This document shows, piece by piece, positions 1-64,000 of a stretch of DNA of 64,000 bases. The stretch covers positions 1 to 64,000 of the forward strand of contig CANNKG010000006.1 in assembly GCA_947505105.1 (NCBI GenBank), written 5' to 3'. The position numbers and the translations under genes were made by a program. The DNA comes from Methylococcaceae bacterium. GTDB lineage: Bacteria; Pseudomonadota; Gammaproteobacteria; Methylococcales; Methylomonadaceae. The notes under the pieces are model-generated. The model worked only from the letters and a program-made list of their open reading frames with translations, made no database searches and was not told the DNA's origin. The first letter of the stretch is position 1; every line of letters begins with the position of its first letter.

Positions 1-158
1 CAGTTGAGACCTTAAAATTCCGTTCGCCCTGAGTTTATCGAAGGGTTGAACGGGATTTTAAGGTCTCACCGTCTGGGTGAACGCATAGAAAACCGTCCAT
101 GCTTCGACTGGGCTCAGCACGAACGGTTTTCTATGCGTTGAACGGCGCTATTTAGGTT
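1..158. repeat. Dispersed double-hairpin repeat, copy 1
   Basis: Nearly identical to 44519-44676, with only a handful of substitutions. It contains two consecutive inverted repeats. The first has 21-bp arms (5-25 and 48-68) with one mismatch, enclosing a CCCT/AGGG inner stem. The second has perfect 17-bp arms (80-96 and 123-139). The loops hold the related words CCCTGAGTTTATCGAAGGG and GCTTCGACTGGGCTCAG, which resemble REP/BIME-type palindromic elements common in Gammaproteobacteria. It may continue left of the window. It carries no coding capacity: the frame of the adjacent TonB-receptor remnant meets a stop at 13-15. Confidence 0.9.
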
Positions 159-159
159 C

Positions 160-674
160 AACGAAGACGACGAAAGCTTCCAAAGCCCTGATCAACTCTG
201 CGACAAATGTTTTCCAGTGTTAAACACCCAACAGCGCGCCGCAACCTTTAAAGGCTTCGAAGCACAAATCAACCTGCCGCTGCTGAATAATTCCTATGGC
301 GCAGTCGACTTGAGTTTGTTCAGCGACTATACGCGCGGCACCTTCAACAACGGCGCGGATGTACCGGGCATGCCGCCGTTACGCTTCGGATTTCAGTTAA
401 ATCATGAAAAAGCCGACTGGACGGTAACATACGCTTAACACGCGGCGAAGCCCCAACCCACCCCGGCGACAATGAAACTAACACTGGCGGCTACTTGCTG
501 CTCAATCTAGGCACCCAATACCGGTTATCAAGAATTTATGACACCGAAATTCTGGTGTTCGCCAAAGCCAAAAACCTACTCGATGAAAATATTCGCAACT
601 CAACTTCGTACTTACGCAATTTTGCGCCTGAACCAGGACGCAGCGCAGAATTGGGAATTAGGATTAGCTATTAG
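160..674 (+). pseudogene. TonB-dependent receptor, C-terminal remnant (frameshifted)
   Basis: The 3' end of an outer-membrane TonB-dependent receptor. Codons are readable from about 160, directly after the repeat, to a TAA at 436-438. The barrel then continues in the -1 frame from 435 and ends at the TAG 672-674 with LRNFAPEPGRSAELGIRISY, a typical receptor C-terminus with a terminal aromatic residue. One base appears to have been lost near 433-435. The wording, especially the RNSTSYLRNFAPEPGRS region, resembles zinc-regulated (ZnuD-type) receptors, but that substrate is only a guess. The plug domain and most of the barrel are absent because the repeat ends at the left edge of the readable frame. 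Probably non-functional. Confidence 0.8.
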
Positions 675-990
675 CGATTAACTGGTCATTAAGTCATGCC
701 GATCAGGCCATCTGCTTTATTGAAGAGCTTTTGGGTGTCTCTGAATATTGCTATTAAATCGAGTCAGCGTCGCTCATTTGCGAAAGCTTTATTTGCCACT
801 TCTAGCAACTTCATCGATAATTAAATGATTGGTTGTTTGTGATTTTTGTGTTGAGTTGTTTTTTAGATTATTAACATATCGTACAAGACTACATCGACAA
901 TTTGTTATTTTTGTCCGAGTTTAAGCGGGTAGCCGATGAAACTATTCTTCGTCAAGATTGTCTATGTTATTTAATGAGGCGAATTGTAAT
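675..990. other. Intergenic, no feature recognised
   Basis: Roughly 300 bases of AT-rich sequence between the receptor remnant and the YcgN-family gene. I see no ORF of credible composition, no RNA gene and no strong hairpin. It presumably holds the promoter for the downstream gene. Confidence 0.5.
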
Positions 991-1419
991 ATGAACTTTT
1001 GGGAATCCAAATCACTTCAAGAAATGACCCATGAGGAATGGGAGTCTTTATGTGATAACTGTGGCAAATGCTGTTTACATAAACTTGAGGATGAAGATAC
1101 CGGCGAGATTTTTTTTACCAGTGTCGTCTGTAACCTGATTGATTTAGAACGTTGTCGCTGCACACAGTATCAAGACCGCTGCCGTCTGGTCCCTGAATGC
1201 ATTGATTTAAAACAGCATGATTTTGCTGAATATACTTGGCTCCCGAGTACCTGCGCCTATCGTTTGTTAATTGACGGCAAACCACTTCACGACTGGCATC
1301 CTCTCATTTCAGGAACTCCCGACAGTGTGCATGAGGCCGGTATTTCAGTGCGCAGTTACGCCATGAAAGAACAAGATGTTGAGGACCTCGAAGATCATAT
1401 AATCGAATGGCAAAATTAA
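991..1419 (+). CDS. ycgN: YcgN family (UPF0260) cysteine-cluster protein
   Basis: A 142-residue cytoplasmic protein of the YcgN/UPF0260 family, small cysteine-rich proteins placed in the putative zinc/iron-chelating superfamily; the biochemical role is not established. The family signature is present: NFWESKSLQEM at the N-terminus, CDNCGKCCLHK, further cysteines in the CRCTQYQDRC region and LPSTCAYR near the middle. The length matches E. coli YcgN. I chose the ATG at 991 because it gives the family N-terminus and has a GAGG-like site upstream; a TTG at 958 would add 11 poorly conserved residues. It stands alone, with about 100 bases before the next gene. Confidence 0.9.
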   Translation: MNFWESKSLQEMTHEEWESLCDNCGKCCLHKLEDEDTGEIFFTSVVCNLIDLERCRCTQYQDRCRLVPECIDLKQHDFAEYTWLPSTCAYRLLIDGKPLHDWHPLISGTPDSVHEAGISVRSYAMKEQDVEDLEDHIIEWQN

Positions 1420-1524
1420 ACCTATATGTTGAAAATATTATATTTGTTTATTATTTTTCCAGAGTAAAGTATTATAAAAGCATATGCTCTTTTTAAATAC
1501 CACTTCAAATTATAGAAGGTAATA

Positions 1525-3279
1525 ATGCGATTAATGATATTAAATATTGCTATTAGCGCATCTTTATTAACCGGCACTGATGCTGCCCTTGCGGCAAATG
1601 CTCAGAAAGCCACCAAGACCAAAAGCACCAAACTAGTCAATTCCTCTAAAATTAAAGCCCCGCGCGACATTTGGGAACGTGTTAGAGGAGGCATGCAAAT
1701 TCCACTTCCTCAGCCAGCGACTCCAGCATTATATCAAGAGAGTCTAACCGGATCAGACATTCAGACGTCTACATTGGTCGACTGTTCATCTCCCGGCGCT
1801 ATTCGTTACCAAAATCGCAAGTCGGCTGCTGCCAAACGACGCACTGCGCTGGCGCAGAAAAATGCACCTACCGCCCGCGTTCACGTTCGCTTAGATGTAA
1901 AAGCCCAGGCACATAAACTTTATCTGACCCAAGTTTCGGAAAATCTGAGTCCAGAAGATGCCATGGAATTAGGTGGCGAAGAATCCATCCAAAACGAAAG
2001 CGCCATTATGGAATCTAAAGCGCTTAATAGTAAGCCCTGTTCAACATTATCGAATACCCATCTGGTTAATACAACCCTCCCTCAGAACACCTCTTCTCTC
2101 TCAGATGACCCTGCACTTGGTTTTGAGCGCGTTCAGGAATATGTGAAACGCTATCAACAGTACGCCGGTTATTTAACTCAAGTAACCGAACGAGCACGTC
2201 CCTTTTTGTATCATATTGTCGAACGTCTGCACCAAACCAAAATGCCTATGGAATTGGCGTTATTGCCTATTGTCGAAAGCGCATACCAACCTAAGGCTCA
2301 ATCGCCCAAAAGCGCCGCCGGTTTATGGCAATTTATTCCAACTACCGGCCTGGATTTCGATCTGGTTCAAAATGAATTTTATGATGCCCGATTAGATATT
2401 GTCGCCTCAACTGATGCAGCGATTCGTTATTTAAGCTTTCTCAAACAACATTATAAAGGCGACTGGTTATTGGCTCTGGCTGCCTATAATTGCGGTCAAA
2501 ATACCGTAGATGAAGCGATAAACCGCAACGTCGCCAACGGTAAACCCAGCGACTATTGGTCATTACAATTACCGGAAGAAACTCAGGCTTATGTGCCTCG
2601 CCTATTAGCACTGGCGAAAATATTTTCGACGCCTGATCAATTTTCAGTCAAATTAGCGAAAATTCCTGACCAAGCCTATTTTGCCAAAGTTAATCTGACC
2701 CATGAAACTGAACGAAAATTTTTAGTCGATAAAGACTTTACTGCAATCGCTCAACTGGCAAATTTAAGTATTGAGGAATTCAACCGACTCAATCCGGGTT
2801 TCTTAAGCACTACCTTAATGTCAAAACAACCGTTGAATTTTTTGGTACCGGTAGCCAACGCCAAGCATTTCTCGACACATATACATCTACTTGCCAAAAT
2901 AGCACCTGAGACACCGCAGCGCAATTTACCCACTTCGTATGTTGCGACTTTGCTAAAAGATAAAACACCCGACCACCTGAGTTCACCGTATTTATCATTG
3001 ACCATGTACGACGATAAACCTCAAACCAGCGTACTTCACCAAAATCCGCTCAATCATCTATCGATCCTAGTTAATGAGCCAGTGACTGCCTCAAATCATC
3101 AAGAAATCATCGTCCACTCAGTCAAAAAAGGCGAAACACTGCAAACGCTGGTCAAACGTTATCAAGTCAGTGAAACGGCTATTCTTGATGCCAACCGCCT
3201 CTCCGCTAAGCAAAATCTACGTTATGGCCAACAACTCAAAATACCGGTTAAGAAATTCAACGTAGCTTGGCTTAACTAG
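1525..3279 (+). CDS. mltD: MltD-like membrane-bound lytic murein transglycosylase with LysM
   Basis: A 584-residue exported enzyme expected to cleave the MurNAc-GlcNAc bond of peptidoglycan with 1,6-anhydro formation. It has a signal peptide at about 1-24, then an unconserved, low-complexity 180-residue linker. The SLT (family 1) domain covers roughly 210-340 and carries LLPIVESAY with catalytic Glu251, followed by SAAGLWQFIPTTG and ALAAYNCG. A single C-terminal LysM lies at about 527-575 (VKKGETLQTLVKRY). Canonical MltD usually has two or three LysM modules and a shorter N-terminal part, so this is a variant. The start has an AGAAGG site. A TTGAAA/TATTTT pair with 17-bp spacing at 1429-1457 could be its promoter. 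Confidence 0.88.
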   Translation: MRLMILNIAISASLLTGTDAALAANAQKATKTKSTKLVNSSKIKAPRDIWERVRGGMQIPLPQPATPALYQESLTGSDIQTSTLVDCSSPGAIRYQNRKSAAAKRRTALAQKNAPTARVHVRLDVKAQAHKLYLTQVSENLSPEDAMELGGEESIQNESAIMESKALNSKPCSTLSNTHLVNTTLPQNTSSLSDDPALGFERVQEYVKRYQQYAGYLTQVTERARPFLYHIVERLHQTKMPMELALLPIVESAYQPKAQSPKSAAGLWQFIPTTGLDFDLVQNEFYDARLDIVASTDAAIRYLSFLKQHYKGDWLLALAAYNCGQNTVDEAINRNVANGKPSDYWSLQLPEETQAYVPRLLALAKIFSTPDQFSVKLAKIPDQAYFAKVNLTHETERKFLVDKDFTAIAQLANLSIEEFNRLNPGFLSTTLMSKQPLNFLVPVANAKHFSTHIHLLAKIAPETPQRNLPTSYVATLLKDKTPDHLSSPYLSLTMYDDKPQTSVLHQNPLNHLSILVNEPVTASNHQEIIVHSVKKGETLQTLVKRYQVSETAILDANRLSAKQNLRYGQQLKIPVKKFNVAWLN

Positions 3280-3287
3280 CTTGCAAT

Positions 3288-3312
3288 GGTGGGCAAAAAA
3301 TCGTTGCCCACC
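3288..3312. terminator. Hairpin between convergent genes
   Basis: Perfect 9-bp inverted repeat GGTGGGCAA/TTGCCCACC with a 7-nt loop, between the convergent mltD-like gene and the small hypothetical gene. There is no clear T-run on either side, so termination is plausible but not certain. Confidence 0.4.
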
Positions 3313-3354
3313 CCACATTCGTTTAAGCAATAAAACTTTTACCGACTTAGCGCA

Positions 3355-3639
3355 TTACTCCACCGTCCACTCTTGCAAGGCGGCGATAATGCTTTGGGCT
3401 TGTTCTTTACTCGAAATATTGAATTTAGACTTTTGCTTATACTCACCATCTCGTTTTTGATAACGACGAATCGTATATTTATCAGGGCCATATTCTTCTT
3501 TCGCACGATTCCAATCCTGATAACGAAAAATTATGGTTGCCCAAGCACCTTTAGTCAGAATTTTTTTATCTAATTCTTTAACGGTTTCAACCCCATCCTC
3601 TTCATAGCTCACTGTTAATTCATCCACGGTTTCGGCCAT
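3355..3639 (-). CDS. Conserved hypothetical small protein
   Basis: A 94-residue soluble protein rich in charged residues, with a central WATIIFRYQDWN segment followed by YGPDKYTIRRYQKRDGEYKQKSKFNISS. I do not recognise a named domain. No signal peptide or membrane segment is visible, so it is probably cytoplasmic. The start is the ATG at 3639, which has a strong GAGGAG site five bases upstream; a GTG two codons earlier (3645) overlaps that site and is unlikely. Codon use and the good ribosome site suggest a real gene. It lies convergent to the lytic transglycosylase. Confidence 0.75.
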   Translation of the reverse strand: MAETVDELTVSYEEDGVETVKELDKKILTKGAWATIIFRYQDWNRAKEEYGPDKYTIRRYQKRDGEYKQKSKFNISSKEQAQSIIAALQEWTVE

Positions 3640-3682
3640 ATTCACTCCTCATTTAGAAAATAACTTACAAATTTATCGACAA

Positions 3683-4711
3683 TTATCGAGATATAAATTG
3701 ACCAAATGCTCGACTGCCATTGCCTGTTTCAATCGTATCGACCACTTTTAAGGTTTTCGCATCAATCACCGACACCGAGTTACTAAACCAATTCGCCACA
3801 TAGACATGTCGATCATCCGGATGCGTATTGATACCTTCAGGTTTTTCTCCAACTTCAATCACCGCAATTTCAGTCAAAGTCGCGGTATCGATAACCGATA
3901 CCGAACCATCATCTTGATTAGTCACAAATAAACGACTATCGTCCAAAGCCAGTGCAGTCGCATACGGAAGCGTTTTGACTTTTACTGATCCGACGCGTTT
4001 TAAATGGGCATTTTCCAATACCGTCACATCATCGCTTTCAACGTTGGCCACATAAATGCGTTGCCCGTTTCGATCCAGCGTTAAGCCAAAAGGATGCTGA
4101 CCTACGTTTGTGGTATTTCTAACTTCTAAAGTATTTAGATCAATCTGCGACACTGAATTGCTCAGGCGATTAGCAACATATAACCAGCGATTATCCGGAC
4201 TAATCGCCATACCCGAAGGCGATTTACCCACCATAATCGTCGCTACAACTTTAAGATCAGCAACGTTAATCACTGAAATCGTATTTTCATACCAGTCAGC
4301 TACATAAATGCGTTTGCCAGCTTGATCAGCAACAATGCCTAACAATCCTCCATCACCTGCTTTAACTTGATTGGTGACTTTATGCTGTTTGGTGTCAATA
4401 ACAGCAAATCCCTTAGCTTCCGGGGTGCTCACATAAACTCGACTCCCATCTGCCGCTAGGGTAACTCCAGCTGGACCTCCTGGCACCGGGATTGTGGTAA
4501 CCACTTTACCCATGGCGGTATCAATCACCGAAACATCATGACTTAATTGATTGGTGATATAAGCCATAGGTTGAGCATAACAAGCAAATCCGTATGCTAC
4601 CAAGATAATACCGAGTACGTTTCGCCACAGTGAGCATTTTATTGAATCCCAAAACTGTTGCAACTCAGAGGTATTAAGCGAACATGACATTTGAATAGAA
4701 TACTTAAACAC
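3683..4711 (-). CDS. YVTN-family beta-propeller protein, exported
   Basis: A 342-residue protein made of about seven blades of the YVTN/NHL-like propeller. Repeated units carry the pattern VYVAN...SVSVIDT.T.KVV.TI.VG..P.G, visible through almost the whole mature chain. A hydrophobic segment at about 32-47 ending in CYAQP looks like a signal peptide preceded by an unusually long N-terminal region, so the true start could be internal. The GTG at 4711 has an AAGGA site about 12 bases upstream. Proteins of this family are often periplasmic or surface-exposed and occur near quinoprotein dehydrogenase genes in methylotrophs. The next gene upstream on the strand is the MxaD-like one, but a terminator separates them. 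Confidence 0.85.
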   Translation of the reverse strand: MFKYSIQMSCSLNTSELQQFWDSIKCSLWRNVLGIILVAYGFACYAQPMAYITNQLSHDVSVIDTAMGKVVTTIPVPGGPAGVTLAADGSRVYVSTPEAKGFAVIDTKQHKVTNQVKAGDGGLLGIVADQAGKRIYVADWYENTISVINVADLKVVATIMVGKSPSGMAISPDNRWLYVANRLSNSVSQIDLNTLEVRNTTNVGQHPFGLTLDRNGQRIYVANVESDDVTVLENAHLKRVGSVKVKTLPYATALALDDSRLFVTNQDDGSVSVIDTATLTEIAVIEVGEKPEGINTHPDDRHVYVANWFSNSVSVIDAKTLKVVDTIETGNGSRAFGQFISR

Positions 4712-4865
4712 CTTTTTAAATCCTTACTTTCAAAATTATTCGGTAATAAATAAGATATCTAGTTGATGAGTTACGTTACAACTCATTACTTTAAATATCA
4801 ACATTAAGAGTCACGCAATCACTTGAGTGTACATCAATTCGTTTTTTTCACATAACGCTGAACAT

Positions 4866-4901
4866 AAAAAAAGCTGTGGCAATGATATTTGCCACAGCTT
4901 T
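4866..4901 (-). terminator. Rho-independent terminator of the MxaD-like gene
   Basis: On the minus strand, a 13-bp stem AAAGCTGTGGCAA/TTGCCACAGCTTT with a 6-nt loop followed by a run of T. It begins about 24 bases after the stop codon of the SRPBCC gene and separates it from the beta-propeller gene. Confidence 0.85.
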
Positions 4902-4924
4902 GTGAAAATTCAAGCAGCGAAATT

Positions 4925-5485
4925 TTATTTTTCAGCTAACTTTTTAATATTTTCGAGACCTGCTTTAAAAATCCCTTCTACAGCTGAATTTGCGGCGTCT
5001 TCGTTCATTTCATCCGGTGGATTGTTGTTCATATAAGCGCGATAGTATCCCGCTTTCCAAGAAACAACAGACCCTGCTCCTTCTGGTTTCACCTGGATAT
5101 CTGCAGCATAGTTACCAACAGGTAATACCGGCACTTTTTCTTCTTGGCCTGAGTGAGTAATCGTTTTCTCGGTACTCATGTCAGTAATTTTATAGGCATA
5201 AGACATCTTGGCATCGTCATGCTTTTTTAACTCCTCATTAATCGTACCACCACTTTTCAAGTGCAGTACACGAGTCGCTCCATCCTCATTGCCGCCTTTC
5301 GCCGAAACACTTGCAACAGGAGGTAACCATGACAGATCATCAAAATTTTTGATAATCGCCCAAACCTTATCAGCCGGTGCATTAATGGTAATGCTTTCCT
5401 GAGTTTTTTGACGTACCGGTCCGTGAGCATAAGCTACAGCGGAAAAAAGACATAAAACTAACGCATACCCGAGTGTTTTTTTCAT
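4925..5485 (-). CDS. Exported SRPBCC protein, MxaD-like
   Basis: A 186-residue protein with a clear signal peptide (1-20, cleavage after AYA) followed by an SRPBCC/polyketide-cyclase-type domain: ITINAPADKVWAIIKNFDDLSWLPPVASV at the start, a GGTINEELKKHDD centre and the long C-terminal helix. Exported SRPBCC proteins of this size in methylotrophs include MxaD, a periplasmic protein linked to methanol dehydrogenase and cytochrome cL interaction. The resemblance is in domain, length, export and the W.PPVA/GA.R.L segments. No mxa or xox structural genes are in the window, so the assignment stays tentative. It is followed by a strong terminator and seems monocistronic. Confidence 0.75.
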   Translation of the reverse strand: MKKTLGYALVLCLFSAVAYAHGPVRQKTQESITINAPADKVWAIIKNFDDLSWLPPVASVSAKGGNEDGATRVLHLKSGGTINEELKKHDDAKMSYAYKITDMSTEKTITHSGQEEKVPVLPVGNYAADIQVKPEGAGSVVSWKAGYYRAYMNNNPPDEMNEDAANSAVEGIFKAGLENIKKLAEK

Positions 5486-6223
5486 ATTGCCTCACTGTTT
5501 AAAATTATAACTTTACTGAATTCGTTATTATACACCGCCTAAGATTTAAACCGTGCATTTTGAAAATCAAACGAAAACCTAAACGCAGTCAAATCCCAAA
5601 TCTGGATAGCTGTTTCGGTTTATGTACTGGTTGCAATTATTAAAAAGTGACTCAATTTGAATGCTTCTGTTTACACTTTGCTACAGATATTATCGGTCAA
5701 GTTATTTGAGAAAATACCAATGCAACAAGCTTTTATAATTTAGCCAAGACAAAAGCAATGACCCAGAAGCTTATAAGCAATTGGATTTGTAAGATTATTA
5801 ACCCGGACAATAGTGACCCTACCTTTTATATCATTTCAATTCATTTCATTTCGTATACCGCTAAAGAGAAGCGACCTCTTGACATCAGACCTATCTATGT
5901 GTTGATAATTTACTTATAACATCAGAAAGATTATTTACAACAACGCAATAAACATATCCAGAATCACGCCTCAATTGATAACTGATTAAACCAAATTCAC
6001 CTATCAACATCAGCCAGACAAGTTTATAAATAGGTTTAATTCGCTTGAAAATTAAAGGTTTTAGTCTATACCTATCCAAAGCCATTTCAATTTTTCATCC
6101 CGTTTTGCGGATCATAAAATATTGGCTGGATTCGGAAGCAAGGATAGCGTCTTATTCGGACGTTTCTGCTTACGCATAAAGGCTTTGAACGATAAATAAT
6201 TAAAAATCAGCATAGGAGGTTTT
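5486..6223. other. Long intergenic region, mostly featureless
   Basis: About 740 bases between divergently oriented genes. A 64-codon minus-strand reading frame at 5891-6085 has no recognisable family or ribosome site and is not annotated. The right end carries the AGGAGG ribosome site of the next gene. No RNA gene, repeat or palindrome of note was seen. Confidence 0.5.
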
Positions 6224-7918
6224 ATGCATCCAAACAAATCACTTTCAATCTGGACAGTCGGATTATTTAGCATAGCGATTTCCTCAAGGGCTTGGGGCTT
6301 CTCTGAAGATATTTGCTACTACTATAAAAATCCAACGGATAAAACCGGACCGATTAATCCCGCGCCTTTTAATTGTTGGGACTTGCAGTGTCGGGATGGC
6401 GCGACTAGTCAAGTACCCAATAGCGCCTCGTCCTGCGTAGTCACTGGATTAGCACGTTATGCCGATGCAACCTTCGGTGGCTTTCATGCCAGAAATAGTA
6501 TCCATTTTGATATAACTTGGTTATCAGCCAGATTACAGGGCATGAAGGAGCAGGACGCGTTGAAACTTGCCATATATACTGAAGCTACCGATTTAGGCAA
6601 CTATCAGCATTATGATTATCAAGGACTTCCAATGACAAGTGCAGTGAGCGACAATATAAATGGGGTTGTCCGTACTAATATGGCGACCAATGGCTTTTGG
6701 TTACACTTTATACCTTGGAAAAAAACCACAGGGTCTACGCAACATAATTCGGAACTCACTTATACCCCCAATTCTGGCAACGCATCCCCTTACCCTGCTC
6801 AAGAAGTGCCTTTAGCACATTTAAGAGCTTGGGCATTCGGATTACAAAAAGATCTGTGTGAATTCGGAATGACCGATACCCAAGAAGCGATCGGTAACTG
6901 TTTGACATCGAATAGCTTATATTATGATGTGCCGATACTCGCTGGGCCTAATAATGTCGTCGACATTCGGGTTCAACCCAAAGAACAACCCATGCTTCTG
7001 GGATGGCAGCGCATCAATCAAAATACCGGCAATTGCGATACTCGTGATTGTTATAACCGTGATTATGCCCGTGTGAAAGCTGGGACGATTGAAGCATTGG
7101 GCATTTACTTACATGCGATGGCAGATCGCATTTCTCATCACTACTGTTCTGATCAAAGCTATATAAGCACCACCTGGACTGGCGAAGGGGCGCCAAAAAC
7201 CGCCGCCGATTACTATCTGTTTTATCCGGATATTTGTGGAACGGCAGCACACGTCTCGTTACATTATCCAGAAACTGGCCAAACCGCCTTGCCGGATCGC
7301 TCTCGTGATGCCGTCAATTATGCTTATCAGGAAATTGCTGCCTGGATGGCAACAAAATCCTATGTCTCTGATTCAATCACACCGGCACGAGGTTTTCCCG
7401 CTCCTACTTCAATAGATGCTGTAAATTTTTTAATGGATCGCGCTTTAACCAGTGGTACGGCCTCAGAGCGATTACATAATCTATGCAACATTGCCCTTCA
7501 AGGCTATCAACTTAAATGGCATGATCAAAACCCTGAGTGCACGTACAGTTCTGAACTGGATTTACCACAAGCTGGCAGTATTGCGGGCGTCAGCGTGGGT
7601 AAGATAAGTAATTACGGTTTGACGGGTATACTGCGTCCGGCTAGGGATCATCAGAATGCGAGTGCTGATTTGATGATTGTTGCAAGGACCAAAGATAATC
7701 AATGGTTTTCATTAACACCCGCCGGATTTTCGCCTAGCTTGAACGGTGTATTAGCACCTTACCAAAACGGTAAATTAGATTTAAAAACGATTACCATCTT
7801 AAATGGTAGTGTCGATTTGACTCTATATAAAGATGCTGAAATTTACATGGGTTACGGAAGCTCCCTCTCTGATATTATTACTAATCAACGGTACGCAAAG
7901 ATAGGTGTTATTCGATAA
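6224..7918 (+). CDS. Large secreted protein with HxxxDxxxHH motif, unknown function
   Basis: A 564-residue protein with a signal peptide (about 1-25, ending SRAWG) and an excellent ATAGGAGG ribosome site. I do not recognise a named family. The mature part is rich in aromatic residues and cysteine (at least a dozen Cys), as in a disulfide-stabilised extracytoplasmic enzyme. A helical segment at about residues 295-306, YLHAMADRISHHYC, contains HxxxDxxxHH. Together with earlier FGGFHARNSIHFDITW and AIYTEATDLGNYQHYD it recalls the metal-ligand layout of the zinc-dependent phospholipase C/P1-nuclease fold; this is inference only. The last 110 residues look like a separate beta-rich domain. It appears monocistronic, followed by a transposase relic. 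Confidence 0.8.
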   Translation: MHPNKSLSIWTVGLFSIAISSRAWGFSEDICYYYKNPTDKTGPINPAPFNCWDLQCRDGATSQVPNSASSCVVTGLARYADATFGGFHARNSIHFDITWLSARLQGMKEQDALKLAIYTEATDLGNYQHYDYQGLPMTSAVSDNINGVVRTNMATNGFWLHFIPWKKTTGSTQHNSELTYTPNSGNASPYPAQEVPLAHLRAWAFGLQKDLCEFGMTDTQEAIGNCLTSNSLYYDVPILAGPNNVVDIRVQPKEQPMLLGWQRINQNTGNCDTRDCYNRDYARVKAGTIEALGIYLHAMADRISHHYCSDQSYISTTWTGEGAPKTAADYYLFYPDICGTAAHVSLHYPETGQTALPDRSRDAVNYAYQEIAAWMATKSYVSDSITPARGFPAPTSIDAVNFLMDRALTSGTASERLHNLCNIALQGYQLKWHDQNPECTYSSELDLPQAGSIAGVSVGKISNYGLTGILRPARDHQNASADLMIVARTKDNQWFSLTPAGFSPSLNGVLAPYQNGKLDLKTITILNGSVDLTLYKDAEIYMGYGSSLSDIITNQRYAKIGVIR

Positions 7919-7943
7919 TTCCTTTTTACTGAATTGGAAAAAT

Positions 7944-8180
7944 TTAGCTGATCATTGTTGAACTTCGCCAAAGCCGCTCAGTAAAGATATTGTCCAAGGC
8001 GCGACCGCGCCCATCCATGCTGATTTTAATAGCTTTGCGTTTCAGTCCCTGAATCCAATCATCACTGGTAAATTGAGCTCCCTAGTCGGTATTAAAAAAT
8101 TCAGGGTCAGGGGAGTCATACTGATTCAGTGACTTATGCAGAACCCATCAGCACCGGATAAACTGACTGTTGTCCAGAAC
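7944..8180 (-). pseudogene. IS3-family transposase (OrfB) relic
   Basis: Reading the minus strand from 8180 to 7944 gives fragments of a DDE integrase-core transposase: VLDN, a tryptophan segment WVLHKSL, FFNTD followed by an in-frame TAG at 8082-8084 where family members have Gln, then GAQFTSDDWIQGLK, ISMDGRGRALDNIF and TERLWRS. This is the IS3 family (IS51/IS407-like) OrfB signature. A second stop lies at 8148-8150 and about 15 residues are missing before FFNTD. The N-terminal half, OrfA and the terminal repeats are not visible, so this is a decayed remnant. Confidence 0.8.
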
Positions 8181-8210
8181 ATAAAATGCTGCATTGATCA
8201 TATTTGACAA

Positions 8211-8250
8211 GCAAAAAACCCTTGCAACGGTTTTCTCGTAGCAAGGGTTT
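8211..8250 (-). terminator. Rho-independent terminator of the Lcl/PKD gene
   Basis: Minus strand: 10-bp stem AAACCCTTGC/GCAAGGGTTT with a 15-nt loop followed by TTT, about 35 bases after the stop codon at 8285. Confidence 0.8.
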
Positions 8251-8284
8251 GTTATTAAACGAAATTGACAATCGCGATTAAAAA

Positions 8285-10441
8285 CTAACTACCGCCTTTA
8301 AGACTATAAGTAAAGTTTACTGGATCATAAACCATTATTACATTCTTAAACACTCGGTCCATAGCATAGACACGTTCAATTTCGATATTAGCGCCCACGA
8401 ATTTAGCAATATTGGCTTGACCACCTGTGATTACATATCTTGATTTAACAGTAAACTGCCAGTAATCATTACGCTCCAACTCAAAGTGGTAGAGTTTTCC
8501 ATCTGTACTCAAGATAGAATCAATGACTAATAAGCGCGTACTATCATCATAATTCGCAGTCGGATTATTGAGATAATCAAATACCTGAGCGCCACTGACC
8601 AAGCGGATTGTATTTGCTTTCGTTTTCGAAACAAAGCCACTACTACCATCGGAAAAATCTACAAACCAGACGTTATCCGAACGACCTTTTTCCAATTTCT
8701 TAGAATAGAACGTAGTCGAAGAATAAGGGCCAGAGGTGGTATTTGGAAAGAAGCTAACATCAACCGTAGGTGAAGTATATGTCCCCTCACAACCCGTCGC
8801 TACTTTGTTCCAAAGCTGCGGCAATCCGGAAGAGCACATGATCAAACTTCTAAGCTCATCACTTCCAGGAGCGTGCCAATCAGTCACACCACACGCATTC
8901 TGAGCGTTAAAGCTTTGAGTAAGCCCATCCACAGTGGTATTCAGCGTCTGCTCGATTGTCACGACTTGCCAAATCAAATTAGTACGACTGTCGTAAGTAC
9001 AAACCCAATCATTCGCCGTGAAATTTTTATCAGCGATTGTAGCACTATCTGGCAGAACATCACCCGTCATCGAAATTTTGAAAAAGTCTTTAGTCGAAGC
9101 CTTCTCAACAACGGGCACGATCTTTGGTCCAATGGTAATACTTTGTACTGTAGAATTCGTAGCACCTTTATCGTCAGTAACAGTCAGCGTTACTCTATAA
9201 GTTGCTGCATCTTTGTAGGTAAATGTTGCTTTACTTTCTCCGGATGACTGATTGATATTATCGCTCCATGAATAGCTTTTAATTTGACCGTCACTATCAC
9301 TAGACCCTGTAGCATCAAGCGACACAATGACACTGCCCGTGGCCGATAAAATCCCATCCTGCGGTGAAAGCTTATAAGTAATATTAGCGACTGGTTTAGC
9401 ATTTGCGATAACGCTGTCTGAAACAACTACCGACTGTGACTTACTATTAGTGTTATTAGTTTTACCGGAGTTATCGGTCACCTTCAAAGTTACAGTATAC
9501 GTCCCTGCTTTCGCGACTTTAATACTAGCTGGCTTAATCCCAGTTGCTGTCAATGTTGTTTGACCAGTTAACGCAATCGTCCATTCATAACTATTGATCG
9601 AACCATCACTATCTGTCGAAGTGCTACCATCAAGATCAATCGATAACCCATTAGCAGTTGCGATAAAAGCAGCAACAGGAGGTTTATTTGTAGGTGTGGT
9701 GATACTTGTAGAACCAAGATTAACGCACGGTCCGCCAGGAATAAATGAAAAGCATGCGGATGGATCAACTGTAGTTGGCGTTGTCGTAGTGGCACCATTT
9801 GAGGTTGTGGGAGTAGTACTATTACTTGTTCCAATCGCACTCCCAGTGCTTGTATCCAAACCACTCACCGGTAGTACTAACCGAATCTTATTAAGATCAA
9901 ATTGAGTCGTAAAATCTGAGTCTCCTGTATAAAAATTAACGAAATAGGCAGTATTTGCGATATTTGGATAATTGTCAGATGTCCAATAGGATGAACTTTT
10001 TGCGGTATTAGGAAAGGCATTTGGACTGATTTGAGGATCGACGCCATCATTCTGATAGCTAATACACCGAAAATTTTCCACCCAATTAGTACTCTTACCG
10101 GCGGGACAATAAATAAGCGATTCTAATTCAGTCTTGGTTGGCATTCGCCAAGAAGAATTACCACACAAATTGGATCGATTAACCGTTGAGACAAATCCGG
10201 AAGATTCTGACCACTTATAAGAGGTATCCTGACTGCGGGTACCGCTAGTCGTTTTAATTTCCCACAACAAACCTGCTCTGCTATCCCACGTACACCCCCA
10301 ATCATTTGAGCCGGTTCCTAAAGTTGCACTCGCAGGCAACACCTTGCCGCTATTGGAAACCTTATAGTAGTCGGCGATAGCCATGTTGCTCAAGCTGAAA
10401 ACTATACAGCTCAACAAAATTGAAATACTGATTCTAAACAT
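8285..10441 (-). CDS. Secreted Lcl/DUF1566-PKD-PKD-Lcl/DUF1566 protein
   Basis: A 718-residue exported protein with a signal peptide at 1-23. Residues about 24-195 form a first Lcl/DUF1566-like domain (GLLWE, WRMPTKTELESLIYCP, RLVLPVSG). A Ser/Thr/Pro-rich linker follows, then two PKD domains at about 250-340 and 345-440, each with DSDGSI or DSDGQI and an AGTYTVTLKVTDNSG-type strand. A second Lcl/DUF1566 unit covers about 450-620 (NLIWQ, WHAPGSDELRSLIMCS, IRLVSG). The C-terminal 95 residues are unassigned. The two Lcl units are clearly paralogous and both start YYKVSNSGKVLPASAT/FFKISMTGDVLPDSAT. Probably surface or extracellular binding; no catalytic motif is seen. The ribosome site is GAGGA. 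Monocistronic. Confidence 0.85.
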   Translation of the reverse strand: MFRISISILLSCIVFSLSNMAIADYYKVSNSGKVLPASATLGTGSNDWGCTWDSRAGLLWEIKTTSGTRSQDTSYKWSESSGFVSTVNRSNLCGNSSWRMPTKTELESLIYCPAGKSTNWVENFRCISYQNDGVDPQISPNAFPNTAKSSSYWTSDNYPNIANTAYFVNFYTGDSDFTTQFDLNKIRLVLPVSGLDTSTGSAIGTSNSTTPTTSNGATTTTPTTVDPSACFSFIPGGPCVNLGSTSITTPTNKPPVAAFIATANGLSIDLDGSTSTDSDGSINSYEWTIALTGQTTLTATGIKPASIKVAKAGTYTVTLKVTDNSGKTNNTNSKSQSVVVSDSVIANAKPVANITYKLSPQDGILSATGSVIVSLDATGSSDSDGQIKSYSWSDNINQSSGESKATFTYKDAATYRVTLTVTDDKGATNSTVQSITIGPKIVPVVEKASTKDFFKISMTGDVLPDSATIADKNFTANDWVCTYDSRTNLIWQVVTIEQTLNTTVDGLTQSFNAQNACGVTDWHAPGSDELRSLIMCSSGLPQLWNKVATGCEGTYTSPTVDVSFFPNTTSGPYSSTTFYSKKLEKGRSDNVWFVDFSDGSSGFVSKTKANTIRLVSGAQVFDYLNNPTANYDDSTRLLVIDSILSTDGKLYHFELERNDYWQFTVKSRYVITGGQANIAKFVGANIEIERVYAMDRVFKNVIMVYDPVNFTYSLKGGS

Positions 10442-11413
10442 AAATAAACAATCCTCAAATCTAAAACATTAAAGATAATCACTGGTTTTTTAGTTCTTTA
10501 GTCAACGTGACAAAAAATTAGACTTTAAAACTAAAGAGACTACCTTTTAAACCTTATTAATAATCTTTAAATAGAAAACAAAACATTTGCTGCATCATCA
10601 GTATTTCCTAAGTTGATTTACCCTACTACTTACCAAAAACTCTTTGAACAACGCTAACATTTACGCAATTCTCGTTTGACCATTTAACTGAACAACTCAA
10701 TTGCTCAGCTAATTTATAAACTCCATTTGTTGACTCCCACCAAGAATTAGGTCAAAAACCTGAATTACAATACAATACCAAGCAATAAATATGCCTACAC
10801 TATTTAATTCTTTACGCAACTTATAACCAAATAATTATAATAGTTTTTTTTGTCTTAGTGATAATTAAGACCATATAGCAATTAATGCACAATACATTTT
10901 TTGCATTAATTACAAGATTTTCATTACAAAATTTGCAGCCTGATCCATACCAAATCCATTCACCCAACCAAACCCGACTACTGTACTTAAGAGATTGCTT
11001 AAATTTCCCAAAAACCTCTAAGAAAATAAAACCCCGTCAATAAAATCGGAAAAAGTTAGGCTATCAACAATACCTCCAGTACCCTCAATGAGCCCTACCC
11101 TTATCCATTAGAGGTGTTTGATATTATTCACACAACAAGTTGATGCCGTTTAATGATATCTTTAAGCTTTCTGCGCTTCGCTCCAATAACTGTTTAACAC
11201 TAAAGTTATCGGTGGAGTGAAAATTAATTATTTCAAAAAACAATTACGTTACTCCGTAATTACCAAAATTTTCCATTTAAAACAACATCATTTGAGGAAT
11301 TATCTTTGAACTCATTAAGGAATTATGAGAGAACTTCAATGACCAAAATTTCTTATAAAGCAGGCCATCATTTCTCTCCAATTCGAAGCCTTATAACTAT
11401 AAGCCAAATCTTA
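10442..11413. other. Long AT-rich intergenic region with one palindrome
   Basis: About 970 bases of very AT-rich sequence without a credible gene; a 62-codon plus-strand frame at 11306-11494 overlaps the parvulin gene and is rejected. One 10-bp inverted repeat, AATTAATGCA/TGCATTAATT, lies at 10880-10911 with a 12-nt loop. The left end holds the leader of the Lcl/PKD gene. Confidence 0.5.
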
Positions 11414-12382
11414 TTATTTAGCCAAGGCATCTTTTTTAACATCACCACCACTAACATCAGCCTTAACCGGCTGAGCAGCAACCAATGCTTTTAACTGTAA
11501 AGCTTTCTGAGCTAAATAATCATCCATTGCCTTATCATCAACTTTCATTTGGTTTTGCTGAGCAATCTTTTCGTAATATTCATTCAAGCGGGAATCAAGG
11601 TATTCCTTTTTGATTTTGGCAACAATTTCATCCTTAACGCTAGCGTATGCTTTCGGCTCCGGTTTTTTATGCTCATACTTTCTGATGATATGAGCTCCAT
11701 AAGCGGTTTTAATGACATCACTCACTTCTCCCATTTTCAACGCAAAGGCTACCGAATCGAATTCAGGAATCATACCACCTTTTGGAAAAGCTTCTAGTTT
11801 ACCGTGATTTGTTTTAAAACTGGGGTCTTCAGAATATTTCTCCGCCAATTTTATAAAATCAGCCCCCTTAGAAAGTTGCTGCTTGATATCATCCGCAAGC
11901 TTTAACGCAGCTTCTTCACCATGCTTACGGTTATCAATCATTATATGCTCAACCGCGACTTTTTCAGGCTCCATATATTTTTCTTTATTAGCGCCATACT
12001 CCTTTTTAGCTAGCGATTCAAAATCCGGCAGATTCTCGGTAGTTAATTGTTTTATCTTAGCTTGAAAATAGAGCAAATCAACGGCAATTTTTAATTCAGC
12101 TTGAATTTCAGGCAACAAACCACCTTGTTCTTTCACTGAAGACCCAATAGCCTTGGTCAAATAAATTTGCCTAGCTTTTTCAACAATATCTTTTCGATCT
12201 TTTAACAATTTGAGCTGATTTTCAGGCGATGCAGGCTTAAGCAGTAAATCAAAATCTCCCTTATCAACTCCAAGCCCGTTTTTATCACTAATTAATTTTT
12301 CACCATCGGCTTTTGTAACCGAAGCCTGCGAAAACGCAATCAAACTAACACAGATAATCAAACTCAATTTATTTTTTTTCAT
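11414..12382 (-). CDS. Parvulin-type peptidylprolyl isomerase, exported
   Basis: A 322-residue periplasmic chaperone/isomerase. The signal peptide at about 1-25 ends near VTKA. An N-terminal helical chaperone-like region covers about 30-130. The parvulin (PpiC/rotamase) domain lies at about 140-240, with KVAVEHIMID at its start, ADFIKLAEKYSEDPS, GGMIPEFDSVAFALKMGEVS and AYGAHIIRKYEHK, then a C-terminal helix pair. Layout and length resemble PpiC/PrsA/SurA-like foldases. I chose the ATG at 12382, which has GGAGAAG upstream; a TTG at 12394 overlaps that site. A strong terminator ends only about 13 bases upstream, so expression likely depends on read-through from the exported-protein gene. Confidence 0.9.
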   Translation of the reverse strand: MKKNKLSLIICVSLIAFSQASVTKADGEKLISDKNGLGVDKGDFDLLLKPASPENQLKLLKDRKDIVEKARQIYLTKAIGSSVKEQGGLLPEIQAELKIAVDLLYFQAKIKQLTTENLPDFESLAKKEYGANKEKYMEPEKVAVEHIMIDNRKHGEEAALKLADDIKQQLSKGADFIKLAEKYSEDPSFKTNHGKLEAFPKGGMIPEFDSVAFALKMGEVSDVIKTAYGAHIIRKYEHKKPEPKAYASVKDEIVAKIKKEYLDSRLNEYYEKIAQQNQMKVDDKAMDDYLAQKALQLKALVAAQPVKADVSGGDVKKDALAK

Positions 12383-12395
12383 TTTCTTCTCCAAT

Positions 12396-12424
12396 AAAAA
12401 AGGCAGACCGAAGTCTGCCTTTTT
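12396..12424 (-). terminator. Intercistronic terminator ahead of the parvulin gene
   Basis: Stem AAAAAGGCAGAC/GTCTGCCTTTTT with a CGAA (minus strand TTCG) tetraloop, flanked by A and T runs. It follows the 604-residue protein gene on the minus strand and abuts the ribosome site of the parvulin gene. It probably reduces but does not abolish downstream transcription. Confidence 0.85.
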
Positions 12425-12499
12425 GTCGTTTACATCAATACCAATCAGATATTGAGCATTCTTGTCATATCACTTACCAGTCTTAATAATCAAAAATTA

Positions 12500-14311
12500 T
12501 TAACGGTAAAAGACATGCTCAACAGTTTCACCAAGACCTTTGCCGCCTGGGAATACGCCTTTGAACGCAGAGAAGCCGATTGAAGGTACACCAAATACAC
12601 CTTGAGAAATCAAGGCATTTGTACCATTTGCATCAGCACCTGTACCAGGAACTTGATTTGGAGCGACGCCAGTTAAACTTCTAACCACTACCCAGTTTTG
12701 CAGCGGAGAATAGTTACCTAATGCCAAATCAGTCAAGCTTGTACCACGGTAACTGCCTGGTTTGTAGATTAATTCAGCCCAACCTTCAGTATAACCGCCA
12801 CCCAATGCTAATGGAATAGCATTTTGTGCTGGAGTACCTAATACACCCAATGATGGATTCGGGTTACCGACAAAGTTCCATTGAATAACGTTTGCTTCAC
12901 GTACCAAGTAGCTAGTGCTTGTTTGTTGAACTGCTGGAGAGAACCCAACATTAGGTGTTGGTTTTTGCTCTTCTCTATCGTATGCAACATAGCTAAATTC
13001 TGTATCTTTACCTACGTATTTGAAGTAAGAAACGCTTACGGTTGGGTCAGTCTTGTTGTTGGAGCGAGTTGTGTTGCCTGCGTCATCAACAAGGTTATCA
13101 AAACGATAGTTGTTGAAAATACCATGCTTACGCATTGGCAATGTCACGACCCAATCAGTTTGACCGTACCAAGCAGGAGTAACACTCATCAAGTAGTCAT
13201 TATGCAAACCAGTCGCAGCAAGAACGTCAGAAACTGGGAATGGGTTGACACCTGAGCCTCTTTTTGGATTAGTTCCATCTTTGTAAGCTAAGTTAGGATC
13301 ATACTCGCTGAAGTCTTTTCTTACGCCATCCCATACATGGTAAGTGCTACCAGTACCTGATGCATTAGACTTAACCGTAGTGACTACGTTACCTGACGCC
13401 AATGAAGGCAATAAGTATAACGAGGTATCATCTGGTCTATAATGCTGAGCAACCGCTGTCTGCCAGTTTCTGATTGTAGTTGCAGGTTGTGCATAAATTA
13501 AACCGCTAGCACTGTCTAACAACGCTTGATAACCAGACAAGCCACCTGTTGGCGCATAAAGACCTGCAGGATTTCTGTGTCCACCGTAGAAATCAAGGTT
13601 ATTTGCTGGTGAATCTAAGTACCAATCACCACCATTATTAGCGGGATATAAATCAGCAGTACCTCTATTGATTGCACCACCTTGAGTAAAACCACCATTT
13701 GACCAAGCAGTTGTGACTAAACCACAATTAGCAGGAATTTTGTTGGTACCATGCTTAACAGCCTTAACGATATCATCTACAGATGAAGTAGAAGGGTCAG
13801 CATCGAACGCCGGACGACCATCAGCATCGCCTGCTTTACCAGCATCAATACCATCCAACAAGTTACCCATTTCGATAACTTCAATATAACCTTCGTTCAA
13901 ATCTGATAATTCAGTATTTTTATAAGCTTGTAAGAAAGTTTGCTGATTTACTAGATCTTTGCTTGGGTATGAACAAGTATTATCACCAGTCACGATACGC
14001 ACCACTTTCGCAGCTGGATCATATTGTAAAAAGAATGAATAATGGTCATACGGTGACATGTAGACGTTAAAGTCTAATACGTCATTAGATACTCTTGATT
14101 CACGGAAACGAATTTTAACAGCCTTAGTCTCATTATGAGTATTTCTGATGTTGTACATCGAAATAAAGCCATTGTTTACATTGTAGTATGGGAACAGCAA
14201 TACCTGTGCACTTTTACCTGACTCATCAAGCGCCACTGCCGAAACATTTTGTGCAGCGACAGCACCTAATAAGGCCACAGTTGCTGCTGCGATTTTAGTT
14301 TTCTTAAACAT
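12500..14311 (-). CDS. Exported (probably surface) protein of unknown family
   Basis: A 603-residue protein with a signal peptide at about 1-25 (ATVALLGAVAAQNVSA). The mature chain is rich in Asn, Gly, Tyr and aromatic residues with no cysteine-rich or catalytic motif I recognise: SAQVLLFPYYNVNNGFISMYNIRNTH near the N-terminus and GYTEGWAELIYKPG near the C-terminus. The start is the ATG at 14311, eight bases after AGGAG. The strong ribosome site, a following strong terminator and a neighbouring parvulin suggest an abundant cell-envelope protein, possibly a surface layer or matrix component. That role is inference. It lies 56 bases downstream of a lipoprotein gene in the same orientation. Confidence 0.8.
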   Translation of the reverse strand: MFKKTKIAAATVALLGAVAAQNVSAVALDESGKSAQVLLFPYYNVNNGFISMYNIRNTHNETKAVKIRFRESRVSNDVLDFNVYMSPYDHYSFFLQYDPAAKVVRIVTGDNTCSYPSKDLVNQQTFLQAYKNTELSDLNEGYIEVIEMGNLLDGIDAGKAGDADGRPAFDADPSTSSVDDIVKAVKHGTNKIPANCGLVTTAWSNGGFTQGGAINRGTADLYPANNGGDWYLDSPANNLDFYGGHRNPAGLYAPTGGLSGYQALLDSASGLIYAQPATTIRNWQTAVAQHYRPDDTSLYLLPSLASGNVVTTVKSNASGTGSTYHVWDGVRKDFSEYDPNLAYKDGTNPKRGSGVNPFPVSDVLAATGLHNDYLMSVTPAWYGQTDWVVTLPMRKHGIFNNYRFDNLVDDAGNTTRSNNKTDPTVSVSYFKYVGKDTEFSYVAYDREEQKPTPNVGFSPAVQQTSTSYLVREANVIQWNFVGNPNPSLGVLGTPAQNAIPLALGGGYTEGWAELIYKPGSYRGTSLTDLALGNYSPLQNWVVVRSLTGVAPNQVPGTGADANGTNALISQGVFGVPSIGFSAFKGVFPGGKGLGETVEHVFYR

Positions 14312-14367
14312 CAAAATACTCCTACTTTTAGTTAAAAGCTAAACAATTTAAATTAATTAATTAAAAT

Positions 14368-14796
14368 TTATTTACTCGACAGATGAAACCAGTCACCAGA
14401 TTCTTCGTCTTTCATCCATTTTTCCTCCAACATCGAACTCGCGTTCATGGGCTCATCAAATCCAGCAAGCTTCATTGTAACATAAATTTGCATTGTCACA
14501 ACACATGTTTCCGTACACGCAACATTTTTGACTTCTGCCTTTTGCCAAATCCCTCCGCCATGAATATTGCGAAGAAACTGTTCGTAAGTGAAGACTTTTC
14601 GATAATCAGGCAACTCATAGCCATAGGCAGTTTCAAGCTTACCCTCGATCAATGCGTTCCATCTTTCCGCAGCTCTGGTTTTAACAACCTCTTCCGCAGT
14701 TAGCGCTTGCTTATCAGTCGAAGTACATCCCCCAACCAATATTAATAAGGCTAATATCCAAACCAACCTTACGTACTGCTTTATGTAATATGTCAT
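14368..14796 (-). CDS. Small lipoprotein of unknown function
   Basis: A 142-residue predicted lipoprotein. A hydrophobic signal segment ends in the lipobox LVGGC (Cys at about 24), followed by a soluble alpha/beta domain of about 115 residues with AAERWNALIEGKLETAYGYELPDYR, a pattern reminiscent of NTF2-like or SnoaL-like lipoproteins. The residue after the cysteine is Thr, so outer-membrane sorting is expected. The start is the ATG at 14796 with AGGTG just upstream; a GTG at 14802 is the alternative. It is first in a likely operon with the exported protein and the parvulin. Confidence 0.8.
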   Translation of the reverse strand: MTYYIKQYVRLVWILALLILVGGCTSTDKQALTAEEVVKTRAAERWNALIEGKLETAYGYELPDYRKVFTYEQFLRNIHGGGIWQKAEVKNVACTETCVVTMQIYVTMKLAGFDEPMNASSMLEEKWMKDEESGDWFHLSSK

Positions 14797-14872
14797 TATC
14801 ACCTAAATCAATTCTTTATTTTTAGAGCATAAGCAACACATTGCTTACATTTTACATTAACTTCCAGTTCAA

Positions 14873-14900
14873 ATTATAACGATGATAATTTTAATTGCAA
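14873..14900 (-). promoter_or_regulatory. Sigma-70-type promoter for the lipoprotein operon
   Basis: On the minus strand TTGCAA (14895-14900) and a perfect TATAAT (14873-14878) are separated by 16 bases. Transcription would start near 14866 and leave a leader of about 70 bases before the lipoprotein gene. Confidence 0.5.
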
Positions 14901-15499
14901 GGTTGCATAGTAATAATTCATCTAAAGGTAACTTTATGAATTAGCCTACTTAACTCTAACAAACAGGCAGAATAAAGCTTGCAAGCCAACTTAGAGTTCA
15001 TTACTTCATCATCAATTTATTACTTTAGTGCAAAATATTGAATCACAACAATTATTAAACAAAATTCATGCCAGTTAACCAAAAATACACAAGTCATTAA
15101 TAAGCAAGAATATTCAATACTAACTTATAACAACCCGTTTGGGTCAAAATTACCGCTCTGCAAATTTCGTACAATCCAAACCTATTTACTAACAATTTTT
15201 GCAGTTCTCAACCTTACCGGCATAGATATTCACTTGTGACCAAACAATTGCTTTAAAGTTGTGATTTTAAAAAATCTAACTTCATAAACTCACCATCAAC
15301 AAGTTGCGTATTCACCACAATATCGCCATTACTTTTTAAACAGTTGCTGAAGATCACGATTTAAGGATAACCAAACTCGAACCAAGAATCAGTGAACTAA
15401 GCTACAAAAACATGATGATCTAATTTACTGCACATCACTTTTAAACTCATTATTTTTTCACTCAGACACACCAGACCAAACCCATTATGCATGGAATTA
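14901..15499. other. AT-rich intergenic region, no feature recognised
   Basis: About 600 bases between the lipoprotein operon promoter and the end of the Mrp gene. No reading frame with credible composition, no RNA gene and no strong palindrome were seen. No terminator with a T-run was found for the Mrp gene. Confidence 0.5.
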
Positions 15500-16588
15500 T
15501 TAGGTATTCTGTATAACAATATTAGGAAACTTTCCCGTAAAATCCTTAGCCCTCAACGCCAACTTAGCCGACATTTTGCGCGCTATCGCACGATACATGC
15601 CTGCCGCCTGACCATCAGGATCCGCTACCACAGTAGGACGCCCAGCGTCAGCGAATTGCCGGATATTAATATCGAGCGGTAAAGCGCCTAATAACTCAAC
15701 ATTGTTCTTTTCCGCCATCGCCTCTCCACCACCTGCACCGAAGATTGCCTCTGCATGACCGCAATTGGTGCAAATATGCACGCTCATATTTTCGATAATG
15801 CCCAATACTGGAATATTCACTTTTTCAAACATCGATAAACCACGTTGAGCATCAATCAAGGCAATATCCTGTGGCGTTGTTACAATAACAGCACCACTGA
15901 CCGGAATCTGTTGCGCCAGAGTCAGTTGAATATCCCCAGTTCCCGGAGGCAAATCAATAATTAAATAATCAAGATCCGTCCAACGAGTATCCTTAAGCAA
16001 TTGCTGCAAGGCACCGGTTACCATTGGGCCGCGCCAGATCATAGCCTGATCGGGATCAACCAAATAGCCGATTGAATTTGTTTGAATTCCAAAAGAGACT
16101 TTAGGCAACATTATTTTATTATCCTGGCTCTCTGGAAATCCGGAAAGCCCCAACATTGTCGGAATACTTGGACCATAGATATCGGCATCCAAAATACCAA
16201 CCGATGCACCCTCAACAGCCAACGCCAGCGCCAAATTGACTGCCGTAGTGGATTTACCTACTCCGCCTTTACCAGAGGCAACGGCAATTATATTCTTTAC
16301 ATTGGGTAAGGGCTTCAATGATTGCTGAACGGCGTGCGCAATAACCTTAGCGTTCACAGAAACACTCACTGAGCTTACACCGTCTAAAGTTTGCAGGAGT
16401 TGCTCGACCACTTTCTTAAGCTCAGGTAGATAACTCTTAGCTGGATAGCCCAATTCCAAAGCCACACTGACATCATTATTCTCTACAGTAATGGCCTTAA
16501 CTGCTTTCGCCGTTACCAAATCAACCCCATTATTTGGATCAATCACTGTTTTCAGTAGATTTTGCACATCAGTTTTTTCGATACTCAC
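15500..16588 (-). CDS. apbC: Mrp/ApbC iron-sulfur cluster carrier ATPase
   Basis: A 362-residue cytoplasmic P-loop ATPase of the Mrp/NBP35 family, thought to carry and transfer Fe-S clusters. An N-terminal DUF59/MIP18-like domain covers about 5-90. The deviant Walker A GKGGVGKS sits at 106-113, followed by DADIYGPS, DLPPGTGD and the cluster-binding pair Cys273/Cys276 in CTNCGH. Length and order match E. coli Mrp (369 residues). It is divergent from metG, the same arrangement as in E. coli and other Gammaproteobacteria. Confidence 0.96.
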   Translation of the reverse strand: MSIEKTDVQNLLKTVIDPNNGVDLVTAKAVKAITVENNDVSVALELGYPAKSYLPELKKVVEQLLQTLDGVSSVSVSVNAKVIAHAVQQSLKPLPNVKNIIAVASGKGGVGKSTTAVNLALALAVEGASVGILDADIYGPSIPTMLGLSGFPESQDNKIMLPKVSFGIQTNSIGYLVDPDQAMIWRGPMVTGALQQLLKDTRWTDLDYLIIDLPPGTGDIQLTLAQQIPVSGAVIVTTPQDIALIDAQRGLSMFEKVNIPVLGIIENMSVHICTNCGHAEAIFGAGGGEAMAEKNNVELLGALPLDINIRQFADAGRPTVVADPDGQAAGMYRAIARKMSAKLALRAKDFTGKFPNIVIQNT

Positions 16589-16836
16589 GGTTTTTTTACT
16601 CCAGGTTAAAATTAAGATATGAACAACTTAAACCTTGTATAAAAGGCCTGCACATGATGAACATGATATTAGGTGTCAGCATCTGGCGTCAATAACCCAG
16701 CATTCCATTAAGAAATTATCCAACCGAGATTTAATGACCGAATAGCACGAATTACAACACACTCCAAACTCTCAAAATGATTTATGACATAATAACGGAT
16801 TATTTACCGCCTAGATTAGGATTATTGTTTTTCACT

Positions 16837-18855
16837 ATGTCGAAAAGAAAAATATTAGTTACGAGCGCCCTCCCTTATGCCAACGGCCCGATTCACTTAG
16901 GTCATCTGGTTGAATATATTCAAACCGATATTTGGGTGCGTTTTCAAAAGCAACGCGGACAAGAATGCTGGTACGTTTGTGCTGACGATACGCACGGTAC
17001 CCCAATTATGCTTAAAGCTAACGACGAAGGCATTAGCCCGGAAGCGTTAATAGCACGCGTCGCCAAAGAGCATCTCGCCGACTTTGTCGAATTCGGCGTG
17101 GCCTTTGATAATTATCACAGCACTCATTCCGAAGAAAACAAACTTTTCTCTACTTATATATATGAAAAACTCCGCGATGCTGGACATATCAATTCGCGAA
17201 GCATCACCCAGGCCTTCGACCCGGTTAAAGAAATGTTTTTGCCGGATCGTTTTATCAAAGGTGAATGCCCAAAATGCGGCACTGCCGACCAATATGGTGA
17301 TAGCTGCGAAGCTTGCGGAGCGACCTATTCACCAACGGATTTGAAAAATGCCGTTTCAGCGCTTTCCGGCGAAAAACCAATCACCAAGGAATCCGTACAT
17401 TATTTTTTCAACCTCGCCAATTTCAGCGAGATGCTGCGCACCTGGACTGCCGAAGGCCATTTGCAAGCAGAAGTCACCAATAAACTTAATGAGTGGTTAG
17501 AACACGGTCTACAGGAATGGGACATTTCACGCGATGCGCCTTATTTCGGCTTTGAAATTCCAGACGCTCCCGGTAAATATTTTTACGTCTGGCTGGATGC
17601 CCCCATTGGTTACATGGCTAGTTTTAAAAACCTTTGCAATAAACAGGGTCTCGATTTCGACAGTTTTTGGGCCAAAGACAGCTCAGCAGAACTGTATCAT
17701 TTCATCGGCAAAGACATCATTTATTTTCATGCGCTGTTCTGGCCCGCAATGCTTGATGGCGCTGGCTTTAGAACACCGAGCGCAATTTTTGCCCATGGGT
17801 TTTTAACCGTCAACGGTGAAAAAATGTCAAAATCGCGCGGCACCTTTATTAAAGCGCGCACTTATCTTGACCATCTAAATCCTGAATATCTCCGCTATTA
17901 TTTTGCCGCCAAACTTAATGCAGGGGTCGACGATATCGATCTTAACTTTGAAGATTTCACCCAACGGGTCAATTCAGACTTAGTCGGCAAAATAGTCAAT
18001 ATCGCGAGCCGCTCAAGCGGCTTCATCCAAAAACGTTTCTCAGGCTTACTCGCCAAAACCTGTAGCGAACCGGAATTATTTCAATATTTTGTCACTCACC
18101 AGGCGACTATTGCCGAACATTATGAACAACGCGAATACGGCAAGGCGATGCGTGAAATCATGGCCTTAGCAGATAAAGCCAATCAGTATATCGACGACAA
18201 AAAACCGTGGTTAATCGCAAAAGAACCTGATCGAGACCAGGAACTACAGGAAGTTTGTTCGATGGCGCTCAATTTGTTTAGATTATTGATCGTCTATTTA
18301 AAACCGGTCATTCCAAGTCTTGCGACCCAGGCTGAGCAGTTTTTAAATATCCCCACCCAACCGTGGCCAGAGCAAGCAAGCCCCTTGGTCAATCATGCGA
18401 TCAAGCCATTTGTTCCGTTAATGACACGAGTGGAAGCTGAAAAAATTGAAGCGATTGTCCTAGCCTCCAAAGAAAACCTTCAAGCAACTGCGCCTATTGT
18501 AAAAGCAAAACAATTCGAACCAATTGCAAGCACCATCGAATATGACGATTTCGCTAAACTAGACCTGCGCATCGCTAAAATCATTAAAGCTGAACATGTC
18601 GACGGCGCCGAAAAACTACTAAAACTCACCGTGGATATCGGCGATGAAACTCGCTCGATTTTTGCCGGAATTAAATCCGCCTACGCTCCGGAAGATTTGG
18701 AAGGTCGACTGACCTTAGTTATAGCAAACCTTGCTCCCCGAAAAATGCGCTTTGGCTTATCAGAAGGTATGGTGCTCGCAGCAGGTCCTGGCGGGAAAGA
18801 TATTTGGGTACTCAGCCCCGACAACGGTGCGGTCGCCGGGATGCGAGTGAAATAA
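16837..18855 (+). CDS. metG: Methionyl-tRNA synthetase
   Basis: A 672-residue class I aminoacyl-tRNA synthetase that charges tRNA(Met) for initiation and elongation. The HIGH-type motif HLGH is at 20-23 and KMSKS at 329-333. The zinc knuckle has Cys144, Cys147, Cys157 and Cys160. The anticodon-binding helical domain follows, and a C-terminal Trbp111-like OB-fold (about 570-672, [12 protein letters not shown] and [18 protein letters not shown]) mediates dimerisation and tRNA binding. The length matches E. coli MetG (677). The ATG at 16837 gives the family N-terminus [17 protein letters not shown]; an in-frame ATG at 16777 would add 20 unconserved residues. Confidence 0.97.
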
Positions 18856-18877
18856 CAACCTTGCGGATTTTGACAGC

Positions 18878-19456
18878 GTGATCGAAAAAATCAACAACCT
18901 ACTCCCACAAACCCAATGCGGACAATGCGGGTTTAAAGGCTGCCGCCCTTATGCCGAGGCGATTGCATCCGGCAGCGCGGACATTGACCAATGTCCGCCT
19001 GGGGGTGACGAAGGTATTGCAGCACTCGCAAGCTTATTAGCAAGGCCAGTCAATCCATTGAATCCAGCTTTTGGCATTCACAAACCTGCGCAAGTCGCGG
19101 TGATCATCGAAGGAAGCTGTATCGGTTGCCTCAAATGTATTGCTGCTTGCCCGGTTGATGCAATTATCGGTGCGTCGAAAATGCTGCATACCGTGTTAAC
19201 GGATGAATGCACCGGCTGCGAATTATGCCTGCCACCGTGTCCGGTCAACTGCATTGAAATCAGGCCGACCCATATGGATTTAACCGCCGAACAAAAACAT
19301 CAAAAGGCTCAATTGAATAAACGACGTTATGAAACACGGGCGGTTCGTTTAGAACAACAAGCAGAAGCGCAACGAGAACGAGCAGAAAAACAGAAAGCAG
19401 CACTTTTGAAACTTAAACAGCTATCCAAAACAAGCCAACCACCAACTTCGCAATAA
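18878..19456 (+). CDS. RnfB/RsxB-like ferredoxin, soluble, orphan
   Basis: A 192-residue Fe-S protein. It starts with the RnfB 4Fe-4S module (Cys14, Cys17, Cys22, Cys39), followed by two 4Fe-4S ferredoxin motifs, [12 protein letters not shown] and [12 protein letters not shown]. The C-terminal 45 residues form a charged, Gln/Glu/Lys-rich coiled-coil tail. The N-terminal membrane anchor of true RnfB is missing and no rnfA, C, D, G or E genes are adjacent, so it may act as a stand-alone electron carrier. It starts with GTG, 22 bases after metG, and is probably co-transcribed with it. In some Gammaproteobacteria metG also neighbours rnf genes. Confidence 0.9.
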
Positions 19457-19481
19457 TACCGGCCGACGCCAATATTTTTCT

Positions 19482-19916
19482 ATGCCACAAACCAGCAGTT
19501 TCGAGCTTCACCCGCGCCTTGAACATGACAGTATCGCGATAGGACGTTTTGAGTTATGCCAATTACGTATGCAAAACGACAGCCAATATCCTTGGTTTAT
19601 TCTGGTGCCAGAACGAAAGGACATTACAGAAATTTATCAGCTCGATATAGCCGATCAACAGCAATTAAGCCTCGAATCCTGTTATCTCGCAGAACAACTG
19701 GCTAAGTGCTATAGCGCCGATAAAATGAATATTGCTGCAATCGGCAATTTAGTACCGCAACTGCATATTCATCATATTGTTCGCTATCAAAACGATAAGA
19801 CTTGGCCTGCGCCAGTGTGGGGAAAATTACCGGCCATCGCGTATACCCAAGTCGCAATTACCGAACAAAAAAATCGACTCAAGAAATATTTAACCACGTT
19901 AATCAGCATCAATTAA
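19482..19916 (+). CDS. HIT-domain protein
   Basis: A 144-residue cytoplasmic protein of the histidine-triad superfamily, nucleotide hydrolases or transferases acting on nucleotide phosphoramidates or dinucleotides. It has the nucleotide-binding strand FELCQLRMQND, PWFILVPER and the triad QLHIHHIVR at about 106-114, with the following W of the HIT-like branch. The substrate cannot be told from sequence. It lies 25 bases downstream of the RnfB-like gene in the same direction and overlaps the convergent FliL-like gene by 8 bases at its 3' end. Confidence 0.88.
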   Translation: MPQTSSFELHPRLEHDSIAIGRFELCQLRMQNDSQYPWFILVPERKDITEIYQLDIADQQQLSLESCYLAEQLAKCYSADKMNIAAIGNLVPQLHIHHIVRYQNDKTWPAPVWGKLPAIAYTQVAITEQKNRLKKYLTTLISIN

Positions 19917-20316
19917 CAAAAAATTCCGTAAAAAACACATCGCGGAATCCGTCAATATTTGAGTATTTAGCCAGAGCATTTGATATTTCTTCCTTGGTTT
20001 TCGTGCGTAACGCTTCGCGTTGCGCCATCGTCTGCACGTCTGCGATACCTAAGCCACTGTATAACATAATCAAGGTATTTCTTAGCGCTGGCATGTGTTT
20101 TTTGATTTTTTCTACGTTAGCGGCGCCTTCTACCAAAAGTTGTACATTGACCATTAAATATTTTTTAGGCTCTAACAGATTCACGGTAAATTTGGGTTTC
20201 ATTTCAATATACTCAGTTACCGGTCCCTCGGATTCATCAGCAGCCTCGCCACCACTATTTGCCCATGAACAAACCGGCATAAACCACAAAGCGATTAACA
20301 GAACAAAAATTTGCAT
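19909..20316 (-). CDS. FliL-like flagellar basal-body-associated protein, orphan
   Basis: A 135-residue protein with an N-terminal hydrophobic export/anchor segment (about 1-19), an acidic linker, then a FliL-type domain: YIEMKPKFTVNLLEPKKYLMVNVQLLV and a C-terminal DVFFTEFFVN. FliL is an inner-membrane protein that supports stator function around the flagellar motor. This copy lies outside any flagellar operon and has a short, cleavable-looking N-terminus rather than the longer cytoplasmic lead of FliL, so its partner may differ. No other flagellar gene is in the window. Confidence 0.8.
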   Translation of the reverse strand: MQIFVLLIALWFMPVCSWANSGGEAADESEGPVTEYIEMKPKFTVNLLEPKKYLMVNVQLLVEGAANVEKIKKHMPALRNTLIMLYSGLGIADVQTMAQREALRTKTKEEISNALAKYSNIDGFRDVFFTEFFVN

Positions 20317-20359
20317 ATAAAACTTCCCGTGCCACCATAAAAGCTTATAGTATAGGCTA

Positions 20360-20365
20360 TATAAT
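20360..20365 (+). promoter_or_regulatory. Likely -10 box of the nagZ operon
   Basis: A perfect TATAAT 31 bases before the chosen nagZ ATG; no good -35 hexamer is visible. A start near 20372 would exclude the TTG at 20372 as initiation codon and supports the ATG at 20396. Confidence 0.4.
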
Positions 20366-20395
20366 AGTGTTTTGAACCTAATTCAAACTAAAAAT

Positions 20396-21406
20396 ATGAC
20401 GAAACAACCCGCATTTGGTCCGGTTATGCTTGATATTGAGGGGCTGAAATTAAGCACTTATGATATTGAAAAAATTAAACATCCCAATACCGGCGCAGTT
20501 ATTTTGTTTGCTCGAAATTATGCCGACCTAGCGCAACTGACTTCGCTTTGCACTGACATCAGAAACGCTCGACAGGGTGCAATCCTGATTGCGGTTGATC
20601 AAGAAGGTGGTCGAGTGCAACGCTTTCAATCCGGATTCTCACGCCTCCCTCCGGCAGCCCATTACCGTAACCATCCGGAATTAACAGAATCTGCAGGCTG
20701 GTTGATGGCGATTGAGTTATTGGCCCATGGGGTTGATTTCAGCTTTGCTCCAGTGTTAGATGTCGATTGCGGTGTGAGCACTGTTATCGGCAATCGTTCC
20801 TTCAATGAAAATGCCGATCTGGTCGCAAGCTTGGCCAGCGATTTTATGCGCGGAATGCATAAAGCCGGAATGGCCGCAGTCGGCAAACATTTTCCAGGAC
20901 ACGGCGCCGTCGCACTTGATTCTCATCTGGCATTACCTACCGATCAACGCTCACTAGACGAACTCATTCAAAAAGACCTAATCCCATTTACACGTCTGAT
21001 CAATGAGGGGATCGAAGGCATTATGCCTGCCCATATTGTTTATTCGACAATAGATAATGATCCTGCCGGTTTTTCAAGATTCTGGTTGCAGGATCATTTA
21101 CGCCAGCGCCTGAAGTTCAATGGTGCCATTTTTAGTGACGACTTAAGCATGGGGGGTGCCGCAATAGCAGGTTCGTATCCTGAACGCGCTCAGCGTGCCC
21201 AGGAGGCAGGCTGTGATATGCTGCTCGTCTGTAATAATCCTAGTGCTGCCGATGCCGTTTTAGATGCGCTACCGATCACCGAAAATCCATTACGAGACCA
21301 ACGCTTACTGGCGATGCGCGGCAAATTTTCGACGACACGCGATACACTGCTGGCCAGTAGCGAATGGCAACAAATTTCTCAACAAATCAGTCACATAATG
21401 TTATGA
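20396..21406 (+). CDS. nagZ: Beta-N-acetylhexosaminidase
   Basis: A 336-residue cytoplasmic glycoside hydrolase of family 3, which removes GlcNAc from anhydro-muropeptides in peptidoglycan recycling. Family motifs are all present: VDQEGGRVQRF, VIGNRSFNE, GKHFPGHG with the catalytic His, and FSDDLSMGG with the nucleophile Asp. The length matches E. coli NagZ (341). The ATG at 20396 is preferred over an upstream TTG. It overlaps the following phosphoribosyltransferase gene by ATGA, as in the nagZ-hpt-MTIP operons of other Gammaproteobacteria. Confidence 0.96.
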   Translation: MTKQPAFGPVMLDIEGLKLSTYDIEKIKHPNTGAVILFARNYADLAQLTSLCTDIRNARQGAILIAVDQEGGRVQRFQSGFSRLPPAAHYRNHPELTESAGWLMAIELLAHGVDFSFAPVLDVDCGVSTVIGNRSFNENADLVASLASDFMRGMHKAGMAAVGKHFPGHGAVALDSHLALPTDQRSLDELIQKDLIPFTRLINEGIEGIMPAHIVYSTIDNDPAGFSRFWLQDHLRQRLKFNGAIFSDDLSMGGAAIAGSYPERAQRAQEAGCDMLLVCNNPSAADAVLDALPITENPLRDQRLLAMRGKFSTTRDTLLASSEWQQISQQISHIML

Positions 21407-21954
21407 ACATTCTTGCAGAAATAAAACAGGTGGAAGCTAGCGCGGATTTACTCTATAGTAAATCGGACGTTGAAGCCGCCATCGCGAAAATGGCAGAACA
21501 GATCAATTTATTACTCAGCGATAGAAATCCACTGATTTTATGTGCGATGAACGGTGGTGTAGTCTTGGCCGGCAAACTACTTACTCACCTGACTGTCCCC
21601 TTGACTTTCGATTCACTCAATGCAACGCGTTACAACAACTCCACCAGTGGCAATCAAATTACTTGGCTGCAAAAGCCCAATACATCGCCTGCCGATAGAA
21701 CCGTGCTGATTGTAGATGACATTCTTGATGAAGGCGTTACCCTACGCTGTATCCATGATTTTTGCCTTGAGCAAGGCGCCACCTCAGTTTACACCGCCGT
21801 ATTGCTTGATAAACAACTCGACCATCCCAAACCGATCAAGGCGGATTTTGTAGGCCTAGAAGTTGAAAACCGTTATTTATTTGGTTATGGTATGGATTAC
21901 AAAGGTTACTTACGTAACGCTGCAGGTATCTACGCCTGCAAGGAAACATACTAA
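21403..21954 (+). CDS. hpt: Hypoxanthine-guanine phosphoribosyltransferase
   Basis: A 183-residue cytoplasmic purine-salvage enzyme that converts hypoxanthine or guanine and PRPP to the nucleotide. The PRPP-binding loop VLIVDDILDEGVTL is at about 104-117, with ALLDKQLDHPKPIKADFVGLEV and YGMDYKGYLRN near the end. The ATG at 21403 overlaps the nagZ stop (ATGA). Placed directly before a methylthioinosine phosphorylase whose product is hypoxanthine, which fits a shared salvage route. Confidence 0.92.
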   Translation: MNILAEIKQVEASADLLYSKSDVEAAIAKMAEQINLLLSDRNPLILCAMNGGVVLAGKLLTHLTVPLTFDSLNATRYNNSTSGNQITWLQKPNTSPADRTVLIVDDILDEGVTLRCIHDFCLEQGATSVYTAVLLDKQLDHPKPIKADFVGLEVENRYLFGYGMDYKGYLRNAAGIYACKETY

Positions 21955-22694
21955 TGGCAATACTTGGCATTATCGGGGGGACTGGTCTTACCCAAATGCA
22001 GCACCTCAATATCCAAAAACAAAGTCGGATCGCTACGCCGTTTGGCGAACCCTCTGCCGCCTATGTGCATGGTGAACTGTATGGCAATGAAGTCGTTTTT
22101 TTAGCACGGCACGGAAATCCACACACAATTCCTCCGCATAAAATAAATTACCGCGCCAATATTTGGGGCTTTAAAGAGCTCGGCATTAACGACATTATCG
22201 CGGTCGCTGCCGTAGGGGGCATTAGTGCTGAAATGAAACCGGCCCATATTGCAATACCGGATCAAATCATCGATTATAGTTATGGTCGCGCACATACCTT
22301 TTTTGAAGACGATTTAGCAAACGTAACACATATCGACTTCTCCTATCCATACGCGAACTTGCTCAGAGAAGCGTTAATTGGCGCGGCAACCCAATCGAAC
22401 TTACCGGTCAGCACCCAAGCCACCTATGGCTGCACCCAGGGTCCTAGACTTGAAACTGCCGCCGAAATACGCCGGATGCATCAGGATGGTTGTGACTTAG
22501 TCGGCATGACCGGCATGCCAGAAGCGGCACTGGCGAGAGAGCTTGGTCTTAATTATGCGGCCCTGGCCGTCGTAGCCAACTGGGGAGCCGGTCTTCAGGC
22601 GGGTGAAATTACCATGGTAGAGATCGAACAGAATCTGCATGAAGGTATGGCTAACGTCACTCGTATTCTTGAGATGTTCATCAAAGCCTACTGA
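21954..22694 (+). CDS. S-methyl-5'-thioinosine/thioadenosine phosphorylase
   Basis: A 246-residue member of the MTAP branch of purine nucleoside phosphorylases. It phosphorolyses S-methyl-5'-thioinosine (or thioadenosine) in polyamine-linked methionine salvage. Family features are GIIGGTGL at 5-12, FLARHGNPHTIPPHKINYRANI, YGCTQGPRLETAAEIRRM and VGMTGMPEAALARELG. The synteny nagZ-hpt-phosphorylase and segments such as IDYSYGRAHTFF match the Pseudomonas methylthioinosine phosphorylase PA3004, so inosine preference is likely. ATG at 21954 overlaps the hpt stop by one base. Confidence 0.9.
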   Translation: MAILGIIGGTGLTQMQHLNIQKQSRIATPFGEPSAAYVHGELYGNEVVFLARHGNPHTIPPHKINYRANIWGFKELGINDIIAVAAVGGISAEMKPAHIAIPDQIIDYSYGRAHTFFEDDLANVTHIDFSYPYANLLREALIGAATQSNLPVSTQATYGCTQGPRLETAAEIRRMHQDGCDLVGMTGMPEAALARELGLNYAALAVVANWGAGLQAGEITMVEIEQNLHEGMANVTRILEMFIKAY

Positions 22695-22701
22695 CATCGC
22701 G

Positions 22702-23406
22702 CTATAAACCGCGCATCAAGCTCGCTCCATTAACAGTTAACCATTGACGGTGTTCATGAAAATTCGGAAGATGCTGGGCGACAAGATCCCAAAAATCTTT
22801 CGAATGATTTCTGACTTGAATATGACAAAGCTCGTGGACCACCACATATTCTAAAATCTCCGGCGGCGCAAGAGTCAACAACCAATTGATATTGATATCA
22901 TTATTTGCGCCACAGCTACCCCAACGGCTTTTTTGGGTTTTCAAACGACAACTTCTAGGCATTAATTGGTAGCGAGGTGCATGAAATGAGACATGTTGAT
23001 TGACCAGCATTTTGCCTCTCGCTTTAAACCACGCCGTCAGCGCCAATTTAATTGACTCTTGATCATCACATAAATTCGGCACAAATACCCTGAAGTGAAT
23101 CTGATCAAACTCAACTTTAATACGTCTGAGCTGCGACGATTGAATTTGCAACGGGTAGTGTCGGCCCTGATAAGGTATTAAAGCGCCATCAATATACGTT
23201 TCAGGCGCGATCCGGATATTGGCATGAAGCCTGGACTGCAACTTCAACATTGCATCAGTAATCCACTCCTGCTTAGACTTCACAAATTGCGCGATTTTCT
23301 GTTCATGCATGCGCACTGGCGCCACTACCGCGACTTTTTCGGCAGTCACCACAATACGTGCCCGAACGGCTCGTTTACTCCGTTTGATCTGATAATCAAT
23401 AGTCAT
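22702..23406 (-). CDS. YgjP-like zinc metallopeptidase domain protein (DUF45)
   Basis: A 234-residue cytoplasmic protein of the YgjP/M48-like DUF45 family. The zinc motif HELCHIQVRNHSKDFW provides HExxH with a third His, preceded by SRWGSCGANNDININW, the typical family signature. Length and motif order match E. coli YgjP. Its cellular substrate is unknown; some homologues neighbour restriction-modification genes but here it follows LapD-LapG by 9 bases and could be co-transcribed with them. The start is ATG at 23406. Confidence 0.9.
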   Translation of the reverse strand: MTIDYQIKRSKRAVRARIVVTAEKVAVVAPVRMHEQKIAQFVKSKQEWITDAMLKLQSRLHANIRIAPETYIDGALIPYQGRHYPLQIQSSQLRRIKVEFDQIHFRVFVPNLCDDQESIKLALTAWFKARGKMLVNQHVSFHAPRYQLMPRSCRLKTQKSRWGSCGANNDININWLLTLAPPEILEYVVVHELCHIQVRNHSKDFWDLVAQHLPNFHEHRQWLTVNGASLMRGL

Positions 23407-23415
23407 AACTCAATA

Positions 23416-24123
23416 TTACAGATCATTACGCATAATCCGTTGCGTTAAATCCGCCCACAAACTTAATCGATCAGCGTCTCCGACGCGTTGTCCACTTCCC
23501 CTCGACTTGGCAAGCCACAAGCCCGAACCGTTGAAGCTATACACCGGCACTAAATCATCACGCGTCGAAGCGAGCTTAATTTCAGGAATTAAATTATCCA
23601 AAACCACCGGCACTGCGCGTGGTGTTTCAAAGTAGGTTAAAACCATATGCGCCTGATTTAACTGAATTGCTTTGACGTAGGTAATCCGCATCTTTTCTTC
23701 AGGAACACCCAATTCCTTTAAGGTAAAATACTTGGCAATAGCATAGTCTTCGCAGTCTCCGGCACCTTGAGCCAAAAACTCCACCGGAGTCGCCCAATAA
23801 TCATTAACATTCCAGAGCGCAATATCATCAACGAAATTAATACTTTGATTAAAAAAATCATTCACTTTTGCTAATTTTTCATTTTCCGGTAACGCTTGAT
23901 TAGCCAACATCAACTGTTGCCACTCGGATACTCGCACCGTCGCGACCTTACCATACTTTGATTCGATTTTTGCCAGCAACTCCTGACTTATCTCAAAACC
24001 CGCAAAGACTATACAACTGAAGAAAAATCCCTGCAAAAACAGGGTAATTTTTCTAAAGATTCTAGTTCTTGACCTAGTAGGCAATAATTTGCACATAATA
24101 CGTGGCCAACTAGCGACTTGCAC
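23416..24123 (-). CDS. lapG: LapG-like periplasmic cysteine protease
   Basis: A 235-residue protein of the bacterial transglutaminase-like cysteine protease family. LapG cuts the N-terminal region of large RTX adhesins and so releases biofilm cells. The catalytic triad is visible as Cys124 (QGAGDCEDYAIAKY), His159 (NQAHMVLTYF) and Asp176 (VVLDNLIP). A hydrophobic signal segment at about 28-42 gives periplasmic export. The start at 24123 overlaps the lapD end by 14 bases; an ATG nine codons later (24096) is an alternative without overlap. Forms a two-gene unit with lapD. Confidence 0.93.
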   Translation of the reverse strand: MQVASWPRIMCKLLPTRSRTRIFRKITLFLQGFFFSCIVFAGFEISQELLAKIESKYGKVATVRVSEWQQLMLANQALPENEKLAKVNDFFNQSINFVDDIALWNVNDYWATPVEFLAQGAGDCEDYAIAKYFTLKELGVPEEKMRITYVKAIQLNQAHMVLTYFETPRAVPVVLDNLIPEIKLASTRDDLVPVYSFNGSGLWLAKSRGSGQRVGDADRLSLWADLTQRIMRNDL

Positions 24124-26017
24124 CAGCCAAGCCTAAACTTTTGATTAACCGATAGTCATCATCCGACAGCACATTTTCAGCCAAAATCACAATATCCACT
24201 AAATTTGCAATTTCCTGCATCGTTTCAACAAAATGACGCTTGCCATGATCAAAACTCAAACCGTTGCTTAATTCTCGCGCGAGCCTTATATAATCAGGCT
24301 TAAGCGCTTTGGCCATTTCCAGAGATAGGGATTGAGTTTCAAAGCGCCGCAACATCACTTTTGCGCCTAACGAATGAATGAATTCGATAAATTCCTTATA
24401 CATCGCAGTTTCTTTAGCTACCGCATAGGCCGAAACACTAAAGACCAATTGCTTGGCAATTGCCTGATTGCCAATATGTTCAGCTAACCAAGCACGAAAA
24501 TCAGCATTTTTAACCGTACGCGTTGATAGACTAATGGCAACTTCATGCCGAATAGCGCGATTAATGATGTAATCAATCGCCTTTTCGGTAACCCCCTGAT
24601 CAAGATCGACAATTTTGGAAAATTTTTCTGCAATCGAGACAAATATCCCAATCGGTACGATTTCATTATTTTCTGAGTCACATACTTGCGTTTGAGCATC
24701 TTCTATCAAGACATCCGAAGATTTAAACTCGATGACCGGTGACGCAAAGACCACCGAGTAAGCTTGCTGATCGACTACTTTAAAGACTAAATCTTTCCAA
24801 GCTTCAATATCTTTGGCATGATCATCAGTGGTCCTAAAATAATAACTGTTTGCACCGATCAGTTGAGCCTGTTCATAAGCCTCATTTGCTGCCAGCAAAC
24901 TTTCCCCTAATGTTCGCATTGAATTAAAACGCGTCACACCAATATGACCAATATCAGTACGATTATATTCTTCAGCTAAATCAGATAGAATTTTAGATAC
25001 TTGTTTTGCAACACTTTCAGCCTGTTCATTAGAAAGTGATTGAGCGAGCAAAGCGAATTCTGCGCCGAAAAAGCGGTAAGCGGTCAACACTCCCGAAGCA
25101 TATTGTTCGGATAATTGAATTAAATTATTGGCAAACTTTTTAAGAAATATATCAATACTCTCAGGACCATGCTCTTTGGTTAAGGTGGCCAAGCTATCGA
25201 TTTTAATCAGAAATATATAGGCTTCGGCGTCTCCACCTATGGTCAACTGCTTCATATCCGTCTCAAAACTACTCCTTTTTAACAAACGCGTCAGATCATC
25301 CAGTAGCAACTTTTTGCCTAAGCCTTCCAATTTGCTGTTTAAACTACTGATTACGCCTTCAAGTTTTCTAGACATGATATTCATGGAAATCGCGACGTTT
25401 CTGACTTCTTTTGTCCAAGGTAGCTGGTCGATGGTGGCAAATTGTCCATCCGCGATAGTTAATGCTAAGTTATTAATCGTTTGTAACGGCAGTAAAATAA
25501 ATCTGAGGACCAAAACTAATAAGAATATCGCCACAACAAAGGTTATAAATGAATAAATTAAGGTACTTTTTACTTGCTCGAAAAGTTTCAAATATGCATA
25601 GCCGGGGTTGATCGTGACATAAATGATCCCACCAATATTCCATCCGGAACTGATCTCACTACTCGCGGTAGCCAATTTCATCGGCAATAAATCGACAAAC
25701 CACTGAGGCACATCATTAAAGCCACTTTTATTGGTCACGAAAACGAGAGACTTATTTTCAGGATTCACTAATTTGATTTCGCGGTAATAGCCCATATCGA
25801 AAATGGCGTTGATCATGGTTTCCATGACAGGATCGGCTTCATTAGCGATATAGGGACTCAAAGATAACCCTAATGAAGTCGCCGTATCCTGGGCATGTAC
25901 CTGTGACTCAATTTCGAGGTAACTTTTAATGTTGTTAACGCTCAAAATAAAATTAAGACTGAAAATAATCAAAAACAATACCGAGACAAATAGGAATAAC
26001 TGTTTAGATAGAGACAT
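24110..26017 (-). CDS. lapD: LapD-like c-di-GMP receptor (LapD/MoxY-N, HAMP, GGDEF, EAL)
   Basis: A 635-residue inner-membrane receptor. TM1 is at about 7-29, a periplasmic output domain at about 30-150, TM2 at about 150-172, then HAMP, degenerate GGDEF and degenerate EAL domains. The GGDEF position reads FFGAEF and the EAL start lacks the catalytic Glu-Ala-Leu, as expected for a binding rather than enzymatic protein. In LapD, c-di-GMP bound to the EAL domain makes the periplasmic domain sequester LapG. The last residues GLAGASR end close to the family end. Overlaps lapG, the usual arrangement. Confidence 0.93.
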   Translation of the reverse strand: MSLSKQLFLFVSVLFLIIFSLNFILSVNNIKSYLEIESQVHAQDTATSLGLSLSPYIANEADPVMETMINAIFDMGYYREIKLVNPENKSLVFVTNKSGFNDVPQWFVDLLPMKLATASSEISSGWNIGGIIYVTINPGYAYLKLFEQVKSTLIYSFITFVVAIFLLVLVLRFILLPLQTINNLALTIADGQFATIDQLPWTKEVRNVAISMNIMSRKLEGVISSLNSKLEGLGKKLLLDDLTRLLKRSSFETDMKQLTIGGDAEAYIFLIKIDSLATLTKEHGPESIDIFLKKFANNLIQLSEQYASGVLTAYRFFGAEFALLAQSLSNEQAESVAKQVSKILSDLAEEYNRTDIGHIGVTRFNSMRTLGESLLAANEAYEQAQLIGANSYYFRTTDDHAKDIEAWKDLVFKVVDQQAYSVVFASPVIEFKSSDVLIEDAQTQVCDSENNEIVPIGIFVSIAEKFSKIVDLDQGVTEKAIDYIINRAIRHEVAISLSTRTVKNADFRAWLAEHIGNQAIAKQLVFSVSAYAVAKETAMYKEFIEFIHSLGAKVMLRRFETQSLSLEMAKALKPDYIRLARELSNGLSFDHGKRHFVETMQEIANLVDIVILAENVLSDDDYRLIKSLGLAGASR

Positions 26018-26089
26018 GCGGACGATTCCCCTAAAGCTTATGAATTCTAAAAACTGCGTTATTTTTCGGACAAACTATCATCGAATCGC

Positions 26090-26482
26090 TTATTGGTTGA
26101 CCATGTGTCTAGCCAACTGCTGTAAGGCTTGCCATAAAGATTCTCTTAATTGAGCATTCATTGTCATTTCGGAGAGCGCTTTCTCCATACACAATAACCA
26201 TTGCTCTGCTTCAGGTTCGCCAATCGCAAACGGAAAATGCCGTTGACGTAACCGAGGATGGCCAAATTCTTCAACGAACAGATCAGGTCCGCCCAACCAG
26301 CCGGACAAGAATTTAAATAATTTGGTTTTTGCACCGGTAAGATTTTGGGCATGCATATTCCGTACATCTTTGGCTTCCGGCAAAATATCCATATAAAAAT
26401 AGAATCGATCGACCAGACTTAAGATGGCTCGCTCGCCACCCATTAACTCGTAAGGCGTTGTTTTAGATGTTATTTCATTCAC
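26090..26482 (-). CDS. Group II truncated haemoglobin
   Basis: A 130-residue haem protein of the 2/2 globin fold, group II (trHbO type). Visible features are VDRFYFYMDILPEA (B helix and CD region), FLSGWLGGPDLF, FGHPRLRQRHFPF with the proximal His82, and EAEQWLLCMEKAL with the conserved Trp of the G helix. Such globins bind O2 and can act in peroxide or nitric-oxide chemistry; the specific role here is not evident. It lies 72 bases upstream of lapD in the same orientation. Confidence 0.93.
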   Translation of the reverse strand: MNEITSKTTPYELMGGERAILSLVDRFYFYMDILPEAKDVRNMHAQNLTGAKTKLFKFLSGWLGGPDLFVEEFGHPRLRQRHFPFAIGEPEAEQWLLCMEKALSEMTMNAQLRESLWQALQQLARHMVNQ

Positions 26483-26685
26483 ATTAATGTTCCATGAACT
26501 GAACTAAGTGTTTTAGTAATCACACGACTATATCGCTTCATAAACCAGTAAATGCTTTGTTTATGTCGCATTAGCCACTGGTTCTCACTCAAAGTCCAAA
26601 TAAAATATATTTCTGTTGAAACTCTTTGTTTGTTATGCTGTCATTATAGTCGTTATTTTCAATTTTACTTTTCAAGGATATTGCA

Positions 26686-27354
26686 ATGAGTCTCAACACT
26701 GTTATTACCCGTCCAGAAGCGAGTATTCTGGCAACTAATAAAGTCCTAAAAAACACTTATCTGCTTCTCGCGATGACGCTGCTATTCAGCTCAGCAACTG
26801 CAGGCCTCTCGATGTTTCTTAATCTGCCCCATCCTGGTTTCATGTTGACCATGATTGGCTATTTTGGATTATTATTTTTAACTTCAAAATTTAGCAATAG
26901 CGGCTTAGGTTTAGTTTTTGTCTTTGCATTAACCGGTTTTATGGGGCTCACCTTAGGCCCAATACTGAACATGTACGTGCAAAATTTCAGTAATGGTCAT
27001 ACCTTAATCATGACCGCACTCGGTGGAACTGGGGTCATTTTTCTAGGTTTATCAGCTTATGCATTAACCACCCGGAAAGATTTCAGCTTTATGGGCGGCT
27101 TCTTGATGGTAGGTATTTTAGTGGCATTTTTGGCTGGTATCGGTGCGATGGTATTTGCGATCCCAGGGCTCGCCTTGGCAGTTTCGGCTATGTTCATTCT
27201 ATTGATGTCCGGAATGATTTTGTACCAAACCAGCGAAATCATTCATGGTGGTGAAACCAACTATATTCTGGCGACCGTTTCACTTTATGTCTCAATCTAT
27301 AACTTGTTCACCATTTTGCTGCAATTTTTAGGTATTTTCGGTGGCGATGATTAA
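26686..27354 (+). CDS. BAX inhibitor-1/YccA family membrane protein
   Basis: A 222-residue inner-membrane protein with about seven transmembrane helices and the Bax1-I family pattern: NKVLKNTYLLLAMTLLFS at the start, GLTLGPILNMYV, and SGMILYQTSEIIHGGETNYILATVSLYVSIYNLF near the C-terminus with the acidic pair typical of the pH-sensing calcium leak. E. coli YccA (219 residues) interacts with and is degraded by FtsH. An FtsH gene lies 22 kb away. The ribosome site is CAAGGA and a strong terminator follows 15 bases after the stop. Monocistronic. Confidence 0.92.
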   Translation: MSLNTVITRPEASILATNKVLKNTYLLLAMTLLFSSATAGLSMFLNLPHPGFMLTMIGYFGLLFLTSKFSNSGLGLVFVFALTGFMGLTLGPILNMYVQNFSNGHTLIMTALGGTGVIFLGLSAYALTTRKDFSFMGGFLMVGILVAFLAGIGAMVFAIPGLALAVSAMFILLMSGMILYQTSEIIHGGETNYILATVSLYVSIYNLFTILLQFLGIFGGDD

Positions 27355-27369
27355 TTATCTTGATCATCC

Positions 27370-27402
27370 AAAAAAAATCCGGCGCTAAGCCGGATTTTTT
27401 TT
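27370..27402 (+). terminator. Bidirectional Rho-independent terminator
   Basis: Stem AATCCGGC/GCCGGATT with a 5-nt loop, flanked by eight A and eight T. It lies between the convergent BI-1 gene and the membrane-protein gene at 27428 and can serve both. Confidence 0.9.
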
Positions 27403-27427
27403 GCCCTATGGAGTCTGAAAATCGTCG

Positions 27428-27940
27428 TCACAAACAGTCGCCATATTCAATCAATAACAACCTGCAATTAAACAAGGTATTCGGAAATTGAATACTCAGG
27501 GTAATGCGCAAAATAAAATCAAATACCAGATAAATAGTCATCGCGCAGGCGACACTGCTCCAGATTTTGAAACGACAATTTAAAGCACAGCGCCAAACCG
27601 ATAAAATCCACCAGACGCCCGGCAAAAAAACCATCATATGCACAGTTTTCCAGCTATTGATCGTATAAGTATCTGCCGCAATCCGATAATCAATATAAAC
27701 AAAGACCCCATTGATCAACACGAAAAATGGCCAAAAAGCCCAACGCAAGGGCATGGTACCCGACCAGGATGAGAACAAATAATCATACAAACCTCCTGAC
27801 GGAAGTTTAGGGTAAGCGTTGGTTGGACTGGGAGTCATAAAATACACCACGATCAGAATCGCCAGCAAAAAAATGGAAATTTCGAGTGGATTCAGTAAAT
27901 GAGTAAAGGCAAACAGGATAGGAAGCGTTGTAATAAACAT
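27428..27940 (-). CDS. Hypothetical membrane protein, about four TM helices
   Basis: A 170-residue hydrophobic protein with four likely membrane helices at about 15-35, 65-82, 97-115 and 125-145. Between the first two helices is a soluble segment, PKLPSGGLYDYLFSSWSGTMPLRWAFWP. I do not recognise the family. The gene is 35 bases downstream of the redoxin gene on the same strand and is probably co-transcribed with it. The ATG at 27940 is preceded by few ribosome-site bases, so the start is moderately sure. Confidence 0.75.
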   Translation of the reverse strand: MFITTLPILFAFTHLLNPLEISIFLLAILIVVYFMTPSPTNAYPKLPSGGLYDYLFSSWSGTMPLRWAFWPFFVLINGVFVYIDYRIAADTYTINSWKTVHMMVFLPGVWWILSVWRCALNCRFKIWSSVACAMTIYLVFDFILRITLSIQFPNTLFNCRLLLIEYGDCL

Positions 27941-27975
27941 AGGTTAAGCTATTTTTTTTCTTAGGATAAAATCAG

Positions 27976-28641
27976 TTACTCTTCGTCAAGTAACATCTGA
28001 ACACGTTGCTCAAGTTTCGGAAAGGCACCAAACCCCACCTCGCGCAAGATCCCCCGTTTATCGACTAAAATTTGGGAAGGCGTTCCATTTAAACCAAAGC
28101 GCTCGAAAGTTTCAGCATGATAATCGAGTTTTTGTAAATAGGTGGTCACTTGTGCCCGCAACCGCTGCTGATAATGGCTGGACTGCTCATCAAAGTGCGG
28201 TAAACGCTCCAAAATAAACGCCATAACCTCCTCATCGGTCACCTCGTGCTGTCGTTTATGCAGTCGATCCATACCGATTGCAAACGGAATACGGTAAGGC
28301 AAACGATCATTGCTCAATAAACCTTTCACACTTAACATCTGCCGAGTTTCACCCACCACCTCCGCATCATTGACCAAACGTATCAAATTATCGAGATTAT
28401 TTTTATCAAAATCTTCAAATGCCGTCGCCACACCTAACACCGTCAAACCTTGATTCCCAAAACGCTCATGTAGCTCAATGGCCTGCGGTAAGGCATTCAA
28501 AAAACACCCTGGACAATTGACTTGAAAAACTTCGACTAACACCACCTGCCCGACTAACTGATCAAAGTTGATCGGTTCACCCTGAACCCATTCTGAAACT
28601 GCCAGCAAAGGCACTTGCTGATTTATTTTTGCCGTCATCAT
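27976..28641 (-). CDS. TlpA/redoxin-like thiol-disulfide protein
   Basis: A 221-residue thioredoxin-fold protein. The active site CPGC in VEVFQVNCPGCFLNALPQ is at about 43-46, followed by the strand GLTVLGVATAFEDF and a C-terminal GLNGTPSQILVDKRGILRE with the cis-proline. An extra helical insertion of about 80 residues sits between these parts. No signal peptide is visible, so it may be cytoplasmic, unlike typical TlpA. The start is ATG at 28641 or 28638. It heads a two-gene unit with the four-TM protein and is divergent from mepA. Confidence 0.85.
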   Translation of the reverse strand: MMTAKINQQVPLLAVSEWVQGEPINFDQLVGQVVLVEVFQVNCPGCFLNALPQAIELHERFGNQGLTVLGVATAFEDFDKNNLDNLIRLVNDAEVVGETRQMLSVKGLLSNDRLPYRIPFAIGMDRLHKRQHEVTDEEVMAFILERLPHFDEQSSHYQQRLRAQVTTYLQKLDYHAETFERFGLNGTPSQILVDKRGILREVGFGAFPKLEQRVQMLLDEE

Positions 28642-28739
28642 TGTTGAATATCATACCTCATGCAAAATTTCACAAAAAAACCAAGTTACCGGATAATATC
28701 CATCAACCATGGTTTGCACGCTTATTATTCTTTATATCT

Positions 28740-29576
28740 ATGCCTTCTTTATACCCGAATCTTTTAAAATCGCTATTACTTTTGCTATGGAGTGTAGTTC
28801 CGCTCGAACTTCACGCAATTACCCCGCATCCTGTGATACCAGATGCACGGCCTATCGGCAGTTATAGCAACGGTTGTATCAAAAATACCCAGGCACTAGC
28901 CTTGAATGGTACCGGCTATCAAGTGATGCGGCTCTCCCGGCAACGATTTTTCGGACATCCAGGCTTAATAGAGCTGATTCGCTATCTTGGGCAACAAGCC
29001 AGCAATGAACAACTAGGCACGCTCCTAGTAGGCGACTTATCCATGCCCAAAGGCGGCCCCATGCCGTTCGGACATCGCAGCCATCAAACCGGCCTGGATG
29101 CCGATATTTGGTTCTGGCTCGACTCACCCGCCAATGCGGAACTATTAAGTGATGAACAACGCGAAAAGCTCCAGGCCCCTTCGGTGGTTATAGAACATAG
29201 CCAAAGTATTGATTTGGAAAAATGGCACCCCGAAAATAGTCGCATATTACAATTAACCGCCGAACATCCATTAGTTGAGCGCATTTTTGTCAATCCGGCG
29301 ATTAAATTACACCTCTGCCAGACCGCTCAGCCCAATGAGCGAGCGTGGCTCCACAAAATCAGACCGTGGTGGCATCACACCGATCATTTTCATGTTCGCT
29401 TGCGTTGCCCCCCAGGACAGCCTCAATGTCAAAATCAGCCACCGATCGAAAGCGGCCCTGGTTGCGATAGCACCCTGGACGAATGGTTCAAAATTGACAC
29501 CCAACCCAAAATCACCAAAAAACCAGTACCCGTGCCATTACCGGAAGAATGCATCGCTTACCTGCAAGAAAATTAG
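28740..29576 (+). CDS. mepA: Penicillin-insensitive murein DD-endopeptidase
   Basis: A 278-residue periplasmic zinc peptidase of the LAS/M74 family that cuts D-Ala-mDAP cross-links in peptidoglycan. It has a signal peptide at about 1-23 (LLLLLWSVVPLELHA), then DLSMPKGGPMPFGHRSHQTG with the first zinc ligand His, LDADIWFWLD, and WWHHTDHFHVRLRCPPGQPQC with the last ligands and conserved cysteines. The ATG at 28740 sets the signal peptide at the N-terminus; a longer frame from 28629 would overlap the divergent redoxin gene. Length matches E. coli MepA (274). Confidence 0.93.
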   Translation: MPSLYPNLLKSLLLLLWSVVPLELHAITPHPVIPDARPIGSYSNGCIKNTQALALNGTGYQVMRLSRQRFFGHPGLIELIRYLGQQASNEQLGTLLVGDLSMPKGGPMPFGHRSHQTGLDADIWFWLDSPANAELLSDEQREKLQAPSVVIEHSQSIDLEKWHPENSRILQLTAEHPLVERIFVNPAIKLHLCQTAQPNERAWLHKIRPWWHHTDHFHVRLRCPPGQPQCQNQPPIESGPGCDSTLDEWFKIDTQPKITKKPVPVPLPEECIAYLQEN

Positions 29577-29702
29577 CCTATTGACCACCCCACTTAAAAA
29601 TTTCGACTCAAATTTTATTTGGGTATAATCGATCAATTATTCTGATTATCAACTCTGATCTGAATATTTTTTTGCAGAGGCTATATTTCGCATCCGGACG
29701 CC

Positions 29703-30266
29703 ATGATTCAAGAAGTTATCGTTACCACTCAAAACCTAGCCGGGGTGACACATATCGCCCCGATGGGTATTCACGTTACTCCAGGCGAATTGATTATTTT
29801 GCCATTTCGTCCCTCAACGACTCTGGAAAACATTCTGTCCAGCAAGGTTGCGGTCATTAATTACTGCGACGACGTCCGAATCTTTGCAGGCTGCCTTACC
29901 GGTAGAAAAGCGTGGCCTCTTCAAGAAGCCGAAAAAATAACCGGACAAGTTTTACAAAATACTTTAGCGCATTGCGAAGTTGAATTGATCAGAATCGAAG
30001 CAGACGACATCCGTCCCAAATTATTCTGCCGGAAATTGCATTGGGTCAACCATGCTCCCTTTACAGGTTTCAATCGCGCCCAGCACTCAGTTCTGGAAGC
30101 TGCAATTTTACTGAGCCGACTTGATCGATTACCGTTGGACAAAATTCGCTCCGAATTGACCTATCTCACTATCGGCATCGACAAAACCGCAGGTCCTCGT
30201 GAATTGGAGGCATGGACTTGGTTAATGAACGTTTTTGAACAACATTTTGAGAAGCATTCCGCATGA
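29703..30266 (+). CDS. DUF447 family protein, C1-carrier associated
   Basis: A 187-residue cytoplasmic protein of the DUF447 family, found in methanogens and in methylotrophs that use tetrahydromethanopterin/methanofuran chemistry. It shows the flavin-reductase-like start THIAPMGIHVTPGELIILPFRPSTT, the middle KLHWVNHAPFTGFNRAQHSVLEAAI and a C-terminal helix pair. Its enzymatic role is not established. It overlaps mfnB by ATGA, which implies translational coupling and a shared pathway. The ATG at 29703 gives the family start; no strong ribosome site is obvious. Confidence 0.9.
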   Translation: MIQEVIVTTQNLAGVTHIAPMGIHVTPGELIILPFRPSTTLENILSSKVAVINYCDDVRIFAGCLTGRKAWPLQEAEKITGQVLQNTLAHCEVELIRIEADDIRPKLFCRKLHWVNHAPFTGFNRAQHSVLEAAILLSRLDRLPLDKIRSELTYLTIGIDKTAGPRELEAWTWLMNVFEQHFEKHSA

Positions 30267-30937
30267 GTAAATTTCTCGCAAGCGTTAACAGCCTTGAAGA
30301 AGCCCGGCTGGTTAATGCTATTGGTGTAGATATTATCGATTTAAAACAACCCGCTCAAGGTGCGCTGGGCGCGCTAGATAGCCCAACCATTAGAGATATT
30401 GTCGCCCAATTCGGTGAAAAAACGCCCATCAGTGCCACCATCGGCGATTTACCGATGCAGCCTGAAACCCTCGCCAACGCAGTGAACGCCATGTCAGCGC
30501 TTGGTGTCGACTATATCAAACTGGGATTTTTTCCGGGAGGCGACTGGTTGAAATGCCTAAGCGCACTTACGCCACTGTGCGCCCAAAATAACGCGCTCAT
30601 CGCCGTACTGTTTGCGGATACCGCTCCACCGCTGCCATTCATTGAATCGCTCAAGGCAGCAGGTTTCAGAGGTGTCATGCTGGATACTATGGACAAAACG
30701 CGTGGCTCATTAACCAAGGTCATGTCGCATTCGCAGATCGCTCAATTTGTCAGCACCGCGCAACAATTTAATTTACTGTGTGGTTTAGCGGGTTCATTAA
30801 AAATGACCGATATTCCCACACTGATTGAACTCCAGCCCGATTATCTGGGTTTCAGAGGCGCGCTGTGCAAGGAACAACAACGCACCGCCTCTTTAAATCA
30901 AGATGCTGTTTTCAATATTTGGCAAGCGTTAAATTGA
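30263..30937 (+). CDS. mfnB: (5-formylfuran-3-yl)methyl phosphate synthase
   Basis: A 224-residue TIM-barrel enzyme (DUF556) that condenses two glyceraldehyde-3-phosphate into the furan precursor of methanofuran. Residues matching the archaeal active site with conserved spacing are Lys28 (DLKQP), Lys86 (YIKLGF), Asp141 and Lys145 (MLDTMDKTRGSL). Methanofuran serves the formyltransferase/hydrolase complex in methylotrophic formaldehyde oxidation, so this gene marks the organism as an H4MPT-type methylotroph. Coupled to DUF447 upstream by ATGA. Confidence 0.93.
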   Translation: MSKFLASVNSLEEARLVNAIGVDIIDLKQPAQGALGALDSPTIRDIVAQFGEKTPISATIGDLPMQPETLANAVNAMSALGVDYIKLGFFPGGDWLKCLSALTPLCAQNNALIAVLFADTAPPLPFIESLKAAGFRGVMLDTMDKTRGSLTKVMSHSQIAQFVSTAQQFNLLCGLAGSLKMTDIPTLIELQPDYLGFRGALCKEQQRTASLNQDAVFNIWQALN

Positions 30938-31059
30938 ATACTGATTGGGCTATTTTCAATTTACCAAAAACCACTATACTGTTTCTAAATGAGAACATTT
31001 TTTTGATTCGCTGAGTAATCATTTATGACGATGATCGGTTGGATCTATAAAGGTTAATA

Positions 31060-31848
31060 ATGAATAACGGTCTCCTCAAAATATTACTGCTAGCGCAACA
31101 CAAAGCCGATCCAAAATTAGCATTGCATTGTAAACGCGTCGCCTGCTATGCACTTGAGCTCGCCAAGGTATTGGACGAAAGCCCGGAATTCAACAAAAAA
31201 ATATTTCTGAGCGGCCTATTACACGATATCGGCTTTTTGAATCTGGATATCACCTTCAGCGAAATACCGATTAATAAAAGCCATCCGGGCTACAACGAAA
31301 CCATACAAAGTCACTCCGCAGTCGGTGAAGCGCTGATTGCTAAAGTGATCACCGACCCTGATGTCCTGTCTACGATCCGTCACCATCATGAAAAATATAA
31401 TGGTGAAGGCTATCCCGACCAGTTAAGCGGCGAAGATATTCCTTTAGCAGCAAGGATCATGGCGGTTGCCGACCTCTATGACACGCTGCTGGTCGGTGAA
31501 ATGTTCGGCGAACATCGCCGAATTCCTAAAATGGTGCTCCAACACCTCGAACACGACGCTCGAGGCAGCTATCTCGACCCAAATCTGGTTGATGCCTTTT
31601 TGAACCTGCTCGACAAAGTGCCGGTGCTTTATTTACCGTCCAAAGACAACGAACTGGGCCTTTATCAAATGACTTATCTGCATGTCGGCGCGCTGACCTT
31701 CGGTGATCTGGTCAATCAAGACGATCACGTCCTGGTTCGCCAGGGCATAGAACTCGATCAAAAAATGCTCGATAATATTCGTTTTGAATACCCCGGTCAA
31801 AAAATCCTGCGCGATTCCACCTTGATCGAAGATGATTTAATGTTGTGA
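31060..31848 (+). CDS. HD-GYP domain phosphodiesterase
   Basis: A 262-residue cytoplasmic protein with an HD-GYP domain from about 15 to 180. The HD pair is His55-Asp56 in SGLLHDIGFL, and HHHEKYNGEGYP places GYP at 117-119, followed by RIMAVADLYDTLL. Such enzymes hydrolyse c-di-GMP to GMP. The C-terminal 80 residues (about 180-262) form an extra domain I do not recognise. No receiver or sensory domain is fused. The start has an AAAGG site. GTGA overlap couples it to the methyltransferase downstream. Confidence 0.9.
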   Translation: MNNGLLKILLLAQHKADPKLALHCKRVACYALELAKVLDESPEFNKKIFLSGLLHDIGFLNLDITFSEIPINKSHPGYNETIQSHSAVGEALIAKVITDPDVLSTIRHHHEKYNGEGYPDQLSGEDIPLAARIMAVADLYDTLLVGEMFGEHRRIPKMVLQHLEHDARGSYLDPNLVDAFLNLLDKVPVLYLPSKDNELGLYQMTYLHVGALTFGDLVNQDDHVLVRQGIELDQKMLDNIRFEYPGQKILRDSTLIEDDLML

Positions 31849-32438
31849 CCACTGCAGTCACACCGCACAATAATTTAGTTAACTTAGCGCACCAAAAGAT
31901 CGCCGCTCGCCTGAGCAACGGCTCGATTGCGATTGATGCCACCATCGGTAACGGTCATGATACTTTGTGGCTCGCCGAACACGTCACACCCCAAGGGCTC
32001 GTCTACGGTTTCGACATTCAAGTGGCCGCCCTAACGGCAACCCGGCATCGCCTGCAAAACGCTGACCTGCTAAAAAATATTCGCCTAATTCAGGCAAATC
32101 ACGCAGAACTCATTCAACACATTCCCCTCGAACATCATGGCCACATTGCTGCCTGCATGTTCAATCTCGGCTATTTGCCAGGCGCCGATAAAAATATCGT
32201 GACCCAAACCGATTCAACCATCAGCGCACTGAATGCCGTATTAGCAATACTCTCACCCGCTGGCCTGATTAGCATTCTTGCCTACCCCGGCCATAGTGGC
32301 GGCGACATTGAAACTCAAGCGGTCAATGACTGGAGCGCTCAACTTGATCGCAACGAATTCACTGTTAGCGAGTATCTGAGCACTTATCAAAAACCTTCCG
32401 CACCCAAACTTTTGATCATCGAAAAAAAGTCTGCTTAA
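31845..32438 (+). CDS. YtqB/MnmM-like class I SAM methyltransferase
   Basis: A 197-residue cytoplasmic methyltransferase of the rRNA_methylase/YtqB family. Motif I is AIDATIGNGHDTLWLAE, the acidic strand end is VYGFDIQ, and motif IV appears as ACMFNLGYLPGADKNIVTQ, the family signature. Bacillus YtqB (MnmM) methylates the wobble-uridine side chain nm5s2U to mnm5s2U in tRNA; a similar role is plausible but not shown. It starts at a GTG overlapping the HD-GYP stop codon. Confidence 0.87.
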   Translation: MTTAVTPHNNLVNLAHQKIAARLSNGSIAIDATIGNGHDTLWLAEHVTPQGLVYGFDIQVAALTATRHRLQNADLLKNIRLIQANHAELIQHIPLEHHGHIAACMFNLGYLPGADKNIVTQTDSTISALNAVLAILSPAGLISILAYPGHSGGDIETQAVNDWSAQLDRNEFTVSEYLSTYQKPSAPKLLIIEKKSA

Positions 32439-32527
32439 GCGCCATTTGAACACCCCACCCCCATCGGCAATCTGGTATGATTGCGCACCTGAAATTAACT
32501 CTATTAATAAATATTTAAGGATTTAGC

Positions 32528-32842
32528 ATGTCTGAATTTACCAATGTAACCGTGGTCAAAAAAGCCAATGTTTACTTTGACGGCAAAGTAACCAGCCGCA
32601 CTATTCGTTTTGCCGACGGTTCTGAAAAGACCTTGGGCTTCATGTTACCGGGTGATTATACGTTTAACACCGGTGCACCAGAATTAATGGAAATTCTCGC
32701 TGGTGAACTCGAGGTTTTGCTGCCGGGCAATGATGAGTGGCAAAACATTAAAGGTGGAGAATCATTTGATGTCCCCGGCAATTCAAAATTTTCGCTTAAA
32801 GTACACAGTGGCGCCGATTATTGTTGTTCATTTTTAAAATAA
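32528..32842 (+). CDS. ppnP: Pyrimidine/purine nucleoside phosphorylase PpnP
   Basis: A 104-residue cupin-fold enzyme (YaiE/PpnP family) that phosphorolyses several nucleosides. The family pattern is present: [44 protein letters not shown] and [16 protein letters not shown], close to E. coli PpnP, which has 94 residues. The ribosome site AAGGA is seven bases upstream of the ATG. Probably monocistronic or transcribed with the NYN gene 23 bases later. Confidence 0.95.
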
Positions 32843-32865
32843 CGACTCATCAATCAATCCTATTG

Positions 32866-33339
32866 ATGCCAAAAGTCGCAATCTTTGTAGATGTACAAAA
32901 TATCTATTACACAACCAAACAGGTCTTTCAGCGTCACTTTAACTATCATGCATTCTGGCAACAAGCTACGCATGAACGTGAAGTGATCGCGGCCTTTGCC
33001 TATGCCATCAATAAAGGCGATCAAAAGCAACAAGGCTTTCAAAACATCCTGAAAGGAATCGGCTTTACCGTTAAACTCAAACCCTATATTCAACGCATTG
33101 ACGGTTCATCCAAAGGTGACTGGGATGTTGGCATTACCCTGGATGTGCTCGACTATACGAAGCAAGCCGATGTGATTATTCTGCTTTCGGGTGACGGGGA
33201 TTTCGATTTACTCCTGAACAAAATTCGTAACACCTCGAACGCTCTTACTCAAGTTTATGGCGTACCGCAATTGACGGCACCGAGTTTAATCCGAGCCGCC
33301 GACGAATTCGTTGCGATTGACACCTCGCTCTTACTATAA
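32866..33339 (+). CDS. NYN-domain (LabA/DUF88-like) protein
   Basis: A 157-residue protein of the NYN/PIN-like superfamily, predicted metal-dependent RNases. Acidic residues of the putative active site are FVDVQNIYY at 6-14, GDWDVGITLDVLDY and LLSGDGDFDLLLNKIR. The start at 32866 (ATG, MPKVAIFVDVQN) gives the family N-terminus; an upstream frame from 32821 overlaps ppnP. Target RNA is unknown. Lies between ppnP and ybiT, both same strand. Confidence 0.88.
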   Translation: MPKVAIFVDVQNIYYTTKQVFQRHFNYHAFWQQATHEREVIAAFAYAINKGDQKQQGFQNILKGIGFTVKLKPYIQRIDGSSKGDWDVGITLDVLDYTKQADVIILLSGDGDFDLLLNKIRNTSNALTQVYGVPQLTAPSLIRAADEFVAIDTSLLL

Positions 33340-33378
33340 GCTCTTTCTTTACCAGCATTTATTTTCGGAAACTTAATT

Positions 33379-34971
33379 TTGATTTCTACAGCAAACATTA
33401 CCATGCAATTTGGGGCCAAACCCCTCTTTGAAAATATCTCAGTCAAATTCGGCGAAGGCAATCGCTACGGCCTGATCGGCGCCAATGGCTGCGGCAAGTC
33501 CACGTTGATGAAGATTCTGAGCGGCGATCTCGAACCGTCCGCTGGCAACGTCAGTACTCCACCGAATACCCGACTCGGCAACTTGCGTCAGGACCAATTC
33601 GCCTATGAAGACTCGACCGTCCTCGATGTTGTGATCATGGGTCACAAAGAACTCTGGGAAGTAAAACAAGAACGCGACCGAATTTACAGCCTGCCCGACA
33701 TGTCGGAGGACGACGGCATGAAAGTCGCCGAACTGGAAGTCGAATTCGCCGAAATGGACGGTTACACCGCCGAATCTCGCGCTAGCGAATTATTACTGGG
33801 TCTTGATATTCCGCTCGAACAGCACCAAGGTCCAATGAGCGCAGTCGCTCCGGGCTGGAAGTTACGAGTATTACTGGCGCAAGTGCTATTTGCCAATCCA
33901 GACGTCATGCTGCTCGACGAACCGACCAATAACCTCGACATCAATACCATTCGCTGGTTGGAAAATATTCTGAATGATCGAAACTGCACGATGATCATCA
34001 TCTCGCATGATCGACACTTTTTGAATAGTGTCTGCACTCACATGGCTGACCTCGATTATGGGGAATTGCGCGTATATCCGGGCAACTATGACGAATACAT
34101 GGTCGCGGTCACTGAAGCCCGCGAACGCTTGCTGGCCGGCAACGCCAAGAAAAAAGCCCAAATTGCCGAATTGCAAACCTTCGTCAGTCGCTTCTCAGCC
34201 AACGCCTCCAAGGCCAAACAAGCCACTTCACGCGCCAAACAGCTGGAAAAAATTAAACTCGACGAAGTCAAACCTTCAAGCCGAGTCAATCCTTATATCC
34301 GCTTCGACCAAGATAAAAAACTGCACCGTTTAGCCCTCGAAGTCGAAGATTTGAGCAAGGGATATGGCGATAAAGCCTTATTCAAAGATCTCAAAATGAT
34401 GATTGCGGTCGGTGAACGAGTTGCGATTATCGGCCCGAACGGGATTGGTAAATCGACGTTACTGAGAACTCTGGTCCGTGACCTGATTGCCGACACCGGT
34501 ATCATCAAATGGTCCGAAAATTCTAATGTCGGCTATTTTGCCCAAGATCATGCCGCCGATTTTGCCGAACCTCTCCCCTTGATCGAATGGATGGGTCAAT
34601 GGCGCAAAGAAACCGACGACGACCAAGCAATTCGGGCTGTGCTCGGAAGGTTATTATTTTCCCAGGATGAAATCACTAAATCGGTGAAAGTGCTGTCGGG
34701 CGGAGAACAAGGCCGCATGCTGTTCGGGAAGTTAATGCTGCAAAGACCTAACATCATGGTCCTTGATGAACCGACCAACCATTTAGACATGGAATCTATC
34801 GAATCGCTCAACACTGCACTTGAGAATTACCCCGGAACGCTTCTGTTTGTCAGTCACGACCGTGAATTTGTATCATCACTCGCGACCCGTATCATCGAAT
34901 TAACGCCGACCGGCGTTGTCGATTTCCACGGCAATTACGAAGATTATCTTAAAAGTCAAAACATCAACTAA
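33379..34971 (+). CDS. ybiT: ABC-F ATPase YbiT
   Basis: A 530-residue ribosome-associated ABC-F protein with two ABC cassettes and no membrane domain. Cassette 1 has GANGCGKST, the YbiT-specific [13 protein letters not shown] in place of a standard LSGGQ, and [10 protein letters not shown]. Cassette 2 has [22 protein letters not shown] and LDEPTNHLD. The P-site-tRNA linker is the charged helix pair at about 245-310. Similarity to E. coli YbiT is high throughout. It starts with TTG at 33379; the first residues [20 protein letters not shown] align with the YbiT N-terminus, so the rare start is credible. Confidence 0.95.
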
Positions 34972-34991
34972 TTTGCAAACGAGGAGCTTTA

Positions 34992-35333
34992 ATGAGCACA
35001 CTTCCCCCCTGTCCAGCCTGTGGTTCGGAGTTCACTTATCAGGACGGCAACCAATATATCTGTCCCGAATGTGCGCACGAATGGCCAATGGACGGTACCA
35101 CCGAAGAAGGTAGTGAGACCCATGTCATCAAAGATGCCAACGGCAATGTATTACAAGATGGCGATAGCGTTACTGTCATCAAAGACTTGAAAGTTAAAGG
35201 CTCATCCCTAGTCGTCAAAGTCGGCACCAAAGTCAAAAACATTCGCTTGGTAGATGGGGATCACGACATCGATTGCAAAATCGACGGTATCGGTGCGATG
35301 GGACTAAAGTCCGAATTTGTAAAGAAAATCTGA
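34992..35333 (+). CDS. yjdM: Zinc-ribbon protein YjdM (PhnA-like)
   Basis: A 113-residue cytoplasmic protein of the YjdM/PhnA family. An N-terminal zinc ribbon has CPACGSEF and CPECAHEW, followed by the PhnA domain with [20 protein letters not shown] and [19 protein letters not shown]. Despite the old PhnA name it is not a phosphonate hydrolase; the true role is unclear. Strong ribosome site GAGGAG, ten bases from the ATG, 20 bases after ybiT. Confidence 0.94.
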
Positions 35334-35703
35334 TTTTTACAAGAACTACTCAAAGCCAAACAAGCCTGGCACTCGAAATATCTTTCTCCTTGGTGTATTG
35401 CCGATAGGCTATACACCAATAGCGTTTTATTGGTAATTTGCTGACGTAGTTTGATTAATAAGCAATAATGCAAACCCACCTCAAGCAAGCGCTGTTCCAT
35501 TCAAAACCCATCAAAAATTCTAATTATTTCATTACCTCCTCACATTAAAATTGACATAAATCCCTTTTATTTTTTAAGCAATCTGCTACTTTTAAAGATA
35601 TATTTGATAATTCAGACATTGCAATGCAGTCCTAACCAATATCGGAAACGTCATTTCAATTGAATCATACCCAACGATCAATTTATATATAGTAAGGTGA
35701 AAA
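35334..35703. other. Intergenic region upstream of the chemoreceptor
   Basis: About 370 bases with no credible gene. A TTGACA hexamer at 35551-35556 followed about 18 bases later by a weak TAAGCA could be a promoter for the chemoreceptor; no sigma-28 consensus is obvious. Confidence 0.4.
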
Positions 35704-37749
35704 ATGAATTTTCTCGGCAATATAGATCTGGCTAAAAAAGTACCTAGTATTTCGGCAGCCATTTTGGCAGTCGGCGTAGCTGTTGCTGTAGCCGTTTTAA
35801 CGTATTCGCTAAAGCAAGACTTAGAAGAGTCTGAAATTGGGCATTTACAACGAGAAACCAAATTAATCTTGCAAAATATTGAAACGTATAACCGAGGTCT
35901 GGAAGAATCCGCTCAACAAATAAATCGAATCTTTTATTCAAATTATCAACCGCTGTTCTCGCTTGATAATAGTCAATCCTTATTGGCCGGTACTATTGCC
36001 GTCCCGGTATTACGGAATGGCGACCAAATTGTAAATAACAATCACACGATTGCTGATCATCTTTTTGAAAGCTCTGGCACGGCCGCGTCAGTCTTTGTGC
36101 GTAAAGATAATGAATTTATTCGCATCGCAACCTCTACTAAAAATGAACAGGGGGAACGTGCGCTCGGTACCTTGTTAAATATTGCTCCGGCAATCTCGTC
36201 TTTACTGGCCGGTAACAGCTGGACCGGTCGAATCAGCATGTTCGGCAAAGAATGGATGAGTAATTATTTGCCCATTAAAGATCAACACGGCGTAATCATT
36301 GGATGTATAGGGGTATCTACTGATTTTAGTCAAGGATTTATTCATCTTAAAGAGCAGTTAAAAAATATTCACATCGGAAAAACCGGTTACGTTTCGATTA
36401 TCGATAGCAAACCCGGCAATACCTTAGGCGTTATGGTCATTCATCCCTCTGTTGAAGGTAAAAACTTACTTGACGTCAAATCGAGTGATGGGCAACTCAT
36501 TATTCGAAAAGCTATTGAAAATAAAGAAGGTTTACTACGCTATTTTTGGATCAACAAGGATAGAGGAGAAACCGAGGGACGTGAAAAGCTCACCTATGTT
36601 GCTTCATTTTCGCCCTGGAATTGGGTCATTATGGTGGGAACGTACACTGAAGAATTTATGAATATATCGACAAAATTTACGACCTGGATCATTGTTGGCT
36701 CAATCTTTATCATGCTTGGATTAACGGGTACCCTGTTCATTGTCATGCGCGGCTTTGTGTCACATCCCCTTGAAAGTCTACAAAAATCGTTAGCCGCCTT
36801 AGCGCAAGGGAACGGTAATTTACGGGCCAGATTATCAATTGAAACGCATGATGAAGTAGGGCGAGTCGCAAGCACTTTTAATGATTTTCTTGATTCACTC
36901 CATGAAATGATTAACCACATTGCAGACTCTGCGCAAGCAGTCACAGAAGCAACTCAAAGTCTAGCCAACATTACCAGTAGCATCTCCGAAGCATCCGTAG
37001 AACAAAATCAAGCCGCATCAAGTACAGCAGCGGCTGTCGAACAGATTTCCGCAAGTATCGCAATGGTTTCGGATAGTGCAGTAGAGGTTCGCTCACGCGC
37101 CCAATCAAGTCTTGAACAAACCCGATCTGGCAATACCCAATTATTAACCGTGGTCAAAGAATTGGCTAACGTTGGCGCCTCGATTCTCAATGTTACCAAT
37201 ACTGTGCGTGAATTTGTCGGCAATGTCGCCTCAATCACCGAATTGACCCGTCAAGTCAAAGATATTGCCGACCAAACCAATTTACTGGCGTTAAACGCCG
37301 CAATTGAGGCAGCACGTGCTGGAGCAAGTGGTCGAGGTTTCGCCGTAGTTGCCGATGAAGTGCGCAAATTGGCCGAAAAGTCGACCCGAGCAGCTCAGGA
37401 GATTGATCAAGTCACCGCAAATTTGGGTGATCAATCCAGCAAAGTTAATCAAGTCGTCAAATTCGGTCAAGAAGGGTTAGAAACAGGTTTGGACAATCTT
37501 AAGCGAGTAACGGAAGTATTGGAACATGCTGGCGAAATTGTAAGTTTTGCTTCCAAAGGGGTATCAGATATTTCGGATGCAATGACTGAGCAAAAATTTG
37601 CCGCCAGCGAAATCGGTAAACATATTACGACCATTTCCCAGATGACTCATCAAAGTTCAACAGAGCTACACAATGCAAATAGCGCAGTCAATCAGCTTAA
37701 ACAACTTGCGGTTATCTTAAAAGATCAGGTGAGTCGATTTAAAATTTAG
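35704..37749 (+). CDS. Methyl-accepting chemotaxis protein with Cache sensor
   Basis: A 681-residue transmembrane chemoreceptor. TM1 is at about 17-36, the periplasmic Cache-type sensor (Cache3-Cache2/dCache-like) spans about 40-322 with [24 protein letters not shown] and [15 protein letters not shown]2 at 325-351, HAMP at 352-405, then the MA signalling domain. The hairpin tip region (about 512-560: [38 protein letters not shown]) is canonical. There is no C-terminal CheR-binding pentapeptide. Ligand unknown. No che genes are nearby. Confidence 0.93.
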
Positions 37750-37991
37750 CCTTAGTGCATTCAACGCTGAAATCCTATTTAAATGCAATCTATTTAGACA
37801 TTTCTCCACAATTACTTTTCAATTTGGTATGTCAATCCTTGGCACTAGATCAGTCAACCTTCCCTAATATCCTATTATTGGCAACTGCACTTCGGAGTTG
37901 AATCTTCCCTCCTTTGAAGCCTAGAAGAACTGAATGTTATGACTATAGCTTGATAAACTTAGCTTTTTAGCTTTGTAAAACCGATTTCAGG

Positions 37992-37997
37992 TATAAT
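37992..37997 (+). promoter_or_regulatory. Likely -10 box of the yciO cluster
   Basis: Perfect TATAAT 34 bases before the chosen yciO ATG; the -35 region is weak. Because the box overlaps the upstream in-frame ATG at 37996, it supports initiation at 38032. Confidence 0.45.
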
Positions 37998-38031
37998 GTT
38001 CAAGTTTATAGTGTATTCCTTAACATATCCA

Positions 38032-38655
38032 ATGGCTCAATTTTTCGAAATTCACTCCCAAAATCCGCAACGTCGCTTAATCAGTCAAACTATTGAAATA
38101 ATTCGCAATGGTGGTGTGATTGCTTATCCCACCGATTCTTCGTATGCGATCGCCTGTCGGTTAGATGACAAACAGGCTTCCGATAAAATTCGTAGAATCC
38201 GGCAATTGGATGAAAAACATGATTTCACCTTAATTTGTCAGGACCTTGCGCAAATTGCGACTTTCAGCAAAATTGGAAATGAAGCTTTTCGCCTAATCAA
38301 AAGTTTGACCCCCGGCCCTTACACCTTTATTCTCGATGCCACCAAAGAGGTACCGCGTCGCCTCCAGCATGCAAAGAAAAAGACCATTGGTATCCGAATT
38401 CCCGATCATGCCATTGCCCAAGTATTAGTCGCCGAACTCGGTGAACCCTTATTAAGTGCCACCTTAATCTTTCCGGGCGAAACCGAATCTATTGCTGATC
38501 CTTACGATATTCGTTCACGTTTGGAACATGAGATCGATCTTGTCATTGATGCCGGTATCATTCACTACGAACCGACAACGATTATTGGTTTCGAAAACAA
38601 CAGCCCGATTTTACTTCGCCAAGGCAAAGGCCCCGCACCGATGTTGGAAAATTAA
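38032..38655 (+). CDS. yciO: YciO, Sua5/YrdC-family protein
   Basis: A 207-residue cytoplasmic protein of the Sua5/YciO/YrdC family; YrdC and Sua5 make threonylcarbamoyl-AMP for the t6A tRNA modification, and YciO is the paralogue. The sequence follows YciO closely: MAQFFEIHSQNPQRRLI, GGVIAYPTDSSYAIAC, SLTPGPYTFILDATKEVPRR and KKTIGIRIP. The ATG at 38032 matches the YciO start; a candidate -10 box overlaps the earlier ATG. First gene of the conserved cluster yciO-M50-scpA-scpB-rluB. Confidence 0.93.
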   Translation: MAQFFEIHSQNPQRRLISQTIEIIRNGGVIAYPTDSSYAIACRLDDKQASDKIRRIRQLDEKHDFTLICQDLAQIATFSKIGNEAFRLIKSLTPGPYTFILDATKEVPRRLQHAKKKTIGIRIPDHAIAQVLVAELGEPLLSATLIFPGETESIADPYDIRSRLEHEIDLVIDAGIIHYEPTTIIGFENNSPILLRQGKGPAPMLEN

Positions 38656-38657
38656 TT

Positions 38658-39311
38658 ATGATGGATGATCTTACCTTAATTCAGCGCATCGTCGTCTGGA
38701 TCCTGCCGGTGGTATTTGCTATAACCGTGCATGAAGTAGCTCACGGCTGGGTCGCCAAACAATACGGCGACCAAACCGCCTGGGTCCTCGGACGCCTGAC
38801 GCTAAACCCGCTAAAACACATCGATTTGGTAGGCACCTTGTTAATTCCGGGAATTTTATTGTTGACGGGCACCGGTTTTATTTTTGGCTGGGCCAAACCG
38901 GTTCCGGTCGATCCAAGAAATTTTGCCCGGCCACGGCAAACGATGGCAATCGTTGCACTAGCTGGCCCTATTGCCAATTTGTTAATGGCGATCGGCTGGG
39001 CAGTTTTAGCGAGAATTGGGGTAAGCCTTAATATCGAAGCGATTTCATCACCCCTGATTTATTCAGGCGTGGCGGGTATCTCGATTAATCTGGTTTTGGC
39101 GCTATTAAATCTATTGCCAATTCCTCCACTTGACGGCAGCCGAATTTTAACTGGCGTGTTACCCATCCAATGGGCTTGGCGCTACAATCAACTCGAACGC
39201 TATGGCTTTATCATCATTATGATCTTGCTGGCAACCGATGCTTTAAGCGCAATTCTCGCCTATCCGATGTTTGAGATGCAGAAGTTATTCTTTAGCTTAG
39301 CTGGCTTGTGA
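38658..39311 (+). CDS. Site-2 protease family membrane metalloprotease (M50)
   Basis: A 217-residue inner-membrane peptidase with five to six helices. The zinc motif HEVAH lies at 25-29 in the first helix and the third ligand in NLLPIPPLDGSRI near 158-168. It lacks the PDZ domains of RseP and is the short type found next to scpA in many bacteria, function unknown. Two ATG codons follow each other at 38658; two bases separate it from yciO. Its stop overlaps the scpA start. Confidence 0.93.
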   Translation: MMDDLTLIQRIVVWILPVVFAITVHEVAHGWVAKQYGDQTAWVLGRLTLNPLKHIDLVGTLLIPGILLLTGTGFIFGWAKPVPVDPRNFARPRQTMAIVALAGPIANLLMAIGWAVLARIGVSLNIEAISSPLIYSGVAGISINLVLALLNLLPIPPLDGSRILTGVLPIQWAWRYNQLERYGFIIIMILLATDALSAILAYPMFEMQKLFFSLAGL

Positions 39312-40195
39312 TGCTGGATACCAAAGCCAATCCAGTCGCGGAAGAAATTTTTTCAGGCACATCTTCTCATCAAGATGCCGAACTTGTTATCACTGCCCCC
39401 GAAACTGCCCAAAATATAGCACCCACCATCATGGTGCAAGGGTCGGCCTTTACCGACCTACCTGAAGATCTCTATATTCCGCCCGATGCTTTACAGGTTT
39501 TTTTAGAAACCTTCGAGGGTCCGCTCGACTTATTGCTTTATCTGATTCGTAAACAAAATCTCGATATCATGCTGATTCCAATTGCGGAAATCACAAATCA
39601 ATATATCGCTTATATTGCCCTGATGGATCAATTGCAACTCGATCTCGCTGCCGAATATCTGGTCATGGCCGCGTTGCTGGCTGAAATCAAATCTCGCCTG
39701 CTCTTACCTAGACAGGTCGAAATCACTGACGAGGAAGAAGATCCGCGTGCCGAATTAATCCGTCGCTTACAAGAATACGAGCGCATCAAGAAAGCGGCAG
39801 AAGAGCTTGATGAATTTCCGCGACTGGAGCGGGATGTTTTCGAATTATTTGTCGATACTCGCCAGATTACCGTGGTTCGCCCCTTGCCGAATGTCGAACT
39901 CAAAGATGTACTGCAAGCATTTCGAGAAGTATTGCAACGCGCCGAACAGCTCAGCCATCACCAAATCATCAAAGAACCGTTATCGGTTAGAGAGCGCATG
40001 AGCAGCATCCTGACTCAGCTTAACACCTACGGTACCTGTCTGTTTACCAAACTCTTCACTTTCAAGGAAGGTCGACACGGGGTAGTCGTTGCATTTCTGG
40101 CAATATTGGAACTGAGCAAGGAAGGCCTAATTGAAATTATTCAGGACGAACCGTTTGGATTACTGGAAGTCAGAAGTGCCGTCCGAAGTCATTAA
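39311..40195 (+). CDS. scpA: Segregation and condensation protein A
   Basis: A 294-residue kleisin that bridges the heads of the SMC dimer in chromosome condensation. The N-terminal kleisin part has FEGPLDLLLYLIRKQNLDIMLIPI, with LAAEYLVMAALLAEIKSRLLLP, and the C-terminal winged-helix carries FLAILELSKEGLIEIIQDEPFG. An acidic, low-complexity N-terminal extension of about 55 residues precedes the domain. The ATG at 39311 overlaps the M50 stop by one base; a GTG three bases earlier is the alternative. Confidence 0.95.
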   Translation: MLDTKANPVAEEIFSGTSSHQDAELVITAPETAQNIAPTIMVQGSAFTDLPEDLYIPPDALQVFLETFEGPLDLLLYLIRKQNLDIMLIPIAEITNQYIAYIALMDQLQLDLAAEYLVMAALLAEIKSRLLLPRQVEITDEEEDPRAELIRRLQEYERIKKAAEELDEFPRLERDVFELFVDTRQITVVRPLPNVELKDVLQAFREVLQRAEQLSHHQIIKEPLSVRERMSSILTQLNTYGTCLFTKLFTFKEGRHGVVVAFLAILELSKEGLIEIIQDEPFGLLEVRSAVRSH

Positions 40196-40232
40196 TCCTG
40201 CCCCATTCCCCGCAAAAGCCCGATTTTAATCA

Positions 40233-40871
40233 ATGAAACTTAAACACATTGTCGAAGCTTTGCTGTTTGCCAGCGATAAACCGATGTCGCTGAAAGCATT
40301 GCAAGAGGTATTTCCTGAACTTGAACAACCGCAAAGTGCCGATTTGGAAACCGCCTTACTCGAACTCACCGAAGATTATGATAGCCATTCCATTGAGCTC
40401 AAAAAAGTTGCCAGCGGCTATCGCTTTCAAGTAAGAGAACAAATGTCACCGTGGGTTGCGCGCTTGTTTGAAGAAAAACCGGCGCGCTACTCACGCGCCC
40501 TGCTTGAAACCTTGGCAATTATTGCCTACCGCCAACCGGTCACGCGCGCAGAAATTGAAGACATCCGCGGCGTTGTCGTCAGTTCAAACATTATTCGCAC
40601 TCTAATGGAGCGTGAATGGATTAAAATTGTCGCCCATAAGGAAGTTCCAGGCAGGCCCGGTTTATATGCAACCACTAAAGAATTTTTAGATCATTTTAAT
40701 TTATCCTCATTAGCCCAATTACCGACTTTGCAGGAAATTCAAGACGTGAATCTCCCACTTAAAGAAGTTGAACCCTTATCGCAGGCAACTCGTGAACAAT
40801 CAGAAACCGAACAATCATCCCTTCAAGAAACCCCTAACCCAGAAACCGACGGTGCGGAGACCCAAGCCTAA
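40233..40871 (+). CDS. scpB: Segregation and condensation protein B
   Basis: A 212-residue partner of ScpA and SMC, made of two winged-helix domains in about 1-165. Family segments are LKHIVEALLFASDKPMSLKAL, YRFQVREQMSPWVARLFEEKPARYSRALLETLAIIAYRQPVTRAEIE and VPGRPGLYATTKEFLDHFNL. The last 45 residues are an acidic, Gln/Glu-rich tail. It lies 37 bases after scpA and precedes rluB, the usual gene order. Confidence 0.95.
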   Translation: MKLKHIVEALLFASDKPMSLKALQEVFPELEQPQSADLETALLELTEDYDSHSIELKKVASGYRFQVREQMSPWVARLFEEKPARYSRALLETLAIIAYRQPVTRAEIEDIRGVVVSSNIIRTLMEREWIKIVAHKEVPGRPGLYATTKEFLDHFNLSSLAQLPTLQEIQDVNLPLKEVEPLSQATREQSETEQSSLQETPNPETDGAETQA

Positions 40872-40923
40872 ATCAGCCCCAACAACCAGCACAGCAGAGG
40901 AAGTCGCCGAAGCACCGACAACT

Positions 40924-41748
40924 ATGCAAAGCGCTAAAGCCATTCCGCAACAAGGCGAACGCATTCAAAAAGTGTTAGCGCGGGGTGGCATTGGCTCACG
41001 ACGCGAAATAGAAGGCTGGATTACCGAAGGACGCATCAAACTCAATGGCAAGACGGCTCATCTTGGAGATTGCCTAAAACCGGGCGACCATATCCATGTC
41101 AACGGTCGCCCGATTGTCTGGGAAAAATACGCCGAACAACCGACGAGAGTTCTGGTCTACCACAAACCGGTCGGCGAAGTTGTGTCGCGTAAAGATCCGC
41201 AAAATCGCCCTACGGTATTTACTCGTTTACCAAAACTCCAGGTCGGACGCTGGATTAACGTCGGGCGCCTCGATATTAATACCTCCGGCCTGCTCCTGTT
41301 CACCAATAATGGTGAACTTGCGAACCGTCTGATGCACCCATCTTCAGTGATTGATCGGGAATATGCGGTACGTGTCCTGGGCGACGTGAAAGATGAGGTG
41401 ATCGAGCGACTTAAGGCTGGCATTGAATTAGAAGATGGGCCGGCCAAATTTAACGATGTGCAATTTTACGGCGGCGAAGGCGCCAATAAGTGGTATCACG
41501 TCACCGTTTCGGAAGGCCGCAACCGAATGGTGCGCCGTTTATGGGAAGCTGTGCAAATTACCGTAAGCCGCCTGATGCGAATCCGTTATGGGCCAATTAT
41601 TCTGCCGGAAGGCGTGAAAGTACAGAGTCACTATGAAATGACACCGAAAGAGCTGGACAAACTTTTAGAATTTGTCGGTTTACCGAAACAAACGCCAATC
41701 TTTAAACCCGATGAGGCCGATAAGCAGCCTTGGAAAAAACGTTTCTAA
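40924..41748 (+). CDS. rluB: 23S rRNA pseudouridine synthase RluB
   Basis: A 274-residue enzyme that isomerises U2605 of 23S rRNA. An N-terminal S4 RNA-binding domain (IQKVLARGGIGSRREIEGWI) is followed by the RsuA/RluB catalytic domain with NVGRLDINTSGLLLFTNNGE, which holds the catalytic Asp, and EGRNRMVRRLWEAV. The ATG at 40924 gives the normal RluB start; a TTG at 40768 in the same frame would lie inside scpB and add a charged, unconserved extension. The stop codon is embedded in the A-run of a terminator serving the opposite strand. Confidence 0.94.
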   Translation: MQSAKAIPQQGERIQKVLARGGIGSRREIEGWITEGRIKLNGKTAHLGDCLKPGDHIHVNGRPIVWEKYAEQPTRVLVYHKPVGEVVSRKDPQNRPTVFTRLPKLQVGRWINVGRLDINTSGLLLFTNNGELANRLMHPSSVIDREYAVRVLGDVKDEVIERLKAGIELEDGPAKFNDVQFYGGEGANKWYHVTVSEGRNRMVRRLWEAVQITVSRLMRIRYGPIILPEGVKVQSHYEMTPKELDKLLEFVGLPKQTPIFKPDEADKQPWKKRF

Positions 41749-41781
41749 AAAAAAGCCTCTCTCGTTAAACCCGAGAGAGGC
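41747..41781 (-). terminator. Rho-independent terminator of the pyrophosphatase gene
   Basis: 10-bp stem GCCTCTCTCG/CGAGAGAGGC with a 7-nt loop; on the minus strand it is followed by eight T. It starts about 15 bases after the hppA stop codon and overlaps the end of rluB. Confidence 0.9.
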
Positions 41782-41796
41782 GCTCACTGCATCAAG

Positions 41797-44235
41797 TTAA
41801 ATTCCTAACTTCTTCTGCGGAATACGCATCGCGTAAAATGACCGCCAGACAAAAACTAACGCGATGCTCAACAAAATAACGCCTAACACCACGGTGTAAT
41901 CGGAGCCCTCACCCTGCGCCGCCGCTTGTTTAATCTTAATTGCGATTTCAACCGCCAATAAACCGAACAAGGTCGAAAATTTAATAATCGGGTTTAAGGC
42001 CACCGACGAGGTATCCTTAAACGGATCACCAACCGTATCACCGATCACGGTCGCCTCATGCAACGGAGTATTTTTCTCGTTGAAATCAACCTCGACCAGC
42101 TTTTTGGAGTTATCCCAAGCACCTCCCGCATTCGCCATGTAGATGGCTTGAAACAAGCCAAAAATCGCAATCGATAACAAATAAGCGACAAAAAAGTTCG
42201 GATTAAAACAGGCGAAAGCCAGGGTAATTGAAATTAATACCACAAAAATATTCCACATGCCTTTTTGAGCATATTCGGTACAAATTCGAACCACGGTCGA
42301 AGAATCCTCAATATCCGCCGTGGTCTTAGTTAAGTCCATATTCTTTTTGATGTATTCAACCGCACGATAAGCACCGGTCGTCACTGCCTGCATCGAAGCA
42401 CCGCAAAACCAATAAACCACCGCGCCGCCGCTGATAAACCCTAGCAATACCGGGGCATCGGTTAGATTCAACTGAGGCATGCCGGCCTTATGCAGCAACA
42501 GAATAATTGAGAAAATCATCGTGGTGGCGCCTGCTACCGCGGTACCGATTAACACCGGTTTGGCCGTCGCCTTAAAGGTATTACCTGCGGCATCATTACA
42601 CTCAAGGTAATGTTTACCACCCTCAAAATCTGGATGAAAACCAAAGTCGCGTTTGATTTCAGTGTGAATATTCGGAATGAATTCGGTCTGGGCGAGTTCA
42701 AAGATCGATTGGGCATTATCGGTCACCGAACCATAACTATCGACCGCAATAGTCACTGGCCCCATACATAAAAATCCAAAAGCCACCAAGCCGAACGCAA
42801 ACACCGAATGATAAATGCCGATCACGTCAACTAAACCCTGCAAACTGATCATATAGGCAATGGTCATAATCAAGACAATCAGCATACCATGCCAAAAGGC
42901 ACTAAAATTCCCGGCAACAATCCCGGATAGAATCGTCAATGAAACCCCGCCTTCACGAGAGGCGATCACAATTTCATGCACATGTTTGGAATGTGAACTA
43001 GTGAAAATCTTGGTCACTTCCGGCATCAATACCGCTGCCAAGGTGCCGCAACTGATAATAGTCGAAAGCTTCCACCATAATCCAGGGAGCACTAGACCTA
43101 CCAGGGTCACATCTTGCAACAACAACCAACTAATGCCGAAAGAGGTCGACACGCACAACACGGAAGCAATCCAAATCAAGCGAGTTAATGGCTCTTCAAA
43201 ATCGAACTCCTTGAGCCCTTTGTAAACAGCTTTGGCCAGTTCTTGATTAAGAAAATATGCACAGGCTGACATAAGATTCATCAACAAGCGCAACGCAAAA
43301 ATCCACACGATTAACTTGGCTTGAATGCCAATATCGGGTACTGCTAAGGTAATAAATGAAATCAGCGCGACCCCTGTGACGCCATAAGTTTCGAAGCCAT
43401 CGGCGGTCGGCCCGATCGAATCGCCGGCATTATCTCCTGTACAGTCGGCAATCACGCCTGGATTCCGAGGATCATCTTCCTTCATATTAAAGACGATCTT
43501 CATCAAATCCGAACCGATGTCGGCAATCTTGGTAAAAATCCCTCCCGCAATTCTTAAGACCGAAGCGCCAAGCGATTCGCCAATCGCAAACCCCAGAAAA
43601 CAGTAACCAACACTTTCATTCGGCACAAATAACAGAATGACCAGCATCATCAACAGCTCAACCGAAATGAGAAACAAGCCAATCGACATGCCTGAACGTA
43701 ATGGAATATTGACCACCTCCCAAGGCTCCCCTCTCAATGAAGCAAAAGCGGTCCGAGCATTCGCAAAGGTGTTGATTCGTATACCATAACAGGCGACTAG
43801 ATAAGACCCCAGCATGCCGATCACCGTAAAAGCCAAAACCAAGAGCGTTGAAGAAAAAGTTTCATTCTTCAACACCAAGAAATAGTAGGACATGGTCACG
43901 GAGATAATCGCAAACAAGATCAACAAAAACTTACCTTGTTGAATCAGATAGGTTTTACAGGTTTGAAAAATAATGTCGGCCACTACTAGCATTGAAGCAT
44001 GAGCAGGCAATTGCACGATTTGCTTTAGCAACCACAAACTGATTGCCAACGTGCCAAAGGTGATAAACATGCTATAGAACAGTAAATGCCAGCCATCGAT
44101 CGAATGCCCCATGATCAAAAACATTGCTTGACTTAACTCAGGAATCGCCAAGTCGGCCTCACTAGCTTGAGCGGCAGAGACTGAAAGCAGCATGATCGTC
44201 ATACTGATCAGCGCCATAACAGAAAATCGTTTCAT
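41797..44235 (-). CDS. hppA: Membrane-bound ion-translocating pyrophosphatase
   Basis: An 812-residue integral membrane pump, about 16 helices, that couples PPi hydrolysis to H+ or Na+ transport. An N-terminal signal-like segment ends near AQA. Catalytic clusters are present: EDDPRNPGVIADCTGDNAGDS with TADGFETYG, and NAGGAWDNSKK with VIGDTVGDPFKDTSS. Versus the common form, DVGADLVGK reads DIGSDLMKI and DNVGDNVGD reads DCTGDNAGD, so it belongs to a divergent branch; length is above the usual 660-770. In the K+-site region it reads GNTFKATAK, with Lys where K+-independent enzymes have Lys. Monocistronic. Confidence 0.94.
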   Translation of the reverse strand: MKRFSVMALISMTIMLLSVSAAQASEADLAIPELSQAMFLIMGHSIDGWHLLFYSMFITFGTLAISLWLLKQIVQLPAHASMLVVADIIFQTCKTYLIQQGKFLLILFAIISVTMSYYFLVLKNETFSSTLLVLAFTVIGMLGSYLVACYGIRINTFANARTAFASLRGEPWEVVNIPLRSGMSIGLFLISVELLMMLVILLFVPNESVGYCFLGFAIGESLGASVLRIAGGIFTKIADIGSDLMKIVFNMKEDDPRNPGVIADCTGDNAGDSIGPTADGFETYGVTGVALISFITLAVPDIGIQAKLIVWIFALRLLMNLMSACAYFLNQELAKAVYKGLKEFDFEEPLTRLIWIASVLCVSTSFGISWLLLQDVTLVGLVLPGLWWKLSTIISCGTLAAVLMPEVTKIFTSSHSKHVHEIVIASREGGVSLTILSGIVAGNFSAFWHGMLIVLIMTIAYMISLQGLVDVIGIYHSVFAFGLVAFGFLCMGPVTIAVDSYGSVTDNAQSIFELAQTEFIPNIHTEIKRDFGFHPDFEGGKHYLECNDAAGNTFKATAKPVLIGTAVAGATTMIFSIILLLHKAGMPQLNLTDAPVLLGFISGGAVVYWFCGASMQAVTTGAYRAVEYIKKNMDLTKTTADIEDSSTVVRICTEYAQKGMWNIFVVLISITLAFACFNPNFFVAYLLSIAIFGLFQAIYMANAGGAWDNSKKLVEVDFNEKNTPLHEATVIGDTVGDPFKDTSSVALNPIIKFSTLFGLLAVEIAIKIKQAAAQGEGSDYTVVLGVILLSIALVFVWRSFYAMRIPQKKLGI

Positions 44236-45136
44236 AACTTCCTCACAATTTATTCCACAAAAACTAACCCAAAGTGTAGTTGGCGCGACTTAAATAACCA
44301 CTAAATTTTAAGCACCGTGTAAAAAATTTGCCGTCCACTTAAAGCTTTACATCACTATCAAAACCTAATGTACCATCCCTAAAAATAATATGCATGATTC
44401 CTGATCCACCTATGGAACATGGCGGCATCAATTTTATACTTAGAAAGCGCCTAACGAATACCATACCGACATAGGTAGTGAACAGCATGGGAGTCATCAT
44501 CATTTATCCTAAAAAAAGCAGTTGAGGCCTTAAAATTCCGTTCGCCCTGAGTTTATCGAAGGGTTGAACGGGATTTTAAGGTCTCACCGTCTGGGTGAAC
44601 ACATAGAAAACCGTCCATGCTTCGACTGGGCTCAGTACGAACGGTTTTCTATACGTTGAACGGCGCTTTTTAGGTTTATGTATGACACACATCCCTTCGC
44701 CCAATGATTGGGTACATTAGTTTGTGTATATTTATTGCTAAGTCGGACAGTTTCTTTACATCAAGGCACACTGATTCTTCAGCACCAAAGATCTATCTCA
44801 TTTTGAGCCTTCAGCTAATGCCAATCGCACCAATATCTTGCACACTATGACATTCTTCACCCAAATGCATCTAATCGGTAGTCACTAATAAAGACTGAAC
44901 AATTTTATCCTGCCTTGTACAGGCTGGACTCAAGGTTAATTAATAATTTAAGAATTTTTCGCCCAGCATTGAAAAAATTAAAATTTATATATTTCAATAT
45001 ATTATGACTTTTTTCAATATTCTTTTGTACATTTACCTGCACACTACTGAACTTTATTTTGAATTGTTGATCATACAGCTAAGGTATTGAGTCACAAATA
45101 TGTATAATTTTTGTCTATGTATTGTACATATTTTGT
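44236..45136. other. Long intergenic region containing repeat copy 2
   Basis: About 900 bases between the hppA start and the sigma-factor promoter. Apart from the 158-bp double-hairpin repeat at 44519-44676 the sequence is AT-rich and shows no gene, RNA or further palindrome that I can support. Confidence 0.5.
44519..44676. repeat. Dispersed double-hairpin repeat, copy 2
   Basis: Same length and orientation as 1-158, with a few substitutions. The first hairpin is kept; the second has two mismatches in its outer stem (positions corresponding to 83 and 135 of copy 1 changed G to A on both arms). The flanks differ from copy 1, which fixes the right boundary at TTTAGGTT and the left boundary at or before CAGTTGAG. 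Confidence 0.9.
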
Positions 45137-45165
45137 TTGACATTAAGTTCACATCAGAGTATCGT
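45137..45165 (+). promoter_or_regulatory. Sigma-70 promoter of the sigma-factor gene
   Basis: Perfect TTGACA (45137-45142), 17-base spacer, TATCGT (45160-45165, four of six consensus bases). It lies about 100 bases before the ATG at 45262. Confidence 0.55.
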
Positions 45166-45186
45166 TATCACACGGTTCGATAACGA
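45162..45186. promoter_or_regulatory. Inverted repeat overlapping the -10 box, possible operator
   Basis: Perfect 8-bp arms TCGTTATC (45162-45169) and GATAACGA (45179-45186) separated by 9 bases. The left arm overlaps the -10 hexamer and the right arm lies in the start of the transcript, as expected for a repressor site. The binding protein is unknown. Confidence 0.5.
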
Positions 45187-45261
45187 CTTCTTAAATACAA
45201 GCAAATTCGTTAATCGAGTTAACAATTTGCTACAAAATGTTGACATTGCGAGGATATTTCC

Positions 45262-46755
45262 ATGCTTTACACCAATCATTTGCTCGAACAACAAAAGTTT
45301 TATTCCGATTTGGCTAGCAATGCCGACTCAGGCATAATCAAAGGCCAAGAATTTTTTATTGTTGAAAAAGAATCGGACGACCCCATCACGATTGAACCGA
45401 TAGCATTGGACTCAACTATTGAGTGCGAACTTCCAGCAAAATCAATTCCAGAAGAAACAAATTACAGCATCGCTAAAGAACTTGACCTGCATCGGAGGGA
45501 ACTAGTTGAAACACTCGCCCAATTGCCTTTGACAGCGCTTTGCCTGCTACATAAACATGAACAAAAACCTAACAATTCTGACGATGATGCCAGTGCACTA
45601 ACTGAACAAGATAGTGAACAAGAAAGCCAAATAACTACGCTTGCGCATTATTTCCAACATGCCCAACAACTCGCCAGCACGGAAGGTTTGCAAAGCCACA
45701 ATTACTTGAGCGCCAAGCATGATATTATCAATTATTTGAAAGATTTCAGTTATACCGCCGAGCAACTTAAAAAAATATCCGCATTAACTCTTTACGCTTA
45801 CTATCAAAACCAACCGTTACTGAACGACGACTCTAAATTACTCGCGACCAAACAACGGATGGCATTCAACAAAATCTTGAGTTTGTCTAATTTGAATGCG
45901 ACCAAATTGCAACGAGAGTTAGCTCAACTGAGCTTTGAGTTTTGCAACAATACCACGCTAAGTGATTTTTTACTGCCCGGAGATGCCCTAACCGAAGAAT
46001 TGATCGAAAAGATTCTCATCACCGAGCAATCCTGGTTAAAAACCCGTCAAAAATTAGCAGAAGTGAATTCGCGGCTGGTATTTTTTATTGCCAATCAATA
46101 CAAGGGCTCTTTCTTAGAGTTCGGCGACTTGGTCCAAGAAGGCCAGAGCGGCTTACTAAAAGCCGTCGACCGCTTTGATCATGAACGCGGTTTTCAATTC
46201 TCAACCTATGCGGCTTACTGGATTAGACAAGCTATTTCACGGGCACTGACGCGCAATGAACGCGTTGTACGGTTACCATTTGGCAAAATGGCCAACATTC
46301 ACAAAGTCAACCGCGCCAAACACCAATTATTTGCTGAGAAAGGTTCTGAAGCCACCACCAAGGAACTTGCAGCATTCACCAAACTTTCCGAACAAGATGT
46401 CGCCAATATTTTAGTCATCTCACAAACGGCTACTTCATTGGATGCACCAGTCGATGAAGATGAAAATTCGGCGACCAAAGGCGATTATTTAGAACAGCAG
46501 GTCTTTAGTCATCCGCTGAATAAAATTTCGGACCAAGAATTGCATCAAACTATTAACGAAGCGATCAAAATCCTGAGTCCTAAAGAAGCTCATGTTATTA
46601 ATTGTCGTTTCGGAATTACCACTAAACATGAGATGACCCTTGAAGAAATTGGTCATGAATTGCATCTGACCCGCGAACGAGTTCGTCAAATTCAAATCGC
46701 GGCCATGCAAAAAATGAAACGACATTTTGGCTCGCAACTTAGTATTTTTTTATAA
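45262..46755 (+). CDS. Divergent sigma-70 family sigma factor with reduced RpoD-like N-terminus
   Basis: A 497-residue sigma factor. Region 2 starts at about 266: EVNSRLVFFIANQY, FLEFGDLVQEGQSGLLKAVDRFD, then FSTYAAYWIRQAISRAL. Region 3 follows, and region 4 carries MTLEEIGHELHLTRERVRQIQ at about 456-476. Core residues are close to RpoD and RpoS. The first 265 residues have no RpoD region 1.1 and no recognisable DPVRMYL of region 1.2, but IAKELDLHRRELVETLAQLP recalls the start of the RpoD non-conserved region. It may be an RpoD paralogue. It has its own promoter, and about 180 bases separate it from hflK. Confidence 0.88.
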   Translation: MLYTNHLLEQQKFYSDLASNADSGIIKGQEFFIVEKESDDPITIEPIALDSTIECELPAKSIPEETNYSIAKELDLHRRELVETLAQLPLTALCLLHKHEQKPNNSDDDASALTEQDSEQESQITTLAHYFQHAQQLASTEGLQSHNYLSAKHDIINYLKDFSYTAEQLKKISALTLYAYYQNQPLLNDDSKLLATKQRMAFNKILSLSNLNATKLQRELAQLSFEFCNNTTLSDFLLPGDALTEELIEKILITEQSWLKTRQKLAEVNSRLVFFIANQYKGSFLEFGDLVQEGQSGLLKAVDRFDHERGFQFSTYAAYWIRQAISRALTRNERVVRLPFGKMANIHKVNRAKHQLFAEKGSEATTKELAAFTKLSEQDVANILVISQTATSLDAPVDEDENSATKGDYLEQQVFSHPLNKISDQELHQTINEAIKILSPKEAHVINCRFGITTKHEMTLEEIGHELHLTRERVRQIQIAAMQKMKRHFGSQLSIFL

Positions 46756-46937
46756 CGTTCACAATTATTCTAGTTTTGAAATAAATTTGTTAAGGACGGC
46801 AAATCACTTTAAACCCGGTCCAAGTACACTCCATATTCTTAAGTGTATTTAAGCCATTAGTAAACGTAGCCATCTGGCCTTCAGGACTGAATCGGCCAAA
46901 CATTACTCAGCTACGTTTTTTGAATCTGGAGGTTATG

Positions 46938-48077
46938 ATGTACGGGAAAAAACACGACAAGCATCTGCAAGATGTGGATGATAATTCAGCCAACAATAGC
47001 GCCTTGGACACTTTTCTTCGAAATGGCTCAGGTAAAATTAATTGGTTAATCGATCAAATCAGCACCAATTTTAACGCTAAAACCGTAGCCAAATATTCAG
47101 CAGCAACCCTGGTGCTCGCCTGGAGTGTCAGTGGGATATATATTGTTGACGAGGGTAATCAAGGTGTAGTGACCCGCTTTGGTGCGTATCAAGAAACCTC
47201 GGCACCGGGACCACACTGGCATTTACCGTATCCAATCGAAGCGGTATCGGTGGTCAACGTTGCCAATCAGCGCTACATTGAAATCGGCTACAGTTCTGCG
47301 AGTGGTCGCGGGAGCGGTTCAATCTTAAACGAATCACTGATGTTGACCGAAGATGAAAATATTGTCGACGTAAGACTGGCCGTTCAATATCAAATCAAAA
47401 ACGCGCGTGACTATATCTTCAATGTAGAAGATCAAGTCGCCACCCTGAAACAGGCAACGCAGAGCGCCGAACGGGCGGTGATCGGCAAAAACGGTATGGA
47501 TTTTGTACTGACTGAAGGGCGTAGCACCATTGTGGCGCAAATTCAGGAACAGATTCAAAAAATCATGGATGGTTATAAAGCCGGCGTTGTCATCACTAGC
47601 GTAAACCTCCAGGACGCCCAGCCGCCCGAACAAGTGCAAGCGGCTTTTGAAGAAGCAAAACAACGCTTAATCAACGAAGCTGAAGCCTATGCGAATGAAA
47701 TCGTTCCGAATGCCCGAGGCAGCGCTGCTCGCAAAATCCAGGAAGCGGAAGCCTACAAAGAAAATGTAATTGCGACCGCAAGTGGCGATATCAGTCGCTT
47801 CAACCAGTTACATCAAGAATACAAGAAATCACCGCAAGTAACGCGTAAACGCTTACTCCTAGAAACAATGGAATCAGTGTTGAATGAAAGCGATGTAGTG
47901 ATGCTGGACAGCGGCTCTAACAACAATATGTTGTATTTACCGATTGATAAGATCCGTGACAAAAAACCTGTCGACTTGGAGAGTAATTCGGCGAGCCATC
48001 AACCAAGCCAGAGCGAAAGCTCAAAATCAGAAGCTGTTGATGCTAAATTTAAACGCATAAATCGGGGGAGAAACTAA
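46938..48077 (+). CDS. hflK: FtsH modulator HflK
   Basis: A 379-residue SPFH/prohibitin-family protein with one N-terminal membrane helix at about 50-66 and a large periplasmic part. Signature segments are GIYIVDEGNQGVVTRFGAYQET, NIVDVRLAVQYQIKNARDYIFNV and SVNLQDAQPPEQVQAAFEEAK. With HflC it forms the ring that surrounds and modulates FtsH. The ATG at 46938 is five bases after GGAGG; the ATG just before it (46935) is too close. One-base overlap with hflC. Confidence 0.95.
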   Translation: MYGKKHDKHLQDVDDNSANNSALDTFLRNGSGKINWLIDQISTNFNAKTVAKYSAATLVLAWSVSGIYIVDEGNQGVVTRFGAYQETSAPGPHWHLPYPIEAVSVVNVANQRYIEIGYSSASGRGSGSILNESLMLTEDENIVDVRLAVQYQIKNARDYIFNVEDQVATLKQATQSAERAVIGKNGMDFVLTEGRSTIVAQIQEQIQKIMDGYKAGVVITSVNLQDAQPPEQVQAAFEEAKQRLINEAEAYANEIVPNARGSAARKIQEAEAYKENVIATASGDISRFNQLHQEYKKSPQVTRKRLLLETMESVLNESDVVMLDSGSNNNMLYLPIDKIRDKKPVDLESNSASHQPSQSESSKSEAVDAKFKRINRGRN

Positions 48078-48934
48078 TGTTAGCGCAAACCAAATACACA
48101 CTACCATTGGGCGCCCTGTTGATCGCAACTTACTTTTCGGTGTTCACGGTACAAGAATCGGAAAAGGCCATCAAATTCAAACTTGGCGAAATAATTCGTT
48201 CCGATTTTGAACCTGGCCTGCATTTTCAAGTCCCATTCATTAATAATGTTAAAACCTTTAACAATAAAATTTTAACGTTAGATTCTAAGCCGGAACGTTT
48301 TCTTACTTCGGAAAAGAAAAACGTGATCGTCGATTCCTATGTTAAATGGCAAATTGGTGAGGTAAACCGGTATTACACATCGGTCGGTGGTGACAAATTT
48401 CAAGCCAATCTGCGTTTGGAACAAATTATCAAAGACAGTATGCGCAGCGAATTTAGCAAACGGACCATTAAGGAGTTGATTACCGAAGACCGCATGGAAA
48501 TGGGGGACGCGTTGATCAAGAACACCAGTCGCTTGGCTGATGAACTCGGCATAAAAATAGTCGATATCCGTATCAAACGAATCGACTTACCTAAAGAGGT
48601 CAGCAGTTCGGTGTTCAGACGCATGGATGCCGAACGCGAGCGCGTTGCGCGTGAATTTCGTTCGCAAGGTGCAGAAGCTGCCGAAAGAATTCGTGCGGAT
48701 GCCGACAAACAGCATTCCGTCATTCTTTCAGAAGCCTACCGTGAATCTGAAACCTTGCGCGGTGAAGGCGATGCGAAAGCGGCCGAAATTTATGCCGCTG
48801 GTTACGATAAGGATCCTGAATTTTTTGCCCTGTACCGGAGTTTAAGTTCTTACAAAAAAGCCTTTAAAGACAAAAATGACGTCATTGTGCTCAACCCAAA
48901 TTCTGAATATTTCAGATATTTTGGTCGCCAATAA
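48077..48934 (+). CDS. hflC: FtsH modulator HflC
   Basis: A 285-residue SPFH protein, partner of HflK. One N-terminal membrane helix at about 5-25, then VQESEKAIKFKLGEIIRSDFEPGLHFQVPF, YVKWQIGEVNRYY and RVAREFRSQGAEAAERIRADADK with the C-terminal helix and FFALYRSLSSYKKAF. Length is slightly below E. coli HflC (334), lacking part of the central insertion. The ATG overlaps the hflK stop codon. It lies 99 bases before ftsH. Confidence 0.95.
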   Translation: MLAQTKYTLPLGALLIATYFSVFTVQESEKAIKFKLGEIIRSDFEPGLHFQVPFINNVKTFNNKILTLDSKPERFLTSEKKNVIVDSYVKWQIGEVNRYYTSVGGDKFQANLRLEQIIKDSMRSEFSKRTIKELITEDRMEMGDALIKNTSRLADELGIKIVDIRIKRIDLPKEVSSSVFRRMDAERERVAREFRSQGAEAAERIRADADKQHSVILSEAYRESETLRGEGDAKAAEIYAAGYDKDPEFFALYRSLSSYKKAFKDKNDVIVLNPNSEYFRYFGRQ

Positions 48935-49033
48935 TTGTGAAATCGTTATCTACTTATATTAAGATAGCTTTAACCCACTAATCGAGTTGGTTTTTAACGC
49001 AATCTTAACACTACAGCCGGTCTGGAGTCTGTC

Positions 49034-50965
49034 ATGAAAAAATATGTATACAACGCCTTGTTGTTTATCGTGGTATTCTCGGGCTTGTTTCTCATCTTCA
49101 ATCGATTGGAAACAACCCCTGAACTTTACACATCCCTACCCTACTCGGAATTTATCGAGAAGGTGAAGAACGGTCAGGTGGACCGTGTCGAAATCAATGG
49201 CGCTAACATCGTCATCAAAACGACCGACGGTCAACGCTACGAAACCTACAATCCGAACGATCCTCATTTAATTGATGATTTGTTGACGGCGAATGTCGAA
49301 ATCAAAACAATCGCGCCACCAAAAACTTCGTTTCTGATGGAAATCTTTATTTCCTGGTTCCCGATGTTGCTGTTGATTGCAGTATGGATCATCTACATGC
49401 GCAGATCGCAGCAGGGTGGCTTGGGCGGCAATAACTTCGGTAAGAGCAAAGCTAAAATGCTGACCGAAGACAAAATGACCGTAAAGTTCAATGATGTTGC
49501 CGGTTGCGAAGAAGCGAAAGAGGAAGTTAAAGAAGTGGTTGACTTTCTTAGAGCGCCGCAAAAATTCACCAAACTGGGCGGTAAAATGCCGCGCGGAATT
49601 CTGATGGTCGGCCCCCCTGGTACTGGTAAAACCTTGCTGGCTAGAGCAATTGCAGGCGAAGCAGGCGTTAAGTTCTTCAGCATCTCAGGTTCGGACTTCG
49701 TTGAAATGTTTGTTGGTGTGGGTGCCTCACGGGTTCGCGACATGTTTGTGCAAGCTAAAGAACATGCGCCATGTATCATCTTCATCGACGAAATCGACGC
49801 GGTCGGCCGTCAACGTGGCGGCGCCGGATTAGGCGGCGGCAATGACGAACGGGAACAAACTTTGAACCAATTGCTGGTTGAAATGGATGGTTTTGATGGC
49901 GATCAGGGCGTGATTATTATTGCTGCAACCAACCGTGCCGACGTGCTCGATAAAGCCTTGTTAAGACCGGGCCGTTTCGACCGTCAAGTCACCGTAGGCT
50001 TGCCGGATGTCCGTGGTCGTGAACAAATCTTGAATGTCCACATCAAGAAAGTACCGGCGTCTGCCGATGTCGAATTGAAATATATCGCTCGCGGCACTCC
50101 TGGGTTTTCAGGCGCAGATCTCGCTAACGTGGTTAATGAAGCTGCCCTCTTTGCGGCACGCGGCGACCAATCCGAAGTCACCATGCGTGACCTTGAGAAA
50201 GCAAAAGACAAGATTTTGATGGGTGCTGAAAAACGTACCATGATTATGAGCGAAGACGACAAACTGTTGACTGCTTATCATGAAGCTGGTCACTGTATAG
50301 TCGGTCAAAAATCCCAAGATCACGATCCGGTCTATAAAGTCAGCATCATGCCGCGTGGAAGAGCTTTGGGGGTCACTATGTTCCTGCCTGAGCAAGATCA
50401 ATACAGCGCAAGTAAACGCAAATTGGAAAGCCAAATTGCCGGCTTGTTTGGCGGTCGGATCGCCGAAGTCATGATTTTCGGTGAAGACCGCGTAACCACT
50501 GGCGCCTCTAACGACATCGAACGCGCCACTGAATTGGCTCGTAACATGGTGACTCGCTGGGGTCTTTCCAACAAATTGGGGCCATTAGTATATGGTGAAG
50601 AAGGCGGTCAAGCATTTATGGGTCATCCAGGGACTCAAGGCGCAAAAGTGTCCAGCAATGTTGCCCACCTAATTGATGAAGAAATGCGTTCCGTCATCGA
50701 CCGCAACTATGGCAGAGCACAGCAAATTCTTGAAGAAAACATTGATGTGCTGCATAAAATGGCCGATGCCCTGATGAAATGGGAAACCATCGACCGTAAT
50801 CAAATTGATGACTTAATGGCTGGTAGAGAACCACAACCGCCTTCAGATATTATAGAAGTTAAGGTGGAACATGACGATCAACCACCAAAATCCGATCATA
50901 AAGGCAAGGATAAATTGAGTAAGGATGTAACCCCTCCTAGCAATAAACCTGCCGGACAGCTTTGA
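49034..50965 (+). CDS. ftsH: ATP-dependent zinc metalloprotease FtsH
   Basis: A 643-residue membrane AAA protease degrading misassembled membrane proteins and selected regulators. TM1 is at about 6-23, periplasmic loop to about 98, TM2 at about 101-122. Walker A GPPGTGKT is at 193-200, Walker [10 protein letters not shown], the second region of homology [20 protein letters not shown] and zinc site HEAGH at 416-420. The C-terminal tail is hydrophilic. Adjacent to hflK-hflC, unlike in E. coli where ftsH and hflKC lie apart; this may be a second ftsH copy. A strong terminator follows. Confidence 0.96.
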
Positions 50966-51029
50966 GGTGCGCTCAGACTTGGGGACACGGATGCCCCGCT
51001 CTTTTTTAAAGCACCGTTGATAAACAAAT

Positions 51030-51066
51030 AAGCCCCGACACTTAAAAGTTCCGGGGCTTTTTTTTA
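51030..51066 (+). terminator. Rho-independent terminator after ftsH
   Basis: Stem AGCCCCG/CGGGGCT with a 14-nt loop and eight T at the 3' side, about 65 bases after the ftsH stop codon and 23 bases before the convergent response-regulator gene ends. Confidence 0.85.
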
Positions 51067-51088
51067 TTAATCGCCAAACAAAGATTTT

Positions 51089-52495
51089 TTAACTCATACT
51101 ACCTAACTGATATTTCTTCAGCTTATACCATAACGAACGTTCACTGATCTTCAGCAATACCGCCGCCTTGGACTTATTATCATCTGTTTGGTTAAGTGCC
51201 TCAATAATCAATTCTTTTTCCAACTCTTCCACCTGTTCATTTAAACTTCTGAACGGTTCCGCCTGATGGTTTCCCGTAGCAACCGCCACCGGAGTCTCGA
51301 TCGGTAAACTCGCCGGCGCCACAGGACAAAAATCCAGATCGCGCGGCAAATGTTCAAGGGTGATTTCCTTTCCGCCACTGATCACAATCGCTCGTTCCAT
51401 CATATTCTCAAGCTCTCGAACGTTACCGGGCCAAGCGTAACTCATTAAATAATCTTCGACATCGGGAGTCATCCCATTAAACGGAAAGCCAAACTCACTC
51501 GCATGTTTTTTTAAAAAGTGTGTAGCTAATGAGACAATATCTTCCTGACGCTCACGTAACGCCGGTAGTTCAATAGTAAACACGTTAAGACGGTAATATA
51601 AATCCTCACGTAATTTCTGTTCCACAATCGCTTGTTTAGGACTACGATTAGATGCTGCTATAACGCGAATATCCACGCTGATCTGACGATTACTGCCAAG
51701 GCGTTCAAGGGTACGCTCCTGCAATACCCGTAATAATTTAGCCTGAATGTTAAAATCCATTTCGGTAATCTCGTCTAAAAAGATCGTTCCACCTTCGGCC
51801 AACTCAAATTTACCGACCCGCTCCTTATTGGCACCGGTAAATGCGCCCTTACTATATCCGAACAATTCGCTTTCCAAAATATCCGCCGGAATCGCCGCAC
51901 AGTTGATCGAGACAAACAACGCATCGGCACGAGGTGAGGCTCTGTGAATCGCGCGCGCCACCAACTCCTTGCCGGTGCCGGTTTCACCTTGAATCAAGAC
52001 ACTGGTGCGAGTAGGTGCGACTTGCTGAATCAGCGTATAAATTTGCTGCATTTTAGGACTCGCGCCGATAAACTCCCCCCAACCCGCTTCAACACTCTGG
52101 CGTAGAAAACGATTCTCCCGTTGAATTTTGCTTAACTTCAACGCACGTTGCACGGCGGCTTCCACCGCATCCAATTCGAACGGACGAATAATATAATCGC
52201 TTGCGCCATATTTCATCGCCTCAACCGCACTTTCAACCGTCCCATAAGCCGTCACCACAATCACCGGCACTTCATTCTGCTGTTCGCGCAGCATCCGCAA
52301 TAAGCCGATCCCATCGAGTTCGGGCATCCGCAAATCGGTAATGACTAAATCAACGGTATGATCGCTCAAAAAATCCAACGCCGCCTGCCCGTTTTCAGCT
52401 TGATGGACGATATGGCCCATTTGTGTCAACATAATTTCAAGCAATCGACGCATTTTTGCTTCATCGTCAACAACCAGAATACTTTGATTTGACAT
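51089..52495 (-). CDS. Sigma-54-dependent response regulator (NtrC family)
   Basis: A 468-residue regulator with three domains. The receiver (1-120) has DDE at 10-12 and the phospho-acceptor Asp54 in [12 protein letters not shown]; the normally invariant Lys before PF is Arg104 (IIRPF). The AAA+ domain (about 140-380) has Walker A GETGTGKE at 170-177 and the sigma-54 loop GAFTGA at 217-222. A Fis-type HTH lies at the C-terminus ([20 protein letters not shown]). It should activate sigma-54 promoters on phosphorylation by the kinase 5 bases upstream. Confidence 0.95.
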
Positions 52496-52500
52496 AATTT

Positions 52501-54276
52501 TTATTCCTTAGAAGATTGAATAGGGAGCTGCACATGAAAACAAGCCCCTCCGTACGAGTTATCGGTGATAAATATTTTACCTTGATGCGCGAGAACAATT
52601 TGTTGTACCACGGTCAAACCGAGACCAATGCCATCTTGACGCGCAGTAAAAAAAGGTTCGAAAACGGTTTGCTTCAGTTCGTCGCTAATGCCAACGCCGC
52701 TATCGGCGACTCTAATATCCAGCTGATCTGCACCAATTATTTCAGCACTAATCGAAATCCACCCTTTTGCCGGCGTATGTTGCAATGCATTGATAATCAA
52801 ATTCAAAAAAACCTGCGTCAATTGATCCCGGTCTCCGCTAATTCGATAATGATCTAACGATCCATCAATATTCACAGCAATTTGTTTGCTGTCTGCCTGA
52901 GATTGCAACAGATTGATCGAATGTTCAATTATCGTATGAATTTCATAAATTGAAAAATCGGGGGTAGTAGGCCGGGCGCATTTGAGCAAGGTGGTCACTA
53001 AATCATTAAGTCGTTGCGATTCGCTCAAAATAAAGCCGATCATCTCACGCCCAATATCGCTTAAACCTGATTCGCGCTGCAACATTTGCGCAGAAGAGCG
53101 CAGAATACCGAGCGGAGTACGCACCTCATGAGCCATACTGGCCGCCATTTCACCGATCACGGCTAATTTGGCCACCCTAACCACATCTTGGCGCGATTGT
53201 TCGAGATTATTGATCATCTGCACAAACTGCATATTTAGTTCCGCAACCTCGCCACTCGCTTTTAATAACGGTGGCTTCTGCTGTTTATCCTGCATAAAAT
53301 CTCGCGTGAACTCAGCCAGTTTAATAATCGGATTAGCGATTTTGGCCGAAATCCACAACGACATCATCATACCCAATGCTAAGGTTAAACTTAAAAAGAT
53401 CAGCAAAGTACGGCGCAGCTCCCAAATCGACGCAAAGGCATGCTCATTCGGTTGCATAATCAATAACACCCAGCCGAAGCCCGTAAAATTACGATAGCCT
53501 TTAGAATGGGCATAACCAATGAACATTTCACGGTTATCCAAAAACTCTGCCTGAGTGTTAAACACGCCATTTTCAGCCTGTTGCATTGGCCAAGCACCCG
53601 GCAAAGTATAGAAAATGGAAATTTTATCTTGCAAGCTCGATGATCGGGCAATAACGCGTCCCTCACTGTCAACCAACAACGCATAAGTATCCGCATTAGC
53701 CGAACTAAATGGTAACGGCGCGGTCAATAATTTGAAAATTTCCTGCCAATCGAAAGCTGCATACAGTGTTCCCAACTCACCTTGCTGAAAAGTATCCGTG
53801 ATCCGCGTCGAAAAAACCAGTCGATTGGCCAGACTATCCAGCGTTTGCAACATCAACGTTTGATTATTGAAGGTCGTTTGCAACCACACCGGCGGCTCAG
53901 GATAAGAGCCATAGTTAAATCCAGGGGCACTATCGGCAATAACGTCTCGCTGCTGATTGACCACGAAAATTTGTTGGTATACCCCGTTATAACTAACGTG
54001 TAACTCTCTCAAGTATTGCGCCAGACGTTTATCTACATCGCGACTGCGAATTTCCTGCATAACTTCAAGATGACTCCAACTCGTGATATTCTGCATCCGT
54101 TCAAACAACGTGGTATCAATATGTTGCATCACTGTCGTCGCCTGCGATTGCAACTTGGTTTCGATCTCTGCATGAAGCGTTTCACGCAAATGCGTAAAAA
54201 TCATTAAAGTGATCAACAGGACCGATGTTAAACTAATCAACACATAGGAAATCAGCAAGGTGTAGCGAATAGTCAT
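52501..54276 (-). CDS. Sensor histidine kinase with Cache-type periplasmic domain
   Basis: A 591-residue inner-membrane kinase. TM1 is at about 7-30, a periplasmic double-Cache-like domain at about 35-280, TM2 at about 285-308, HAMP, then HisKA with AASMAHEVRTPLGILRSSAQML (His383), and HATPase_c with NLIINALQHTP, IRVADSGVGI and GIGLGLTVVQQI. Cognate to the sigma-54 regulator downstream (5-base gap). It is divergent from the barrel gene with only 32 bases between the two start codons. Confidence 0.95.
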   Translation of the reverse strand: MTIRYTLLISYVLISLTSVLLITLMIFTHLRETLHAEIETKLQSQATTVMQHIDTTLFERMQNITSWSHLEVMQEIRSRDVDKRLAQYLRELHVSYNGVYQQIFVVNQQRDVIADSAPGFNYGSYPEPPVWLQTTFNNQTLMLQTLDSLANRLVFSTRITDTFQQGELGTLYAAFDWQEIFKLLTAPLPFSSANADTYALLVDSEGRVIARSSSLQDKISIFYTLPGAWPMQQAENGVFNTQAEFLDNREMFIGYAHSKGYRNFTGFGWVLLIMQPNEHAFASIWELRRTLLIFLSLTLALGMMMSLWISAKIANPIIKLAEFTRDFMQDKQQKPPLLKASGEVAELNMQFVQMINNLEQSRQDVVRVAKLAVIGEMAASMAHEVRTPLGILRSSAQMLQRESGLSDIGREMIGFILSESQRLNDLVTTLLKCARPTTPDFSIYEIHTIIEHSINLLQSQADSKQIAVNIDGSLDHYRISGDRDQLTQVFLNLIINALQHTPAKGWISISAEIIGADQLDIRVADSGVGISDELKQTVFEPFFTARQDGIGLGLTVVQQIVLAHQGKIFITDNSYGGACFHVQLPIQSSKE

Positions 54277-54308
54277 ACATGCCTTTTTATCATGAATAAT
54301 TAATCAAA

Positions 54309-55376
54309 ATGTCCAGACCCATTATATTATGTTTGCTGCTCTGCTTCCTGTTGTTACCCTATCAATTGAGTTTTGCCGAGCATAATTCCGAAACCGAAAA
54401 TCAATTTTTCGATTATCATTGGGGTCGAGGTCTCACTATCCCGTCAGCCAATCTAAATATTGGTGGTTATCTACAAGCTTCATATCGACAACCGGAAAAA
54501 CGTCCCGATGCCGTGATGTTGAATGATTTGAGCCTGTTCATTACGTGGTCGCCACATGATCGACTCCGTTTTTTTGCCGAACTTGACCAGCAAAACTGGT
54601 TTACCAGCTATGGGAATAGAACATTTGATGAAGCCTTAAGTGTCGAACGGCTGTTTGTCGATTATTTATTTTCCGGCACCACCACCTTACGTTTCGGCAA
54701 ATTTCTCACCCCGTTCGGACGTTGGAATGTCATTCACTCGGCACCGCTGGTCTGGACCACCAATCGCCCCATTGTGACCAATGATTTTTCTTTTGCACCC
54801 CGCGCTAACGGCCTGCTCTTTAGCCATACCCACCTCGTCAATGAACATAATTTAGATCTGTCGGTTTATCTTGACGACTCCACCGACCTCGATCCCAAAC
54901 CGAACAATCGTATCGTTTTTGACAAAGCTGCAGGTGCGCGCATAAATTATGAACTGACCGAAGAACTCCAAGTCGGTTTCTCTTATCTTGCCTATCAAAC
55001 CCTTGCAGACCTTGATTTACCGACCCATCATGTCGTCGGCCTCGATGCAATGTGGCAAAATCAAGGCTATGAAGTGCTATTTGAGTCACTTTATCACACT
55101 CGTAACGATGCCGAGACCAACCTTGACGAAAAAGGCCTGTTTATCCAAGGAGTTGCTCCAATTGCCGGACAAGTATTTGCCGTCGGTCGTTATGAATATG
55201 TCAACAGCAAGGTCTTTCAAAACTTAACCAATAACAGCGTCTCACACATCGGGGTTGGAGGTTTGGCATGGCGTCCCTTTGTCCCCCTCGTCGTTAAAAC
55301 CGAATATCGTTTTGGAGAAAATAATCGCGCGATTGCGCCGAGTGGTTTATTTATATCAATTGCGATGTTTTATTAA
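54309..55376 (+). CDS. Outer-membrane beta-barrel protein (porin-like)
   Basis: A 355-residue exported protein. The signal peptide at about 1-23 ends SFA. The mature chain alternates polar and aromatic residues, with GGYLQASYR, TTLRFGKFLTPFGRWN and the C-terminal FISIAMFY whose last residue is aromatic, as in OM barrels. FGKFLTPFGRWN recalls the OprP/OprO or phosphate-selective-porin superfamily, but no specific substrate is visible. It overlaps the PstS-like gene by one base (TTAATG), so they are translationally coupled. Probably controlled by the divergent two-component system. Confidence 0.85.
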   Translation: MSRPIILCLLLCFLLLPYQLSFAEHNSETENQFFDYHWGRGLTIPSANLNIGGYLQASYRQPEKRPDAVMLNDLSLFITWSPHDRLRFFAELDQQNWFTSYGNRTFDEALSVERLFVDYLFSGTTTLRFGKFLTPFGRWNVIHSAPLVWTTNRPIVTNDFSFAPRANGLLFSHTHLVNEHNLDLSVYLDDSTDLDPKPNNRIVFDKAAGARINYELTEELQVGFSYLAYQTLADLDLPTHHVVGLDAMWQNQGYEVLFESLYHTRNDAETNLDEKGLFIQGVAPIAGQVFAVGRYEYVNSKVFQNLTNNSVSHIGVGGLAWRPFVPLVVKTEYRFGENNRAIAPSGLFISIAMFY

Positions 55377-55855
55377 TGCGTTCGACTATTCTAACCCACT
55401 TCCTATGCCTGCTATTGCTGCTATTCTTCAGCAACAATATACGCGCGGACGAAATTTTCGTCGTGATCGGCAAAACGTCAAGCGTGGAAAAATTGACGCT
55501 AAAACAGCTCGAAAATATTTATCGGCGTAAAACGCTGATTGGCGAAGATGGTGAACGCTGGAATCCAATCAACCTCAGCGCTAATAATCCATTGCGTATC
55601 GCTTTTGCCCAAAAAATCTTCCAGCAACCGCCCGAAGTCATGGAAGCGTACTGGAATGCCCAATATTTCCAAGGCATTATGCCGCCTTATGTGGTCAACT
55701 CCGTTGAAGCGATGCTTCGTTTCGTGGAAGATACTCCGGGAACGATTGGCTATTTACTTCCCTGTCAGGTAGATGATCGGGTGCGTGTAATCCTCAAATT
55801 ACCGGTCAGCGAATCATTGGAAAATCTCTGTAAGAAAGAAGCCAACTTACATTAA
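55376..55855 (+). CDS. Short PstS-like periplasmic binding-protein domain
   Basis: A 159-residue exported protein with a signal peptide at about 1-24 (LLLLLFFSNNIRA). The mature part of about 135 residues looks like one lobe of a PBP-like phosphate-binding protein: IFVVIGKTSSVEKLTLKQLENIYRRKTLIGEDGERWNPI, YWNAQYFQG and VRFVEDTPGTIGYLLP-like ending. Full PstS proteins have over 300 residues and two lobes; no pstCAB genes are nearby. It may sense or deliver a ligand to the Cache kinase; inference only. Confidence 0.82.
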   Translation: MRSTILTHFLCLLLLLFFSNNIRADEIFVVIGKTSSVEKLTLKQLENIYRRKTLIGEDGERWNPINLSANNPLRIAFAQKIFQQPPEVMEAYWNAQYFQGIMPPYVVNSVEAMLRFVEDTPGTIGYLLPCQVDDRVRVILKLPVSESLENLCKKEANLH

Positions 55856-55894
55856 AAAACACCACCTAATCCAAACCGGGTATCATCCTAATAA

Positions 55895-56392
55895 TTAGCG
55901 CTGAGATCGCTCTTTTTCTGCCTGAGTCAATGCCTCCACAATCGAGCGATATTCATTCGCTTTGGGACGATACAAATACATCCCCAAGGCTGACATGCCG
56001 GTGAAAATATATAAATTATTAAAATCATCACCCAGTACAAACATAATCAGTCCGAACAAGCCAATCGTTTCTACCATCGCCATTGATACCAATACGGTTA
56101 CCAGATAACGACGCATCGGCGAATAGGGGCCAGGCATGGTTTGATTCAAGCGAATCATCACATGGCGCAGTAAATTAGTCATCGGCAAGGTGATGATCGC
56201 CACAATATAAAACACCGTGCGGATTAAAATTCGTTGCTCCTCCGTCAAAGAAATCGTCCCTTGTAACTCCGCGCCTAACAAATGCGCCAGCAACACATAC
56301 ATCATTAAAGAAAAAACCATACTGCCCGTAATCACCCAAGGCATTCGTAAGCCCTGCGCCATTGAATCGAAAGGAATACTGCTGTCGGACAT
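55895..56392 (-). CDS. Hypothetical inner-membrane protein
   Basis: A 165-residue protein with three or four membrane helices at about 18-40, 55-75, 92-112 and 115-135. Charged loops include RHVMIRLNQTMPGPYSPMRR. The C-terminus is cytoplasmic and charged (EALTQAEKERSQR). Not recognised as a named family. The ATG at 56392 has AGGAG six bases upstream; a longer frame from 56539 lacks such a site. It is convergent with the PstS-like gene, 39 bases apart. Confidence 0.75.
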   Translation of the reverse strand: MSDSSIPFDSMAQGLRMPWVITGSMVFSLMMYVLLAHLLGAELQGTISLTEEQRILIRTVFYIVAIITLPMTNLLRHVMIRLNQTMPGPYSPMRRYLVTVLVSMAMVETIGLFGLIMFVLGDDFNNLYIFTGMSALGMYLYRPKANEYRSIVEALTQAEKERSQR

Positions 56393-56776
56393 AATCGCTC
56401 CTGCTGTAAATGAACAAAACTTTATCATATCAAAGCTGGAACGGTTCGATGAGATTGGATTGGGATTTACTAAGAAATGAAAATAAAATAACTTAGAGAT
56501 GCCGCAGACATAAAAATAGGCGGATTTACCTCTTCCCACGATAAGGGGAGGTTTGGGGTAACACTGTGCGAGAGTTGCAGATGAATAGTTCCTGATCTTG
56601 CCCTGATCCCTATGATCGACTCAATGTGATTAGTCTCGAAGCGTCGCCCTTAACGGGAGCGTAAAGAAGATCTTGAAGAATTAACCAATACCTTAATCGC
56701 TACTATTGTGTACATCTGAAGAGACCGAGATCCATCAAAAATATGCCCCCCCGATTTCAATTGCAAGCCATTACAA
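56393..56776. other. Intergenic region, no gene recognised
   Basis: About 380 bases upstream of the membrane-protein gene and downstream of the DUF2202 gene. No credible ORF or RNA gene was seen; the composition looks like decayed sequence. Confidence 0.4.
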
Positions 56777-56813
56777 CTACCACTCAAACGATAATTATTC
56801 ATTTGAGTGGTAG
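56777..56813 (-). terminator. Hairpin after the DUF2202 gene
   Basis: Perfect 12-bp stem CTACCACTCAAA/TTTGAGTGGTAG with a 13-nt loop, 10 bases after the DUF2202 stop on the minus strand. Only a short TTGT follows, so termination is likely but not classical. Confidence 0.55.
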
Positions 56814-56823
56814 CTGATAACGC

Positions 56824-57930
56824 TTAGAAAACCCCGAAGGTTAACGCTTGGCTGCCAAAGATCAAACGACCGTCATCAAGCAAATAACCGCTAATGATTT
56901 GATAATATCCGGGCGCATTTTGAAAATTGCCGTCAAATAAATTCAGAGTATGGTTCGCTTGCATATTCACCGGTTTACCATTGAGCGTTTGCAGATCGCC
57001 ACTCCAGTTCTGCCATTGTCCTTGATCGTTTAATTGGTAGGATTGCATGGCTCGACTGCCGACGGGTTGATAGAGCGCGACGTTGACTAATTGTCCCCGT
57101 TGGCCGATGTGTTGCGGATCGGTTTGAATGGCCGTCGATAACATCAAACGCGTTTGCTGGGTATACGCGGATTGGTTGTTGCCCATAGCGACGCCAGTGT
57201 CGGCTTTCAAGGTAAAACGGGCACTATTGTTCACCGTCGTTTGACTATGAATATTGACTCCTCTGCCGGTTGAGGTTCGATCACTGTTGAGGATATTCGT
57301 CACGGTGGTTTCGGTTAGCACTTGTGCGCTGTAGCTTTCTCCAAGACTTAACAAATTCGAGACAAAGGCACGCAAATGATTTTCTGAACCGGCCCGCAAA
57401 TTGCCATACATAATATTAACTTCAGCAACACTGCTCTTAGCGATAGCGTCTTGTAGGTCGCGAATATCCACTTCTTCGATCATCGCTCCAACGCGTAATG
57501 CCTCGCTTATAGACGATTGTCCGCGCTTTACTAAGTTGTCGTAAAGTGTCTGTAATTCCGGATGTGTGAATTTTCCATTATCTGCTTGCACTGGGTCGGT
57601 TAATTGATAAGCATCTAAAAAACATTTGACCTGATCCATATGCGTTTGTTCGGATTGGGCAATATTATTGAACAGCGGTTGCGACCATTTCTGATTCATC
57701 ACCGCATAGACATCGCGTGCTAATTTCTCTTCTTCACGCATGAATTGCAGTAACTCTATTTCAGAAGTCGAAGGGGTAATGTTGCTTGAGATAATTGGGC
57801 AGCTCTGATTTCCGCCGAAATGGTTACCAAGGTTCTGTTTTACTTGCATTGCCTGCTGAGCATTTCCGCTAAAAACAGCCGAATTAGCCAGTAATGCAAG
57901 GGCCATCACTATTAATTGCTTGTGTTTCAT
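56824..57930 (-). CDS. DUF2202 ferritin-like protein with extra C-terminal domain
   Basis: A 368-residue exported protein with signal peptide 1-25. A DUF2202 ferritin-like four-helix part covers about 55-200: LLQFMREEEKLARDVYAVMNQ, AQSEQTHMDQVKCFLDAY, IEEVDIRDLQDAI and AGSENHLRAFVSNL. The Glu and His residues of a di-metal site are in these helices. The C-terminal 150 residues form a beta-rich domain, ending in YYQIISGYLLDDGRLIFGSQ, which most DUF2202 proteins lack. Metal or oxidative-stress role is possible but unproven. Lies downstream of the OmpR/EnvZ-type pair on the same strand. Confidence 0.88.
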   Translation of the reverse strand: MKHKQLIVMALALLANSAVFSGNAQQAMQVKQNLGNHFGGNQSCPIISSNITPSTSEIELLQFMREEEKLARDVYAVMNQKWSQPLFNNIAQSEQTHMDQVKCFLDAYQLTDPVQADNGKFTHPELQTLYDNLVKRGQSSISEALRVGAMIEEVDIRDLQDAIAKSSVAEVNIMYGNLRAGSENHLRAFVSNLLSLGESYSAQVLTETTVTNILNSDRTSTGRGVNIHSQTTVNNSARFTLKADTGVAMGNNQSAYTQQTRLMLSTAIQTDPQHIGQRGQLVNVALYQPVGSRAMQSYQLNDQGQWQNWSGDLQTLNGKPVNMQANHTLNLFDGNFQNAPGYYQIISGYLLDDGRLIFGSQALTFGVF

Positions 57931-58055
57931 GATCTTCTCCCAAATGAATTAAGCTAAGACGATCGAGTAATGATCGTTCTAGCCTTCACTATAGTCGAAG
58001 GATATTGCGGGCCGGTTTCACCCCGGCAACAAATTGTTACAGAGTGTTACAGTGG

Positions 58056-59378
58056 CTAATTGACGTTGTGGATGAGTGGAATTTGCAACCAGAAACACGC
58101 ACCACCTTTGCGGCGAGGTTTTAAGACGATTTTCCAGTGATGCGTTTCGGCGATTTGTTTGGTAATCGCCAGACCGAGGCCGCTCCCGCCGGTTGTGCGA
58201 TTGCGTGAGGATTCGAGACGATAGAATGGACGAAATACCGCGTCAGCCAGATGTGCCGGAATTCCGGGGCCACGATCACGGATACCGATATATAACGTGT
58301 TATGCAGACAGCGTTTAACGATTTGAATCTCGTTTTCTCCCGCGTAACGCAAAGCATTGTGCAATAAGTTATTCACACAACGCCGCAATGCAATCGGCGC
58401 TATTTCGATGTTAGTAACCGGAGCCGCCATCCGCCGGATTAATTGACACGAAGCCTGGGCTTCGAGGTTTGCGCTCAATTCCTTGAGTAATTGATCAAGG
58501 TTGATGCGTTCGAGTTTTTCATACTCCTGGGCGCGCGCGAACATCAGTTGGGCTTCGATCAACTTATCCATTTCCTCAATGTCTCGTTCGACCCGGTCCA
58601 GCAAAGGCGAAGGACTATGTTCGGCGAGCATGCCGAGCGCCATTTTCATCCGCGCGAGTGGACTACGCAAATCATGAGATACACCAGCTAAGAGCGTCGT
58701 CTGGTTTTCACGTCTGGCCTCGAGCTGGCGAGACGTTTCGTTAAACACCCGCGCAAGATCGGCAAATTCAACATCGCCGGTTTCAGGTAGTTGAGCAGGC
58801 TGACTGCCCCCGCCAATTTGTCGGGCCGCTTTAGCAAGTCGCGCGATTGGAGCGGACACCCGCCTCGCCAGGAACCAAGTTAGCACTAAGGTAGCAAAAA
58901 CGCCTGCTGCAATGATCCAGGCCAGCGCGATACTAGGCCTCGGCGTGACCCTTGCTTTAGAAAACTCAAAGGTAAACGGCTGAGCATTCAAGACAAATTG
59001 CACCTGAAAGTTTTCGTGGTCGCTCTCGGTCAGGCGTAGGGTTTGATTAGCACCTAATCTAGCCGCGAGTGATCGACCTAGAAAACGAATGTAGGGGTAA
59101 AACTCAGCCTCTTTAGGCGTTAGCAGTTCAGATTGACGTAAAGAGATGGCATATTTTTGCTGCAATTCCAGTTCAAATGCCGGACGACCTTCCTGAGGCA
59201 GCTCGGTCCATACTTGCGCCGATAACAAAAGTAAATCGGCCAGATCATCTGCCGAACGCTGCGCAAGCGGTAATACCAGATAAATAACCAACGCCGAACC
59301 GGTCATCAGTTGAAATATCAGTAAACCGATTGCAATCGTCAAGGCGGTTCTTTTAAATAAAGACAGTGGACCTTTCAA
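58056..59378 (-). CDS. Sensor histidine kinase, EnvZ/RstB type
   Basis: A 440-residue kinase. TM1 is at about 11-36, periplasmic sensor to about 148, TM2 at 149-171, HAMP, then HisKA with LLAGVSHDLRSPLARMKMAL (His235) and HATPase_c with NNLLHNALRYAG, IGIRDRGPGIP and GGSGLGLAI. Starts with TTG at 59378 overlapping the regulator stop codon (TTGA), so translation is coupled. Input signal unknown; neighbours encode DUF2202 and periplasmic haem proteins. Confidence 0.94.
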   Translation of the reverse strand: MKGPLSLFKRTALTIAIGLLIFQLMTGSALVIYLVLPLAQRSADDLADLLLLSAQVWTELPQEGRPAFELELQQKYAISLRQSELLTPKEAEFYPYIRFLGRSLAARLGANQTLRLTESDHENFQVQFVLNAQPFTFEFSKARVTPRPSIALAWIIAAGVFATLVLTWFLARRVSAPIARLAKAARQIGGGSQPAQLPETGDVEFADLARVFNETSRQLEARRENQTTLLAGVSHDLRSPLARMKMALGMLAEHSPSPLLDRVERDIEEMDKLIEAQLMFARAQEYEKLERINLDQLLKELSANLEAQASCQLIRRMAAPVTNIEIAPIALRRCVNNLLHNALRYAGENEIQIVKRCLHNTLYIGIRDRGPGIPAHLADAVFRPFYRLESSRNRTTGGSGLGLAITKQIAETHHWKIVLKPRRKGGACFWLQIPLIHNVN

Positions 59379-60082
59379 CGTGATTCATTCCCTTTGGGGG
59401 TAAATAGGTATCCTTCTCCCCAAACGGTGCGAAGATAAATGGGTGCTTCCGGTCTGGGTTCGATTTTTCGGCGTAACCTAGTCACTCTGACATCAATACT
59501 ACGATCAAAGGGCGAGCGTTCGTAGCCTTTGAGTAAACCGATCAAATGATCTCGAGACACGACTTGGTTGGCATGTTCCAACAATACCCGCAGCAAATTG
59601 AATTCACCGAAGGTCAAAGGAATCTCGCCCTGTGCAGTATTTAGTACATGGGTATTGAGATGTAATTGAAAGGGGCCGAAGGTCAGTAGATTTGAGTCAA
59701 CAGTGGGCACGATTTCCGTGCTCCGGCGCAGAACTGCCCGGACTCGGGCTAAGAGTTCACGCGGACCGAACGGTTTAGCCAGATAATCGTCGGCGCCCAT
59801 TTCAAGACCAACGACGCGATCGACCTCATCACCGCGTGCTGACACGATAATGACTGGCGGGCCACGATGTTCGCGCAGCCACTTCAATAGCGACAAGCCA
59901 TCTTCACCGGGCAACATTAAGTCAAGCACAATCAAATCGACCATATGAGCCTGGAGTTGCGCACGCATTTCGACGCCATCCCCTGCCGTTACTAGCGCAT
60001 AACCGCTGGTTTCGAGGTAATTCACCACTAATTCTCGAAGCGCCTCATCGTCATCGACAATCAGAATGCATTGCTTAGTCAT
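59375..60082 (-). CDS. OmpR-family response regulator
   Basis: A 235-residue regulator with receiver (1-115) carrying DDD at 10-12, phospho-acceptor Asp54 (LIVLDLMLPGEDG) and the invariant Lys in DYLAKPFGPREL, followed by an OmpR/PhoB winged helix (about 135-230) with FGEFNLLRVLLEHANQVVSRDHL and RSIDVRVTRLRRKIE. Encoded just upstream of its kinase. Regulated genes may include the divergent haem-protein genes starting 150 bases away. Confidence 0.95.
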   Translation of the reverse strand: MTKQCILIVDDDEALRELVVNYLETSGYALVTAGDGVEMRAQLQAHMVDLIVLDLMLPGEDGLSLLKWLREHRGPPVIIVSARGDEVDRVVGLEMGADDYLAKPFGPRELLARVRAVLRRSTEIVPTVDSNLLTFGPFQLHLNTHVLNTAQGEIPLTFGEFNLLRVLLEHANQVVSRDHLIGLLKGYERSPFDRSIDVRVTRLRRKIEPRPEAPIYLRTVWGEGYLFTPKGNESR

Positions 60083-60233
60083 TGGTGTTGATGTCCCTCA
60101 ATTTTTGGTTTCATTCGACTCCTCTTAGCTCAAAATATCCGCTATTGAAACACTTCGTAACAACTGTGAAATATCGGAGCAAACATTTATTGCTAGTATA
60201 GTAACCCACATTAACCATGATGAGCTTTAGACG

Positions 60234-60716
60234 ATGAAACACCTTACTTCACTATTTGCTACCCCTAATTTTAAAGCTGTTTTAGGATTAGGCGTGACCC
60301 TCAGTATGACAAGTTTGTGCGTGACTGCCGAACCGATCGACCAACGCCAGATCCTTAAATTAAATGAAGCGCAACGGGCGCATATTCTCGGTGAAATGCG
60401 CAGCTTGCAATCCGGCACCCAGGCCATTTTGGCCGCATTAGCCGCCGATAATATGCTAGAAGTAGCGCAGCAAGCTCGTTTACTGGGCATGGGCATGGGC
60501 CATAAAGCTGAAAATCATCTGCACGATATTTTGCCAGATGCTTTTATGCAGATGGGTATGTCCGTGCATCATGATTTTGATCGGATCGCCCGTGACGCCC
60601 AAACTCTGAAAGATTCTAAACTGACGCTGCAGCAATTAAGTACCACAATGAAGACCTGTACGGCCTGTCACGAAACTTACCAGATTCGCACTCGAATACC
60701 TAAACATCAGCGATAA
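60234..60716 (+). CDS. Class II c-type cytochrome (c'/c556-like)
   Basis: A 160-residue periplasmic cytochrome with a signal peptide at about 1-32 (LCVTA) and a four-helix bundle whose last helix carries the haem site CTACH (Cys142, Cys145, His146), the class II layout. Helix 1 contains LGEMRSLQSGTQAILAALA. Cytochromes c' bind NO and help against nitrosative stress, c556 types carry electrons; which applies is unclear. Starts about 150 bases from the divergent OmpR-type regulator. Confidence 0.9.
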   Translation: MKHLTSLFATPNFKAVLGLGVTLSMTSLCVTAEPIDQRQILKLNEAQRAHILGEMRSLQSGTQAILAALAADNMLEVAQQARLLGMGMGHKAENHLHDILPDAFMQMGMSVHHDFDRIARDAQTLKDSKLTLQQLSTTMKTCTACHETYQIRTRIPKHQR

Positions 60717-60800
60717 TATGCCATGCTTTGAACAATGACCGGAGCACCGAGTCAACAGAGCCGTTAGGGTGCGCAATTAATTATTAATGGAGATTGATAC

Positions 60801-61412
60801 ATGAACAAAACTATCATCGCGTTGGGCTTAAGCTTAATTGCTGTAAGCGGATATCCCGTATTTGCACAAGAATCATCAGGGGCTGCCGCAAGTCAGACAC
60901 ACAACCCTCCGATCGACGCCGCAGCTTTAACTGAACAAGCTAAAGCGGCTGTCAAAGCGTTAGGCGGCAATTTAAAAAGCAAACTCGAAGCCGCATTGAA
61001 GGATGGCGCTCCGGAAAATGCCATCGATATTTGTCAGATTACCGCCCCCGAGATCAATAAAGCGGTTTCTGCCGAATATGGCATGAGTGTCAATCGGGTC
61101 AGCTTAAAAAATCGCAACCCGGTATCCGGTCAAGCGAATGCGTGGCAAACCAAAGTATTGCAGGATTTTGAAGCACGGAAAACCAGCGGTGAAAGCCCCG
61201 ATACTTTAGTGTATTCGGAAGTGATCAATAATGAATTCCGTTTTATGAAAGCAATCCCCACCGCGGGCGTGTGCCTCAATTGCCACGGTGCCAATTTGAA
61301 TCCATCGGTGGCCGATCGCCTCGCTAAACTCTATCCGCACGACAAAGCGACCGGTTATCAGGAAGGTGATCTGCGCGGCGCATTTGTGGTGGTTAAGAAT
61401 CTAAAGCCCTAA
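60801..61412 (+). CDS. DUF3365 (Tll0287-like) haem-binding protein
   Basis: A 203-residue periplasmic protein with signal peptide 1-22 (YPVFA) and a DUF3365 domain: ENAIDICQITAPEINKAVSAEYG, VNRVSLKNRNPVSG, a c-type haem site CLNCH (Cys158, Cys161, His162) and GDLRGAFVVVKNL. The family (Tll0287-like) binds c-haem and is suspected to be a redox sensor. The ribosome site is GGAGA. It probably forms an operon with the class II cytochrome 85 bases upstream. Confidence 0.93.
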   Translation: MNKTIIALGLSLIAVSGYPVFAQESSGAAASQTHNPPIDAAALTEQAKAAVKALGGNLKSKLEAALKDGAPENAIDICQITAPEINKAVSAEYGMSVNRVSLKNRNPVSGQANAWQTKVLQDFEARKTSGESPDTLVYSEVINNEFRFMKAIPTAGVCLNCHGANLNPSVADRLAKLYPHDKATGYQEGDLRGAFVVVKNLKP

Positions 61413-61575
61413 TATTTCGAATTTTATTTCAAGAGGCTTAAGGTTTTGTCATAAAGGTAAGTATAAATTGGATATCGACGAGAGTTGCCGGTATCCAGAT
61501 CACCGAGAGAGAAGTCTTGAAAACTTAATTCTAGGCTATAATTTTTGGCAAGACGCTTATCATTCACCCTCTGCG

Positions 61576-62646
61576 TTAATGTATCATTGGCGATTCTGAT
61601 GAGTGCGATGATGAAAATCGTTCCATAATTGCTGAAAAATGATAGCCTGATTGGGTGAATTTGAGCCCTCTATCCGTCATCATCAAGCCCATCATAATTA
61701 CCAAAATCGCCGATACCGCCTGTAACTGCTGTTGAGTTTTTCCACTGAGGACGCTGGCAAAAACCCCAAAGGTCATCAAGGGAATCAGCGTGCCAGTGCC
61801 AAAACACAGCAATAACAATGCGCCTTCAACCGGATTAGCCGTCCCTAATGCCATGACGTACATTGCTTGCAAAGGCCCGCAGCCGAGTAAAAATCCACTG
61901 AGAAAACCAATCGTAAACGGTGTGCGACGTGGCTTGAGATCTTGATAAATGTGCTGGGTGAACGTTGCAGATTTAACTCGCATTGACGGCAGCCGAAATC
62001 GGGGAATGAGTTTTAGCATACCCAATCCGAACAACACCAGAAAAATTCCCGCAACAATGGCGGCAAGCCCACGCATCATCGGCGTTACCGTCACTACGGC
62101 CCCAAGAGCGCCAAAGAGTCCGCCCAGTAAAGCATAAGAGCTATTTTTACCGATAGCATAGGACACATGTGCTAGCAACAGGGCACGACGGCCTTGATTA
62201 ATATAGCCTTGGGTATAATTGACCACGAAACCGCCACACATACCGATGCAGTGAAGACCGGTTAAACAACCCACCATAAAGATCACGCCATAGCCCAAGC
62301 TAGCATCGAATTGTTTCATTAAACCTGGCATCAGGCTTTTGCCCCACAACGCTACCCCTCCGACTAAAATCAAGAGTAAGCCAAACATGGCAAATTGCTT
62401 TAATTTAGGTAGCCACGGCGATTCTTCCGCTGCATCGCCATAGCGATAACCGGCGCGCTCGATAACGGTAAGAATTTCAGAGGCTGAAATGACCGAATCG
62501 TCAAAGGCCACTTGAACCTTCTTAGTCGGGTAATTGGCATTAACCGAGCTGATTCCAGGGAGTTCTTGGATAGCGCTGTTAATGGCAGCTTCACAGCCTG
62601 TGCAGTGCATACCGTCGATAGGAAAAGTAAGGGTACAGTGAGTCAT
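61576..62646 (-). CDS. HMA-domain fused to TauE/SafE-type membrane protein
   Basis: A 356-residue inner-membrane protein. An N-terminal heavy-metal-associated domain (1-70) carries GMHCTGC (Cys15, Cys18). A membrane domain of about eight helices follows, with GCLTGLHCIGMCGGFVVNY and FLLGCGPLQAMYVMALG, the signature of the DsbD/UreH-like TauE/SafE branch linked to metal handling and cytochrome oxidase maturation. The two HxCxGMC/LGCGP segments face each other as in related metal or thiol carriers. A copper role is plausible in a methanotroph, but is inference. It lies 24 bases downstream of a TonB-receptor remnant on the same strand. Confidence 0.9.
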   Translation of the reverse strand: MTHCTLTFPIDGMHCTGCEAAINSAIQELPGISSVNANYPTKKVQVAFDDSVISASEILTVIERAGYRYGDAAEESPWLPKLKQFAMFGLLLILVGGVALWGKSLMPGLMKQFDASLGYGVIFMVGCLTGLHCIGMCGGFVVNYTQGYINQGRRALLLAHVSYAIGKNSSYALLGGLFGALGAVVTVTPMMRGLAAIVAGIFLVLFGLGMLKLIPRFRLPSMRVKSATFTQHIYQDLKPRRTPFTIGFLSGFLLGCGPLQAMYVMALGTANPVEGALLLLCFGTGTLIPLMTFGVFASVLSGKTQQQLQAVSAILVIMMGLMMTDRGLKFTQSGYHFSAIMERFSSSHSSESPMIH

Positions 62647-62670
62647 AATAGTCTCGATAAATAATACATT

Positions 62671-63120
62671 CTAAAATTTGATATAAATTCCAACAAAAGC
62701 CGATCCTCCCATACCGGCGATATTTCTACCCCAAGGAACATTCACATTAGGTGCCGCCGTTGGATTCATCCCATAGCGGTCGCCAAGATAAGCACCGGCT
62801 AACGGATGATAGTATTGTTTGTCCAAAAGCTTATTTACGCAGATATCCAGGCGCACGTTATGCTACTCAGAGCCAGTTCGAGCATTCACAAGGATGTGGA
62901 TGGGGTTTCGGTTTCATTGCGAATGGCTTGTACGTCATCTTTTTTATCGACAAATTGCATTTCTACAGCGCTTTGCCATTTTTGCAAGCGATGATCTAAG
63001 CTCAATTTCATATTGAACGGCATCATATGATAAAGATTCCCCCCGTCCATCCGTTCGCCACACACATAGCTCATCTTGATGTGGGTGGCAAATTCACCAA
63101 AAACTTGATTTTGCTTTATA
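62671..63120 (-). pseudogene. TonB-dependent receptor remnant, C-terminal part
   Basis: On the minus strand the sequence reads as the end of a TonB receptor: FGEFATHIKMSYVCGERMDG, NLYHMMPFNMKLSLDHRLQ, FVDKKDDVQAIRNETETP, then after a frame change near 62886 LVNARTGSE, a TAG stop, and VRLDICVNKLLDKQYYHPLAGAYLGDRYG to GIYIKF at 62671. The plug and most of the barrel are missing. The frameshift and the stop make it non-functional. It is upstream of the HMA-TauE gene, so a metal-uptake receptor is a fair guess for the ancestor. Confidence 0.85.
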
Positions 63121-63338
63121 AAGTAAAAGTATTAAATAACAAAAAGTTCTACTGTAAACGTAATACAAAGCAAAAATGACGCCGATTATTTTGCTTATTG
63201 AAATATTAGAAGATGTTAACTTATTGATGCGATAATAAATACGTACTATGTTATTTAACTTATTTTTATTGTGTCAATTTCCTTAAATATTCTTTGGATC
63301 AAATAAATAATGCTTTTTGATGTCACGGTTAATTTGAA

Positions 63339-64000
63339 TTAATCTTTGCTTCGAAAGTCTCCAGGATTCAGGCGATTTTTCTTTAGTTTTAAATAAACAG
63401 CGCGTGAGCTAATACCCATCACCTCGGCAACTTTTTTAATATTTCCTTGATGTTGTTTTAATGTCGTTTCAAGAAAAGTTTTTTCAATAGCGGCAATCGA
63501 TTGTTCTTTTACGTCCTTCCAGTCATCTGGATGGAGGAGCTTTGGTTGAAGTTCCAAGTCCAGATCGGTCATTTCTTCGCCTTTGGTAAATAACAAGCTA
63601 CGCTCTAAAACATTTTCCAGTTCACGGACATTACCCGGCCAGGGGTAGTTTCGAATTTTATGCATGACTTTACGACTGACTGAGAGCACATTCTTGTGAT
63701 GCTTTTGATTTAAACGCTGAATAATTAATTGCACGAGGAATGGCAGATCTTCATGACGCTCGGAAAGTGGCGGGATATTCAGTCTGACGACATTAATACG
63801 GTAGTACAGATCATGACGAAACATCCCTTGAGTAACAAGAGCTTCAAGATTTTGATTGGTGGCGGAGATGATTCTTAGATCGACGGACAGAATTTGTTTT
63901 CCACCCACACGTTCCAATTCACCTTCCTGGATTACACGCAACAAGCGGGTTTGCGCAGCGGGCGATAATGAATCAACTTCATCCAAAAATAGCGTACCCC
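63339..64000 (-). CDS. Sigma-54-dependent Fis-family activator, C-terminal part
   Basis: The 3' portion of a gene whose start is beyond the window; 219 residues are visible. The AAA+ domain is entered at Walker B (GTLFLDEVDSL), followed by TRLLRVIQEGELERVGG, DLRIISATNQNLEALV, YYRINVVRLNIPPL and [18 protein letters not shown]. The C-terminal Fis-type HTH reads NIKKVAEVMGISSRAVYLKLKK. Which signal domain it carries cannot be seen. No terminator with a T-run follows. Confidence 0.93.
   Translation of the reverse strand, partial: GTLFLDEVDSLSPAAQTRLLRVIQEGELERVGGKQILSVDLRIISATNQNLEALVTQGMFRHDLYYRINVVRLNIPPLSERHEDLPFLVQLIIQRLNQKHHKNVLSVSRKVMHKIRNYPWPGNVRELENVLERSLLFTKGEEMTDLDLELQPKLLHPDDWKDVKEQSIAAIEKTFLETTLKQHQGNIKKVAEVMGISSRAVYLKLKKNRLNPGDFRSKD

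Follow-up and report, generated by a model that had tools for sequence, protein, structure and literature searches.

What kind of sigma factor is encoded directly in front of hflK, hflC and ftsH genes in a Methylococcaceae genome, where does its long N-terminal part come from, and what connects it with the protease? These questions are raised by a gene of the window, the whole stretch of 64,000 bp that was analysed. An earlier note, made from the letters of this DNA, had read the gene as a duplicate of rpoD that turned into an alternative factor. We examined this reading by domain and profile searches, structure comparison, phylogeny and gene neighbourhoods among 251 sampled Methylococcales genomes. 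The features of the locus are compiled in Table 1.

Table 1. Coordinates of the sigma locus within the window and subdivision of the sigma factor (NCR, non-conserved region)
Feature	Position	Strand	Basis or remark
CarH-type operator (candidate)	45111..45153	+	Pattern match, 0 mismatches
Predicted sigma promoter, TTGACA - 17 bp - TATCGT	45137..45165	+	Top promoter-like match in the region
RpoD-derived alternative sigma factor, 497 aa	45262..46755	+	Pfam, profile and structure comparison
Sigma factor, variable part	residues 1-60
Sigma factor, region 1.2 tail and NCR start	residues 64-101
Sigma factor, shortened NCR	residues 102-250
Sigma factor, region 2	residues 262-334
Sigma factor, region 3	residues 345-404
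Sigma factor, region 4	residues 434-486
Sigma factor, C-terminus			Hydrophobic, ...LSIFL
hflK2, second HflK copy	46935..48077	+	Mechanical ORF from TTG 46920; ATG 46935 after GGAGG
hflC2, second HflC copy	48077..48934	+	83% identity with its linked counterpart in G002, 62% with the HflC encoded on contig C19
ftsH2, second FtsH copy	49034..50965	+	88% identity with its linked counterpart in G002, 69% with the housekeeping FtsH encoded on contig C76

The sigma factor, its N-terminal region and its family

The gene begins with an ATG preceded by an AGGA-like ribosome-binding site and encodes a sigma-70 factor of 497 amino acids. Regions 2, 3 and 4 all passed their Pfam cut-offs (61.3, 53.4 and 54.1 bits, respectively), by which the protein belongs to the sigma-70 family. 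The earlier note was therefore right in calling these regions well kept, and also in missing region 1.1, of which Pfam found none. Seven proteins of the genome (G000, 5.1 Mb) contain a region 2 domain. Judged by their sequences, they are RpoD (contig C32), RpoS (C41), RpoH (C3), FliA (C4), the factor studied here (C6) and two ECF-like proteins (C36 and C53).

That the protein is just an ordinary RpoD, RpoS or RpoH, or else MzaA, the sigma factor of the MZA anti-phage system, might be supposed from its best NCBIfam matches, which were RpoD (244 bits) and MzaA (240 bits). Both scores are, however, far under the curated cut-offs of 555 and 800 bits, and the models of RpoS (215 bits, cut-off 379) and RpoH (123 bits, cut-off 323) were not satisfied either. 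Since ordinary RpoDs reach about 465 bits on the MzaA model, the MzaA match reflects a generic similarity to RpoD, and this candidate was discarded. Neither region 1.1 nor a complete region 1.2 is present, as would be typical of RpoD, and the protein does not cluster with the RpoDs of the order; by model score and tree position it is neither RpoS nor RpoH. The genome moreover has its separate RpoD, RpoS and RpoH. In view of these data an ordinary factor or MzaA is extremely improbable, and the refutation that the note had set for its own reading, an ordinary RpoS or RpoH, did not come true.

The note had further stated that a clear region 1.2 is lacking. This applies to the front half, which was unrecognizable, while the tail of the region can still be identified (IAKELDLHRRELVETLAQLP, compared with IAKRIESGLQQVVKSLARSN in RpoD). 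The Pfam model Sigma70_r1_2 was found in one of 15 family members, and Sigma70_ner matched residues 104-173 with 18 bits, below its cut-off of 29.7. A clearer result was obtained by profile-profile comparison of 16 N-termini of the type found in the window (clade A, see below) with those of 23 Methylococcales RpoDs. The alignment remained collinear along 239 columns and scored 37.2 (E 5.8e-7), against at most 9.1 for 60 column-shuffled RpoD profiles. In this alignment residues 67-101 correspond to the tail of region 1.2 and the beginning of the NCR, and residues 114-183 to helices of the NCR. Thus, the suspected resemblance to the NCR is real. Relatives of two other families (clade C, families f2 and f5) have retained the front of region 1.2 and hence the whole region (E 2.5e-12). 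For the N-terminus of clade B, about 190 residues ahead of region 2, no similarity to the RpoD profile was detected.

The AlphaFold model of the protein contains confident helices from residue 64 onwards, while residues 9-61 mostly have a pLDDT below 50. Residues 61-332 align at 4.0-4.5 Å with sigma70 fragments of Escherichia coli or Caulobacter (5yix_A, 4.0 Å over 232 residues; 1sig, 4.5 Å over 218), and these fragments span region 1.2, the NCR and region 2. The structure prediction proposed in the note as a check consequently gave a match to RpoD through all three parts, which is not fully independent of the profile result because RpoDs are included in the alignment underlying the model. The N-terminus of the sigma factor is not a foreign domain but that of an RpoD in which region 1.1 is missing, region 1.2 is reduced to its tail and the NCR is shortened. 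What is left of the NCR points to an RpoD-like ancestor.

Members of the family occur in 129 of the 251 Methylococcales genomes, and a class-wide contig sample yielded none outside the order at E <= 1e-90. In a tree calculated on regions 2-4 with RpoH as outgroup, they form three groups, A (including the protein of the window), B and C, all located outside the well-supported group of RpoD and RpoS; the family is thus distinct from RpoD, RpoS and RpoH alike. Its exact depth is unsure, as the branches are long and long-branch joins are to be reckoned with. The best named match, a protein of a Methylococcaceae metagenome-assembled genome (L056), fell within the family, next to that of G014. Another candidate, from a Rokuibacteriota metagenome-assembled genome (L085, 32% identity over residues 70-497), grouped with RpoDs and was rejected. 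The duplicate of RpoD postulated in the note is therefore supported by the RpoD-type remnants at the N-terminus, but it is not a recent copy: the family is old, fast-evolving and spread over the order. Two genomes of family f4 (G052 and G068) harbor a second full-length RpoD-like protein of about 600 aa (L215 and L216; 58-59% identity to RpoD), which groups with RpoD and represents an independent duplicate in another family of the order.

The family also differs from RpoD in residues contacting the promoter. W433 (sigma70 numbering), a tryptophan in all RpoD and RpoS proteins examined, is replaced by a tyrosine in each of the 16 members of clade A, and clade B has Y, F or P at this position; across the family Y, F, P or C occur. 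T440 is mostly replaced by S. The -35 contacts R584, E585, R588 and Q589 were unchanged in every family member examined.

The linked hflK-hflC-ftsH genes

The three genes directly 3' of the sigma gene encode HflK, HflC and FtsH, but they are not the housekeeping set. The housekeeping FtsH is encoded on contig C76 and another HflK-HflC pair on C19. HflK2 and the linked HflK from a genome of the same genus share 66% identity. FtsH2 formed a separate clade in the FtsH tree, and the clades within it mirrored those of the sigma factors. The adjacency reported in the note is consequently true, yet it relates to a second set and not to the housekeeping one.

The arrangement is by no means restricted to the window. 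Among 75 distinct sigma loci with downstream sequence, which had been picked by the sigma gene independently of FtsH, the next gene on the same strand was hflK, hflC or ftsH in 73, the exceptions being L051 and L204. Pairwise distances of the sigma factors and of the linked FtsH2 proteins correlated with r = 0.95 over 48 loci, a value reached in none of 2000 permutations, part of which has to be ascribed to the shared ancestry of the genomes. Within clade A, hflKC is usually absent between sigma and ftsH. From gene order and spacing, we infer that sigma, ftsH2 and, where present, hflK2 and hflC2 are co-transcribed. Between the sigma gene and hflK2 a stem followed by a T run is visible; as a terminator or attenuator it received no support, as it folded no better than shuffled sequences (z -1.1).

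Several loci deviate in detail. At L041:6749-7555 (G006), hflK and hflC are reduced to short remnants of 77 and 60 aa, respectively, between sigma and ftsH2, so that in this genome hflKC is decaying while sigma and ftsH2 are retained. At L184 (G139; compare L180, G211), the sigma gene is broken by TGA, TAG and TAA codons within the match and the ftsH2 behind it is intact. The loci L195, L196, L201 and L204 carry second sigma copies or copies devoid of a CarH-like neighbor (see below), and some genomes (e.g. G150, G158 and G204) possess two sigma-hflKC-ftsH units, one of them without the CarH-like gene and operator. Genes of the FtsH2 type without a sigma neighbor were found at L206 (G015) and L207 (G018), both in genomes without the sigma factor, and further FtsH2-like copies (L209, L210) in genomes possessing it. 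In G017, the gap of 256 bp between sigma and ftsH2 (L042:5014-3677, downstream) contains a tandem repeat of about 50 bp (GGTCGCATCGGTTCC...CCATCCGTGGCAGTC). Small membrane proteins of approximately 140-175 aa, alike by eye, are encoded behind ftsH2 in clade B and also behind the second CarH-type operator (L188:10439-10855, L277, L278, L272, L273); a Pfam scan of the L188 protein gave no match.

The candidate upstream operator, the predicted promoter and the CarH-like regulator

The earlier reading missed what is most informative here, a conserved candidate operator of the CarH type with a predicted promoter upstream of the sigma gene (45111-45165), together with an associated CarH-like regulator. 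In published CarH operators, direct repeats of 11 bp (nAnnTnnACAn) stand in tandem and extend over a -35 box of the sequence TTGACA (PMC8156234). In the window, TTGT occurs with a period of 11 bp at 45111, 45122 and 45133 (TGTCTA at 45112), and TnnACA half-sites start at 45123 (TGTACA), 45137 (TTGACA, the -35 box) and 45148 (TTCACA). The site shares with the published operator the period, the TnnACA core and the overlap with TTGACA, whereas position 2 of the repeats does not keep its A. The predicted promoter agrees with the consensus in ten of twelve positions; its location relative to the operator is conserved among relatives, while promoter-like sites as a whole were no more numerous in this region than chance would give.

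A pattern search of 12 genomes allowing up to two mismatches gave 12 hits in seven genomes, and the reversed pattern gave none. Within the 5.1 Mb of the window's genome, the operator of the window was one of two sites at this threshold. The same arrangement was seen in relatives of clades A and B; in the intergenic region of clade B, promoters of the type TTGACA-N17-TAACTT are embedded in TnnACA repeats. We also built a position weight matrix (PWM) from clade B only, leaving out the -35 box save its first T. With this matrix, most clade A sigma genes proved to have a site upstream. Among 53 upstream regions from outside clade B, there were 31 in which TGAC of the -35 box, which is not part of the scored columns, followed the best site at a fixed place, against an expectation of about 0.2. 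The site of the window taken alone was marginal by this matrix, as two of 100 shuffled sequences reached its score. In the genus g15, the clade A sigma gene has no operator and the clade B sigma gene of the same genome keeps it. An Rfam search upstream of the sigma gene disclosed no RNA element. Elsewhere in the window, positions 22-143 and 44540-44660 are near-identical, REP-like inverted-repeat copies (GTTCGCCCTGAGTTTATCGAAGGG ... CTTCGACTGGGCTCAGYACGAACGG).

In nearly all clade B loci a divergent gene lies 36-137 bp upstream of sigma, the product of which contains MerR HTH and B12-binding Pfam domains. In G001, of the same genus as the window, such a CarH-like gene is located directly upstream of sigma on the same strand, while in the window's genome it is not adjacent but resides on another contig (C120). 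The Wx9EH motif and the HEFG/HELG histidine of the B12 site were kept in all 27 aligned copies, including that on C120. Thus, the features of class I CarH/LitR proteins (MerR HTH, both B12 domains, Wx9EH and the axial histidine) are present, the domains having been scanned on the L188 copy, which has all of them, and on the divergent L051 copy, in which the Rossmann B12-binding Pfam domain was not detected.

Across the 251 genomes, sigma factor and CarH-like gene occur together in 109, sigma alone in 20, the CarH-like gene alone in seven and neither in 115. The association (109 of 129 sigma genomes) is pronounced, with a Fisher p of about 1e-40 that is uncorrected for relatedness. Some of the 20 sigma genomes without a detected CarH-like gene are incomplete assemblies. 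Most of the regulator-less sigma genomes with sequenced upstream regions have no operator either (G011, G017, G019, G022, G116, G135 and G214); in G198 it is at best weak, and one site has been kept in G148. At L238 of G027 (6920-8650), a SiaB/SiaC/diguanylate-cyclase-like set (186, 124 and 263 aa) adjoins the CarH-like gene and sigma.

Further operator hits suggest additional targets, whose names were assigned by reading the sequences. They precede an operon for a small membrane protein and a lipocalin in G016, G006 and G183, and in G043 the gene of the membrane protein, the only part of this operon seen there. In G006, G183 and G043 they adjoin a divergent gene of the YfcH/TIGR01777 type, and on contig C42 of the window's genome a hit lies 300 bp before a YfcH-type gene. 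A photolyase gene is located beside the YfcH/membrane-protein/lipocalin operon of G006. In G027, sigma heads an operon, with no ftsH adjoining, whose further genes carry Pfam domains of amine oxidase, DUF1365 and cyclopropane synthase; in Pseudomonas, the LitR cluster contains a similar set with its genes for an FAD-oxidoreductase and UfaM (PMC9758184).

A possible light-stress switch and its relation to known systems

We conclude that the locus is not an artefact and probably belongs to a CarH-type regulon whose output is an RpoD-derived sigma factor with a dedicated protease. Its operator and regulator point to light or B12 as the signal, and by the family of the regulator this signal would be light perceived through adenosylcobalamin, or B12 itself. 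With a probability of roughly 60%, we favor an RpoD-derived alternative sigma factor that is repressed by the CarH-like protein, induced by light and equipped with its own HflKC-FtsH; as far as genes can tell, the system is probably a light-stress transcription program carrying its own protease. An RpoD-like ancestor would have given rise to a Methylococcales-specific alternative factor that no longer possesses region 1.1 or the first part of region 1.2. The housekeeping sigma factor would read the TTGACA-type promoter and yield a sigma-(hflK2-hflC2-)ftsH2 transcript. In the dark, the MerR-B12 protein encoded on C120 would occupy the 11-bp repeats over the -35 box and keep the operon off, and light, through photolysis of adenosylcobalamin, or a shortage of adenosylcobalamin would release it. 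The new sigma factor might then direct transcription towards photostress genes, and HflKC-FtsH2, synthesized along with it, would handle damaged membrane proteins, remove the sigma factor when the stress ends, or both. Against repression by CarH count the distant location of the CarH-like gene and the marginal PWM site in the window, the 20 sigma genomes without the regulator together with the seven regulator genomes without sigma, and the clade A sigma gene of g15 that lacks an operator.

The role of FtsH2 may be conceived in different ways. In E. coli, FtsH degrades RpoH. A similar feedback is a serious though not the leading possibility: FtsH2 (with HflKC2) would chiefly degrade the sigma factor, the protease would be titrated under membrane stress, and CarH would contribute a secondary input. 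This feedback would account for the near-invariant linkage and the co-divergence of sigma and FtsH2, and for a linkage that survives decay or loss of hflKC (G006, L041). Moreover, clade A proteins end exactly at the hydrophobic ...FL, where RpoD continues with acidic residues. Clade B proteins, however, have an acidic or polar end after FL and still keep ftsH2, and the exposed tail may merely be a shortened RpoD C-terminus; since the FL end is constant in clade A and not in clade B, a C-terminal FtsH degron is only a suggestion. We hold it to be about equally conceivable that FtsH2-HflKC2 is output only, serving membrane quality control against photodamaged proteins without acting on sigma. 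The shared operon and operator fit this, as does the operon of G027, where other photostress-type genes take the place of ftsH, as expected if ftsH2 were one effector among others; by itself, such a role leaves the linkage in 73 of 75 loci unexplained. Somewhat less probable is a general light response of Methylococcales in the form of a self-limiting photostress switch, in which a B12 photoreceptor derepresses sigma and HflKC-FtsH both repairs light-damaged membranes and destroys sigma after the light has gone.

The nature of the signal can be questioned as well. Instead of sensing light directly by adenosylcobalamin, the CarH-like protein could be a switch for B12 or redox status or act via a partner photoreceptor, like the class II LitR of Pseudomonas, which works with a LOV protein and whose B12 domain is reduced to the four-helix half (PMC9758184). 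The undetected Rossmann domain of the L051 copy would agree with this, but the B12-site residues kept in all aligned copies, as in class I CarH, and the two B12-binding domains of the L188 copy make it unlikely. The light-induced, CarH-repressed sigma factor with its own protease is retained as the best reading, in which the sigma regulon and the role of FtsH2 are presumed.

If it is true, a sigma program switched by light or B12 exists in approximately every second Methylococcales genome of the sample. Methane oxidation in lakes is reportedly inhibited by light, a debated effect that may influence methane fluxes during the day (PMC7474682). With such a switch, the effect of light on methane oxidation would become directly testable by genetics. 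For the study of sigma factors it would provide a descendant of RpoD in which a -10 contact is altered (W433 to Y in clade A), region 1.2 is decaying and the tie to a dedicated membrane protease has persisted across a whole bacterial family. In the literature covered, which excluded most subscription journals, neither an earlier description of the sigma-HflKC-FtsH2 system nor a light-sensing circuit of methanotrophs was found.

Compared with the group 1 sigma70 factor RpoD of proteobacteria, the family has regions 2-4, a remnant of region 1.2, a shortened NCR and the -35 contact residues in common. It differs by the missing region 1.1, in clade A also by the missing front of region 1.2 and in clade B by an unrecognizable N-terminus, by the substitutions at W433 and T440, and by being a second gene beside the genome's own rpoD. 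In the RpoH circuit of E. coli an alternative sigma factor is likewise combined with HflKC-FtsH, which is a functional resemblance; in E. coli, however, the genes lie apart and the housekeeping copy serves as the protease, whereas here an additional set is co-encoded with sigma. A second FtsH beside the core enzyme is also known from Pseudomonas aeruginosa clone C, where FtsH2 is a horizontally acquired xenolog for which the abstract names no accompanying sigma factor, while the FtsH2 described here is linked to hflKC and sigma (PMC10850787). Also closely related are CarH/LitR regulons with an ECF sigma factor as output, such as the CarQ system of Myxococcus xanthus and LitR-LitS of Streptomyces (PMC8156234, PMC9758184). 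Common to both types are a regulator of the MerR-B12 kind, here a predicted repressor, repeats of 11 bp that cover a TTGACA promoter, the involvement of a sigma factor, and photolyase and lipid-modification genes nearby. In the Methylococcales, however, the sigma factor is derived from RpoD and possesses regions 2, 3 and 4, and a second HflKC-FtsH takes the place of the anti-sigma factor or the carotenoid genes.
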